The translations under genes were made by a program, and so were the position numbers. A stretch of DNA of 64,000 nt. Source: Polytrichum commune (lineage: Eukaryota > Streptophyta > Polytrichopsida > Polytrichales > Polytrichaceae). The notes below the pieces were generated by a model. That model saw nothing but the letters and a program-made list of their open reading frames with translations. It was not told where the DNA came from and did no database searches. Shown here piece by piece: positions 1 through 64,000 of the stretch; position 1 is the first letter of the stretch; each line of letters starts with the position of its first letter. Location: NCBI GenBank assembly GCA_950295325.1, contig OX485809.1, positions 35,219,081 to 35,283,080 on the forward strand. The letters are read 5' to 3'.

Positions 1-15
1 ACATTGTGGGAAAAA

Positions 16-113
16 ATTTGGGTTGACCGACCCAAACCTTCTCGCAGGATGGATTCAGGGTCATATTAATTCCGCCCACACTGGGGAAGGGGTTTGGGTC
101 GACCAACCCAAAT
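16..113. repeat. Short foldback element
   Basis: Two 23-base arms (16-38 and 91-113) are inverted copies differing at two central positions, around a 52-base spacer. Each arm is itself nearly palindromic (TTGGGTTGACCGACCCAA). The layout resembles a very small MITE or foldback. Similar GGGCGAACCAACCC arms occur at 35649 and 62894. Confidence 0.6.
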
Positions 114-412
114 CAACTGCAAAGTCCACCGTTTAATGCGGCGGAAATTGCGTGGTCGGCTGAATTTTGGCTCAGTGCGAAATTAACGGTGGGGTTGCAT
201 GCTATGGATAGCTGCTCATAAATGGCAGCGTGCACAAACCTTGAAGTACAACTCCAACTGAGAGTGTTTCTTACGATTTCACGAGTGGGAGAATAGCAAA
301 AAAAACCAACTTGTGGGGGGTGCACCCCTTTATACTATCCACCTCTGGTTCCCCAACTTCCTCTTTGGATGCCTTTCCCGCTTAGTTCTCTTGTGGAGGT
401 TATTTCAAACCT

Positions 413-467
413 CGTGACAGAATTCCCCGCTTTTTACTAATTATAAAAGCGGGAGAATTCTGTCACG
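413..467. repeat. Hairpin with GTGACAGAATTC arms
   Basis: The arm at 413-433 pairs with 445-467 (CGTGACAGAATTCCCCGC against GCGGGAGAATTCTGTCACG). A partial second ATTCTGTCAC unit follows at about 474-495. No gene is attached to it. Confidence 0.55.
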
Positions 468-594
468 AATTACAATTCTGTCACAGAATTACAATAGAAG
501 CATGGGAATTCCCCTCTTCAATGCCCCAACCATCATCTGACTTAATGTGTATTGAAATTAATTTAAATATTTAGTCCGTTTTTTATTATTTTAT

Positions 595-804
595 GTGGAT
601 ATGACATGCACCAATGGGAGGAAGGTTGGCGGCCACATGTATTTTTGCAAGTGTAATGAGGGAAAAAGTTATATGATAGCGGACGTGCTACCCAAACCAC
701 TTGCAAAGGATAGGCACCAAACATTAACAAATGCAATGGATTTAGAAACCTTTGACTACTCCCAAAGTAACAGTGTAGAAGGTAGAACATTAGATTGCTC
801 GTAG
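595..804 (+). pseudogene. Copia retrotransposon 3' tail (RNase H end), relic
   Basis: The translation contains IADVLPKPLAKDRHQ, a clear match in form to the ADxLTKPL motif that ends the RNase H domain of plant Ty1/Copia polyproteins, followed by the usual short C-terminal tail and stop. The conserved Thr is Pro here. Only the end of the polyprotein remains; no reverse transcriptase or integrase precedes it within the window. About 240 bases further on, a purine-rich tract (AATAGGGAGATTATTG, near 1037-1052) looks like a polypurine tract, so the AT-rich stretch from about 1053 to 1150 may be the start of a decayed 3' LTR. The family assignment is good; the LTR limits are guesswork. Confidence 0.65.
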
Positions 805-1203
805 TCAATAGAAATATAAAGGAAGAAGCATGAGACACAATAAGGTGAGAATAAGGCTACCGTGCTAGTCCAAAGAGGGATACAAGTTATCCCATATTGT
901 TTGTGTGAACCAATAAAGAGAAGAAAAGCAATAAAAGGCAAAGCAAGGAGAGCATAAGACTATCTCACTCCAAGCATTGTTCATATGCCTTTGTATAGGT
1001 GTCTATGCTTGTGCAATCTTATCTCCTATTAATTTCAATAGGGAGATTATTGTATAATGTCCGTGTATTTTTATGGTAATTATGTTTTGATTACTTTCAT
1101 ACGTGATTTATTATGGACTTCCATGTGGACTTGTGTTCCTAATATTATCGTTGTTGAGTTGTAGCGGCCCAAGGTACCAAACATCGTAGAAAAAATAAAC
1201 TAA

Positions 1204-1607
1204 GGGCCGGTTCACTTGGGGTCCCAAGTCCAAAATCCCACTCATGTAATCAAGTCCCACCATGAAGGCAAAGTCTCAACTTTTCATCCTCAAGAAACCA
1301 TTAAAATATGGTCAATTATCATTAAAGTCATATTTTGATTATTTTATGCCAAAGCATTCACAGGACTTGTATTGAGAGTTGGGTCTAGCTGTTTGCTCGA
1401 CCCAACTCTCAAGACGAGTCCTCGAGCCTCACCTCCAAAAAGTGTTGTCATGTGGGCATCCATATCATACTTAGGACTTAGGACTTGGGAACCCGTGTGA
1501 AGTGATAAGCCCCAACTGCCATGCTCTCGAGTCTCAACCACTAAGATTGCACGGATTGACCTCAAGTGACTTGGGACTTGGGACTTGGGACCCGTGTGAA
1601 CCGGCCC
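1204..1607. mobile_element. Tourist/PIF-Harbinger-like MITE, family M1
   Basis: The ends are inverted copies: GGGCCGGTTCACTTGGGGTC on the left and GGGCCGGTTCACACGGGTCC read inward from the right. TAA flanks both sides (1201-1203, 1608-1610), the target duplication typical of PIF/Harbinger MITEs. The element is 404 bp and non-coding. An internal inverted repeat (GAGAGTTGGGTC / GACCCAACTCTC, about 1374-1412) recurs in the other M1 copies at 32819-34771 and 45260-45537. Confidence 0.85.
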
Positions 1608-1965
1608 TAAGGTCACTTGAAGAAGGTGCTCTTGGAATTGCAGTTGGGCAAGAGGTAGGGGAAGGTAAAGTGGTAGGAGCAAGGAAAAATTAAATAATTG
1701 GGATCTTTCAAGGTAAGTTAATTATATTGGCAAGGATAACAAACATTTTATAGAGCCTTTATGTGGATAATTTCCCTCCATCCACAAGTAAACATAAATA
1801 TGGCTATAAACATTTGTTATTCATTGAGTATCAGTGACCTAGGTGGTGGACTCTTCATTAAATACCTAAGCGATGTGCATGGGTCACTATGAAATTAAAC
1901 CTCCTACATACAAGAAAGTCTATAAAGAAAAACGAATGAATGTGTTCTAATGGCATGCTAGAAAA

Positions 1966-2700
1966 CTTGGGGGGTGCACTGTACTAAACATGTACAAGTA
2001 TACGTGAATGCACAGGAGGGGTATTGATTTGGACCTTGCCGTATTACGTATACATATGGTATACATGCTATAATTTATAGTTACGTACATATATGGAAGG
2101 CCTTTAAAAAGTATACAATAATTGTATTTGTATGGTATTGTTACTATACTACATATCATAAGTTTTCATATTGGATGAAATCGTTTGATAATCGTTTGGT
2201 AATCGTTTGGTAATCGTTGGGTGGAGTATAGGGATCCAATTGACTTGATGGACCGTCCATCAAACTTGGAGATTGGTTTATGTTGGTATCAAAAAGGGGC
2301 TAACAACAAGTGGACATATGATCATACTGATCATTTGATGATAGACTTAGAGACAATAATTGCATTGGCTACAATGACATATATTGGTGAATCAAATGTT
2401 TATGAGTTACATCCGGGAGATGAAAAAGTTTTCAACGACTTTGCTGATGAAAGCTAGGATATTTTGTTATACATATTATAGGGGTTGATTATTGTTCAAA
2501 AGTATATTTGTATACTTATGTTAATGACTATATATGAATGGATGATTTTTTGTGTATACATATTGTCACTTGTATATTTATTATTGCAATTGTATGTGTA
2601 TTACTTCATTTCACAAAAAATAACTTGTATATAGGGGGTTTTTAGAGTATGCAGTGAACGCACGTGATTCTAGGTTTTAATGAAAGGTGCACCCCCCGAG
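1966..2700. mobile_element. 735 bp DNA transposon, hAT-like, inside another repeat
   Basis: Terminal inverted repeats are CTTGGGGGGTGCAC (1966-1979) and, inverted, CTCGGGGGGTGCAC (2687-2700), 13 of 14 matching. A perfect 8 bp direct repeat CTAGAAAA flanks it (1958-1965 and 2701-2708). Eight-base duplications are typical of hAT elements, and also of P and Merlin types; the G-rich ends are not a classic hAT end, so the superfamily is provisional. The host repeat's second copy (about 54655) has the undisturbed site. Three short repeats of about 11 bp (GATAATCGTTT-like) lie at 2181-2219. Confidence 0.82.
2221..2457 (+). CDS. Unrecognised 78-codon open frame inside the 735 bp transposon
   Basis: This open frame lies wholly inside the 1966-2700 transposon and ends in a TAG near 2455. 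It reads like a mildly acidic soluble peptide (…VYELHPGDEKVFNDFADES) and lacks any transposase motif I know. The open stretch starts at a GTG, so no firm start can be chosen. It may be a captured fragment or chance. An AT-rich non-coding tract follows. Confidence 0.15.
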   Translation: MEYRDPIDLMDRPSNLEIGLCWYQKGANNKWTYDHTDHLMIDLETIIALATMTYIGESNVYELHPGDEKVFNDFADES

Positions 2701-3472
2701 CTAGAAAATGGATTCATATATTTATACTCAGGTTTTCAAATTAATGTGATAAATGCCTCCACTAGATGTATAAAATAATAATCACGACTTAAATAGGCCT
2801 TTATTACTTATAAAATCCACTTTCACTTTCCGACGAGAAAGTCATTGGACGTTTTTCATCCATAGTATGTAACTCAATGATTGCATCAAACAAACAAAGA
2901 CAAATGCATAATAACTTAGCCACAATCCAAAGAGAAAAACTCAAGGGAGCCCATGAGCGCTCCAAGAGCCTCTGGTTTGTAAAACCTAAAACCCAAATGC
3001 AAACCCTAACAAGAATGGACAAGGTAGTACGTACTAAGGACTATTACCATATGACAACAATGGATGAAAATGTGAATCGGATGAAGCTAACACATCTATT
3101 GTCAAAACAAAATCTCTAAACCTTAGGCCCCTTTTGTACATTTACATTGGCTTCAAAATCTTAATAGCTTTTCTAATTGTACAAACTAGGAAAAAATAAT
3201 ACCTCTTCCTTATCTATTCTATGTACACTAACGTCTCAAATAATATCCCTTCTTACACTCATGTTTGTTTGTACTATGCTATATGAAGAGTCCACCCCCA
3301 AGGGCTTCAAAGGAGGGTGAGGCCAATCAAGAATTGGAGAAGGCATCACAAGAGGAGCTTGAGAACCACAACCAAGAGTTTGTGGAATTACAAAAAGGTA
3401 CAGAAAACTTGAAAGACAAAGAAACCTGAAATCTACAATTTGCATTATGAAGACAGTGAAACATTTATGTCT

Positions 3473-3567
3473 AACACTAATTATCGAAGAATTGAAAATT
3501 AGTGTTGAGCAGGATAGGGTGGTAACAACACTAAATATAATCAAACACTAAATATCATATTTAGTGT
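3473..3567. repeat. Paired small palindromes with AACACTAATT / ACACTAAAT cores
   Basis: AACACTAATT (3473-3482) is inverted at 3497-3506, and a 23-base near-palindrome ACACTAAATATCATATTTAGTGT sits at 3545-3567. The second is the same palindrome that forms the ends of the MITEs at 7078, 42980 and 53140, so this is probably a fragment of that family. Confidence 0.5.
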
Positions 3568-3854
3568 AGCTTTATGCAAATGATGTCCCCGTCAATCACC
3601 ATATCGCCTCATACTATTGTGCACCAGCTTGTCGACCATAGATAGAAACTCATTGGGTTTATTCACTCTATGTGCCCAAAGTATAATATTGTTGGAATGT
3701 TGTTTCTGTGTTTTGTCATTTGATTGTTTTGTCTCATATTTTCACATGATTTTCCAGCTTTGCAAAGCGTGACATGTCAAGGTTGACAATCTACCCACAA
3801 CTCCTATTTTTGACGAGCATGAGCTTCACTAGTGGCCAAATACTAGTTCATGAA

Positions 3855-4869
3855 GGGCCACTTCACACACGAGACTGAGTGTCCGTGACCATTACACTTC
3901 AAGCACTCTCATTGGTGGAAAAGGCTGAGCCGGTCCAAGTTCGCTTCACACTACGCTTGAGGGATCAACGGAGTAAGGGCCAAGTTCCATGTGCCGGTCC
4001 TGGTCCATTTTTTAAATGGGTGAGAAACGGGTGACATCATCCAAAAAATGGGTGATGTCACCCATTTTATGGAGGGGTACTTCTATGTGGGGTGCCGGTT
4101 TATTTCGATTTCTTATTTTCTCATTAAATTTGGTGATTGATAAGACATGACACTTTATGAAGGTGACCGGCAATGAAGGTCATCGTCAAAAGAAAGCACC
4201 TCAAGAACAAAGTGGCCTTTAGTACCCAAGGGTGTACCCAAGGTGACCGGCCGATCTGGTCACTAGAGCTTTCTAACCGGCACATGTCCTTCTTGTGACT
4301 GTTAGGACCGCCGGTCCTTTGGCACCGGTCCTTGCACAATGTACAATGTGGGACACCCATCCATGGGGGGGTACCGGTCCTTGGGTGAGAGGGATGGGCA
4401 CATGGCACCACCCTTTTTTCACTGGCCCACCCAGTTATTTAAAAAAAATACGGACCGGGACCGGTGCATGGAACCTTGCCCTAAGTAATGCAAGATGGAT
4501 GTAAAGTCTACATGGATTCCTACATGGCATCGAATGGATCATGTTTCATGGTCACTTGGACTATCTATTTTCAAAAACCACCTCTTGGAGGTAGGTCTAA
4601 CACAAAACCAAGAGACCCTGGCACTCTATACGCTCACAACTGTTGATTTATTCTATTCTATCATGTGTGAGGAGCGACATGAGTAGAAATTCATTGAAAC
4701 AACATTTGGTCTAGGGTCCGGTCACATATGACTTCAAACTACACTTGAGAGTCCGTGACCATATATACCACATGATTTTGGAGGTGTCTTGGGATGGCCT
4801 TTGGACACTTTCTTTTGGGCTCTCACAATTTCATGGTCACGGCTCTTTGGCTCGTGTGTGAAGTGGCCC
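3855..4869. mobile_element. MITE family M4, interrupted by a second MITE
   Basis: Ends read GGGCCACTTCACACACGAG inward from both sides; TAA follows on the right (4870-4872), while the left flank reads GAA, probably a mutated TAA. Inverted, it matches the M4 copy at 33967-34469 along its length, except for the 505 bp insert at 3977-4481 plus one TAA. Without the insert it is about 507 bp. Confidence 0.8.
3977..4481. mobile_element. MITE family M5 nested in M4
   Basis: Inverted ends GGGCCAAGTTCCATGTGCCG and GGGCAAGGTTCCATGCACCG, with TAA directly repeated at 3974-3976 and 4482-4484. The flanking sequences join into the uninterrupted M4 sequence seen at 33967-34469, so this is a true secondary insertion. 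It is rich in ACCGGTCC-type motifs and non-coding. Confidence 0.85.
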
Positions 4870-4987
4870 TAAGATTAGCTTACAACCTGAGATATGTTAG
4901 AAGAATAGAATTGAACAATCTGATGTATTTGTAATTGAGCCATCTCAGGCTTAAGGTGCAGAAACCATTTGAGAGTTAGGGTGGATA

Positions 4988-5150
4988 CCCTGGTCCAGGG
5001 TATCAAGTAAGTAATTAGACCCTGGACCTAAACCGGATATCAACAGAGTTAGGACTTAAGACTATAGCAACTCCCCGGGTATCCCGAGGGTATAGAGTTG
5101 TTAATCAGCATTAGAGACACTTAACCCCGGTTATCCCGAGGGTATCAGCC
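4988..5150. repeat. Short direct and inverted repeats of GGTATCCCGAGGGTAT type
   Basis: Near-identical GC-rich units occur at about 5075-5093 and 5126-5145 (TATCCCGAGGGTAT core), with a related CCCTGGTCCAGGGTATC palindrome near 4990. No reading frame or known element fits. Confidence 0.4.
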
Positions 5151-5159
5151 TAGTCATCA

Positions 5160-6110
5160 ACCTAGGTAGGTATGGCCAGCACGAAGGTGCATACAGATGG
5201 TGACACATGGCACACATATTATTTTATTAATTTTATATGTATAAATCTCCTCTCCTGCCGTATCTGGTAGTTCTAGAGGATTGCACCTACATACTGTCCA
5301 AATACCATCTGACTACTTATCTTCCTCTCACAACAAGATACTCAAAACGAAGTCTCTGTTCAAACCATGCCAGCACACATTACATGTTTCAAGACGATAC
5401 TCACTGAGAAATACCTGATAAGAACAGAACAAAGTTTACAACTACGTAAAATAGAAATGTATTCCGGAGATGGGCATTTCCTTTTCCAGTGCCACTCAGG
5501 TTCTCGTATGAATGATTCCACCCCAAAAATGTCCAGGAATAGCATTGTCAACTTCAAAGCTTTTCAGAGCTACATCTGGTCATGGACATGCAGTAGTATT
5601 ACATGTACCTAATGACTCTGAGGAGCTCAAAGAACATGTGTGAGCCAAAGAAAACGTGCCATCATGCATTCATAAAGCATACAATTAACCAGTGCCAATG
5701 TCCATGGGAAATTGAATCCCACCTAAATCTGAGACTGCCTCTGAATGTGAACGGAGTGATTTTCAACCATGCACCCAAGCTCGATCCCAAGCTCAACATA
5801 CCACAACAATGCGTGTTGTGTTTGTATCAGAGGTCTGTGTGATAGACATGCAATATCACATGTTAGAATCCATATAAAGATGAGTCATTCATGTAAGCAA
5901 GATCTAACTTTCGGATCGAAGCTCAAGGCATATATCCTGACAATCAGCAAGGTTGACACCTGACTTAGTGGAATGATAACGAATGTAATTCTTTGTAGAC
6001 TATCCTGCCAAAGTTTTGTGCAAGTGGTACAGTCATCCTCCATGTTGTTTCCCACCACTTATGCTTGCCTCTTAGCCCCTACCTTCCCACACCCAATTTC
6101 CCTCAATTCT
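5160..6110. other. No recognised feature
   Basis: About 950 bases of AT-rich sequence with short open frames on both strands. None has recognisable domains or a matching copy elsewhere in the window. Confidence 0.5.
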
Positions 6111-6114
6111 GCTT

Positions 6115-6895
6115 TTAAAATGTGACCTCAATTTCAGCGACCGTAGCTGAAGATCGAAAGTTTTGTGGAGAAATCCAACCGTATAGATGATTGCAAGTTA
6201 ATGGTGGCTACTCACAGGTCAAATTTTGAACGTTGAAGTTCTGTTGTGTAGGAGATCGTAATAGGAATGTCAATAGTGGTCTTAAGGGGCAGCATTTTAG
6301 AAATTAAATCTAACCTCCACTCAAATCATCTCCAAATGACATGATGTTACCCCTCATTCAAAAGAGGGGCAATATACCTACTTAAGTTAGCTCAAAAATC
6401 TTGAAACCATTATTTTGTGATGTTTTGGAAAGCTTTGCAATTTGAGGCATCGGTGTTACAATTGTGCACCTTCCACATGGATTTACACCCACCAACGCAT
6501 GTCCAACTAAAAATTCCAACAGCAGATGTTTAGGATATGTTCCATTTGAATGTCATGTAAATTTTCAGATTAATTGGGAATCATTTGCACATAGGAATCA
6601 AACAAAAAAAACATGTTTAAGATATGCTGCCCCTAAATTGTGGAGGTGACAAATGTCAAGCAGGCATTCGCAAACCGGTTCCACTATAAAGCAGTTGAGA
6701 GCACACTCCCATATTAGAATTATTCCAAAAATATCTAACTTTGTCGAATCAAAATTATCCACGTGGCAAGACATAACAGACTTGAACGTGAACAAGAGGA
6801 GTAGTTGAAACAGTCCGAAAACCATCCGAATTGGTGTCAAAGGGCGTAGAGCAAGCTGTTCACGACCAGATCATGGTCGCATAGGACATTAGGGG
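6115..6895. repeat. 780 bp dispersed repeat, copy A
   Basis: Aligns by eye with 49690-50500 through many blocks, such as CAATTTCAGCGACCGTAGCTG, GGGGCAATATACCTACT and GAACAAGAGGAGTAGTTGAAAC, in the same orientation. Both copies carry, on the minus strand, a short frame with LFQLLLLFTF…LSC/MSC…VDNF (6598-6840 here). I do not recognise it; it may be a decayed transposon coding region or chance conservation of repeat DNA. Confidence 0.6.
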
Positions 6896-7077
6896 TTAAA
6901 TGACAGCCAATAACCATTGTCAGTGTCCAGATGAAATTGAAGACCACCTAAAATTGATGTGACCAAATCGAATTTTTGCCCTCCACCTCCAGGGCTCAAC
7001 TTTCTACAACCGAGCATGTTGTGCAACATTGTATCCATGGCCCATGTGATAGACAATTACACATATACGAACATCTA

Positions 7078-7294
7078 CACTAAATATGATATTTAGTGTG
7101 ACTTACTATTTGGCATTACGCAATGCTATATCTATTTACTATACATCTCATATTTTACCAACAAAAGCTAGATTGGTAGTTTGGACATTATAGAACATCG
7201 ACAACCTTACTTAGTAAAATTTTATCTCAATCGTAAAAAGATTTAGCACCGTGTAAATCCAAATAGTAAGTCACACTAAATATCGTATTTGGTG
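7078..7294. mobile_element. 217 bp MITE whose terminal repeats are themselves palindromes
   Basis: The ends (7078-7113 and the inverse ending at 7294) are about 36 bases long, nearly identical, and each begins with the self-complementary ACTAAATATGATATTTAGT (right copy slightly changed), followed by GTGACTTACTATTTGG. TA flanks both sides (7076-7077, 7295-7296). The CACTA start recalls CACTA elements, but a TA duplication fits Tc1/mariner-type MITEs better. Confidence 0.75.
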
Positions 7295-7299
7295 TAGTG

Positions 7300-8040
7300 G
7301 GTGTTGTGGGCTAGCTAACTATAAAGAGAACACATATTGTTTCGAAAACCGTGCATTGGTCACCCAAGGAAACAAATATGAAAAGATTGCAGTAGGTTTA
7401 GTTCAATCAACAGGCAGTGTATGGATCAGGGACCTTGACAATATGAAATCACGGGTCATAATATCACATGTAATGTAATGAAATGAATCTCACTTTTGAT
7501 TTTGATGGTGGTTGTCATTCTGAGTTTGATTTTTACTTTGATTTATCATTATGAAATAATAGTAATGCACATAAGTGTCCTTGATGTCCTTGATATAAGA
7601 GGTTGCCATGCCCAAATTGCATTGAGCTCCAAAAGCTGTGGCCCTTTTGAGAATTTAAAGTCATGCCTGTCGTTCTCATTTCATGATTTTTCTTCCCAAA
7701 CATGCATATCCTTTGTTAATTTTGGACAAGTCTTTTATCCAAACATGCTTAAATCTCCAACCATTGTTAAGTGAACTTATTATTAATCTTGCTCACACCC
7801 TAAGACATACTCTTTTATTTGTGAAGATTTTATAAATAACAGTCTAATGATTTTATGTCATTGAGCCCCTAGAGATTGCATTCAAAGAGTGGATGGGCCC
7901 AATTAGCCTTGCATAGGCTAATCCAGCTAGATTCAAGGTGGTGGGTCCTATGGGCAAACCCTATTTTTATATCATAAAATTTTCCTTAATTTTTTGGAAC
8001 GGCAAGAGGAGGTCAAAGGAGTTTCACACAACTTTTAGAA
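7300..8040. other. No recognised feature
   Basis: AT-rich spacer. The open frame at 7496-7774 has no recognisable domain and no sign of splicing to neighbours. Confidence 0.5.
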
Positions 8041-8043
8041 TTA

Positions 8044-8418
8044 TAGCTCTAGAGAGCAAAACTCAAGGGAGCCTATGAGCACTCCAAGAGCCTCTAGTGT
8101 GGGGGAAGAAAAATTAATAATAATAAAATAATAAAATCTACAACCCAAATGCAAACACTAACAAGAATGGACAAGGTGGTCATTGAGGACTATTACCATA
8201 TGATAATAATGGATGGAAATGTGAATTAGATGAAACTAACACATTTTTTGTCAATCTTTTCTCTAAACCTTAGGTACATTCATTGCCCCCCTTTGTACAT
8301 CTCACGCACTAGAGAAATGTAATACCTCTCTCCTTATGTATACTATGTATTGTACACTAATGTCTCTTTACCCCTTCTGACACTCATGTTAGTTCATACG
8401 TGGTATGAAGAGTCCACC
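8044..8418. mobile_element. Inverted-repeat element GGTGGACTCTTCAT, truncated copy 3
   Basis: The right end ATGAAGAGTCCACC (8405-8418) and about 360 bases before it match the right halves of copies 1 and 2 (shared GGACTATTACCATATGA and CTCTAAACCTTAGG). The left half is missing. Confidence 0.65.
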
Positions 8419-8867
8419 CCCATGAGATATTGTAACCTACAGTGTAGCCTCCAACGTTATATATTGTGGGTTGGATTATAGTGTGCATCCAAAATAATAT
8501 CCCCGACGTTTTTTCCCGTTGGTCTTCTTGTTTATTGTGTGGCGGGCACAACATTTACCACAATTAGTATAGCGAAAGTTGTAAGTTACCAAAGTGGCTA
8601 GCATGCATCCCTTTGGACACCAATCACCAAGTCTCTGCACAGTTTTTACTTGGAGTATGCCTTTGATTATAAGCAACTAGGTTGCTTGGTAATGTATATT
8701 AGATTCCACCTCAAATATCATCATAATTTTATGAGGACAAGGTATCCTTTTGTTGATTCTCTAAATCTTAGATGAGACATTCTATAGACTTCCAGGGAGG
8801 CCATAACATTATTAAGCAATGTGCGTTCGTTCATGTGGACCCTAAGAATATAACTATAGGATGTTGC

Positions 8868-10538
8868 AACTATTGTTCTCCCTCTTTAGTATGACACGTT
8901 TGGAAACGCAAAAAATGTTGTATTATCGAGGTGTCGTCTTCTTGTTAATATGACAAATGGCATAAAATTGTGGTACTATCGAGGGAATACAAAAACATAA
9001 GCAATATGAGCTTAAAAATATATACAACAAGTTTTAGCAATATAGATTGTATGAAATAATAACTTATAACTCCAAACAAATACAAATATTCTCAAGAACT
9101 CTTCAAATAGGAGTTCAAAGATCTTTGGTATTACCTACCCAAATTAGCAATTGTCATCTTATTTAAATTCCCTACTAGCTTTTGAAAACTAATAATTTCA
9201 TTAACACCAAAATATAAAGAGTTGTCTAATAAGAAATTAAACAACAATGATGCATGACGTTTAGCATCACTGAGCTGAATATAGATCAACATTAAGATCA
9301 AAGCCTTGTGCATAATTGATTCCCAAAGTAGCATCCACCAACTCATTATTACTCAATTCTAGCTCACTAATTTCCTCCCCTTCCATCTAAATGTAAGTCT
9401 TGATTGACATCTCATCATCACCCAATCACAACTTTGAAATCAAAGCACCAAGCTCATATGATTCATCTTGCATTCTATGCTTCTCCCTTTCATCAACTAG
9501 GGCAAAATTAACATTCCATGTTGAAGGTAATATACGCGCCATCCTCTAACAATTCCTGACTATCTGTGCATCCAACTCACTCCATACTTCATAACTCCAC
9601 ATGATAGCATGTCTGATGTTGGGCACCACCTTCTTTAAGTCCTTCAATGTAGCATCATCATACTATGATAGAACCTAGTGCAAAAGTTTCTTCTTGTACA
9701 GAATTTTGAAAGATGCTATTATATCTTGATCCAAAGGTTGAACTACGCTTGTAACATTGGGAGGAAAAAATACCAAAGTCATATTGCTCAATTCCAAGGT
9801 TGAAAAACCACGAAACTTACCAACTTTGGCAAAGCTAACAACATATGAAGATGCATTATCCAAAATCATATTCACCTTTCGATTTTGACCTTTGAACTGA
9901 TTGCTGAGCTGCAAAATCCAAGCTTCAAATATACCCCCCTTCATCCAAGTTGTTTCATTTGAGTGCTACCGAACATACTCATGAGGCTACCACCTTCCAA
10001 AACATCGTGGTTGCTTGGACGTATAAATCACAAGCAACTTTAGCTTATCAATCCCAGTTGAATTAACAACAAGAGCAAGTGTTACATGCTCCTTTTGTAA
10101 CTTCCGACCCTTCACCTTTCCTTGTACTAATGTTTTATTAGAATGTGCTCTAAAATACAATCTAGTCTCATCCATGTTGTAAACATCTTCAAGCTCATAA
10201 TCTGACAAAAGAGTAGGAAGGAAGCCACTCCAACCCTAACCAAGTCCATTCTACACTAGTAATCCTAATTATCATTGAGTTCCCAATGATAAGTGAAGTT
10301 CCCAAGTAACTCCCAAGTGAAAATGGATGTATTTTAAATGTACATAAAATAGATGAAAGAAATTTTAGCATTAATTACCTCTTTAATATGACAAAACAGA
10401 GATTCTAAATGTCGTATTATCGAGTGTCGTAGTCGTATAAAAGAGAGAGCTTTGAACTAAAAAGTTTGGTCGCGCAAAAATGTGTCATAATATCGAGGGT
10501 ATCGTATAAACGAGTGCCGTATAAACGAGTGTAGACTG
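8868..10538 (-). mobile_element. Decayed pogo/Tigger-type (CENP-B-like DDE) transposon
   Basis: The minus strand encodes broken pieces of a DDE_1 transposase in the expected order: YNMDETRLYF and KGRKLQKEHVTLAL (10208-9987), then ILDNASSYV, FPPNVTSVVQPLDQ and SFK (9944-9675), then an RNHxxRMARILP-like end and a tail with FLLDNSLYFGVNEI (about 9670-9131). In the pogo/Tigger family the MDE and LDN motifs carry the first two catalytic acids, and the PPNxTSxxQPxDQ block follows. Several stops and frame changes separate the pieces. The N-terminal DNA-binding region is not readable. The right end, read inward from 10538, is CAGTCTACACTCGTTTATAC; a weak match (CTCCCTCTTTAGTATGACAC) lies near 8878 on the left. 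The left limit is approximate. Confidence 0.8.
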
Positions 10539-10742
10539 CACTAGCTAGGTATGCATTTGAAGCAAACACGGAACACGACAACAATCACATGGGATCGAAA
10601 AGCTAACTTCTTTGTCACAAGAGGATCCTTAAATCTACAGGGTTTTAAGTTAGGTCCGAGGATTTGAGATCCTCAGACTTCTAGTGAGTCGTGACAAATT
10701 CAAACTTCGTTCACTTTATATTGGATCAAATATGTGTAAAGG

Positions 10743-10758
10743 GTGTGTGTGTGTGTGT
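10743..10758. repeat. (GT)8 microsatellite
   Basis: Simple GT run. Confidence 0.9.
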
Positions 10759-10859
10759 CTCCTTCTGTAACAAGACAATTGGTACACTTTGCACATGTGC
10801 AGTTGAAAAGTTTGATTGGTCACTGTCCTAAGGCATAGTGATATTGTCAGCAGGTCAGC

Positions 10860-11125
10860 TCCAAACCAAATGAATGGGGAGAACCAACCGCTAGAGTTTG
10901 AGAAAGAACCAGTTGGAAGTTCAAGACTTCACGAAAACTACCGATCGTTTTAGAGGAATCTATGGAATATACTGCAAAGTAATACAAAAAATTTGAAAAG
11001 ATCACAACACATAATCAGTTGGACTTGAAAACACTAGGATCTTGACTTGTTATGCCCAAAAATCTTCCCGAGCATTGCTCCAAATTACCCTAAGGCAAGG
11101 ACATCCCCTAACCCTCCGCATTCAT
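10860..11125 (+). repeat. Dispersed repeat R6, copy a
   Basis: First of six copies in the window of a roughly 200-260 bp repeat. The shared core runs AACCG..TTGAAGTTCAAGACTT, then ACCGATC.TTT, then TTGGACTTG, then ATTATGCCCAAAAATCT. Other copies: 15602-15850 (inverted), 22080-22330, 36725-36975 (inverted), 40690-40905, 57490-57680. No coding capacity or clear ends. Confidence 0.7.
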
Positions 11126-11157
11126 GAAGTTCAAGCCAATGTTGATTAGGACTCAGG

Positions 11158-11535
11158 TATTGTTTATTTTGATGCCATTCGGGTATCTATAATCGGCATT
11201 CCCCTTCTTCTATTTTGATCCTAGTGGGGTATGGATATTTGGCAACATTTTCGTTTTTGATACCATTTTGGTCTAAATATTGTGCAAGAACTTTCATACC
11301 TAGGCAAATTCTTCGTAATATCAATAAGGTTTAGAATGGTATTGACCCAAATAGAAATTCACGTTTACAAAGATTCTTGCTCCTTGACGTATCCACCAAA
11401 TATCAATATTTGACTAATATTATAATTGTAATTTGTGATGGATCCCCACATATAAGTTCTTTGATGTCACTGTTGTTGTCGATTATTGATACCATGCATC
11501 CACCTATATACCAGACCAACATTGGTTTGAACCCA
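11158..11535. repeat. Dispersed repeat R7, upstream copy
   Basis: Matches 20215-20585 in the same orientation (shared CAAGAACTTTCATACCTAGG, GAATGGTATTGACCCAA, CACCAAATATCAATATTTGA). The two copies bracket the polygalacturonase gene. Confidence 0.65.
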
Positions 11536-11539
11536 CTTG

Positions 11540-14267
11540 TTACCTTTTTTTGGCCACACCACCAACCCCCATACAAGCCAGGCATAACCCAAATTTGCAT
11601 CCCATCTGTTTGGGCCAATACCGTGAGTTACTTGTAGGCCGAATTTCTTCGACTGTAACCATGAGTTGCCCTACAGGTCTTAGGTGACGATGGTTGCAAG
11701 TATAATTCACATGATAGTTCTTAGACGTGTCGTTGACCAAAAAATATTATTATAAGAATAATAACAACAACATATCTGTTGATGTTAGGGTCACAAATTC
11801 TTGAGCAAGATTTGAGCTACCACTAACCTATTTCTACTTGTATTAAGTTCAAATGACATTCAAATTTCTAGTTACTCTTCCGAACATATAACAAAAGGCC
11901 ATACATATGTTTGTTGTCTTAGAATTGCTTCTTCTCTATGCTGCCATAGCTATTTACTTAGTTTGTGGACAATGTAAGTCAACAAAGCACATGAAGGAGG
12001 AGTGACTACAGGGTGGGCAAAAAGGGAACTCTTCCAAGCTTTGCACTCTTAAATGGACCCACGTCTGTTGTCTGTGTGCCATCTGCATGACCAATTTGTT
12101 ATTCAGTCCAAATGAAGCACACGTGCCTGATACTCCAAGTGTAATCATTGATAGATCGATTCAAGATAAATCTATACTGCAATCATTACACCGTGGTTTT
12201 CTACCTCAATGGCATGCATTTGATTAGTGTCAAGCAGGCAGGACCACCATTCCAGACACCCTTGGGTTTGCATTCTGCACTGGCATATAATGTTAGTGTA
12301 TTCCATTCACATTGGGTGCAGTTACAGCTTACTCAATCACATAATCAAGAGATCGTTCTCATTTTCTGAATCCTAAACTCTGATATTAATTACGTGGGCA
12401 ATCTTATGAAAACAGGGAGGTATAGTATTGTCACATAATAGTCGGTTAACCTGATTAACAGTCGAACAGGATGAACGCCTGATTACTGCTCCACCTCGAT
12501 GCATTAATCTAGAAGGCACTCAATAATTAATTCCATGACAATCAAAGGTGCCAAAATGAATTGGGTGAGTGTTAATTAAGTAGCACACCATACACCCATG
12601 GAAGTACTGTGGTGGCAGAGCGGCGCCTCCTCACACGCCAATGCCCTTCTCGTGACCCCACCTCCTTATTCCTTCAATTCCACAACATCTTGGGTTTACA
12701 CCACTTTGGACAGTACCAACCTTTTTCACACTAAATCTAATATAACGAGGATCATGTCACCAGCACCATTCACATGACGTAGTAATTCAATCCACAGTGA
12801 AATCGACAGGACCTGTCCTCTCGTGCACATATTGTGGCCACTCGGGGGTGGCAACATGCATATTATTACTTTCAAAACAAGCAGTTTATTATCATGTATC
12901 ATGCTTATTTTTCTCTCACATATCTTATTCTTGCAACAGAGTTCTTGGTTTCTGTCAAAGAGCTCAAGAAGATGAAGCCAATGGTATCTTATTTGACATA
13001 CTTGACATCCATATTTCCCACGGATAATGAATAAAAGAGTAGAATAAGAAAATTTACTATGCACGGGTCTTAGGATAGAATAAGAGACTAAGAATATTCC
13101 AATACCTTGTTAAATATGTATTATTGCACCTTACTAGCAACTATGCTTGTTGCATAAGTAACAATAAATCATGCCCATTGTATGCTCAACATATTTGGTT
13201 GCTCATCATAGCTTCAAAATGTCAAAGGTTTCCCTTATGTCGACATATGCATGGTCGAGCACTCTATAAACTCCTAGGCAAAATGCAAGAGAAATCGAAA
13301 TAATCTCGTGTTGTGCTTCTTGCAAGCTTGGCAATGGCAAAGCACAACATGTGAGGGTGCCTGAAAATGATTTACGAACAAATTTCATCACTTAAACGTG
13401 ACATTCTTCTTGGATGAAAACGTGACCATCCGTGTGACAATGTATAATTAAGAGTATACAGAGTATACTTTATTTTAACATAACATAACTTGACGACATG
13501 GGTCCTCAAAATATAACAGTGGGATTCTAGGAGCTCAATCTGAATCTCAGTCTCTCTGCACAACTTTTCGAACATCTGACTTTTATGTTTTTAGGGCCCA
13601 CAAAACGAGAGCTGAACTCTGAGTAATGTTATGTACACTTGACACTCTTATTATAACACATTCATGCTTTATTATGGACTCATTATAGCTTATCAGAGAC
13701 TTGTTTTGTTTTGCCATTGACCCTTGCTTATTATATAATATTGGTGTTGCCGCCCCAGGTGGCTACAGGGGCTACATTACATTCTGGGAAGAGAATTACG
13801 ACAACATAGAGGCCACCATCGATCGGCATGCATCCCATTCGGTGGACCAGTGTTTGCAGTCTCCTTCAACAGAAAATCTTTCTTGCACCAAAATCTAGTC
13901 TACTAGTGTGTGGCTGGCACTTTTGTCGACAAACCGGCCAAGAATAAGTTGACCTTCCATGCAGTCTCCGGAGGCAAGCTACCCAAATGATCCGCAGGTC
14001 CATTTTCTGCGGGCTGCAGGTTTAATTGAGAAACTTGTGAAGTTGATAAACTTGGACAGCTAGTTTAGAACAACCTTCTGGGGAATCGAGCCACATTGCT
14101 GGATTTCTGGGCTTCCCTCATGCGGCACCAAAAAAGCTTTAAAACCCATCCACTGATGAGAATTCAGGTGAAATATCGGTACAACATTTGAGAAGGTCCG
14201 AGGATCGAAGGAGGGAGACAGGTTACTGCTAGCTCATAAACGTCGATGTAGGTCCAGTGTCCTCAGG
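11540..14267. other. Upstream region of polygalacturonase; no gene recognised
   Basis: About 2.7 kb with only short unconvincing frames. The frame at 13701-13898 (GGYRGYITFWEENYDNIEAT) looks somewhat protein-like but lacks recognised domains and plausible exon partners. A TTTAAAA motif at about 14138-14144, roughly 125 bases before the ATG, could serve as a weak TATA element. Confidence 0.35.
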
Positions 14268-17200
14268 ATGAGGTCCATCGTATTGGTTGTTGTGACTTAT
14301 GTCGTAGCAGCCAGTTGCTTTCTGCAGATGCAATGCACTGCGGCGGGATTAATCTCTTCCAGCCTCCTGCAAGAACATCATCGTGTCGATGTACATGAGA
14401 TGAGTCGGCCAGATGAAGTCACAGATGATCAGTTTCGCTTAAAGATCAGCAAAACTAGACCTGAAGACTTAGGTTCTGAAGATGATGATCATGATGATCA
14501 TGATGGCCGGGAGGATAGGCTGATCATGAACATCAGGAACACTGATTTGATCATGAAGGACGACTCTGGAGGCATCGATGATGAGATGAAGTCCGAATCT
14601 GTGAGTTTCCGGCCTGGCTGGAGACCTGTGAGGGTGCAATTCAATGTGCTGAATTTCGGAGCTCTCGGTGATGGCGTCAACAATGATACCGATGTATGTC
14701 ATCCCCTCTCCCTCTATATCGTGCTTTAAAATATTTATATATATATATATATAAGTATATCGAAGTGGCCAGCCAGCCCAGTTGTTCATGCAATTCACGT
14801 GAGTGTCCAGCCGCCAGTGCTTTATTTCCATCATTCCCGGGATTGAAAATTGGTGATCGTCAGATCTAGATTTGGTCAGAGTGGACTTTCAGTGGCTGTA
14901 AAAGTCTGGAAAGGTTTAGCCGAAGAACTAGGGAAAAGCTAGAGCTGGCTCAGAGGCAAAAACTGATCGATGTAAGGTAAATGGGTCTAAAGCAGAAACG
15001 TTTCTCTCTGCACCCACTTCGCAATCGTAGGATATGAATCACGCAATTAGTGTGAGATGATTGGCAAATCCAGATCGTGCCATTGCCACTTTCCTCATAA
15101 TTGTCAAAGTGAAGATTCTCCTAGTTTTTAAAACAATCATATAGGTCCCCCTGACTATATTGACTACAGCATCTAGAATGGTCAATAAATGTTGAGCACA
15201 CAGTCCAGTGTTTTTCCAACACATGTCTTTTTAGTGTCTGTTCTTAGATCCACACCCAAATATTCACCACTTAAATATAGGTGTCCATTTAAAGATGAGG
15301 CGCCAAATTAGGCGCATCTACCTTATCGTAATTACTAACATACTGAATATTTGTGTGATACAATTTTTGAATAATGCAGGCCTTTCTAACAGCTTGGCAA
15401 AAAGCTTGTATGGTGTACAACGGTGTCATATATGCGCCCACTGGGTACACGTTCCTTGTATACCCATCCACGTACTCTGGACCCTGTCATGCCAATACTC
15501 ATTTCAAGGTGGGTTCATGTTACCTGGGTCACCCTACATAGGCAATTTTCTCTGCTCGCAGCAATGATGTAATCACTCACTTTTATGGTTAATGTTGCAC
15601 TGAAACAGTGTCTGGGAGACTTTTGGGCATAATCGGACAAGATCCTGTTGTTTCCAATATCAACTGGTTACATCTTCATATCTTTCGGTTTTTCTTTATT
15701 GAGTTGAGGAATAATCTGTAAATTCCTCTAAATTGATCAGTAATTTTCCTGAAAGTCTTGAATTTGAATCGGTTATCTCTCAAACTCAACCGGTTCATCT
15801 GTAATTAGCTGTTGGTTCTCCCCGTTCATTACGCTCGAATCACCAGTTATTGTCAACACATTTATGCAGTCAAATGACAGACTGCTTGGATCCATGTTCG
15901 CAACCTCAAAGTTGTAACAATTTCATGTGACCAGATTGTCCCACTTACAACAAGAAAGAATCATTATCTCCTCGGCCATTATAGACCAAAGCAATTCCCA
16001 TCAACAAAAATCTATTGATGAACTTTGTAAACAATTTGTTGGACCATATAATGAGACTTTTCAAATGAGATGGATGTGTTTAAATGTGTGATTCACCCCT
16101 GAAAAATGATGGTGGACATACGTAATGTATTTCCAATAGAAATTATTAACTGAATTGCTCCTATTTGAGAATGCGCTTGTATTAATGTTCAGCCCTATCA
16201 TGTGTTCATGATTATTTTATGGGTGATATGTGAAGGTGGATGGAACAATAATTGCACCGGACGCAATCAGCGCATGGGATGGTTTGAACAACAGGACATG
16301 GCTCCTCTTTCAAGACTTGAACAACTTCTATATCCAAGGCAAAGGCACATTCAATGGCCGCGGCTACAACTGGTGGGACTGCAAGAGAAGCAAAATATGC
16401 CCTGAGGCACCAACTGTAAGGCACTCTGGGTAAATTTTATTTTTATTTTATTCTTGAAGTAATTAATAACCACAACTTATGGTCGCTTCAGTGTGAAGGA
16501 CATGTACTAGCAGATAAATTGGTGACTAATGGTGATAAATTAATTGTAGGGGTTGACGATCTTGTCTTTTGGTGCAGGCAATAACAGTGCAAAATAGCAG
16601 GCAAGTGATTGTCAATGATATATCGATGGTGGACAGCCAACAGATACATATAAACTTCCACAGAGTTGATGGTGGACACGCTAACAATGTCACTATAAAC
16701 GCTCCATGGTCCAGCCCTAACACTGACGGAATTCACATTCAAGAGACGACGAATTTTGTCATCCAAAATTGTCATGTCTCCACAGGTCTACACTTATATC
16801 CCTCTTCATTTCCACCTACTAATTACATGCTTCTATATATCAATCCCTAAAGGTCCGAGTGGCCCATTTTGGGCCTGCAGATGTCATGACGTCGGAGAAA
16901 CTTTAGATCACTGGATTTCATGATATTCTCAGCTAGATATGTCTAAATTGACCCTATCTAAGGAACTAGGCCATTTATCATATGCATTTGTTCGAACCAA
17001 AACATACGTATATGTAAAACAAATCATATTAAGGAGATTTCAGTTCACATAAATGACCTAGACTCAAATACATATCACGTATAACTGATCACCATAGTCA
17101 CATGACTATTTCACCTCCTCTTTCTAATAGCTTCTGGTATATATGGATTCAATCCCATAGATCAAATAAATGGCTTTCTAAAAACTTGTTAGGGAGTTCG

Positions 17201-20015
17201 TACAAATCATCATGTATCTCCTATCAACCGGTTTTTTAAGGGCTAAGACAGGATGGCACCGAGCTTAAGTAATTGAAAGTGAACCTGTCTTTTACCTCAC
17301 AATTGCTCCCAAATGGATTGCACCAGGTTGGTCATGCAGACATAAAACATAGACATCAGACAAATTTTGATAAAGGAAACACGGTCAAGTATCTGACTTT
17401 GACATTGCAATAAATTCAAAATCAGAAGAAGGTTAATTTTTTTTTAAATTCACCCAAATTGTAAGCACTCATGGGCAAAGTCCCGTAAGAAATTCTATAG
17501 TCAAACCAACTTCTATGAACTTCTTTTGACGCATTTTCCTTGCTTCCTGCATTTAAGTACAGATCCTCCATGTGATGCTCCTCAAAGTAGGAGCTCCTTC
17601 TAGTCTATTAACTTATATCACATTTTAGTGACAGCAATTGAATGAGGCAGGTCTCCAATAATCATGATTCTGTTTGACGATTTTGCAAACATGTTGATGC
17701 AGAACTAACACATATATCTCAAAAAGTTATCACTATCTTAAATCCAGGATGTCTTGGTATATCAAAATTTTGATGTGCAGGTGATGACTGCGTCTCCATT
17801 GTGAGTGGGTCACATAACATTGTTGTGCGCGATACATATTGTGGAAAGGGCTGCCATGGCATCAGGTAAGCTAGACTTATCTAATTCGGTTACTTAGCTT
17901 AATCGGATACCTATATTTGAGTGGTATGTGGTTCCAAGAACAGATACCAACAAGACTTTGCTTAAAAGAGATTGGACTGCGTGCTCATAATATGATAATC
18001 ATTCTAAGCTTAATAGTCAACATAATTGGCAGAGACCTCTATGTATGACCTTTCAATGAACATGGGATTAATCTTCAATTTGATAATACATATGAGCTCC
18101 AGCATGTATAAGGAAAGTGGCTACGGCCTTGATTTGGGTTTGCTAACTATCTCGTACTAATCACATGTTTCATATCCTCTGAGAAGTGGTCTAGTCAGAA
18201 AAATTAACCAGTTAAGACCCATCCACCTTAGTAATATTCACATGCTAAATTAACACTGTGACAGTCATAAATTTATTCCTTCTCCTCAAAGAAGACTGAT
18301 AATTGAGATCTTATAAAAAGCGGATGTCAAGAATATCTGAGGATGCTCTTTGGTTCTGAGTAGTAAATGATTGAATTCCATGTAGTGTGGGAAGCTTGGG
18401 CAGCCATGGATCATATGCCAATGTGACTCAAGTACTAGTGAGAAACTGTCAGTTGGAGAGCACCACAAATGGGCTGCGGATCAAGACATGGCAGGTGCGA
18501 ATTCTTTAGAACACAAAAAATTTATGTTTGCTAGTATCCTGACATGACCGTGCTAGTGATCCTAATAATGTATGCGGGTGTTATTCGGATACTTTTTTTA
18601 CGTGGTCACCTATATTTGATTGATATGTGGTTTGGTGATGAACTCAGCTATGTATTCAGATAAGAAATCAAGAAACATGCACTTCCAATAACCATAACTA
18701 AATCAGGGAAGGTCTGATTTTCAATTCAATTTTTTGCTGATGCTCCATTGTAAGTTTGCTAATGCAACACAAGTTTTGTTGTGTAAATCTAATCGGTAGA
18801 AGTTGGAGAACATGAGAAATGAACCCAATAACACCCACATACCTTAGAGGTTTTTGATCCGGCCCCTAATTGCTTTAGACAATTGTGTTTGTTTGCAATA
18901 AGAGGTCTTTGTATATGTTGGCATGCTGTAGGGAGGATCAGGAATTGCCCAGAATTTTGTTTATGAAAACATACAGCTGACAAATGTGAGCAATCCCATC
19001 ATCATCGATCAATTCTACTGCCCTGAATCTCAAACAACAGGACCTTGTGACAATTCTGTAAGTCCACCATGATCCTTATCACAAACCACTTCAGCAATCT
19101 CTCTCCTGTAGCTGAAAGTCGGATTGCCTCAACACAAAGTTTATGTAAAAATGTCTGCTTGAAGTATGATAATAAGATTAAAATGTACTGAAAATCATGA
19201 GCACAGATCACATACATAGCCTTAATATTTAAGTTCCAGATTGTGCAAATGGACGCTTGGTTCATTTTTTGTAGGAGCTTTTATATAAGCTAGACGGGCC
19301 TCATTTGGTTACTTACCTTAATATATCAGACCTTAATAGACCTTTATCTAAGTGGTGGTTGGTTAGGTGTAGATCTTATAATCGACACCAAAAGGACATT
19401 AACCAAAAGAGGTTGGACTACATGCTCAAAATTTGTTAACCATTCTAGGTTCAATAGTCAACATAATCAAGGGAACCTACATAGTCGTTTTATGATTCCG
19501 GCACTTTTGACTTTGAAAAATCATACCATCAACGTGGGAGCTGAGAAAATTCCACATATTGTTGCTCAATTCTCATACCGCATTTGCAAATCCAAGAAAA
19601 TTTCTAACTCTGAAACCCAAGTTGAGAATCATGGAAACCAGAAAAAATTAATCATCCAAGACGCATTTAACTTAATTTGAGCACAGATGAAACTGCTTAA
19701 ACAAGACTTTCCCCGACCTGATTTTTGGAACCATCATTTTTTGTTTTCTTTCAGACTAGTGCTGTTCACGTTGACTACATCAAATACAAGAACATCACAG
19801 GAACTTCTGCCTCGTCGACTGCTGTGAAATTTCACTGCAGTGCTGCAGTGCCATGCACACGTATCTCCTTAACCGACATAAACATTGTGCGCGTGGATGA
19901 CAAAGCCACCACATCTCAGTGCTTCAACGCTCAAGGCAGAGCCCGAGGCATAGAGTATCCTCCAAGCTGCTTTGGTGGAACCAACCAGTCTATTAGTTGG
20001 ATCTCAACTAATTAA
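14268..20015 (+). CDS. Secreted polygalacturonase (glycoside hydrolase family 28)
   Basis: Hydrolyses alpha-1,4 links of polygalacturonan in cell-wall pectin. Eight coding exons: 14268-14693, 15380-15508, 16236-16415, 16578-16785, 17781-17865, 18386-18494, 18932-19057, 19755-20015; all GT-AG, total 1,524 nt, 507 aa. Residues 1-26 form a signal peptide. Residues 28-120 are a long, very acidic segment (EDDDHDDHDGRED at 71-83) preceding the beta-helix start FNVLNFGALGDG (125-136). Catalytic motifs: NTDGIH (293-298), GDDC (315-318), HGIS (340-343), RIKTW (374-378) and the active-site Tyr in IDQFYC (408). The usual CGPGHGIS reads CGKGCHGIS, an extra Cys that makes GHG into CHG. All acids and the His needed for catalysis are present, so an active enzyme is likely but untested. 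Introns hold copies of R6, repeat E and repeat F. It converges on phosphoglucomutase. No subclade is claimed. Confidence 0.95.
15602..15850 (-). repeat. Dispersed repeat R6, copy b, in polygalacturonase intron 2
   Basis: Inverted relative to the other plus-strand copies: GGGCATAATCGG, then GATCAGTAATTTTCCTGAAAGTCTTGAA, then CAACCGGTTCAT. Lies wholly within the 15509-16235 intron. Confidence 0.7.
16930..17230. repeat. Repeat F, copy in polygalacturonase intron 4
   Basis: Matches 22375-22660 in phosphoglucomutase intron 17 in the same orientation: GACCCTATC, CCATTTATCATATGCAT, ATAGACTCAAATGCATA-like blocks, then ACTTGTTA.GAGTTC. Unclassified. Confidence 0.6.
17880..18200. repeat. Repeat E copy in polygalacturonase intron 5
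   Basis: Shares ATTTGAGTGGTATGTGGTT, GATTGGACT..GTGCTCA, and AATAGTCAACATAATT with 19300-19500, 24095-24345, 40150-40400, 42720-42960 and 60010-60300. Non-coding, unclassified. Confidence 0.6.
19300..19500. repeat. Repeat E copy in polygalacturonase intron 7
   Basis: Second copy within the same gene: TAAGTGGTGGTTGGTT, GGTTGGACTACATGCTCA and CAATAGTCAACATAATCAA match the 17880 copy in order and orientation. Confidence 0.6.
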
Positions 20016-20214
20016 TTAAGTATGGTGGAGGAGACAGTCGTGGTAGGACAATTTTTGCACTACTTCTGGAAACGTCTGCTAAGTATTGAAGTATTGTGAA
20101 TGTATGGAGTGAGAGTCCCAGACCAAATATGAATAATAAGGTCACTGTCTTTGGACTCAAAAGGCTTGCACCAATTACTCATGCCCATTTTCTGTTTCTC
20201 TTCACCAGTGTTGG

Positions 20215-20585
20215 TCTGGTATCGTCTTCTTTTTATATCATTCGGGTCTTTATAATGAGGATTTCACTTTTTTTAGTAATTCATGTAGGTAGAGGTATTT
20301 GATGGTGCTTTTTGTTTTTTATACCATTCGGGTCTGTATACCGCGCAAGAACCTTCATACCTAGGCAAACCCGTCCTAGTATCAATATGGTGTAGAATGG
20401 TATTGACCCAATCATAACTCAAGTATAAAAAGATCCTCTCACCTTGACACAATCACCAAATATCAATATTTGATTGATATCACAATGCGGATATCCATTG
20501 ATAGGTTCTTTTGATCCCATTTTTATGTTTGAGTATTGATATCTTGCATTCATTATATACAAGGCTAACATTGGTCTTGACCTAT
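20215..20585. repeat. Dispersed repeat R7, downstream copy
   Basis: Begins about 200 bases past the polygalacturonase stop and matches 11158-11535 (see that entry). It may contribute to the gene's 3' untranslated region; an AATAAT hexamer near 20130 could serve for polyadenylation. Confidence 0.65.
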
Positions 20586-20835
20586 ACTATTGGTTTACTT
20601 AAAATTGGTTATTTTTAGCATTCACATTTGATGGTCTCTAATATGTACTTTTTTTGGAGGATTAAAGGATCCATCCTCGTCTAGGTTTGCAATTGCAGGA
20701 ATTTACTCTATGAATGCTTGGCTCACCTTGTTGTTTGTTGGTGAAAGTGAGGGAATTTCTCAAAGATATACTTATTGGCAAAACTGAGTTAGGGTTTTCT
20801 CATGCTTAGTATAATCTGATATATCTACTCCAATA

Positions 20836-21320
20836 ATGAGGATTAAGCTTCGTAGATTTGTAAGTAAGCAAGAGTGTCTCTTCTCCTTTGCAAGTAGTAC
20901 ATTGCATGTTTTGTTGTTCTATACTATTACAAGGCCATTGTCTTATGAAAAGCAAAATACTAAAGTATTATTACTACATAAGGGATGGACCACACAAAAA
21001 GTAGCCAAAATGGCTTGCTATTAGTCAATCCGACAGAAACGTCTTCATAATGCTAAACTAGCTGTAGGAGGAAGACCAAAAGTGACTACAGATTACTTGA
21101 GGGCATACGTGAGAATTGGAGGATTTAACATTACCAGAGGCATGCAAATTACTTAGGCAAGAATTCGCCAATGAGAATAATGTTCAAACAATGCGACGAG
21201 CATAATAAATTCCGGCAGGTTTGAAGGCTTGTGAGAAGAGGAAAAAGCCTGTACTTTCACATAAGAATATTCTTGCTAGTTTAGATTTTGCCAAATCTTA
21301 TGATTATGTGGATTTTTTTT
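20836..21320 (+). pseudogene. Tc1-like transposase, N-terminal fragment, broken
   Basis: The plus strand reads KGWTTQKVAKMA, a stop, SIRQKRLHNAKLAVGGRPKVTT, then after a frame change LPEACKLLRQEFANENNVQTMRRA, two stops, and GLKACEKRKKPVLSHKNILA followed by LDFAKSYDY. That order (first helix-turn-helix, GRP hinge, second helix-turn-helix with VQT.RR.L, KKP.L…R..FA) is the DNA-binding half of Tc1/mariner-superfamily Tc1-type transposases. The catalytic DDE half that should follow is absent, and AT-rich sequence takes over at about 21310. It is clearly dead. It lies between the 3' ends of the two genes. Confidence 0.75.
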
Positions 21321-21539
21321 TCAATTCCCATGCTAATGACTAATAAATCTTTTACTTTCTAAAGTGATTTTATGTTTGTTTAATTATTCACTCCATGTGC
21401 TAGCATTGCTTATTTACCAGAAAGCATTCAAATACCGCCTCGATTCTGTGAATCACTATATTTTCCAAACCTTATAAACATACTCGCAACGTAATTAAAC
21501 ATGACATTCTCAATAAATAGGTATACCCTTCCATAATTC

Positions 21540-21760
21540 CAAATAGTAAGTGACACTAAATACCATAACCATGTACTAGCCTGACTGTAAAAGACTATTT
21601 TAAACCATGTGCAATAGATATGCAGCTCATAAAATAAATCACCAAAACTTTGATACCTAGTGATACCCTAGGTACTGCAAAAATGCATGATCCTTGAAGG
21701 AAAAGAAAACTTTTATATAACTATCAACAATTAACAAGTGATGCACACAATACTTAGTGT
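21540..21760. repeat. Possible fragment of the palindrome-end MITE
   Basis: CCAAATAGTAAGTGACACTAAATACC (from about 21538) resembles the inner end of the 7078-7294 MITE, and ACTTAGTGTAGC near 21752 resembles an outer end. Too decayed for limits. Confidence 0.35.
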
Positions 21761-21895
21761 AGCTTCAGGTCCCAGACTAAATACAACGATTCTGATTGCC
21801 ACGTTGGACATTGAAAGGTATCAAGATGTCTACAAGATGTCAATCTATGCCAGCAACATTTTTCACATCGTTCTGTTAGTGAAGAAGCATTTCAC

Positions 21896-29274
<7,379 letters not shown>

Positions 29275-29400
29275 GGCTATGGCGGATTGGCTATGGCGTG
29301 TAACGAGAGAGAGGGAGAGAGAGCTAGCAAACAAGCAAGAGAGAAGAACCCTTGCTCTAACAAAGATATATGATGTGAGTTGAGCCAAGTGCTTGCCTTG
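29275..29400 (-). promoter_or_regulatory. Likely phosphoglucomutase leader and core promoter
   Basis: Upstream of the start codon, the minus strand has a pyrimidine-rich CTCTCTCTCCCTCTCTCTC-like tract (29305-29324), common in plant 5' leaders, and a TATATC motif at about 29366-29371, some 95 bases before the ATG. No transcript start can be read from sequence alone. Confidence 0.4.
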
Positions 29401-29479
29401 GCTTTTGCTTTCTTTTCCCTTGAGTGATATTGGCCATGGAAGGGGAAGGGAAGAGGTGGGGATTTAGCTAGGAATATGC

Positions 29480-32400
29480 TTTTGATGACACATGGCGCAC
29501 TCATGCCCCATCCGCACCCCCCGTCCAATCATCTCACGGGATGATTGTGGAAGGTGTTGCGTTCGAGGGAGACCGGAGGCAATCAACTTGGCAAACGAAG
29601 TGTTAAAGCTTAAGGATATCCTAAAGGTTCTTCCATGTTGTCGTTATTACACAAACTGCCTAAAAAGGTTGTACAAGATGTCTAAAAAGTGTGACTTTGA
29701 AGAGCTTTCGAACGCTAACTTGTGCCTTGGCCAAACTTACTAGAGGGCATAGCTAAGTAGTGGACGGCTCCCACCAGTAGGGCTTACTTTTCTGTTCACT
29801 TTCAGCTAGCACACATTCAAAATAATACGAGTATGTTGCATTTAGTCGTTGGCTATAAGCGGACGGAAAGTAAGCCCTGCTAATGAAAGTTGTCCATTGG
29901 TTGTGCCCACCAGTAAGTGTGGGCAGGGATTTAGTAGTAGTAGGTGTGGTGGTTAGAATTCAACCAAAGTTTTGGGTGTGTGAGCTTTTCGAGTTTAGTT
30001 GCGGAGACTTGAGTTTCAATTGGGATTTGGAAGACATAATTCCTTTTGACTCGAGCTCGAGCATCAATGTTTGGGAATGGATTCTAGAGAACTAGGCTTG
30101 GCATCCACTTGAGTGGTTGAATAGTTGAATGTAAGCTATATCTCTTGGTTTCATTGTGTTTAGTTGGTTGTCGATTAGTTGATGTGGCACTTTGTGAATA
30201 ATTGTGTGCAAGGGTCTAAAATAGGAACTCACATATTTGGTTTGTTGTTTCATTTTTATAATTGACTTTGTGACTTGTTGATTTGTAGAATTTATATTTA
30301 TAATGAGAATTTAAAAGAAACCAGTGCCTCGTTTTGAGGACATATTCATGACCACTTCTCTCCCTCCGATTGAATGGCTTTCAATTACTTAAAACCTTTG
30401 TAAGGCCTTTGAGCCCTACAGGGCTACCTAGCCCATATTACCCTAAACTATCCTCTATTTACATAAACAAATCACTCTTTTCTCCTCAAACCTTGCCACG
30501 TGTCATTTTTAAGATGGTTGAGACTCAATTAGATCCCACGTTGAAGCCACACATTCCAAAAATAGAAAAATATGAAATAGGGCATCCTCTACAATGCATG
30601 CAACTTGCTTGTAATGAAGTTCATACTAATCATCATGAAAGGTGTAAAAACCAATGTTGTGAGAGTGTGAACCTATCCTATCTCAAGTTCGTGCGCTTTG
30701 GCAATGCTTGTGAGATTTTAAAATTGCAAAGCAGAACATATAACATATGCCCTCGACAACCAACTCAAAACCATCATAGATGTATAAAAACCTTTAGCTT
30801 CATGTGGTAAATATCCATAAGAACCGAAGATGTTCAAAATCTTACTAGTAGAAGATGTAATGGACACCACATGTTGTTCACACATTTCTCCCTTCACACC
30901 CAATTTTCTACAAATACATACAACTCTTGACCACCTTATCTACAATAAAGGGACGAGGAGCAAGAGTAGCTCACACTACTTGTTTTTGGTATAAACCACA
31001 ATACTTTTATCATTCTTATTTTTGAATTCCTATAAATTGTAAAAAAATATTATTTAAGAAAGCCTAGAAAACAATCCTCATGACTATTATTTTTATTTTT
31101 ATTATTCATTTTTATTTTTATTATTGATTAAATATTTTTCAAGCCTTGTCTGAAATTGATAAGGTAAAAATGATAGTGTAACACACAGTGATTCCAAAGC
31201 TGACTCACCTTAGTTTTTATCGCTATGTGATTAAGTGTCTTACAGTGAATTCTAGGTTGTCGTATCTTTGAAACACATGTACTTAGTGAGCTTGGTGATA
31301 TTAAGTATATAAAAACAATGTAAATATCGTCAAATTAAAATTTGCATCTTCTATTCCTTTAAATCGTCTCATTGTATCAGTATTGAGTCTAAAATATGGA
31401 TGGAGAGGCTAGAGCTTCATGTTATCTAGGCATCCACTAGGAAGTTGAAACACACAAACTTGCCTTGGGTGACAAAGCTTTCCAAAAGCTCCTAAACTCC
31501 TAAATGTCTAAAGAGCCCAAATCCGTCAAAATGCATGTGCTTTTGTGGATTAAATTCAATTTTTATTTTTTTACAATTTAGTATGTTGAGTAATGTAAGA
31601 CTTGCAATTCATGGCTTTTAGAATCCAATTGCATATGAGACCTTGGAATTTTTTTCAAACTTTCATTAGCTGGGATTTCTAGTGTAGTTGTTTGCCATAC
31701 CAATTGGTTTAGGGGGTTCGGGGTGGAAACCATCAAGGGCCCTATTACCCTCTCATTATGGAATGTATTCTTCATGCCACATCCACCACTTGAATTTTAA
31801 TTTAGAGGTCCACAAGTTTCTTTATCAAAAGATTAGGAATTGATATGACAATGCCTACTTTCCATAGCAAGGGCTCTTAAAAACTCAAATGCGGCATTTG
31901 GGGAGTTGGAAAAAACTAGTAGTTGTTGTTCTTAGTGCCCTTCTAATGGTGTATTAGACCTTCTAATGGTGTACGAAACTCTATATATATAAGCAAAGTA
32001 TAGATCTTGATAATAAATTAGGGTAAGAAAATCTATCTTAGTTTGACACCACGTCGCAAAAACCTTATAATATCCTAGATGTAAATACTTAAAAAGTTGA
32101 ACATTGTCTTCATACTTGCCATCTACTCGTTGTAAACATCTATGCGGCTGGATTTGGTAATGAAAGTTCAGATGTGGAGAGAAAAATGATAGAAGTTTGG
32201 GCAATTGATAGAAAACCGTTCAAGGCCATTTCCGGGTGGCTAACGGATAGATATTGAGGGGTTAATTTGGCACCTCAAAGTTGATACCAAATGGTTTGTA
32301 GTATTTCCATGTATAGTTGGGTATTGACTTTCTCGAAACATGATGGAGCTTGAACAAATATTCTATAGCCTAAAACTACATTATTCATCGACGTGACTAT

Positions 32401-32815
32401 ACCACAAGATACCCCAAACTGGCCTAAGAAGACCTAATCGAAACAAATTGGCCCTTGATTTATAAGGAGATGTTTATACCAAAGCTTCACCATCCACGAT
32501 GGATGACTTTATCTAGACGCCACGAAACCCAAGTATGTACAAAGATACCCAATAACGAATCAATACTATACAATTCAATACCACATTTTGTTCTAAGTAT
32601 ATTAAATTGGTGTTCAGAATAATATACATCTAAGCGATAAAAAGTAAAATCAAGACCATAGGTCTCTAACCCATGGCAATAACCATTACCTTGAGAGTTA
32701 ATCCTTTTTATGTTTCTAGATAAGACCTCCTTGCAAGTCTTTCAGAGACAGACAAGGATCATGCCTAACTGACCAAGCTTCCCTACAATAGCAAACTAGA
32801 TGTGAACATGTGTAC
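29480..32815. other. Spacer without recognised genes; one small foldback
   Basis: Contains an inverted pair AGTAGGGCTTACTTTTC (about 29777) / GGAAAGTAAGCCCTGCT (about 29865-29881), likely a small foldback. The longest open frame (30370-30810, plus, no ATG near its start) has no known domain. No repeats from the named families are evident. Confidence 0.45.
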
Positions 32816-32852
32816 TTAGGGCCGGTTTACATGGGACCCAAGTTGGGACTTA

Positions 32853-33442
32853 GGGCCACTTCACACATGAGCCAAGAGCCGTGACCTTGTAATGGTGAGG
32901 ACCCTTGACTCTCATCCAAAGGCCGTACCATGGGTGTTGGGAAAGCCATTTTATGTAGTCTTTGGCCCTCAAGCATAGTGTGAAGTGAGAATGAACCATG
33001 TTGCGGGACCATTGCATATTTTGTTGGCGGAAAAAGAGGGGAGGATTTGGTTTAATATAATATGTCTCCAAGTTTATCAATTTAAGATAACTACTTGGTG
33101 GTGTTTGTCTGTCCTGGAATCTGTCTTGGAATCTGCCATGCAGTCTGTCCTGAAATTTGTCTTGTTGGAAAAAATATTAAAAAAGTCATGGTCTCCCGGA
33201 ATTTGTGTCAAGCCCACCTCTTGGAGGTGGGTTTGACGCAAATTCCGGTAGACCATGCACCCTTATCCACAACTAGTCATGTAGGACTCCATGTAGACTT
33301 TTCATCCACAAACTTTTCTTTGGGCCTTTAGGCCTTCACCTCCTAGTGTGAAGTGAACTTCGACGGTCTCCGCCTTTTCGACCAATGAGAGCTCTTACAT
33401 TGCCATGGTCAAGGGCCTTCAGCCTTGTATGTGAAGTGGCCC
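32853..33442. mobile_element. MITE family M2, tower element 1
   Basis: 590 bp. Ends GGGCCACTTCACACATGAGC and, inverted, GGGCCACTTCACATACAAGG, with TTA on both sides (32850-32852, 33443-33445). The second copy is 61772-62706, itself interrupted. It carries an inner inverted pair (GGTCTCCCGGAATTTG… / …AAATTCCGGTAGACC, about 33190-33255). Confidence 0.82.
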
Positions 33443-33445
33443 TTA

Positions 33446-33963
33446 GGGCCGCTTCACACTATGGCCATCCAAGTCGAGAGGCCATGGGATTGAGTGGCCA
33501 AACTTTGTTGAGAGTCCAAATAAATGAGCTAAAAATCATCAATAAAATATAGTAAGTGGAGCCTTTGGCCGGGCATAGTGTGAAGCTTCCAAAGGCCAAG
33601 CCCAAAGTCCAAACCTTTGGCCATGAACTCCCACGGCCTCTCGACTTGGACGGCCATAGTGTGAAGCCTCCAAAGGCCGAGCCCAAAGTCCAAACCCAAA
33701 GGCCAAGATCTTGTCAATGATGGGTTTTTTAATGAAAAAAAATTGACAGCCTCTCGACCATAGTTTGGGTTTCCATTCCCGTCCGACCCAAACTTCCTTC
33801 GAAAGTCCGTCGCCTTCTTTAAAAAGCAATCATTTTAAATTGCGATGGCCTTTGGACTTTGGCCATAGTGTGAAGGGTCGAGAGGCCAAACTCTTGGTTT
33901 CTTGCAATTTGATTGGTGGATATTGACGGCCTCTTGACCTTTAGCCATAGTGTGAAGCACCCC
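33446..33963. mobile_element. MITE family M3, tower element 2
   Basis: 518 bp. Ends GGGCCGCTTCACACTATGGC and, inverted, GGGGTGCTTCACACTATGGC; TTA on both sides (33443-33445, 33964-33966). A separate copy lies at 35085-35584. Several inner AGTGTGAAGCCTCC units suggest repeated end sequences. Long open frames here are by-products of the repeats. Confidence 0.82.
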
Positions 33964-33966
33964 TTA

Positions 33967-34469
33967 GGGCTACTTCACACACGAGCCAAGAGCCATGACC
34001 ATGAAATTGTGAGAGCCCAAAAGAAAGTGCCCAAAGGCCGTCCCAACGCACCTCCAAAGTCATGTAGTGTGGTCCCGGATCCTCAAGTGTAGTGTGAAGC
34101 CATATGTGACCGGGCCCTCAACCAAATGCTATTTCAATGACTTTCTATTCAGGGGGGTCCTCACACATGGTAAAATAAAATAAACCAACGGTTGTAAGCA
34201 TTTAGAGTGCCATGGTCTCCCGGTCTTGTGTTAGGCCTGCCTCCAAGAGGTGGTTTTTGAAAATAATCCAAGTGGCCATGAAACATGATCCATTTGATGC
34301 CATTTAGGAATCCATGTAGATTTTGCATCCATCTTGCATTCATATATATACTTCGTTGGTCCCTCAAGCGTTGTGTGAAGCAAACTTGGACTGGCTCTGC
34401 CTTTTCCACCAATGAGAGTGCTTGAAGTGTAATGGTCACAGGCTCTTAGTCTCATGTGTGAAGTGGCCC
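33967..34469. mobile_element. MITE family M4, tower element 3
   Basis: 503 bp. Ends GGGCTACTTCACACACGAGC and, inverted, GGGCCACTTCACACATGAGA; TTA on both sides (33964-33966, 34470-34472). It is the uninterrupted reference for the copy at 3855-4869. Confidence 0.82.
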
Positions 34470-35084
34470 TTACTACTTCACACATAGTCCCAAGTCCTAA
34501 GTCCTAAGTATGACATAGATGCCTACTTGGCAAAACTTTTTGAAGCTAAGGCTTGAGACTTGTGTTGAGAGTTGGGCCAATCAAAAAGCTAGACCCAACT
34601 CTCAACACAAGTCCCGTAAATAAAAATCTTTGCATAAAATAATCAACCTCCAATTTTAATGATGATTAACCATATTTTAATGGTTTCTCGAGGCTCAAAA
34701 GTTGGGACATTGGCCTCCATGTTGGGATTTACTAATACGAGTGGAACTTGGGACTTCATGCGAACCAACCCTTATTGTCTCCGACCTAAGTTACATGATC
34801 TCATCATCAACTTGAACGTATATTATTATTGCTTGCTAGTGTAATGTTATTCTTATGCAAAGTACGCAAGCTGCGAGAACAAACATTTGTAGATCCAAAG
34901 CTGTCATATGTGTTAAGTTACATTACTGAACCATTCATTTTTACAAGTTCTAATAAACAACTTGGGTGCCTTTGGGTGCAGTAAGTACTTAATATATTGA
35001 TCATCATTGTCACATATGATTATATTTCCATTTTCTCTATGCCATAAGATTATAAGATAATAAAATGTAAATAGCATAGAATAA

Positions 35085-35584
35085 GGGCGGTTTCACACTA
35101 TGGTTGTCCAAGTCAGAGGCCATGGGATTGAATGGCCAAACTTTGTTGAGAGTCCAAAGATATGGGCTAAAAATACCCAATGAAATATAGGAATTGGAGC
35201 CTTCAACTAGGCATAGTATGAAGCCTCCAAAGGCCAAGGCCAAGCCCAAGGTCCAAAGGAAGAAGGAGCATCCCACTTTATCCCTTGCCCAAAACAACCC
35301 CTCCAATCTAACATCTAACATCTTGTCAATGTTTGATTTCTCTTGGAAAATTTTGACGGCCTCTCGACCATAGTTTGGGTTTCCATTCATGTCCGTCTCA
35401 AACTTCCTTCGAGAGTTTGTTGCCTTGGTCAAGAAGTACTGCCATGTAGGCATTCTAAGTTGTGACGACCTTTGGACTTTGGCCTCTCGTGTGAAGGGTT
35501 TAGAGGCCGAATTCTTGGTTTCTTGCAATCTTATTGGTGGAAATCGACGGCCTCTCGACCTTTGGTCATAGTGTGAAGCGGCTT
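35085..35584. mobile_element. MITE family M3, single copy
   Basis: 500 bp. Ends GGGCGGTTTCACACTATGGT and, inverted, AAGCCGCTTCACACTATGAC; TAA at 35082-35084 and 35585-35587. Matches tower element 2 through most of its length (CATGGGATTGA.TGGCCAAAC, GACGGCCTCTCGACC). A 163-codon antisense open frame is a by-product. Confidence 0.85.
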
Positions 35585-35648
35585 TAAACTATATATGATT
35601 GGCTAACTTGATCAAGAGTTGTAGCAAAGGTGTAGACAATTTGGATTT

Positions 35649-35731
35649 GGGCGAACCAACCCATACACTCGTTCCTTGTTGGATGCCTAAACCCTTGCCT
35701 TCAAGAAACCAGTGTACGGGTTGGTTCGCCC
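35649..35731. repeat. 83 bp hairpin element, copy 1
   Basis: GGGCGAACCAACCCATACACT inverted as AGTGTACGGGTTGGTTCGCCC, with inner GTTCCTTG / CAAGAAAC arms. A second copy lies at 62894-62971. Confidence 0.7.
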
Positions 35732-36205
35732 TAGCCAAACAGGTTGTACATCGGATCCCTTAACTTGTACTTAAGTGAAACTAGACATATTTTCAAAATC
35801 TAAACTTGTTTGATATTTAATCTTATAGGCGGATCCATGCACATGCTTTCAATGTATTCACATTCATGGCAAATATGCGATTCCTTGGTGACTACATGAT
35901 AAGTTGCTAATATGAAACATGATGAAAATATATATGTAATCATTTATAATGTTCAATATATGATCAGGACATTTACCACTTTGGCACTAATTCAACCATT
36001 TTAAGAAAAGAAAAAATATTTGGGATTCTATCTTTAAATTTCAGAAATTAATATGGAAATATGATTCTTTCCGTTAGATCGGGGACCATTCGTCGCGTCT
36101 AAAATTAAAAAGTTTAATAATCACTTGCCTATAAATAGTCAACATGTGAAAGGTAGTACAGTAGTCATTGGATGATAGTGAGAATATAATTACAACAATC
36201 ATTTT

Positions 36206-36391
36206 TATTTTTATTTTTGAGACAGAAGGCCGACAGGCCAGCGCCAAAGCACAAGAGGCAGTTGACCACCTGGCAAGTTTTCCGTCAAGTAGAGAGGAGA
36301 TTTCACAGCCGGGATTCGAACCGCCAACCTCTTCCTTGAGATTTGGGTATCTCTCCACCATCATCCGGTAGTTTAAGGTCATCTCGGAGCC
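36206..36391 (-). mobile_element. tRNA-derived SINE, copy 1
   Basis: On the minus strand the body begins GGCTCCGAGATGACC, carries a possible A box (TGGTGGAGAGATACCC) and a clear polymerase III B box (GGTTCGAATCC, near 36311-36322) and ends in an A-rich tail (AAAAATAAAAATAAAAAT). A perfect 15-base duplication TACAACAATCATTTT flanks it (36191-36205, 36392-36406). About 186 bp. A second copy lies at 56317-56506. Confidence 0.88.
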
Positions 36392-36724
36392 TACAACAAT
36401 CATTTTCATATGACCATAAACTTAATATCATATCGGAGGATTCTACCATGCAATCCAACTTGTTGTAATTGTGGATCGGGCTTTGGTCCAATTTCAACTC
36501 AAACATCAATTCCTTAGACCCTAACGGAACAAAGGCATTGAACATCCCATTGAAAAGTTATTTTGTGATCTTGAACTCATTTGATATGACATAACTTCAA
36601 CATGTTATGCTTCAAGCATTCAAAATATATCACACTCAAAAGATTCACAAAAATGTGTTGGGACATATTCTCACGTCAATGCACTAGGCCCAATTGAATG
36701 TGTTGGCCTTTGTTCACTCGAATC

Positions 36725-36975
36725 AATGTCCGGGGTGGTTTTTGGGCATAATCGGTTTGGAAAATCCCAATGTTTCCAAGTCCAACTGGTTCTTTACATG
36801 TTGTGGTTTGTTTCTTTTCTTCTTTTCTTTATTAGTGCAAGATATATTCTATAGATTCCTTGGGAATGATTGGTATTCCTTCTTAAAGTTTTGAACTTCA
36901 ACTCATTATTTTTCAAACTCAATTGGTTCATACGTACCTAGCGGTCGATTCTCCTCGTTTGTCGCTCCCAATGTA
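36725..36975 (-). repeat. Dispersed repeat R6, copy d
   Basis: Inverted copy: TTTTTGGGCATAATCGG, CCAAGTCCAACTGGTTC, then CTCAATTGGTTCAT and a GGTCGATTCTCC end like that of copy b. Confidence 0.65.
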
Positions 36976-36979
36976 TGAT

Positions 36980-39900
36980 TTTTTTTGGGCTCCTACCTTC
37001 ATAATATTTGTATACAATGGAACAGTTGGCAGCAGTCACGGTGGTGAGGTCATTGCCCCACTATTCTTGCCTACATTTTTAATAATCAAAATAGAGTAAT
37101 TTTTTTAAAGGGTCAAATTTAAAAGAATTCCCCCCCAAAAAACATGTGACAACCCAAAAAATTGAAACCTATGAAACAAATATAGGAAAGTGGGGGAATA
37201 TCTTGCCCACAAACTTAAACATTTCTCCTCCAAAAAGCAAACATGTGACAAAAGAAATGGGAGACAAATGTGGAGAGGTGCCTAGGGAATACAAGTGCGT
37301 AAGGCGGGTAGGGTGGGGAAAACCAGGGGAGGTGATGGGCATGGAGCCAAGGTGGCGGACATGGCATGGACATAGATGCTTATAAGGAGGCATATGGTAG
37401 CATGAGCTGAGGGGATTGGGGTGGCCCGTATAGTTCGTATGCATGGGTGCAATGAGCTAGAATAACACAAGTATGGACTAGTAATGTACAATTGAGAGTG
37501 TGGACATCGAGGTTGTCAATGTTCCAAAGCTCCAAAATAGTCGATTATCGACTACAACATGAAGAGGCGGCAATGCAAGGGTGGTCATGGACATCGATTC
37601 CGCGCCCGACCTACTTTTTGTACATGCGGAAGGGCTTGCGGAGCAATGTTGGGACCGATGTATAGATGAATGTGTGGTATCAAAAATCGACATCCATGAC
37701 GATATCAAAGGACCTACCCATGGGTACCAAAATTGTGATTCCAACCAAATATTGGTGTTTGGTGGGTATATCAAGGTGACAAAATCTTTGTACGTCCCGA
37801 GTTATTGGTTTGGTTGATTCCATTCTAAACCACATTGATTCTAAAGCAACTTCACCTAGGTGTGAAAAAGTTCAAGTTCTTGCATAGTATGGGCATGGTA
37901 TATAGACCCAAATGTGCCCCGAATGCTATTGAAAATGAACACATCCTTAGAAAACCATACCCTACTTGTATCATGAAATACAAAATCCTCGTTTGTTATA
38001 GATATCATAACAGTTGTTTTAAAACAAATATGAAACATCTAGAAAAAAGAAACAATACCATTCCAACACTTGTGCAAACCCCCAATTTGATGAATCAAAG
38101 TGGAGGTGTACTTTGGATATGAGACCACGATATAAAAAATAAATTCCTTTGTCAAACTTTGAGAACACGGTTTGAGATATCTTCACTAGAAAAAAAAACA
38201 ACTCTTTGAACTTCATACGGTGCAATGGGGACCAAATTACCATATGGATACACTCTCAACGTCATCATCCTCCTCATAAGTCAATTCACATCAAGATACA
38301 TCTTGATTCAAAGTAAACCCTAATGCCTAAGAAACTAACTAGTGGTTGCGAGCATATCTTTCTCAAGGCGGACTTACCTTTTTATTGGTTTTAAATCTTG
38401 CACTAGGAACTAATAAAGTTCTACATTGCCTAGAGTAAAGTAAAATTTGATAAACATTTGAGATTTCATTAATCTTATAAAAATGATACTATAAGGATTG
38501 GGTGGAGATCAAGGATGACGATCCTTATTCCAACCTAAACTTAAATGTGGTCTACTACTCTCTACAACCCTCTTGTGTACGTGAACTCTTAAATAAAGTT
38601 CCTATGTTAGATTCTAACGTTCTAAGATTGAATTCATACAATATCAACATTTACTAGTTTTCTTGATTTGTTTATAATCAATTAGAACCACTAAAATTCA
38701 AGAAGTTGTGATAAATACATGCAATTGAATTACGGTCCACAATTCTAATAATGTATCAACAAACTTCGTATGCACTTTGAGGTAAGAAAAGGTCAATTGT
38801 GAAAATTAGACAATATTCAATTCTAGTTTATATAATTTATTTACATAACAAACTTGCTTTAAGGGAAAAGGTTAGCTCGTTCTTGTCTTCAAAAAATCTC
38901 TTGGGATCATTGTCACCGCCAAGACAACTTTATGAGGAACACATGATATTTGTTGTGATCTTCCTAGCACCTTTCTTTTGGATAAATGTGCCTTCAACAT
39001 TGAATCATAAGTCACATTATGATTTGTGATAACATTCACCCTTAACTCTCGAATGTATCATGTTTTCATTAGATCATCTAAAAAGTAGGCTTTCCAAAGC
39101 TCAATTTATAATTGCACCCAGACGAATAGTTGTTGCTAAAGGTTTTGAGACCACATCAACACAATAGCAACATGTAGTAATTATTGTGACATGTTTATAG
39201 CTAGTTTAAAATCATCAAACTTCAAGAAAATTGTGATAAATACACGCAACAAAATTATAGTCCAAATTGTCAAGATTGTATTAAGAACAGTTATACACTT
39301 CAAGGTATAAAAAAAATCCATATCTAATTGACGAATTGCAATCTAAATATTATTTAGTTACTATATGCAGAAGCATATAACAAATGAAAATATGGTTCAT
39401 CTTTGACTTTTAAGAGCTCTTGTGAACCATCATTTCTTCATATTGGAATGGGACCATCGCCATCGATGAGAAACACAATGACAACTGTTATGATCTTCCT
39501 AGCACCTTCCATATGAACGAATTTGCCTTCGGTAATCATTCATAAGCCCAAAAACAAGCCTCTTAAAATGTTAACAGTTAATAAGGATCAAGACAACATA
39601 GAGAGTGTGGAGTTGAGAGGCTTGGAATGGTATTAATGTGGACTTAAGGACTACTTCCTCTTTTTTGTGTGTTTTCGGGTGTGAATGAGGGTTGGATAAG
39701 TGAGGAATTGCCCTTGGAGGGCCCTCCAAGCTCATGATGGAGCCTAAGTTAGCCCCACCATTGGGACATGGCAATCACTCATTGGCCGACCAATTGCGGG
39801 TTAAAGCAATGGTGGAGGGCCACTTTCGGCAAGAGGAGAGCTAGCAAGCGACAACTTCGATGGTGATCACTTAACTTGAAGGAAAGCACACAAAATAGTC

Positions 39901-40145
39901 CGAAATACGGTCCATGCTCTTAATGGCCCCCCATTGGGTACCTTGGGGTGTGGGGGGATGACAAGCAAGACAAGTCATTGTTGCACGATCTTGAGCAAGC
40001 ATATTCGTGGATGAATTGGTCTAAGAGTGAGTTCACATGGTGTCGTCAAGTCCTCACTCAACAAATCCAAAAAAGAATGGGCTTGAAAACTCCAAGAGTG
40101 CATGGACTTAAGGTAGACGTGCCTAAATGTAGCAGAACAATAATC
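36980..40145. other. No recognised feature
   Basis: About 3.2 kb of AT-rich spacer. Frames such as 37581-37817 and 39948-40148 lack known domains. Near 38800-39540 two loosely similar stretches (…AGCACCTTTCTTTTGG… and …AGCACCTTCCATATG…) suggest a decayed direct duplication. Confidence 0.45.
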
Positions 40146-40149
40146 TAGA

Positions 40150-40400
40150 TTCATGCATTTGAGTGGTGTGTGGTTTGGTGTGTTTATGAGAATGGACATT
40201 CAAAAGGTACGTGTTTTAAAGATATTGGATGATGTGCTCAAAATGTATGTCAACGATTATAGGCTCGATGGTCAACATGATTGGGTTGGAGAGGGGGGAC
40301 ATGTATGACCACTTGATGAGCATGAGGATCTACACTTTGGTTTGGATTTATTGATCATCTTGCACTATGATTGCATGTTTCATATTATATGAAGAGTAGT
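40150..40400. repeat. Repeat E copy
   Basis: CATTTGAGTGGTGTGTGGTTTGG, GGATGATGTGCTCA, GGTCAACATGATTGG, ATGTATGACCACTTGATG and CATGTTTCATATTATATG match the other copies in order. Confidence 0.6.
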
Positions 40401-40689
40401 GATGTCTTTCTGAGTGCAAACACAAGTTCAAGTCAAAATTAGAACTTTCTCTTTTCTTGAACCAAAACTTAGTTTTGCAAAATGGAGGATTCATATCTAT
40501 TATTTGTAGGAAGAAGTATTCGAAAGTCAACCCTCAACCCTTAAGCACACATGCAACCTGATATGGGTCGCCACCTAATATTTTGATGGGGTTTACAACC
40601 CACTAGGTGGAAAACTATGTGGATGGAAAGTCTCTACTGGTGCAAGGTGGTGCCCACTACCTTGTGGGCCAAAATAACATATAAAACCA

Positions 40690-40905
40690 ATGAATGGGTA
40701 GAACCGACTATTAGTTACAAATGAACCGATTGAAGTTTGAGACTTTAGGAAAATCACCGATCATTTTAAAGGAATATGTAGAATGTACCTCAAATTGATC
40801 AAGAACAACTGAAATATCATAACATGTAACTGGTTGGACTTTGGATACCCTAGGATTTTGGCCGATTGTGCCCAAAAATCTCCCTAGACACTAATAAACA
40901 CCTCA
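40690..40905 (+). repeat. Dispersed repeat R6, copy e
   Basis: ATGAACCGATTGAAGTTTGAG, ACCGATCATTTTAAAGGAAT, GTAACTGGTTGGACTT and GTGCCCAAAAATCTCCCTAG match the R6 core. Confidence 0.7.
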
Positions 40906-41173
40906 TACTCCAAGGATGTAGGATTTTTCTTGTTAGTGCACATGTTGCTTGCTCCATGAAAAGAAGGAAATCTCCCCCAAAAAAAACCTCAAGTGGCCCT
41001 CCAACTTTTAGGGTGATGGACTTCATCTAAATTTGCTCAAATTTCTTGGGGAGTAACTCATTTGAAACCCAACATAACATCTTATGGCAAGACCAAAATG
41101 GTCATGAAACAAAAACTCCAACGTTTTCTCTAGCTGCCCTCCAGATGAAAGCCCTATTCATATGTCAATCTAA

Positions 41174-41440
41174 CCTAGCAAATGTAGTCCGATTGATCAA
41201 CCTAAATCTTGCCCGGTTATTTTCAAATGCCTCAATTGGGAGACAAAAACAACCTACCTAAGAGATCGCAATAAACTTGCAGGAACACAAATCATACCTC
41301 ATGTAGATAGAACACCGACTGAACAAAAAATATTTGCCAGAAAATGGGAGAATGTGAAAGAGCTTCACAAGTTGGGGAAAATAGCCAAGATCATATGTGG
41401 AGGAATTGTAGTACTTGAAGATGAGTCAAAAAACCGGTAA
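41174..41440 (+). pseudogene. Possible LINE ORF1-like RNA-binding fragment
   Basis: An 88-codon frame open between stops with PKSCPVIF, TTYLRDRNKLAGTQI and DRTPTEQKIFARKW, followed by KLGKIAKII. The order (short beta-strand block, then L..R.KLAGT, then D.TP.Q) recalls the RNA-binding and C-terminal region of L1-type ORF1 proteins. No start codon, no partner frame and no reverse transcriptase follow on this strand. The family call is inference from motif layout; it may be another RNA-binding fold or chance. Confidence 0.4.
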
Positions 41441-41782
41441 GCAACATGACACGCAAGCTAGATTTATTGAAGCAATATTGAGGGACAAACCTCAACCTCT
41501 CAATTTGTGCCCTATTTCATGTGTCTTTTTTGATTGTACATGTCATGCACGACAATATTCTAATAGCAAGTTTTTTTTCCAATCATAGATATAATATTCT
41601 TAGTAGAAACCTTAGAAAAAGATGGAATAGGTCCATTGCACTAGATGGATCTGGCAACATACAATCTAGTATCACTACTCGAGGACATAGGGTTATTGTT
41701 GTATTTATTAGGATGTCTATCTGCACATAGGTCTCATATCTCCCCTCTTCTCACACGGACAAGGATATATGTCTCTCCACTC

Positions 41783-41785
<3 letters not shown>

Positions 41786-41840
<55 letters not shown>
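41786..41840. repeat. (AT)27 microsatellite
   Basis: Uninterrupted AT run, followed by a (TG)8 run at 41843-41858. The IYIY-type open frames on both strands here are artefacts of the repeat. Confidence 0.95.
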
Positions 41841-41845
<5 letters not shown>

Positions 41846-42719
41846 GTGTGTGTGTGTGACTTTCCACCCTCCAACGCCAAGAACTATAAATATAGGCCCA
41901 TGCACTATTATTTTCACCAAGTTTGTTTATTGTCAATCTTTAGGGAAAATTTTCTAGGAGGAGATTTTAGTGGGTTAATATGTATTTTAGTTTAACAATT
42001 GGTACATCACAAACTATTCCTATAAATAGATGTCAAATTATTTTGGAAAAGATGGGCATTTAATTTACCTTACATATTTGTCAAAACATGGAAAAAATTC
42101 TACATTATACATGATTGTGTAGATCGATCTTTGTTGCTAATTCATTGTAGGATTCTAGGTAGAGCATGATTTCACCTTGTACTCGAGTCATTTGTTTACA
42201 ATAAGAAGGGTAGCTTTAACCTTGTCACCTTAACCGGGATATCATGGGCACTCCAAGGTTAAGTTGCCTAAGGCAGGAATAGTACTTAGATCAGTGAACT
42301 TCCTAGCACTTTATTTTTGGTGCACCCTACCACCCATGATCCACCCAATCATACCGGTGGGTACTAGATATTTTCAATGAACCATGTGGGAACCTAGGGG
42401 CTTGCCCTTGGGAGAGATAAGTGCTGGCCGGCTTGTCCACGCATGTTGAAGGTGTTCACCTTTGACAAGAGGCAATAGTTGTCAAAGGTCCTTTAAATCT
42501 CTTACTGCATGTTTTGAGGTTTACATATAGATCTAGACCAACTCAAATAAAATGTTCATTGTGCTAGAGTTGTCTTTTTTATCTTTTCTTTTTCTTTTTT
42601 TGTCAATGACAATAAAAAACACAAGACAATTTATTTTTCTAGCAAAAACACTAAACCAAAGGACACATCCATGTGAAGTTGGTGAAAGGTACATGGGTCG
42701 TATTATGTTATTTATCACA

Positions 42720-42960
42720 AGTGAACACCTATATTTGGAAAATAATTATTGTTGGGTTAGCTCCAAGAACGAAACCCAATAAAAACATGTTTTTTAAAAG
42801 GATGGGAGTACATGCTCATAGCTTATCAATCATTCTAGACTTAGTAGTCGACACAATTGGAGAGAACACGGTATGAATTGCAAGGAATCGAGACTCATGT
42901 ACCATCCATAATTGTAACTAAGTCAGGGAAATTGAGTTTCTAATATGATTTTTGCTAATG
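42720..42960. repeat. Repeat E copy
   Basis: CACCTATATTTGG, GTACATGCTCATAG, AATCATTCTAGACTTAGTAG and TAACTAAGTCAGGGAAATTGAG match other copies; it runs directly into the MITE at 42980. Confidence 0.55.
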
Positions 42961-42979
42961 GTTCATCATGAGTTTGCAA

Positions 42980-43338
42980 CACTAGATATGATGTTTAGTG
43001 TCATATGGTATTTTATGTCACTATGGTAACTTTTTGGATGACTCTTCTTATGAATAAGTGAACAAATATTGTCGTGGATGATGGATGACTTCATATGCAT
43101 TGGCCAAAACCCTACCTTCTCTTGTCAATAACTTGTGATGAAATATTGTCATGGATGATTGAAATTGCAATAAGTGACAATAATTGCAACACTGTAAACC
43201 TATAATCCCCCCAAAAAATTACAAGGAATGACAAATAACGTTGGGGTTAACATTTAGTGTTGGTGGCACTATACCACGGTTTACAATCAGTATTGAGCAA
43301 GACAATTAGAATCGGTAACACTAATCATTGTAGTTGCA
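42980..43338. mobile_element. Palindrome-end MITE, long form, copy 1
   Basis: The left end ACTAGATATGATGTTTAGT is the palindrome of the 7078 element; the interior matches 53140-53509 closely (GTGGATGATGGATGA, CCAAAACCCTACCTTCTCTTGTC, ATTACAAGGAATGACAAATAA). The right end is inferred from the partner copy. Confidence 0.65.
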
Positions 43339-43639
43339 ACACAATTTAATTTTTTAATTTTTTGGGCACAAATTGGAAAAAAAATTCAGTTGCAAAAGAA
43401 AAGTGTGTGTCACCTTTGGAGAACCAACACAAAATCATGAGGACTCGAGAAATAATGTCTATCCGGGGTTTAATCGACAAATTGCTATGAGTAATAATAA
43501 GGATTTTGACACATCATACCGAGTCAAATTCATTTAAAACTTTCTCGTAGGCAACGTCCGGGGTTTTATCCAAGTCATGGAGAGTCCATTGCCATTCCAA
43601 TCTCCCATAGTCAAGCAAGGAGTCCCACACCACTTGATG

Positions 43640-44640
43640 CGTCTTTTCCAAAGGCCACTAACTAGCATTGAAAACCAAATCATTATGTTGATGCCAAATA
43701 ATCCATGGGAGGTTGCTTTTCAAGAAGAACCAAATTCTACTACAAAGTTTCAAAGATGTGTTGAGTGATTGATCAAAGAGGCATTGCATCGTTGAGAAAG
43801 ACTTCCGAGGGCCAAGGCTACTTCTCTCTGCAAAGAATTGCCAAATGATATTAGCCGCATAGCGCCACACTTGTTGAGCTAACGGACAACTAAAGAACAT
43901 GTGCTCCGCTGATTCCATGGCTCTTGAACCAAAATGGGGACAACTTTTGTCAGTCTCCGTTGAGATCCTCCCCACATCATTCGTTCAACATCATTGCCTT
44001 GTGATATATTGACCAAAGGAAGGCCGCTTCGTTTTGTGCCTTAAGTTTATGTCAAATGTTGTTTCATCTAAAGGAAGTGGAGGGAGGAATCTCATTCCAC
44101 CACTTGTCTGGGATCGATTTCCTAAGAGCCACTTGGGAAGCGATCCAAGTCTTGCCAAGCATGGCTAAGCACGTCAGAAAAAAGGTGTAACTTCATGGCA
44201 CCACCACCGTGCCGGGTCGAGTCTGTGCACTTCCACGAAACAGCCGATCCACCCAAACCTTGGACATCCAACTTGAGAAAGCCATAGGAGGTATAAAAAC
44301 CCTTGCATTAGGTTGCACCTTAGTAAGGGTAAAGCATTGCAACCCAATAGTGGATTAAGGGAAGGTGCTCATGAATTGCGCACTAAATTCCACCAGGCCA
44401 AAATTGAAATCCTTGAGGTATTTGGCACAACCTACCCATTCCGGCATTGTATCCTCTACGCTTTTATACAAACCGACCCATTCTTGTGAAGTAGGTTTAG
44501 CAACATGTTGGCTACGCATCCTCTCACGAAACAAGCCATAATATTCCACTGACTTGAACCAAAAATTAGAGTAAACCTCGGGAAGGGAGAATTTAAAGTT
44601 GTGCATCCTCCCACACAACACAAGTTTCTTGCATAAACAT
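43640..44640 (-). pseudogene. LINE C-terminal relic with zf-RVT domain
   Basis: Minus-strand translation shows AFLWSIYHKAMMLNE (about 44040-43990), then GRISTETDKSCPHFG, ESAEHMFFSCPLAQQVWRYA (43975 downward) and ending IWFFLKSNLPWIIWHQHNDL. This is the zinc-binding region found after the reverse transcriptase in plant L1-type LINEs. The usual CPxCG is CPHFG, so one zinc ligand is lost. The frame at 44621-44355 probably belongs to the segment just upstream in the same protein. Stops and frame changes break it. Confidence 0.75.
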
Positions 44641-45259
44641 GATTGCTAGGAGTCGGAGAACACGAAGAACAAACCACTCAACACCCACATACCTTAAAAA
44701 TATGGAAATGCAAGGAGTGGGACTCAATAACCCGAAAGGCAATCATGGTTGGTTATCTTTGCACTTACTTGATAATTAAAATGTCTCCAAATACATGAAT
44801 TCTCGATTGTGGGGTTTTTTTCTTCTTATAGAAGAATAGTGGTAAGGGTCCAATAAAAATCTCCGTATACGTCAGTTGCTTATCCATTGCATGGACAAAA
44901 GGACACAATGTGGGTACACCTAATATGGACAAAACCCTATAATGATTTCGAACATGTAAGTACACATCCAAGCTTCAAATGTACAATATCTATAAGAGTT
45001 TTATCTATAGCTCATCTATGAGTTTCACTTCATGAAATATTAAGACATTCATGTGGAATTCAATCATAGAAAGCTCACCTTTTACGTCTTTCGATCGAAC
45101 ACGATGATGTGCTCGTGTAGGTTTTTTATTTTGTTTTCAAAACCTTGCATATTTTGAAGTGCTCGTGGATTGTTTACACCATGGACTATGAACTCGTCCC
45201 AAGGTCTTATAAAATTTGTGATTGGATGTTGAACTCGTCCCGTGGCCATTCCTCTTGGT

Positions 45260-45537
45260 CCAACTCTCAACACAAGTCCCAAACCTCACTCCAAAAAATT
45301 GATACCATGTAGACATCCATATTATACTTGAGACTTAAGATTTGGGACCCCACGTTAAGTGGTAAGTCCCAACTTCCATGCTCTCAACGGCTGAGATTGC
45401 ACGGAGACATCCATATTATACTTGAGACTTAAGATTTGGGACCCCACGTTAAGTGGTAAGTCCCAACTTCCATGCTCTCAACGGCTGAGATTGCACGGAT
45501 TGACTTTAAGGGACTTGGGACCCATGTGAACCAGCCC
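45260..45537. mobile_element. MITE family M1, left-truncated, with a 94 bp tandem duplication
   Basis: The right end, inverted, is GGGCTGGTTCACATGGGTCC with TAA next to it (45538-45540). It matches the right half of M1 at 1204-1607. The segment 45311-45404 is repeated at once, base for base, at 45405-45498. The left end is missing. Confidence 0.8.
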
Positions 45538-45540
45538 TAA

Positions 45541-48500
45541 CTCTTGAAGACACGAGCCTTTCCAAAAGGGACTCTTGGATTTTAAAGGGTTGAATTCGGC
45601 TAAACTCTTTGTGGGTAGTAGTTCTATCATAGAATACACTTAATTCACAATGTAGCCAAAGAGGTTTTATCAATTCCAAGTTGTCCAGTCTAACTTTAGG
45701 ATTTTGGGCTCTATTAAAACAAATATAGAATGAGAACAAAGGTCACATGTTCAATAGTATTTGTGTTTCAAGCTCACAAACGCACCTATAACGGTTAGTG
45801 GTCTACAATGGTCATCGGCATACATTTGTTGTAAGAGTCATGCTCTAAATTGCATTGGAATGAAGTGCATTCTAGAAGAATATGATCATTTGAGAATCAA
45901 ATTTTTCTTATGAGTGATCCATGCATCCACCGGTGTATGTTTGAAGCCGTCACGAATATTGTCCACAAAATTGTAAACGTGTCAAAACTAAAATTGGGCC
46001 AAACCTACAAATCCGATGTGGATTTTTTGTCAAACCAACGAAGTCAAGAGTAGAACTTGACCGCTTGAGTTGTGTGGTCACACGGAGATTGTTGCATCTT
46101 GTTCAATATATGACTTAATGATCAATTTGTAAATTAGTAATTAAATTTTAGTGAAAAGGTGTGAAATGTTCACCATTCAAGGCTTATAATGAAGCCTTTA
46201 CTGCATGATTGGTCATTATCGACGAATGACAATATCTATAGTAGACAAACCCATTTCCACACATGCATCCGTTATTTTTTTTAACATGATGGGAAAAATC
46301 ATGAAGAATCACATATGCATCTGTTACATTCAGCGTGATGGGAAAAAAATAAGTTAAAAGGCCACGGATTTGAGTTCTTTGGAAAGGGCACTAATTATAC
46401 TCAAGTTTGTGCCTCCCAATTATCGTAATAAAATAGGTTGCCTATGATGTGAATCTTACATTTGAAAACTCTACAATAATTTCAAAACTTGGAAATAGAT
46501 TATGATTCTTTGGTTGTGATATCAATTTCCAAACTTGTGAAGAATCACTCTAGTATCACACATGTACTACAGTTTTGCAAAATTGCTTGAGTTAATGGAG
46601 AAGGTTTGTCTACTATATTGTTGTTAGGAGGTTTTAGCCTCTTCACCTCCTAACATCGCCTCTTGTAACTTCCACACATGCAAGCACCACTCAAATGCTT
46701 TCAAGTTTTATTATGAATATATTGCAAGAAGTAGTGAGGAGAAGTTATGAAGATTCTAAGCAATTTTCCAAACTCAGCAATACAAATTAATCTTTAATAT
46801 GATGAAACTAAGAATATCCATGAATTTCTGAATGTGCTTGATTTTGCTAAGAACACAATTTTGGTATTTAAGGTGACTAACAACTGCAATATTTTGAAGC
46901 TTTTCATGATTATTGTGTCATCAACCCTGTAGATAGGTTTTTAGATTGGGTTCCAATTAAGAAAACCACACAGGGAAGACCAAATGAGTGTCAGGTGTTA
47001 CATCTAGGGATCACCATTGAGTTAATTGATAGATTACAAGAGAATTAAGATGTATTTAGGACAACAAACACAGGGAAAAAGACTTCTAGAGTGAGTTTTA
47101 GGATTGATTCAATTAAGGTTGAGGGTCACTCACAGCAGTACATGCAATTGATCAGTCACTCCCTCACAACCCACTCTCATCAGTAACATCACTCTTATAA
47201 TGTGTTTTGCAATTCAGGGAGTCACAGCTCAGCCATAGACATTTGAGTACGCCATAGTCTCAGAAACCCAAGGCAAAAACTCCTTGAGGTGACCATAGTC
47301 TCTTCAAATAAGTAACCAAGGACTATAGGCCATACCACAGTTAGTAAGGATATCATGTTCACACTTGACTCCTCCTATGGTTAAGTGATTGATTTAATTA
47401 GATAAAGACCACAGAAATGAATTATTTCCTTAGTCAGTTTTAGACTTAACACCTTCACAGTGGAATTGAATGCATTAAAATAAATTATGGAAATTAACAA
47501 AAGTCTAACGTGTGACAGTAACCTAGTGACCGAGTCTAAGCGAAGCGAACTAAACCGGACCGGAACCGTAAGAGTCTAATCGGTAGGACCATAGTCTGCA
47601 CGGCACGGCCATAGTCTAGTCACCAGTAACAGTCACAAGTAACCAGTATCAAGTCACGTCTCATAGAGAGGGCCATAGTCTTAGTATCCAGTAACCAGTA
47701 ACTAGTAACCAGTAACCAAGTCAACGTCTTGTTCTCGGCTAAGGAGCAGGCTGCTCCTCCTTTTATGCTTGCCTTTGAGTGCTCCCCCTAACGATATGGG
47801 TTAAATACCCACGCTTCTCCCGCGACTCCTTCCTTTTCAGTCTTCACTCCCGCGCGCGCGACTTCCTCTCCGATCGGCCACATCTACGCTTTTCGTTCCC
47901 CCTCTTCGCAATTGGCGACAAGTTTATCACAACAACACTTCTTCCTTTGAATGCATTTGAGCTTATCCACATCATTATGGTGAGTAATCACTACACCGAT
48001 TCCGTGCATCAGACAAAGTGCTTCGACAGAACAATCTTCGCACTCTCTCTCAAGGTGATAATTGCTACTACCACTTAGCAAACTCCATCGCGGCAAACTT
48101 TCAGAGCCTCATTACACCTGCTCACTCGACACTTAATTCAGTAGTGATTTCCACCGACGAATCTCTACTCTGAAAACATAACGTTGTTATCCGTTTGGAG
48201 TTACAGACAAACTTTGTGTGGACAGGTATTTTCCTTCACTCAAATAGCACCTTAGTTATCAAATGAGTATGTTATCTAAGGATTTGACTTCAAGATATCT
48301 TCTATACTGAATTCATCTCGAGTAATCTCCACTACTCTCTTCCCTTTGGCTGATGAGTTTTCGACACTGGATTTTCATTCTGATCGAGAGTTCGACTTCA
48401 ATCATTCACGGTAAGTTAACCACGACCATCACAACCATGAAAGGAAGGGGGTTTGCTCACTGAAATAAGTTCTTGCATTCAATTAAGACACTTATCACCT

Positions 48501-49685
48501 CAGGCGTCCAGACACACTTACTTATTTGGCTTGGAGTCTCCTGATTAAATTTACAGAATTAAGACATAAAGTGGCTCTCAAGGAATTTCACATTCCTCAT
48601 TCCACTCATGCACATAGATAAGCCCAAAGGATATAATATGATTAAACTGCTTCGCACAGTTTCACCTCAGACAATCACAAGACAAAGGTAAATAGAATTC
48701 ACTTCTTTCACCGATGTTTGATTTCAACTTGCACCTGTATAGGAATTTCCAAAGAGAAGACAGGATGTTTCTCAAACTTCTACCATGAATTCACATCAGA
48801 TAGAGTGGGATTAATCCAATCAATTCTCATGGCCGAATACACACTGAAGGGACAAATTTCACATTCACCCGATGACGACATGATGAGTTCACAATGCGAA
48901 CTTACATTTCCATTACCGGGAGTGAATCATAAGACACGATTTACAATCTTCAATAGGCTTCACGCCAAGAGTAATTAAACAAGGTAGACTCCAGCAACTG
49001 TAGAGAGATTGTCTCTCCCTTCCCGAGAGGACCACTACCAATCAGTCACGTTGGAATTTCACATTCAAACCCGGTGACTGATAGACTTTCACCATTGAAA
49101 TCACACTACAATTAATTTACTTCTTTCACAGAAGTAAGACGTCGCAACTTCACTCTGGATTCTTCCCGAAACCAGGAAATATACTCTGACTCAATTAATT
49201 CACAATGTATACCCACACAACAAATTCAATCTTCTCACATAGAATTGACAAAATAGCTTCACGCTTATATTATGTAGAGTAAAATGTACATTCAAAAGGG
49301 CTTCACACCCAAGCTAGACTTGCTCAAAAACTGCCAGACGAGGGAGGCTCTCTTCTCGAGAGGAACTAACTTCTCCTCTATATCCCCTGAACTAGCTTCC
49401 TTGCCTCTTGGGGCCAGATTTCATAAGTCTCTTCGACTTGGTCACATGTCTATTGCCCTGCCCAAAAGACTCTTCCTCTTGGAACTGTTTCATATGAACT
49501 AAATGTCTCACCCTTAGCTCATTTCGGATAATTGATCACTAATAACTTACTTTAGTGTCCATTTCACATTGCAAGTGTCGATATGAATTCACATCCTATC
49601 AAAATCCTAGAATGACTATTCTGAGACCAAAAAGTTGTACCACAAACCCCTAGATTCCCAGGCTCAAATTTCTTCAAATATGCCC
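45541..49685. other. Spacer; possible decayed LTR-type block at about 46980-49560
   Basis: No gene recognised. From about 47500 to 47740 there are many short CAGTAACCAGTAAC-type direct repeats and repeated GGCCATAGTCT units; GC content rises at 47750-47900. The block reads like a long non-coding LTR or leader, but I found no matching second LTR, primer-binding site or polyprotein, so this stays a guess. Confidence 0.3.
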
Positions 49686-49689
49686 AAAA

Positions 49690-50500
49690 AAAGTGACTTC
49701 AATTTCAACGACAATAGCTGAAGATCTAAATTTTTTTCTTGAGAAATTTAACCGTATAGATTTTTGCAGGTTGGAGGCGATTATTCAAACAATCTAGATT
49801 TTAAACATCAAAGTTTTATTATGTTAGAGATCATAATAGGAATGTCCATAGTGGTCTTGAGGAGCAACAATTTTGACATTAAATTAGGGTTGGGGTTTTT
49901 TTTTAAAATTGAACCTCCACTTAAATCATCTATTGAATGACAAAATGTAACCCTCTTTCAATGGAGGGGCAATATACCTACTCAAATGAGCTCACAAATC
50001 TTGAAACCATTGTTTTGTGATTTTTTTCATAAGCTTTTCAATTTGAGGTAGTAGTGTCACGACTACACACCTTCCACGTGGATATACACCCACCAACACA
50101 TGTCCAACTAAAGTATCCAACGGTATATATTTAGGATATGTTGCGTTTGAGTATCGTGCAAATTTTCCGATCAATTGGGAGTCATTTGCACCTGGGGATT
50201 GACAAAAAAATCATGTTGAGGATATGTCACCCCTAAACCGTGGGAGGTGACAAATGTCAAATAAGCATTCATGAAGCAATTCCACTTGTAAACCAGTTGA
50301 GAGCATACTCCCATATTTGAGTTAATCAAAAAATAACTAATTATTGTTGAATAAAAATTATCCACGTAACATGACAAAGTAGACATGAACGTGAACAAGA
50401 GGAGTAGTTGAAACAATCTAGAAACCATCCAAATTGTTGTCAAAAGGGTCAAAGCGAGTTGTTCACAACCATATTATGATTGCATAGGACATTAAGGTTA
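49690..50500. repeat. 780 bp dispersed repeat, copy B
   Basis: Partner of 6115-6895, same orientation. Minus-strand frames include LFQLLLLFTFMSTLSCYVDNF (50452-50171), similar to copy A. Confidence 0.6.
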
Positions 50501-50629
50501 TAAATAAAGCACAAGATGTGATTATTATCATGGTGAGGTTTACTAAGTTTGGGGGTTTCATCCTCTTTGAGTTAGTATAACAAACCACAAAAGACATTTA
50601 GTAATCACTAAAAACTCCTATTAAAGATG

Positions 50630-51440
50630 CCTTTAATTGGCATCATTGCTTGGGACAATTACATCAACATGCATTACATGAGATGTCATGCAAAGTAAAC
50701 ACAGTGTTGGGTTCACCATCTATAACCTCGAAGTTTCCTCTACTTGGAAGCTCCTTGAAAGTTGCAAAGTTGGTAAAGAATTGAAGGTATTGAGGCCTCA
50801 AAGTGTCACTCTCTAGAGTTTTATGTGAATTTCATATGATCGGAAGTGTCAAAACGATTGGAGAAAAATTATCATAGATTAGCGAACACGAGTTGGATCG
50901 AAGCAACTAAATTTCAACACAAACGAAGTCTGTATGAACTCATGAAGGGAAAATTTTCATAAAGGTCATCAAAAATTGATTTGGAACTTCCATTGCGAAA
51001 TATGGGGGTATATTTATGTGTGCATGTTCCCTTGTATTCCAACCACTCATATAGGCAGTAGATATCCTAGCTAGCTTCAGGTTAGAGACCCAACAATGAA
51101 TGTCACTATTGGACATGTGTTCATTTAAAACCCTCGACACATTAGAATACCATTTTCCAATTGGTATAGCTAACACTGCTTCAACACTTTTGGAAACAAC
51201 ATACCAAATTAAATTCTTCAAAGGCTTTAGCTGCTTTGTGATGTACATAGATGATCCCAACTATATATACAACAATTTACCTTATAATACACCAATACAA
51301 AGTGTTTTGGAGGTTCCAAAACATAAGACCTATGTTGAAAATCAAATTGGGCATGATATCAATGTCTTACAATCTTAAATGAAGGTGAGAATACATGTAC
51401 CGAGTTCAATAAGTTTTTGTTTAAAACACATAATATATAG
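50630..51440 (+). pseudogene. Copia pol relic: GAG-pre-integrase and integrase
   Basis: The plus strand reads WHHCLGQLHQHALHEM (about 50638-50686), the shape of the GAG-pre-integrase zinc region (WH..LGH…L..M), then ESCKVGKEL; later FVMYIDDPN and KTYVENQIGHDINVLQS (51328-51378) and, in another frame, GENTCTEFNKFL. In Copia integrases these match F.DD.SR, VE.Q.G..I..LRSD and GGEY…EF..F. Stops and frame changes show decay; the second catalytic Asp (normally RSDNG) is replaced by a stop region. No reverse transcriptase or LTRs could be tied to it. Confidence 0.65.
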
Positions 51441-51989
51441 TCTCCATGGCCCACAAAAGGCGCAACATTGGCAAGACATGTTGATCATTTGATGTTTGTA
51501 AGCCAAGATCATGTGATGTTTGTTTTCAACTCCGATCCAAGACAAGAACTTTTAATGTTGAAAATCTTCGTTTCCAATCAGAATAAGTAACCAATGTTTA
51601 TACTCAATAAAAGTGGGACGAATCTTGAAACCAAACTTCTTAAAGATACGTACATGTCAAGGCCGAAAATATTCTAGCTTTGCTTATCAATCTTTATTTA
51701 GAAATTGGTGTCTTCGAACATGTGTGGCCTCCCCTTCAATGCAAAGAAATGGAAGGCCACCATGGATTTGGAATATATATAATCCGGAATAGTATTATAA
51801 TAATTTGTTGCTGCTTATTTTATTAGGATTTACTTGCTAAGCTAATTTCTAACTCCCAATTTACCCAACCGACATAATAATTACTATCTATTTTCTATTT
51901 ACCACTAATACTAGGTTAATTTGATAAAAGAGTCAAATTAAACCTTCACAGATGTAGGGTTCGTGTTGGCCAAGTATAGGTAATGGTTG

Positions 51990-53700
51990 GTTTTTGAATT
52001 TAATGTTTGCGGCTTGGATTTTGGCTTTGAAATTGTGAGTTTAGTTTTATTTGTTGGAGCAACCAATGACCACACATTTGGGTATTCAAAGGTCCATTCC
52101 TACCCATTCATAATATTCGTCCAATTTGTTTAATTGGTTTTGGAGAGAGGTTAGTTTGTTGGCTATGATAGCTAGGTCATCAATGTACAATGTAGAGTTG
52201 ATTTTTACGTTTGAGGTTTCAAAGGAACACCCATTTCTCCTTGTTATAACCATCAAAGAAGTGGGTATAAGAAGATAATAAATAGCTCATTGTGTCACCT
52301 TGTGTAGTTCCTCTTTATACGTAAATTGCTTGTGCGCTACAACATAATCTCCGGCGAACATGGTGGCAGAATGCCAGTAGATGTTATCTATTGATGCTAT
52401 GGCATCTTCGGGGAGCCAAGGTCTTCCTTGACAAGAAGAAGTATGGCATGGTCAATAGAGCCGCATGCATTTTTTAAATCTATTTATAATATTCGGCCAG
52501 GTTGGTTGTATTTTGGGTTCTTTCCGCAATTGAATTTTCAATTTGTGCCATATACATAATATGTAGATATCATGATATGTAAATTGGATGTCTTCTAGTG
52601 CCGATATTAGAGATTGTAGTTGTCACAAGGTGCATCTTTCAGCTTTGAATCCTTCTTGACTATCATGCAACACTTGGTCGTGTTGACCATATGCAGATAG
52701 TATAAGATTGGGATATTTATAATCAATAAAATAAGAGAGCTTTCATATGTTTAGGGTTTTGGCCAATGAAAATTGCTACAAATTTTGAACTATAAATTCT
52801 AGGGTTACACACAATCGATCTATAGGTTAACCCATACTTGCTCATCTCAATGCTACTCCTTGGTTACATCGATTGTCAAAACTCTTATGAGGGTAATCAA
52901 TCACAAGCCATCACCACATAAACTTTGACTTTTTTTGTCTACAAAACATAAATCTAATTTGTGTCGACATTACACGACCCTAATAAGTAGTTCAATAGAC
53001 CCGGTTGACTATGGATGCCTCGGCCTTAGCAATGAATGTGTTGGTAAATGATTAATATATTGTATTGGCAAGTGCTATTGGTTTATGGTTTGTGAGGCAG
53101 TATGGTTGCCTATTTTTGTATAGAAATACGGTGAGACCACACTAAATATGATATTTAGTGTCATATGGTATTTGAAGTCACTATGATAACTTTTCGGATG
53201 ACGCTTCTTATGAATAAGTGAGCAAATATCGTCATGGATGATGGATGAGTTCATCCATTGGCCAAAACCCTACCTTCTCTTGTCATCAACTGTGATGAAA
53301 TATTGTTATGGATGATTGAAATTTGGATGGAAAATTACTTGGTGAGTGACAGTAATTGCAACATTGTGAATCTATAATCCCCCGCAAAAATTACAAGGAA
53401 TGACAAATAATTTGGGTTGACATTTAGTGTTGGTGACACTATACCGTAGTTTACAATTAGTATTGAGCAAGACAATTAGAGTTGGTGACACTAAGAATCA
53501 TATTGAGTGAAGTTTTCCAAGATGCGGGAATTTGTTTTTGGTTTGTAGCAACAACGAAGAATATTAGAAGTTGTGTGTGAAAACGTGGGGGCGTGTTTTT
53601 CCTACTATGGAGTTTGGGATTTTGTTTGGTCCAGGGGTTTATCTGTTGGCAAGATGTTTCCAGTTCATGGTCCACGATGTAAACAATCCCTTTCATTTTG
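51990..53700 (-). pseudogene. LINE reverse transcriptase relic, split by a MITE
   Basis: In minus-strand order: KQIPASWKTS (about 53540-53512), a MITE (53509-53140), TVFLYKNRQPYCLTN and HKPIALANTIY (53130-53055), DLKNACGSIDHAILL (52480-52435), RGTTQGDT (52312-52289) and LYIDDLAIIANKLTSL (about 52188-52140). These correspond to the L1-type reverse transcriptase blocks W..S..V.LYKKGD, RPI.L.N..YK, D..KA.D…H, RG.RQGD.LSP and Y.DD. Several stops and frame shifts intervene. The same family probably supplied the zf-RVT relic at 43640-44640. Confidence 0.75.
53140..53509. mobile_element. Palindrome-end MITE, long form, copy 2, inside the LINE
   Basis: Left end ACTAAATATGATATTTAGT (an exact palindrome); right end, inverted, CACTCAATATGATTCTTAGT. 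370 bp, interior matching 42980-43338. It sits between two adjacent LINE reverse-transcriptase blocks. The target duplication is unclear. Confidence 0.75.
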
Positions 53701-54073
53701 GAGTTTCCAATGGAAGCAAGGTTGAGGCCTTGGGTTTAAGCCACCCTTTATATTCATTGGGTTGAGCATCAAATGTCAATCCAACGAGATTGCAACCGAG
53801 AGTCATCCAAAGGATGTTCTTGTATTTTAAGTTCGTTTGAGAACTTGGACTTGGCCATCTAGGGGCGGAAATAATGGGATTCATGATGGTTGGACTAATT
53901 TGAGGGAAATATTACGTTGATGATATTTTGAGCCTTAGAAAACTTAAAATAAACAAGAAAACAAATCATCGTCACATGAACACATCCTTCTTTAACTCAT
54001 TTGGGGTTTTTTCGAATGTAGTTGATCGTCAAATGAGAATTATTGCCAAATGACGTGTGGGAGTGTCCAAATA

Positions 54074-54352
54074 CTCCCTCCATCCCAAAATGATCATCCG
54101 TGTTTTTAATTTTGGCGAGATTAAGGCCCGATGACCATCAATTGAGTAGTTGTAAGTATGACTCTTAAAATAGAAAACAACATCTACTCTGAAACGCCCC
54201 TAAAAGTTGCGGTGTCGAAAGGCTTATTGAAACTTTGGTGCGAAAATATTTGAATTTGAGCCTCAAATTTCTAGCCAGGCAAATAAACTGGACAATCATT
54301 TTGGGACAAAAACAATCCGCGAAGTAGGACAATCATTTTGGGATGGAGGGAG
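54074..54352. mobile_element. Stowaway MITE
   Basis: Classic ends CTCCCTCCATCCCAAAATGA and, inverted, CTCCCTCCATCCCAAAATGA, with TA at 54072-54073 and 54353-54354. 279 bp, non-coding. Both the CTCCCTCC terminus and the TA target are diagnostic of Stowaway (Tc1/mariner). Confidence 0.95.
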
Positions 54353-54544
54353 TACTAGGCAATGTCAGTTGTATAATTGGACATGATGCAAAATTTCAAC
54401 TGGAATTGGTGTCAAATGTGATGGTCAATATTTATTCATTTATTCATTCTATATTTTATAATTAAACACAATCATGTTTTATTTTCATGCCAGTCATATA
54501 TTTTTTAACATGTAAGTTATAAAGAGGGCCAAAATGGGCCTGTG

Positions 54545-55233
54545 GGTGAACTCTTCATTGGAAACCTAAATAGAGTGAGTGAGTTGTAATGAAATTAAAC
54601 CCCCCATACATGAGAAGTTTCTAGCCAAAAACAAGTGTGTATGTACAAACAACATGCGAGAAATGCTCATTTTTCAAGTAATGTAATAAATGCTTCCACT
54701 ACAATTACGATATATAAATCTCAAATAAAATAGTCCATTTATTACATATGTAATTAACTTTCCCTTTCCAATGAGAAAGTCATTAAACAGTTATTCATTC
54801 ATAGCATGTAACTCAACGATCGCATCAAGCAAACAAAGACAAATGTCCAGTAACTTACGCACAATTCTTAGAGCAAATCTCAACGGTGCCCATGAGCGCT
54901 TCACGAGCCTTCAGTTTGTAAAAACCTATAACCAAAATGTAGACCCCATTAAAAATGGACAAGGTGGGCATTGAGAACTATTACCATACAACAACAATGG
55001 ATGAAAACATGAATTGGATGGAACTAGTACATCTATTGTCAAATTTTCTTTAAACCCTAGGGTTCGCTGTTATACATCTACCTTTCCTTCAACATTCATA
55101 ATAGCCTTCTTAAATGTACATACAAGGGAAAAAAAACAATACCTCTCCCTTATGTATATTATGTACGCTAATGCCTCAAATACTACCCCTTCTTACACTC
55201 ACATTAGTTCATACATGGTATGAAGAGTCCACC
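54545..55233. mobile_element. Inverted-repeat element GGTGGACTCTTCAT, copy 2 (uninterrupted)
   Basis: Left end GGTGAACTCTTCAT (54545-54558), right end ATGAAGAGTCCACC (55220-55233), 689 bp. It preserves the site CATGCGAGAAATG, where copy 1 carries the 735 bp transposon. Confidence 0.75.
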
Positions 55234-55239
55234 TCCCAT

Positions 55240-56303
55240 GAAAATGGCCTCATTGTTTTTTCCCTTCAAACTCATGTATAGGCTTCATGTTATCTTGGTC
55301 TTGACTTATTCATGTGCATGTTTAATGAAAGTCCACACAATTGTAATCTAGTTTAAACATCCTATGTCATGTGCACATATTTTTCACATTCGATCCCTCT
55401 AATGAAGTGATAATTCTATGATACGGGGGAAGTGTTAAGTTCATGATTAAATGTTTTTGTTTTCCCAATTCCAAACACAAGTTTGTAGTTAAGAGTGTTG
55501 GATAACCAAACTAATTTAATAGCGATATCAATAAACAATCAAATTAAGATCATTAGCATTACTCATATGATGAGTTATGTTCAGTGGTCTTGACTTCATA
55601 TTCAGTTTGAAGCACTAGGATTCCAACATATGGAGACATTGTTCTTGAATATACTATGGGGCCCATGAACAGAGCTCATCAACTGAGCAATGTTATGTTG
55701 AAAATGCTTCCGAAATAATATATTAGAGACCCATGATAAAGTTGCTTATTCCTATTGTACGGATGTAACATTCATGCATTCTTCCAAGATGTGCTTCGTA
55801 ACTTCAAAATATATTTTCAATTCACAATTCACGGTACATGTTTGATTTAAGGTCAACCCCGAAGTAGTTTAGGTATTAGGAGCCACTAAAGTCGCACGGA
55901 GAATTTATAGTCGGATATAAAAATAATCCGGAAGCACCTTCTATAAGTCCTTTCTTCAAGGGAATACACTTAATTTGGAAAACCAAAAGCACGTGACTGG
56001 GTATCCCCCCCCCCCCCCAATGTAAATTCTATATGGCCAAAAAATGCATGTTAAACCAATTCTATGTGGTAGAGAAACGTATCCATTATATTCTTGTCGT
56101 CATTTCTCAAAACAATACGTTCAAAGAAAGAATGAGACATTTTAGCTCAAACTTTCACCCAAGTTTTGAACATCGATTTCGATATGACTATATCGATGCT
56201 CTTTTTGCCAAGCAAACAAATTACATGTAAAAAGAACGAGAATATCATGATAAACGTACATAAAGGGGGGGGGGGTATTTACCATGATCTCATTCTCACG
56301 TAC
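55240..56303. other. Spacer with homopolymer runs
   Basis: No gene recognised. Poly-C run near 56006-56019 and poly-G run near 56266-56276. Similar C runs lie at about 59310 and 59488. Confidence 0.5.
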
Positions 56304-56316
56304 TTTGGTTCTTGAC

Positions 56317-56506
56317 TTTTTCTTTTTTTTTTGAAACAAAAGGCCAACAGGCCAGCGCCAAAGCACAGGAGGCGGTTGACCACCTGGCAAGTTTTCCGTC
56401 AAGTAGAGAGGAGATTTCATAGCCGGGATTCGAACCGCCAACCTCTTCCTTGAGATTTGGGTATCTCTCCATTATCATCCGGTAGTTTAAGGTCATCTCG
56501 GACCAT
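56317..56506 (-). mobile_element. tRNA-derived SINE, copy 2
   Basis: Closely matches the SINE at 36206-36391, including the B box GGTTCGAATCC and, here, an A-rich tail AAAAAAAAAGAAAAA. Flanked by TTTGGTTCTTGAC (56304-56316) and TTTGGTTCTCGAC (56507-56519), a 13-base duplication with one mismatch. Confidence 0.88.
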
Positions 56507-57489
56507 TTTGGTTCTCGACATTGAGTGCACCCCAGGTCCTCTACAACGTGCATGTATCGACCTTGAAGGAGTGAGACTTGTGGTACATATTTATGTCATT
56601 AAAGTATTTATGAGTAACTAAGCCAATCCAGGTCCCATTTTGACAAATATGGTGAATGTGTGAGCCCACCTTCCAAAAGGAGACAGTTGCCTTTAAGAAA
56701 TGATGAAGAGGTTTTTTGCACGGCACCCTCCATGTTGGCATTATCACTCACTCATAGAGAAAATACAATACAACTTCACCTTGTCAAGCCATAAAGGAAG
56801 TGTGGATTGACATTTTCTTCCTTCATCATTCCATTACACGACATCTACTCTCTTGTCATTGATAAGCTCTCGAGTGTGGTAGGCCACGATGTCTTGTGGT
56901 TAATTTTTTTTTTCACACAAGTCTAAGTGTACAATTTGGTCTGGTTCTCCCGAGGTGGTTGTGTTTTGGTTCTTTCATGCAATTGAAGTTTCAATTTGTG
57001 CCAAAAAGAGAAAGAGAAAGAAAAGTCTATGATCGAATGTGAAGCATCCCTTAGTCACGCTACCCCTATGTTGATGTCATCTATCTCTATATTGTGAAAT
57101 ACAAATGCTTTTGTACAGTGCTCGTGCATGTGAATTACAAATCGGTAAGAACATTATCATTCATAGAGCATATAAATCTTTCAACACCCAACTCTAGGTG
57201 TGTGTTTTTTAGCCCAAAAGAGAGAAAGAAAGCCATTGGATGTCCACCTTGGCTTCCATTGTGAGATTCAAGTGTGGGGAATTGTTGCAAGTGTACTTCA
57301 CATCCATCGAGTGGAAAACTATGTGAACCATCTCTATATCGGGTTGATTTGTCAACAACAAAGACCTCATTTGATATAAATGGGATCCAATAAGACTAGG
57401 AGTTAGGATGCCGATTAAGGATTGACATGAAGAAGAGATGCTTCAATTGTGGGCATTACCTCTACTTTGATGCGAACCCGGGACTAACC

Positions 57490-57680
57490 TATACATTTTC
57501 AAATGAAACCGATTGAGTTTGAGAAATAACCGAGTTGAAGTTTAAGACTTCGGGAACGTTACCGATCATTTCCGGGGAATTTATAAGGAATAAAGGAAAG
57601 AACAACCGATGTCAACATGCACTTGGAAACAACACTAGGATGTCAACCAATTATGCCCAAAATTTGCCCTAGAAATTGCC
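57490..57680 (+). repeat. Dispersed repeat R6, copy f
   Basis: AAACCGATTGAGTTTGAGAA, GTTGAAGTTTAAGACTT, GTTACCGATCATTTCC and AATTATGCCCAAAATTTG match the R6 core. Confidence 0.7.
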
Positions 57681-57857
57681 CCAATATAACCAAGACCAAC
57701 CACAAGTCTTGTGGTTGGGAGGAGAAATGGAAGTTGAGCCATTTGTGCATGTAGAAAGAAAGAAAGAAGAACGGCTACGATCTTTTGAGGATTGGCCCGG
57801 ATTTTGATGTTTGTCCATTGTATAGTGGGTAAATGTAAATAAATATCATCTTCCCAG

Positions 57858-57997
57858 AACATTATTCAGATCCATAACAATGTTTCGTGGGACTGACGAT
57901 ATTCCACTAAATACTCCCACACTCAGTCTGAATGTGAAGAATATTATGTGAAATATTGTCAGTCCCACGAAACATTGTTATGGATGTGAATAATGTT
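57858..57997. repeat. Long near-perfect hairpin
   Basis: Arms 57858-57907 and 57948-57997 are 50 bases each with only three mismatches, around a 40-base loop. The core arm is ATAACAATGTTTCGTGGGAC. No TA or TTA target repeat is obvious. It could be a foldback MITE or a small-RNA precursor. Confidence 0.8.
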
Positions 57998-60005
57998 ATG
58001 TCATATATAGCATGGTGAACACCCTCATGTTTTGGATTATAAGCAATACATGTACTCTTGAAATATTGTGCAACTTTGATGGATATTGTAGTATATTTAT
58101 AGGATACTCTCCAAATGACATGTGTTTATGTTTATAATGTAGTGCCAAGTATTATATGGACCCTATCATTATATCCCACCCATGATTTATCTAGAAGGAA
58201 TCTAAAGGTTGTGTTTAAAGGAAGGGAGGGGGTGATGCTCAGTGCTCACGGGAAACCTCTTAGTTATTTAAGTCTCTCACTTACCTAAAAATGTCCACCT
58301 TACATGGGATATAACCCTACACTGATTATCCCAATTAGCAAGGGAGGGCCAATAGTGCATGCAGGCAATTAGTGAAGGTGATATTAAATTGTTTTACACT
58401 ATGAAATTAGTGCTACCAAAAGGTATAGGGGGGTCATTGTTCATCTTGACATTATTCATTACAAATGCTATTCATAGTAATACTATATACTGAAAGTACT
58501 AATACTATTCATCATGACACTATTCACATAAAATACTACTCAAAGCAACAATATTCATTGAAAGTGATGGCACTATTTGTCATGACACTAGTATTTTACT
58601 AACAAACATGTGTTTGCATATAAATTTGTTTATCACTCTATGAACACCTTGGAACACGCAGTAATTTTTTTCAATTGTATGGTCAATGAGCATGTATTCA
58701 CGAATTTAGTATCATTCAGTAAAAAAATTCAACCCTCACTAATTTTGAGATTTGACATCATAGCGCGTGTTTTGGAAGACAATACCACGTGCACTAATTG
58801 GGATAATCGGTGCATTGACTGATACCATGACATGGACAAAGAAACTTGAATCACTTTGGTGACAAAACGACACTCTTCATTAGCAAGCTAGATGCTTCAA
58901 TGCTCTCTTGTACACCGATATTCCTCACAATCTCGAGCAACCATAGAAACTTGACTGGCCGATCGATGTAAGGAATTGACCCCTCCTAACATATCCATAT
59001 ATACCATGGAAGGGGTTGATAATAAAATCAAAACGACATAAAATGGAAACAAATCGGATATTGGAATGCATGTGAATCTCTTATGATATAATTGAAGTGA
59101 ACATTGTATATGACACATAATGGGGATTCCTTTTGAATTTGTAATAAGAACAAAATAACTTTGGCTCCCTTGAAACTTGCAAACATGAATGAAGAGTCTC
59201 TTTGCATGTAGGCTACTGCCCCTTTTGAGGGTAGACTTTGAATATGTAGATTTCATATTTGATTGATTGATTGTGTGTCTATAAGGTAGATATGTCTTAA
59301 ATGATTACTCCCCCCCCCCCTCTTGACTATTCACTTCTCCTAGGATATGAAATATGGGATGAGTACCAGATGGTTAACGAATCCAAATCGAGGTTGTAGA
59401 TGCCTTCCTCATATTTTTGGAGCTCAAATGATTATGTTACTCCTTATCAAAATGAAGAATCTCGTGCTCATGAAAAGGCCATATAGCCCCCCCCCCTTAT
59501 GTTGATTTTTTGAGTAAAAATGAAAACGGCATTTCTTTGCCATGGTCCCCTTGACTTTTGCAGTGAGAGAACCTCTTTTGCTTCTCTCGCTACAAAATCC
59601 GTTGGACGGCAACAATGGATATTGTAGGTTTGAACACATGCCTTTTGGAGACCTCGAGTTCCATGGTCCCTCTGTCATTTTTTCCTTGATGTACATTGAA
59701 GTGGTCCCATGATGGGTTGAATGGCTAATCATAGATTACAAGAGAGCAAGGGACGGCTTCATGGTCCATGATGTAAACAACCCCATATTATCACACATGG
59801 ACTCCAATCTCTCTCAAACACATGTGTTTTTGGTATCCAATTTCAGAGCCACACATAACTGCATACCGTTCAAATATGTGTGTGATGAAGATAAGTAACC
59901 AAATAAGACATGTCTACCTTATGTACCTATACATTAGATTGAACCATTAGAGATCATTGTCCACATTAGGTGCACCCTGCACCTTAACACTATGGCTTGC
60001 CTTCG
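57998..60005. other. No recognised feature
   Basis: AT-rich spacer with C homopolymers near 59310 and 59488. The minus-strand frames 58897-59256 and 59424-59732 have no known domain. Confidence 0.45.
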
Positions 60006-60009
60006 GATA

Positions 60010-60300
60010 AGGTAGATGGGTCTTAAGTGGTTCGTTTTTTTAACCAAACCCCTATATGTAATTGGTACATGGTTTGGTGAGACTCAAAGAGAGACATCGT
60101 AAAGGCACATGTTCAAAAGATAATGCACTATGTCTTCAAATATTAATAACCACTCTACACTCATCAGCGAACACATGTAGGAGAACCCATGTATCCAATT
60201 GAGGAATCACCAAACATGAACTTCCAGTAACCATAATCAAATCAGGAGAGGTCCGATTCTCAATGTGGTCCTCGTAGATTTGCTGATGGAACACAAGTCC
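60010..60300. repeat. Repeat E copy
   Basis: TAATTGGTACATGGTTTGGTGA, ACTTCCAGTAACCATAATCAAATCAGG and TTTGCTGATGGAACACAAG match the longer repeat E sequence at about 18600-18780 in polygalacturonase intron 6. Confidence 0.55.
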
Positions 60301-60329
60301 AGAGTTCGGGAAGTTTTTGAAGCCTTAGT

Positions 60330-61770
60330 GGCTAATTGTCCGTAGTTGCTACGAAGGGTCGGATTTTTTCCAATTTACATCGGCAACAGCCGGTCTTTTG
60401 TAAAATCAATCGGCCAATTGCCTATATTTTCATATTTTCATTGGCCAATATCCGATTAAATGGAATTCATATCGGCGCTAATTGTTTAAAAAATGTATGA
60501 AAAGTTATTAGAAATCATTTCTTAGTACAAAATCTTGAATAAGTGAAAAGAAAGGCATGTTCAAAACTTTAAATTTGAAGAGTTAATATGCTTGGCAGGA
60601 ATTGAATCTAGCAATGCCTTCACCGCTTGAAGGCCAAGGGTCCCCCAATTCTTCATAGAAGCAATTGGATTTGGTCATGGAAAGGTTGCATAATTCAAAA
60701 AGTTTAAGGTTTAGGGTACTTCCTCAAGTGCATCATCAAATGCCCCAGACAAATAGCGCTCTGGATGCTTCCGGCTAAAATCCAGTAACTCACAAGAAAA
60801 ATCGGCTACATTTCCGGGACATTTTCTGGTCCATCGGCTAATTGCCGGAGGATTGAAATTACAATCGGATTGCCATCCGATGGTTGGAAATTTGGACCAG
60901 CCATGAGGGGAAATCCATCGGCTGATAATGAACTAGCTGTCGGTTTTCCCCGAACATAGCACAAGTCACGTTTTGTTGACGTTCGAGATAAGTAGAAGTG
61001 CGAGAAACATGAAAAAACGAACCAAATGCACATGCCTTGACTTGGGATGCATTTTGGGACATGTTTGAAATGAATGCAATAGAATAGTAGTTTTTTTAAA
61101 AAAATCGATCAGCAGTTTGCAAGTTGGTCAGTTCATCGTCAAGCATCTTCGACACGATTTTCGAAGCACTTGCCAAATTGCACTCGCCCAACTCCGATCT
61201 GAGCTTGCATGCCGCATGCAGGCTCCGATTTGCATGCGAGAATCTTGAATGGGATCCTCAACCTTTCTAGATTCTTTGCAGAACCAGGCAAAGTAAAACA
61301 AATAAGGTAGGAATAAGTTACCATAACCCGTTAACCACCCTCTAGCCATGCACTAGACCGCTGTCATAATGGTGAAGTGCCATTTTTAAAACCGATCATG
61401 GCTCGGCGGCAACTTCAATGCGTGTACACTTAGTGTAGTCTATGGGAGTCAAGTGTTGATGTACTCATGAGGTAACCGATTTAGGCGATGTTATGTATGG
61501 AAATGCGGATTTCCGTGTTCGGTGTAGGGAGAATCTAGTGAACGAGTAGGGGGTTGGACAACTTTCCACTTTGAAGAATTGTAGCATTTTTTTTTGTATG
61601 GGGTAGAAATATATGAAACAACTTGCATTCTTCATGAATCCTTTTCGTCTATGTTGGGAAATTATCTCATGATTGTCAAACTGGATCTTCAATGCGAATC
61701 GCCTTATTTTCACGGGTTATGGTATTTCTATCTTAAATGGGGGTTCAACCGACCAACCAGGGAATGTATT
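60330..61770. other. Spacer with scattered short repeats
   Basis: Several short CGGCTAATTGCCGG/CGGCCAATTGCC-type palindromes lie at 60370-60960. No gene recognised. Confidence 0.4.
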
Positions 61771-61771
61771 A

Positions 61772-62706
61772 GGGCTACTTCACACATGAGCCAAGAGCCG
61801 TGACCTCGTAATGGTGATGTCACGGTATGTGGCGTCGGCGGCCACACCTTATCCGTTGGGTTTCATCCATTTAAATTTGGATGGATGAATCTTATTTGTG
61901 GAGAGGAAGGCTCCTAAGTGAGGAGCCTCCTCCTTGGCTTGGCATTCTTGCCAAGTGAGAAGGAAGAGAATCAAACACTCATAAGAGCTCCAAATCTCTC
62001 TTCAAATGTACACAATGAGTCAAGCTATCTCTCACTCCACCACGGGAGAATCCAAGAGTTGTTTATGTGTGACTTTGCTATGTTTTAGTGTTATTTGTTA
62101 GTGGTGGTTGGTACTCGAGCTGCAGTGACACACGATCGTTATTTACACAATAGTGAGGACCCTTGATTCTCATCCAAAGGTCGTACCCTGGGTGTTGGGA
62201 AAGTCATTTTATGTAGTCACGGGCCCTCAAGCATAGTATAAAGTGAGAATGGACCATGTTGCGGGATCATTGTATATTTTGTTGGCGAAAAAAGAGGGGA
62301 GGATTTGGTTTAGTATAATATGTCTCAAACTCTATCAATTCAAGAGAATTACTTGGTGGTGTTTGTATCACCTGGAATCTATCTTGAAATATGTTATGGA
62401 ATTTGCCCTACAATTTGTCATGAAATTTGTCTTGCATGACAAAAAAAAGGTCATGGTTTGCCAGAATTTGCGTGAGCCCACCTCCACGAGGTGGGCCTGA
62501 CACAAATTCCAGCAAACCATGCACCCTTATCCATAACATGCCATGTAGGACTCCATGTAGACTTTTCATCTGCAAACTTTTCTTTGGGCCTTTAGGCCTT
62601 CACCTCCTAGTGTGAAGTGAACTTGGACAGTCTCCGCCTTTTCGACCAATGAGAACTCTTACATTGCCATGGTCATGGGCATGTGACCTTGAGTGTGAAG
62701 TGGCCC
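61772..62706. mobile_element. MITE family M2, interrupted copy
   Basis: Ends GGGCTACTTCACACATGAGC and, inverted, GGGCCACTTCACACTCAAGG; TTA at 61769-61771 and 62707-62709. It matches 32853-33442 throughout except for about 339 extra bases after TAATGGTGA. Without them it is about 596 bp. Confidence 0.82.
61818..62148. mobile_element. 331 bp insertion in M2, type uncertain
   Basis: Begins TGTCACGG and lies between AATGGTGA (61810-61817) and AATAGTGA (62149-62156), a likely 8-base target duplication with one mismatch; the uninterrupted M2 copy has one AATGGTGA. The TGTCACGG start is LTR-like (solo LTR or TRIM), and an inner GTGACAC near the right end could instead form short inverted ends. Confidence 0.6.
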
Positions 62707-62761
62707 TTAGATGAACTAACGTAATCAAGGGACAATTTTGATTTTTTGGTTTCTCCACTTT

Positions 62762-62779
62762 GAGAGAGAGAGAGAGAGA
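62762..62779. repeat. (GA)9 microsatellite
   Basis: Simple GA run just past the M2 copy. Confidence 0.9.
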
Positions 62780-62893
62780 AAGATTATTTTGGTTTGTGTT
62801 TCATGATCTCCAACTTTCTACCGATTAGATTAGCACAACCAAATTTGACTTACATATGCAAAAATCATATTGAACATTGTACCTCCCCAATTT

Positions 62894-62971
62894 GGGCGAA
62901 CCGACCCATACACTCATTCCTTGTTGAATGCCTAAACCCTTGCCTCCAAGGAATGAGTGTGCGGATTGCCG
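62894..62971. repeat. Hairpin element, copy 2
   Basis: GGGCGAACCGACCCATACAC, then CATTCCTTG and CAAGGAATGAGTGTGCGG. Matches 35649-35731, but the outer right arm is decayed. Confidence 0.6.
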
Positions 62972-62974
62972 TAC

Positions 62975-64000
62975 CTCCCCTAATCTAGTCATGATTATTT
63001 GGAGTTAATGTTTTTGTTTTTACTCTAGAGTACATAGGTCCTCCCAGTTGTGTTCACTGTTGAGTGTAGGGTGATGATTGATATTTAAAGACGTAGTACA
63101 ATCTCTTTTAAGGATATATTTTTATGATGTTTGTTCTTTGATCCTCACTAAAGCACATACCAATCAAATATAAGGATCCAATAAAGAAACCGAGCCACTC
63201 AAAACCCATGTAACTTTGGAGTGACATGTTGCTATAACTTTTTATTGCAATATTTTTATTTATGGAGTGAGCTATTTCATGTTCCTTGATGTGCATATTT
63301 TTATATGTTTTTATTATATCTAAGTGCTAAATAAATATTTTTACTAAAAATTGATAACCCACACCAAGAGGATTGTTTATTGCATCTCTCATCCATCCAA
63401 CATACATCTTGACCACCCCATAGGTTTGTGGCCAATCAATCTCAAATGACTTGGACTAGACAATATAAGGTCTTCAAAGCTATTTTGATGTCAAATAAAC
63501 TAAAATTGATACCAACTGGACTATATGGTATTTTGGTGTAAATCCATGACAAGGAGAGAATTTATTTATTTGCTTATCTTTGGCCCTATTATGTGAATCT
63601 CACAATCAAATAGATAAAAAAATAAATAATAATAAGGGCTCTACGGTGCTCCACCCAACCACAACGACAACATATGATGCAAGTAAGTGGGAAAAAAACC
63701 CAACTAATATTATAAAGATGTATAGAATTTATGATATGTATTGTCAAATATGTGTTGATTTAAATTTGGATATCAAGACCATTTATAACTTGTTTATTTT
63801 AACTGTTGGCATGTATCATGGGCGGATGGGTAGTGAGAATGTCCCCCACGTGTTCTTTGAGGAATCGTTTTCATTATAATAACAATAATAACAAATAATG
63901 TTTCATGATATTATTGTATAAGACCTTAAATGAAAGAATTTAGGGGTGAAACGATTGTTTTAAAATATTAGGGTTCCAAGTCAAATCAAAGATGTTTTAT
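62975..64000. other. No recognised feature
   Basis: AT-rich tail of the window. The frame at 63580-63879 has no recognised domain and lacks an ATG at its upstream end. Confidence 0.45.

Follow-up and report, generated by a model that had tools for sequence, protein, structure and literature searches.

The structure at positions 32816 to 34774 of the window (the whole 64,000-nucleotide stretch of Polytrichum commune DNA analysed here) is best explained as a MITE multimer: Tourist-type (PIF/Harbinger-like) MITEs inserted one after another into a single TTA. We put the probability of this reading at about 0.88. Base-by-base reading located six TTAs, at 32816, 32850, 33443, 33964, 34470 and 34772, within an M1-type MITE that is interrupted at an inner TTA by M2, M3 and M4. 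At 32850, 33443, 33964 and 34470 a single TTA is common to the two neighbours. The parts are as follows.

32816..32852, + strand: M1 left part, TTA and TIR GGGCCGGTTTACATGGGACCCAAG, ending with the inner TTA 32850-32852
32850..33445, + strand: M2 MITE, 596 bp including both TTAs
33443..33966, + strand: M3 MITE, 524 bp including both TTAs
33964..34472, + strand: M4 MITE, 509 bp including both TTAs; a relative of M2
34470..34774, + strand: M1 right part, bounded by the duplicated inner TTA and the outer TTA 34772-34774, both included
33443..33445, no strand: TTA of the M2/M3 joint (CCC-TTA-GGG)
33964..33966, no strand: TTA of the M3/M4 joint (CCC-TTA-GGG), counted among the 52 genome-wide junctions described below

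This reading, together with relatives in the window, confirms the tower of four MITEs with single-TTA joints that the original prediction had described. The gap holds three elements, of which M2 and M4 are related (69% over the right part and 88% over the first 50 bp); thus, the tower consists of M1, two members of one clan, and M3, rather than four unrelated families. M2's left end and M4's right end show perfect complementarity over 20 bp. The 9-mer CCCTTAGGG occurs twice in the window, both times at the junctions, against 0.34 copies expected in the window from its genome-wide count. No match to Rfam at gathering thresholds and no open reading frame of at least 180 amino acids was found within the window.

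The inner M1 TTA (32850-32852) is the target of the nested insertions, and the target sequence in M1 is GGGAC-TTA-CTACTTC. The empty site was observed directly: it is uninterrupted in 13 of the 20 M1 loci fetched, 11 of which have TTA there (the homologous stretch was sought with a pattern allowing up to 3 substitutions), and also in one of the following relatives within the window.

1201..1610, - strand: M1 relative, uninterrupted, with an empty inner TTA site
45540-45255, - strand: M1 relative, truncated
61769..62709, + strand: M2 relative, 85%, split by a different insert at about 61822-62148
35082..35586, + strand: M3 relative (M3b), 74%, right end eroded
3853..4872, - strand: M4 relative, 86-91%, split by another TTA-flanked MITE at about 4484-3974

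Complete copies of all four families had been described elsewhere in the window; this holds for M1 and M3, whereas the relatives of M2 and M4 have both ends but are interrupted. Compared with the copy at 1610, the tower M1 is missing about 65 bp close to the left end. The MITE nested in the M4 relative (3974-4484) has the ends TTA GGGCAAGGTTCCATGCACC ... CGGCACATGGAACTTGGCCC TTA. The insert of about 330 bp at 61822-62148 in the M2 relative is without TTA limits, and by eye GTGA is seemingly duplicated there. Elsewhere in the window, a phosphoglucomutase exon lies at 26267-26380 (- strand; E 1.8e-5 for its best match in PDB). A GT resembling a splice donor comes next, and then, at about 25736-26244, a MITE that is distantly M2/M4-like (67%); this MITE probably sits in an intron.

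The elements have several features of the Tourist type. TTA stands at all six limits of the tower, in keeping with 3-bp TTA/TAA target-site duplications; the elements are short, non-coding and of many copies, with terminal repeats GGGC..CTTCACAC in M2-M4, lengths of 509-596 bp and thousands of ends; and an extended target preference is seen in a G-rich first base among 192 flanks. Plant PIF-like elements have TTA/TAA duplications and the TIR motif G(N)5GTT, according to PMC2213677; compared by eye with this motif, M1 (GGGCCGGTT) fits, and M2-M4 (GGGC..CTT) do not. The transposase domain PF13359 is abundant in the assembly (150 scored matches among 990 candidates; it is also present in 1 of 14 control genomes). 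Nine PF13359 loci were read, eight spanning about 3.5 kb and one 7.6 kb, and none showed two ends that match; they held isolated weak end-like matches and a single M4 copy. That no autonomous element with these ends was found among them counts against the stepwise view. The ends seen at one of these loci, L064, were rejected as those of an autonomous element, as both belong to a complete M4 copy (80%). The same locus contains, at 3351-5333, a PIF/Harbinger-like pair of converging open reading frames, a 488-amino-acid transposase and a 168-amino-acid frame that by eye resembles a Myb-like ORF1.

We propose that an older M1 copy would have received the first element at an inner TTA, which was thereby duplicated, and that later elements would each have entered the edge TTA of an earlier one, duplicating the TTA again; since the edge TTA is duplicated at each entry, neighbours would share single TTAs. 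A PIF-like site has C/G beside TTA; one favourable half of it would come from the element's own ...CCC end and the other from the flanking genomic sequence that the first insertion had already picked. With both halves favourable, edges would be good targets. A tendency of the elements to lie within about 60 bp of each other would add the remainder of the excess described below. We infer the cut-and-paste chemistry from the family; the transposase, too, is inferred.

The original prediction had called for the layers to be dated by divergence from family consensus. Kimura two-parameter (K2P) distances were 0.134 for M1 (SE 0.020), 0.115 for M3 (0.016), 0.078 for M4 (0.012) and 0.030 for M2 (0.007), these errors being rough, and 0.123, 0.092, 0.058 and 0.027, respectively, without CpG positions. 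The consensus of M1 had 11 members (10 of 20 fetched loci, the other 10 having shown no right end, and the window copy at 1610), that of M3 25 (16 of 20 loci and nine junction copies), that of M4 39, and that of M2 23 (full-length relatives from junction loci, with two duplicates removed). One M3 member with K2P 0.67, probably misaligned, was kept in the mean. From these divergences M1 would be oldest, M3 would have entered M1, M4 would have followed at the right edge of M3, and M2 would have come last at its left edge. Only the youth of M2 appears as a clear step; those from M1 to M3 and from M3 to M4 are each less than two rough standard errors, and the families differ in age. For M2, the consensus is possibly close to a young subfamily.

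In one assembly (408 Mb), we searched for the pattern end-TTA-end (GTGTGAAGNNNCCCTTAGGGCNNCTTCACAC), which covers only matching junctions. The exact TIR-TTA-TIR junction occurs 52 times, and the reversed control not once. All 52 loci were read, the window's own included; L060-L063 lie outside the analysed set. The M3-M4 joint of the window is one of the 52, and its M2-M3 joint falls outside the pattern because the right end of M2 differs by one base. By best BLAST match, the 52 junctions comprise 22 M2-M4, 10 M3-M4, 9 M4-M4, 5 M2-M3, 4 M2-M2 and one M1-M2 pair, and one pair of an unclassed element with M4; the assignment to families, here and in the gapped pairs described below, has a thin basis for the left element of L050 (71%), the right element of L052 (22 bases) and the left element of L110 (37 bases). 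M2 with M4, and M3 with M4, are present in all relative orientations. A second nested tower was found at L004 (925-2066), where an M2 copy with an internal deletion holds, at one of its inner TTAs, an inverted M3 and an M4 that have a TTA in common; what is left of M2 beyond M4 is recognisable by eye only. In L020, L021, L038 and the window, a third end-like sequence (at most 3 substitutions) lies directly beside the outer triplet. L027, L028 and L029 (C3: 31.26, 31.29 and 32.91 Mb) contain one M2-M4 tower, 92-95% alike over 2.2-2.4 kb with the flanks included, which on sequence similarity is a segmental duplication of a single tower; flank similarities between other junction loci were presumed to be other repeats.

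An alternative is that M2, M3 and M4 moved as one composite element through the outer ends of M2 and M4. The complementarity of these two ends noted above would suit such an element, as would M2-M3 pairs of the same arrangement elsewhere. In fact, five of the six M2-M3 junctions are M2+M3+ (L032, L038, L045, L046 and the window at 33443), more uniform than independent insertion suggests. However, the order M2-M3-M4, whose recurrence as a fixed unit had been named as the finding that would speak against edge insertion, was not met again among the 52 pattern-matching loci, and L004 has M3 inverted, together with M4, inside an M2 copy. The target-site triplets provide a further test. Entry into a duplicated edge triplet would leave all triplets of a stack identical, whereas a block that moves would acquire new outer triplets, expected to match the inner one in about half of the cases. 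The two outer ends could be located in 33 of the 52 pairs; with the junction read as TTA, the outer triplets are TTA/TTA in 21, TAA/TAA in two (L021 and L031), and mixed or mutated in the other 10, seven of which have one triplet one base off TTA. With L027-L029 counted once, the concordance is 19 to 2 (p = 2e-4), and in the tower itself all four inner joints are TTA. The opposite outer triplets of L021 and L031, and partly of L008 (CAA/TAA, which leans the same way), are as a moved dimer would give and count against stepwise stacking, although a single T-A change at the junction would produce them too; a few of the pairs, such as L021 and L031, may be block moves.

The halves of the junction pairs also look independent wherever this could be tested. 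In the six of nine M4-M4 pairs with both elements full-length, the halves are 87.2-90.1% identical (mean 0.883, against 0.877 between loci), and in the two testable of four M2-M2 pairs 0.839 and 0.952, against 0.888 between loci; for the consensus and for part of this comparison, the M2 and M4 sets exclude L028 and L029, which are duplicates. M2 and M3 halves diverge unequally (94.8% and 82.0% between the window and L032). No co-similarity of halves was detected in five arrangement classes, one of six pairs and four of three (Mantel p 0.58-1.0, with weak power at n = 3). From triplet concordance and independent halves together, we conclude that the towers arose as one element after another inserted into the same duplicated target, and not mainly by block moves. 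Of the two marks of a MITE multimer, identical stack triplets were found at the four inner joints of the tower and in 21 of 33 pairs genome-wide, and independent halves in 8 same-family pairs; a fixed recurring block with new outer duplications and parts of matched divergence, which would mark a composite transposon, was not found among the 52 loci. We thus reject a fixed composite trio and consider movement as a unit very improbable, and the repeated insertion at TTAs on element edges that the original prediction envisaged is supported.

The junctions are far commoner than random expectation. Strict ends were defined as GTGTGAAGTGGCCC followed by TTA or TAA, with the tenth flank base not G; they number 2606 with TTA and 2661 with TAA genome-wide (none in the reversed controls), or about 6,420 ends after correction. 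Two strict ends are joined in 32 of the 52 junctions, where uniform use of TTA/TAA predicts 0.62, a 52-fold excess. Pairs of strict ends separated by a gap are also in excess over the 0.78 expected per 31-bp bin, with 8 at 0-30 bp, 10 at 31-61 bp, 3 at 110-140 bp and 2 at 300-330 bp (10, 13, 3.8 and 2.6-fold, respectively); near and far pairs differ (18 versus 5, p = 0.011; a local duplication, whose members C3:4733828 and C3:4734990 fall into separate bins, is included in the near counts). Apart from these pairs, MITE ends recur at regular steps of 222-228 bp (G000:C1:5137938-5138636) and 124-128 bp (G000:C6:31017446-31017732), apparently in small tandem arrays that include a MITE end. Per available site, the edge is used 3.7-4.5 times more than nearby TWA sites; the value varies with the TWA density assumed, and the intervals are 2.0-6.9 and 2.5-8.5. 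In 192 unique non-junction flanks among the 200 matches listed, the first flank base is G in 45% (TTA) and 56% (TAA), against a background of 20-21%; the commonest flank triplet among the matches listed is GTG after TTA (11 of 97) and GTT after TAA (8 of 95). At an edge, one side reads GGG outwards and the other is a flank that an earlier insertion has chosen; multiplied together, the preferences for the two sides predict 5.3-fold edge use (bootstrap 3.1-9.8), a wide interval that counts somewhat against the stepwise view. As the prediction covers the observed 3.7-4.5-fold, no special edge targeting is needed. The 52-fold excess has two factors, short-range clustering of 10-13-fold and a site preference of about 4-fold, and an extra edge effect of about 2-fold may exist within the wide prediction interval. 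The earlier claim that elements create new targets at their own edges was right in kind, as the measured flank preference suffices for it; the claim that these edges are hit in a special way was not borne out, the excess being clustering and PIF-type flank preference. The bare 9-mer count that had been proposed as a test gave 2180, versus 1426 for the reversed word; at 1.5-fold, the word is too short to decide. Among 100 listed strict ends followed by TTAGGG, 29 run exactly into GGGCCACTTCACAC; the others lead to variants of M-type ends, to further starts resembling those of MITEs, or to sequence of other kinds.

The 52-fold excess, and clustering that declines with distance, would also be expected if a transposase bound to resident TIRs directed copies to the edge TTA beyond the flank effect. 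We regard this as unlikely, because edge use relative to nearby TWA sites lies within the range of the flank preference, and the near-range clustering could equally reflect small stretches of accessible chromatin. A related and similarly doubtful possibility is that resident MITEs attract insertions within about 60 bp (where the rate is 10-13 times the uniform one, against about 3-4 times beyond 100 bp) through a transposition complex tethered to their TIRs, in which case towers would be the zero-distance end of self-seeding, pruned by rapid loss of spacer-less palindromes. For successive insertion guided by flank preference, the 61-bp clustering is a weak point, as it has no explanation of its own.

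All 13 same-family pairs with a common TTA (L002, L005, L008, L017, L019, L020, L024, L036, L041, L044, L049, L051 and L053) are direct repeats, whereas mixed-family pairs are direct in 21 cases and inverted in 17 (p = 0.002). Direct repeats could have arisen by tandem duplication or unequal recombination, and L027-L029, alike beyond the elements themselves, are an instance of duplication. However, 38 of the 51 classed pairs join different families, and in the eight of 13 same-family pairs with two full-length elements, identity within the pair is about that between loci. With classes mixed and same-family halves not closer, tandem duplication was rejected except for the segmental copies L027-L029, and it is the least probable origin of neighbours that we considered. 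All 18 pairs with gaps of 0-61 bp (L105-L122) were also read; same-family pairs are direct in four cases and inverted in five, and mixed pairs direct in five and inverted in four. The same-family spacers are 2-53 bp, the inverted ones 29-50 bp. Inverted same-family pairs therefore number 0 of 13 at a common TTA and 5 of 9 with a spacer (p = 0.005). Probably, near-perfect kilobase palindromes that lack a spacer either disappear quickly or drop out during assembly. This contrast is a less ordinary by-product of the analysis.

The 9-bp extended target of PIF/mPing has the consensus CWCTTAGWG. As in PIF/mPing, TTA is duplicated here within an extended target, and G adjoins TTA/TAA in 45-56% of flanks against 20-21%; unlike in PIF/mPing, a matching transposase was not found (nine PF13359 loci). 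In PMC2836001, plant PIF/Harbinger elements are described with TTA duplication and a 9-bp extended target preference, 3 bp on each side. MITE multimers of rice and maize are credited to Jiang and Wessler (2001), whose work we compare through citing papers: 11% of rice MITEs are in multimers (PMC10664404), and nested and clustered MITE insertions were reported in carrot with reference to the same study (PMC3695323). As far as these citations go, MITEs there were inserted in and beside other MITEs, as here; in the present study, the pairs were set against uniform, near-range and flank-preference expectations and subjected to the target-duplication triplet test. The Pithovirus M1/M2 repeats form (M1-M2)n-M1 arrays that share a target-site duplication, according to PMC10664404, and resemble the moss pairs in that neighbouring MITE-like repeats have one common duplication. 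They differ in their TA target, viral genome and alternating order, which the authors read as mostly moving together; in the moss, neither order nor orientation is constant, and the two halves look independent of each other.

MITE multimers and the 9-bp target preference of PIF are already in print, and the kind of structure is thus known; a genome-wide measurement and one less expected by-product are added here. In the titles and abstract openings found, a partial coverage in which subscription journals are mostly missing, the triplet test and the spacer contrast are not mentioned, and we claim no novelty for them. The tower looks like an ordinary outcome of how a known element class picks its landing sites. 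The triplet test, which asks whether outer and inner triplets agree, separates stepwise stacking from block movement without the need for relatives. The missing spacer-less inverted pairs, with short-spacer ones present, may be a natural record of palindrome instability. Furthermore, the moss provides a countable case of self-nesting: about 6,400 ends reveal which targets one MITE clan prefers, and from this preference it can be predicted how frequently its members should stack.
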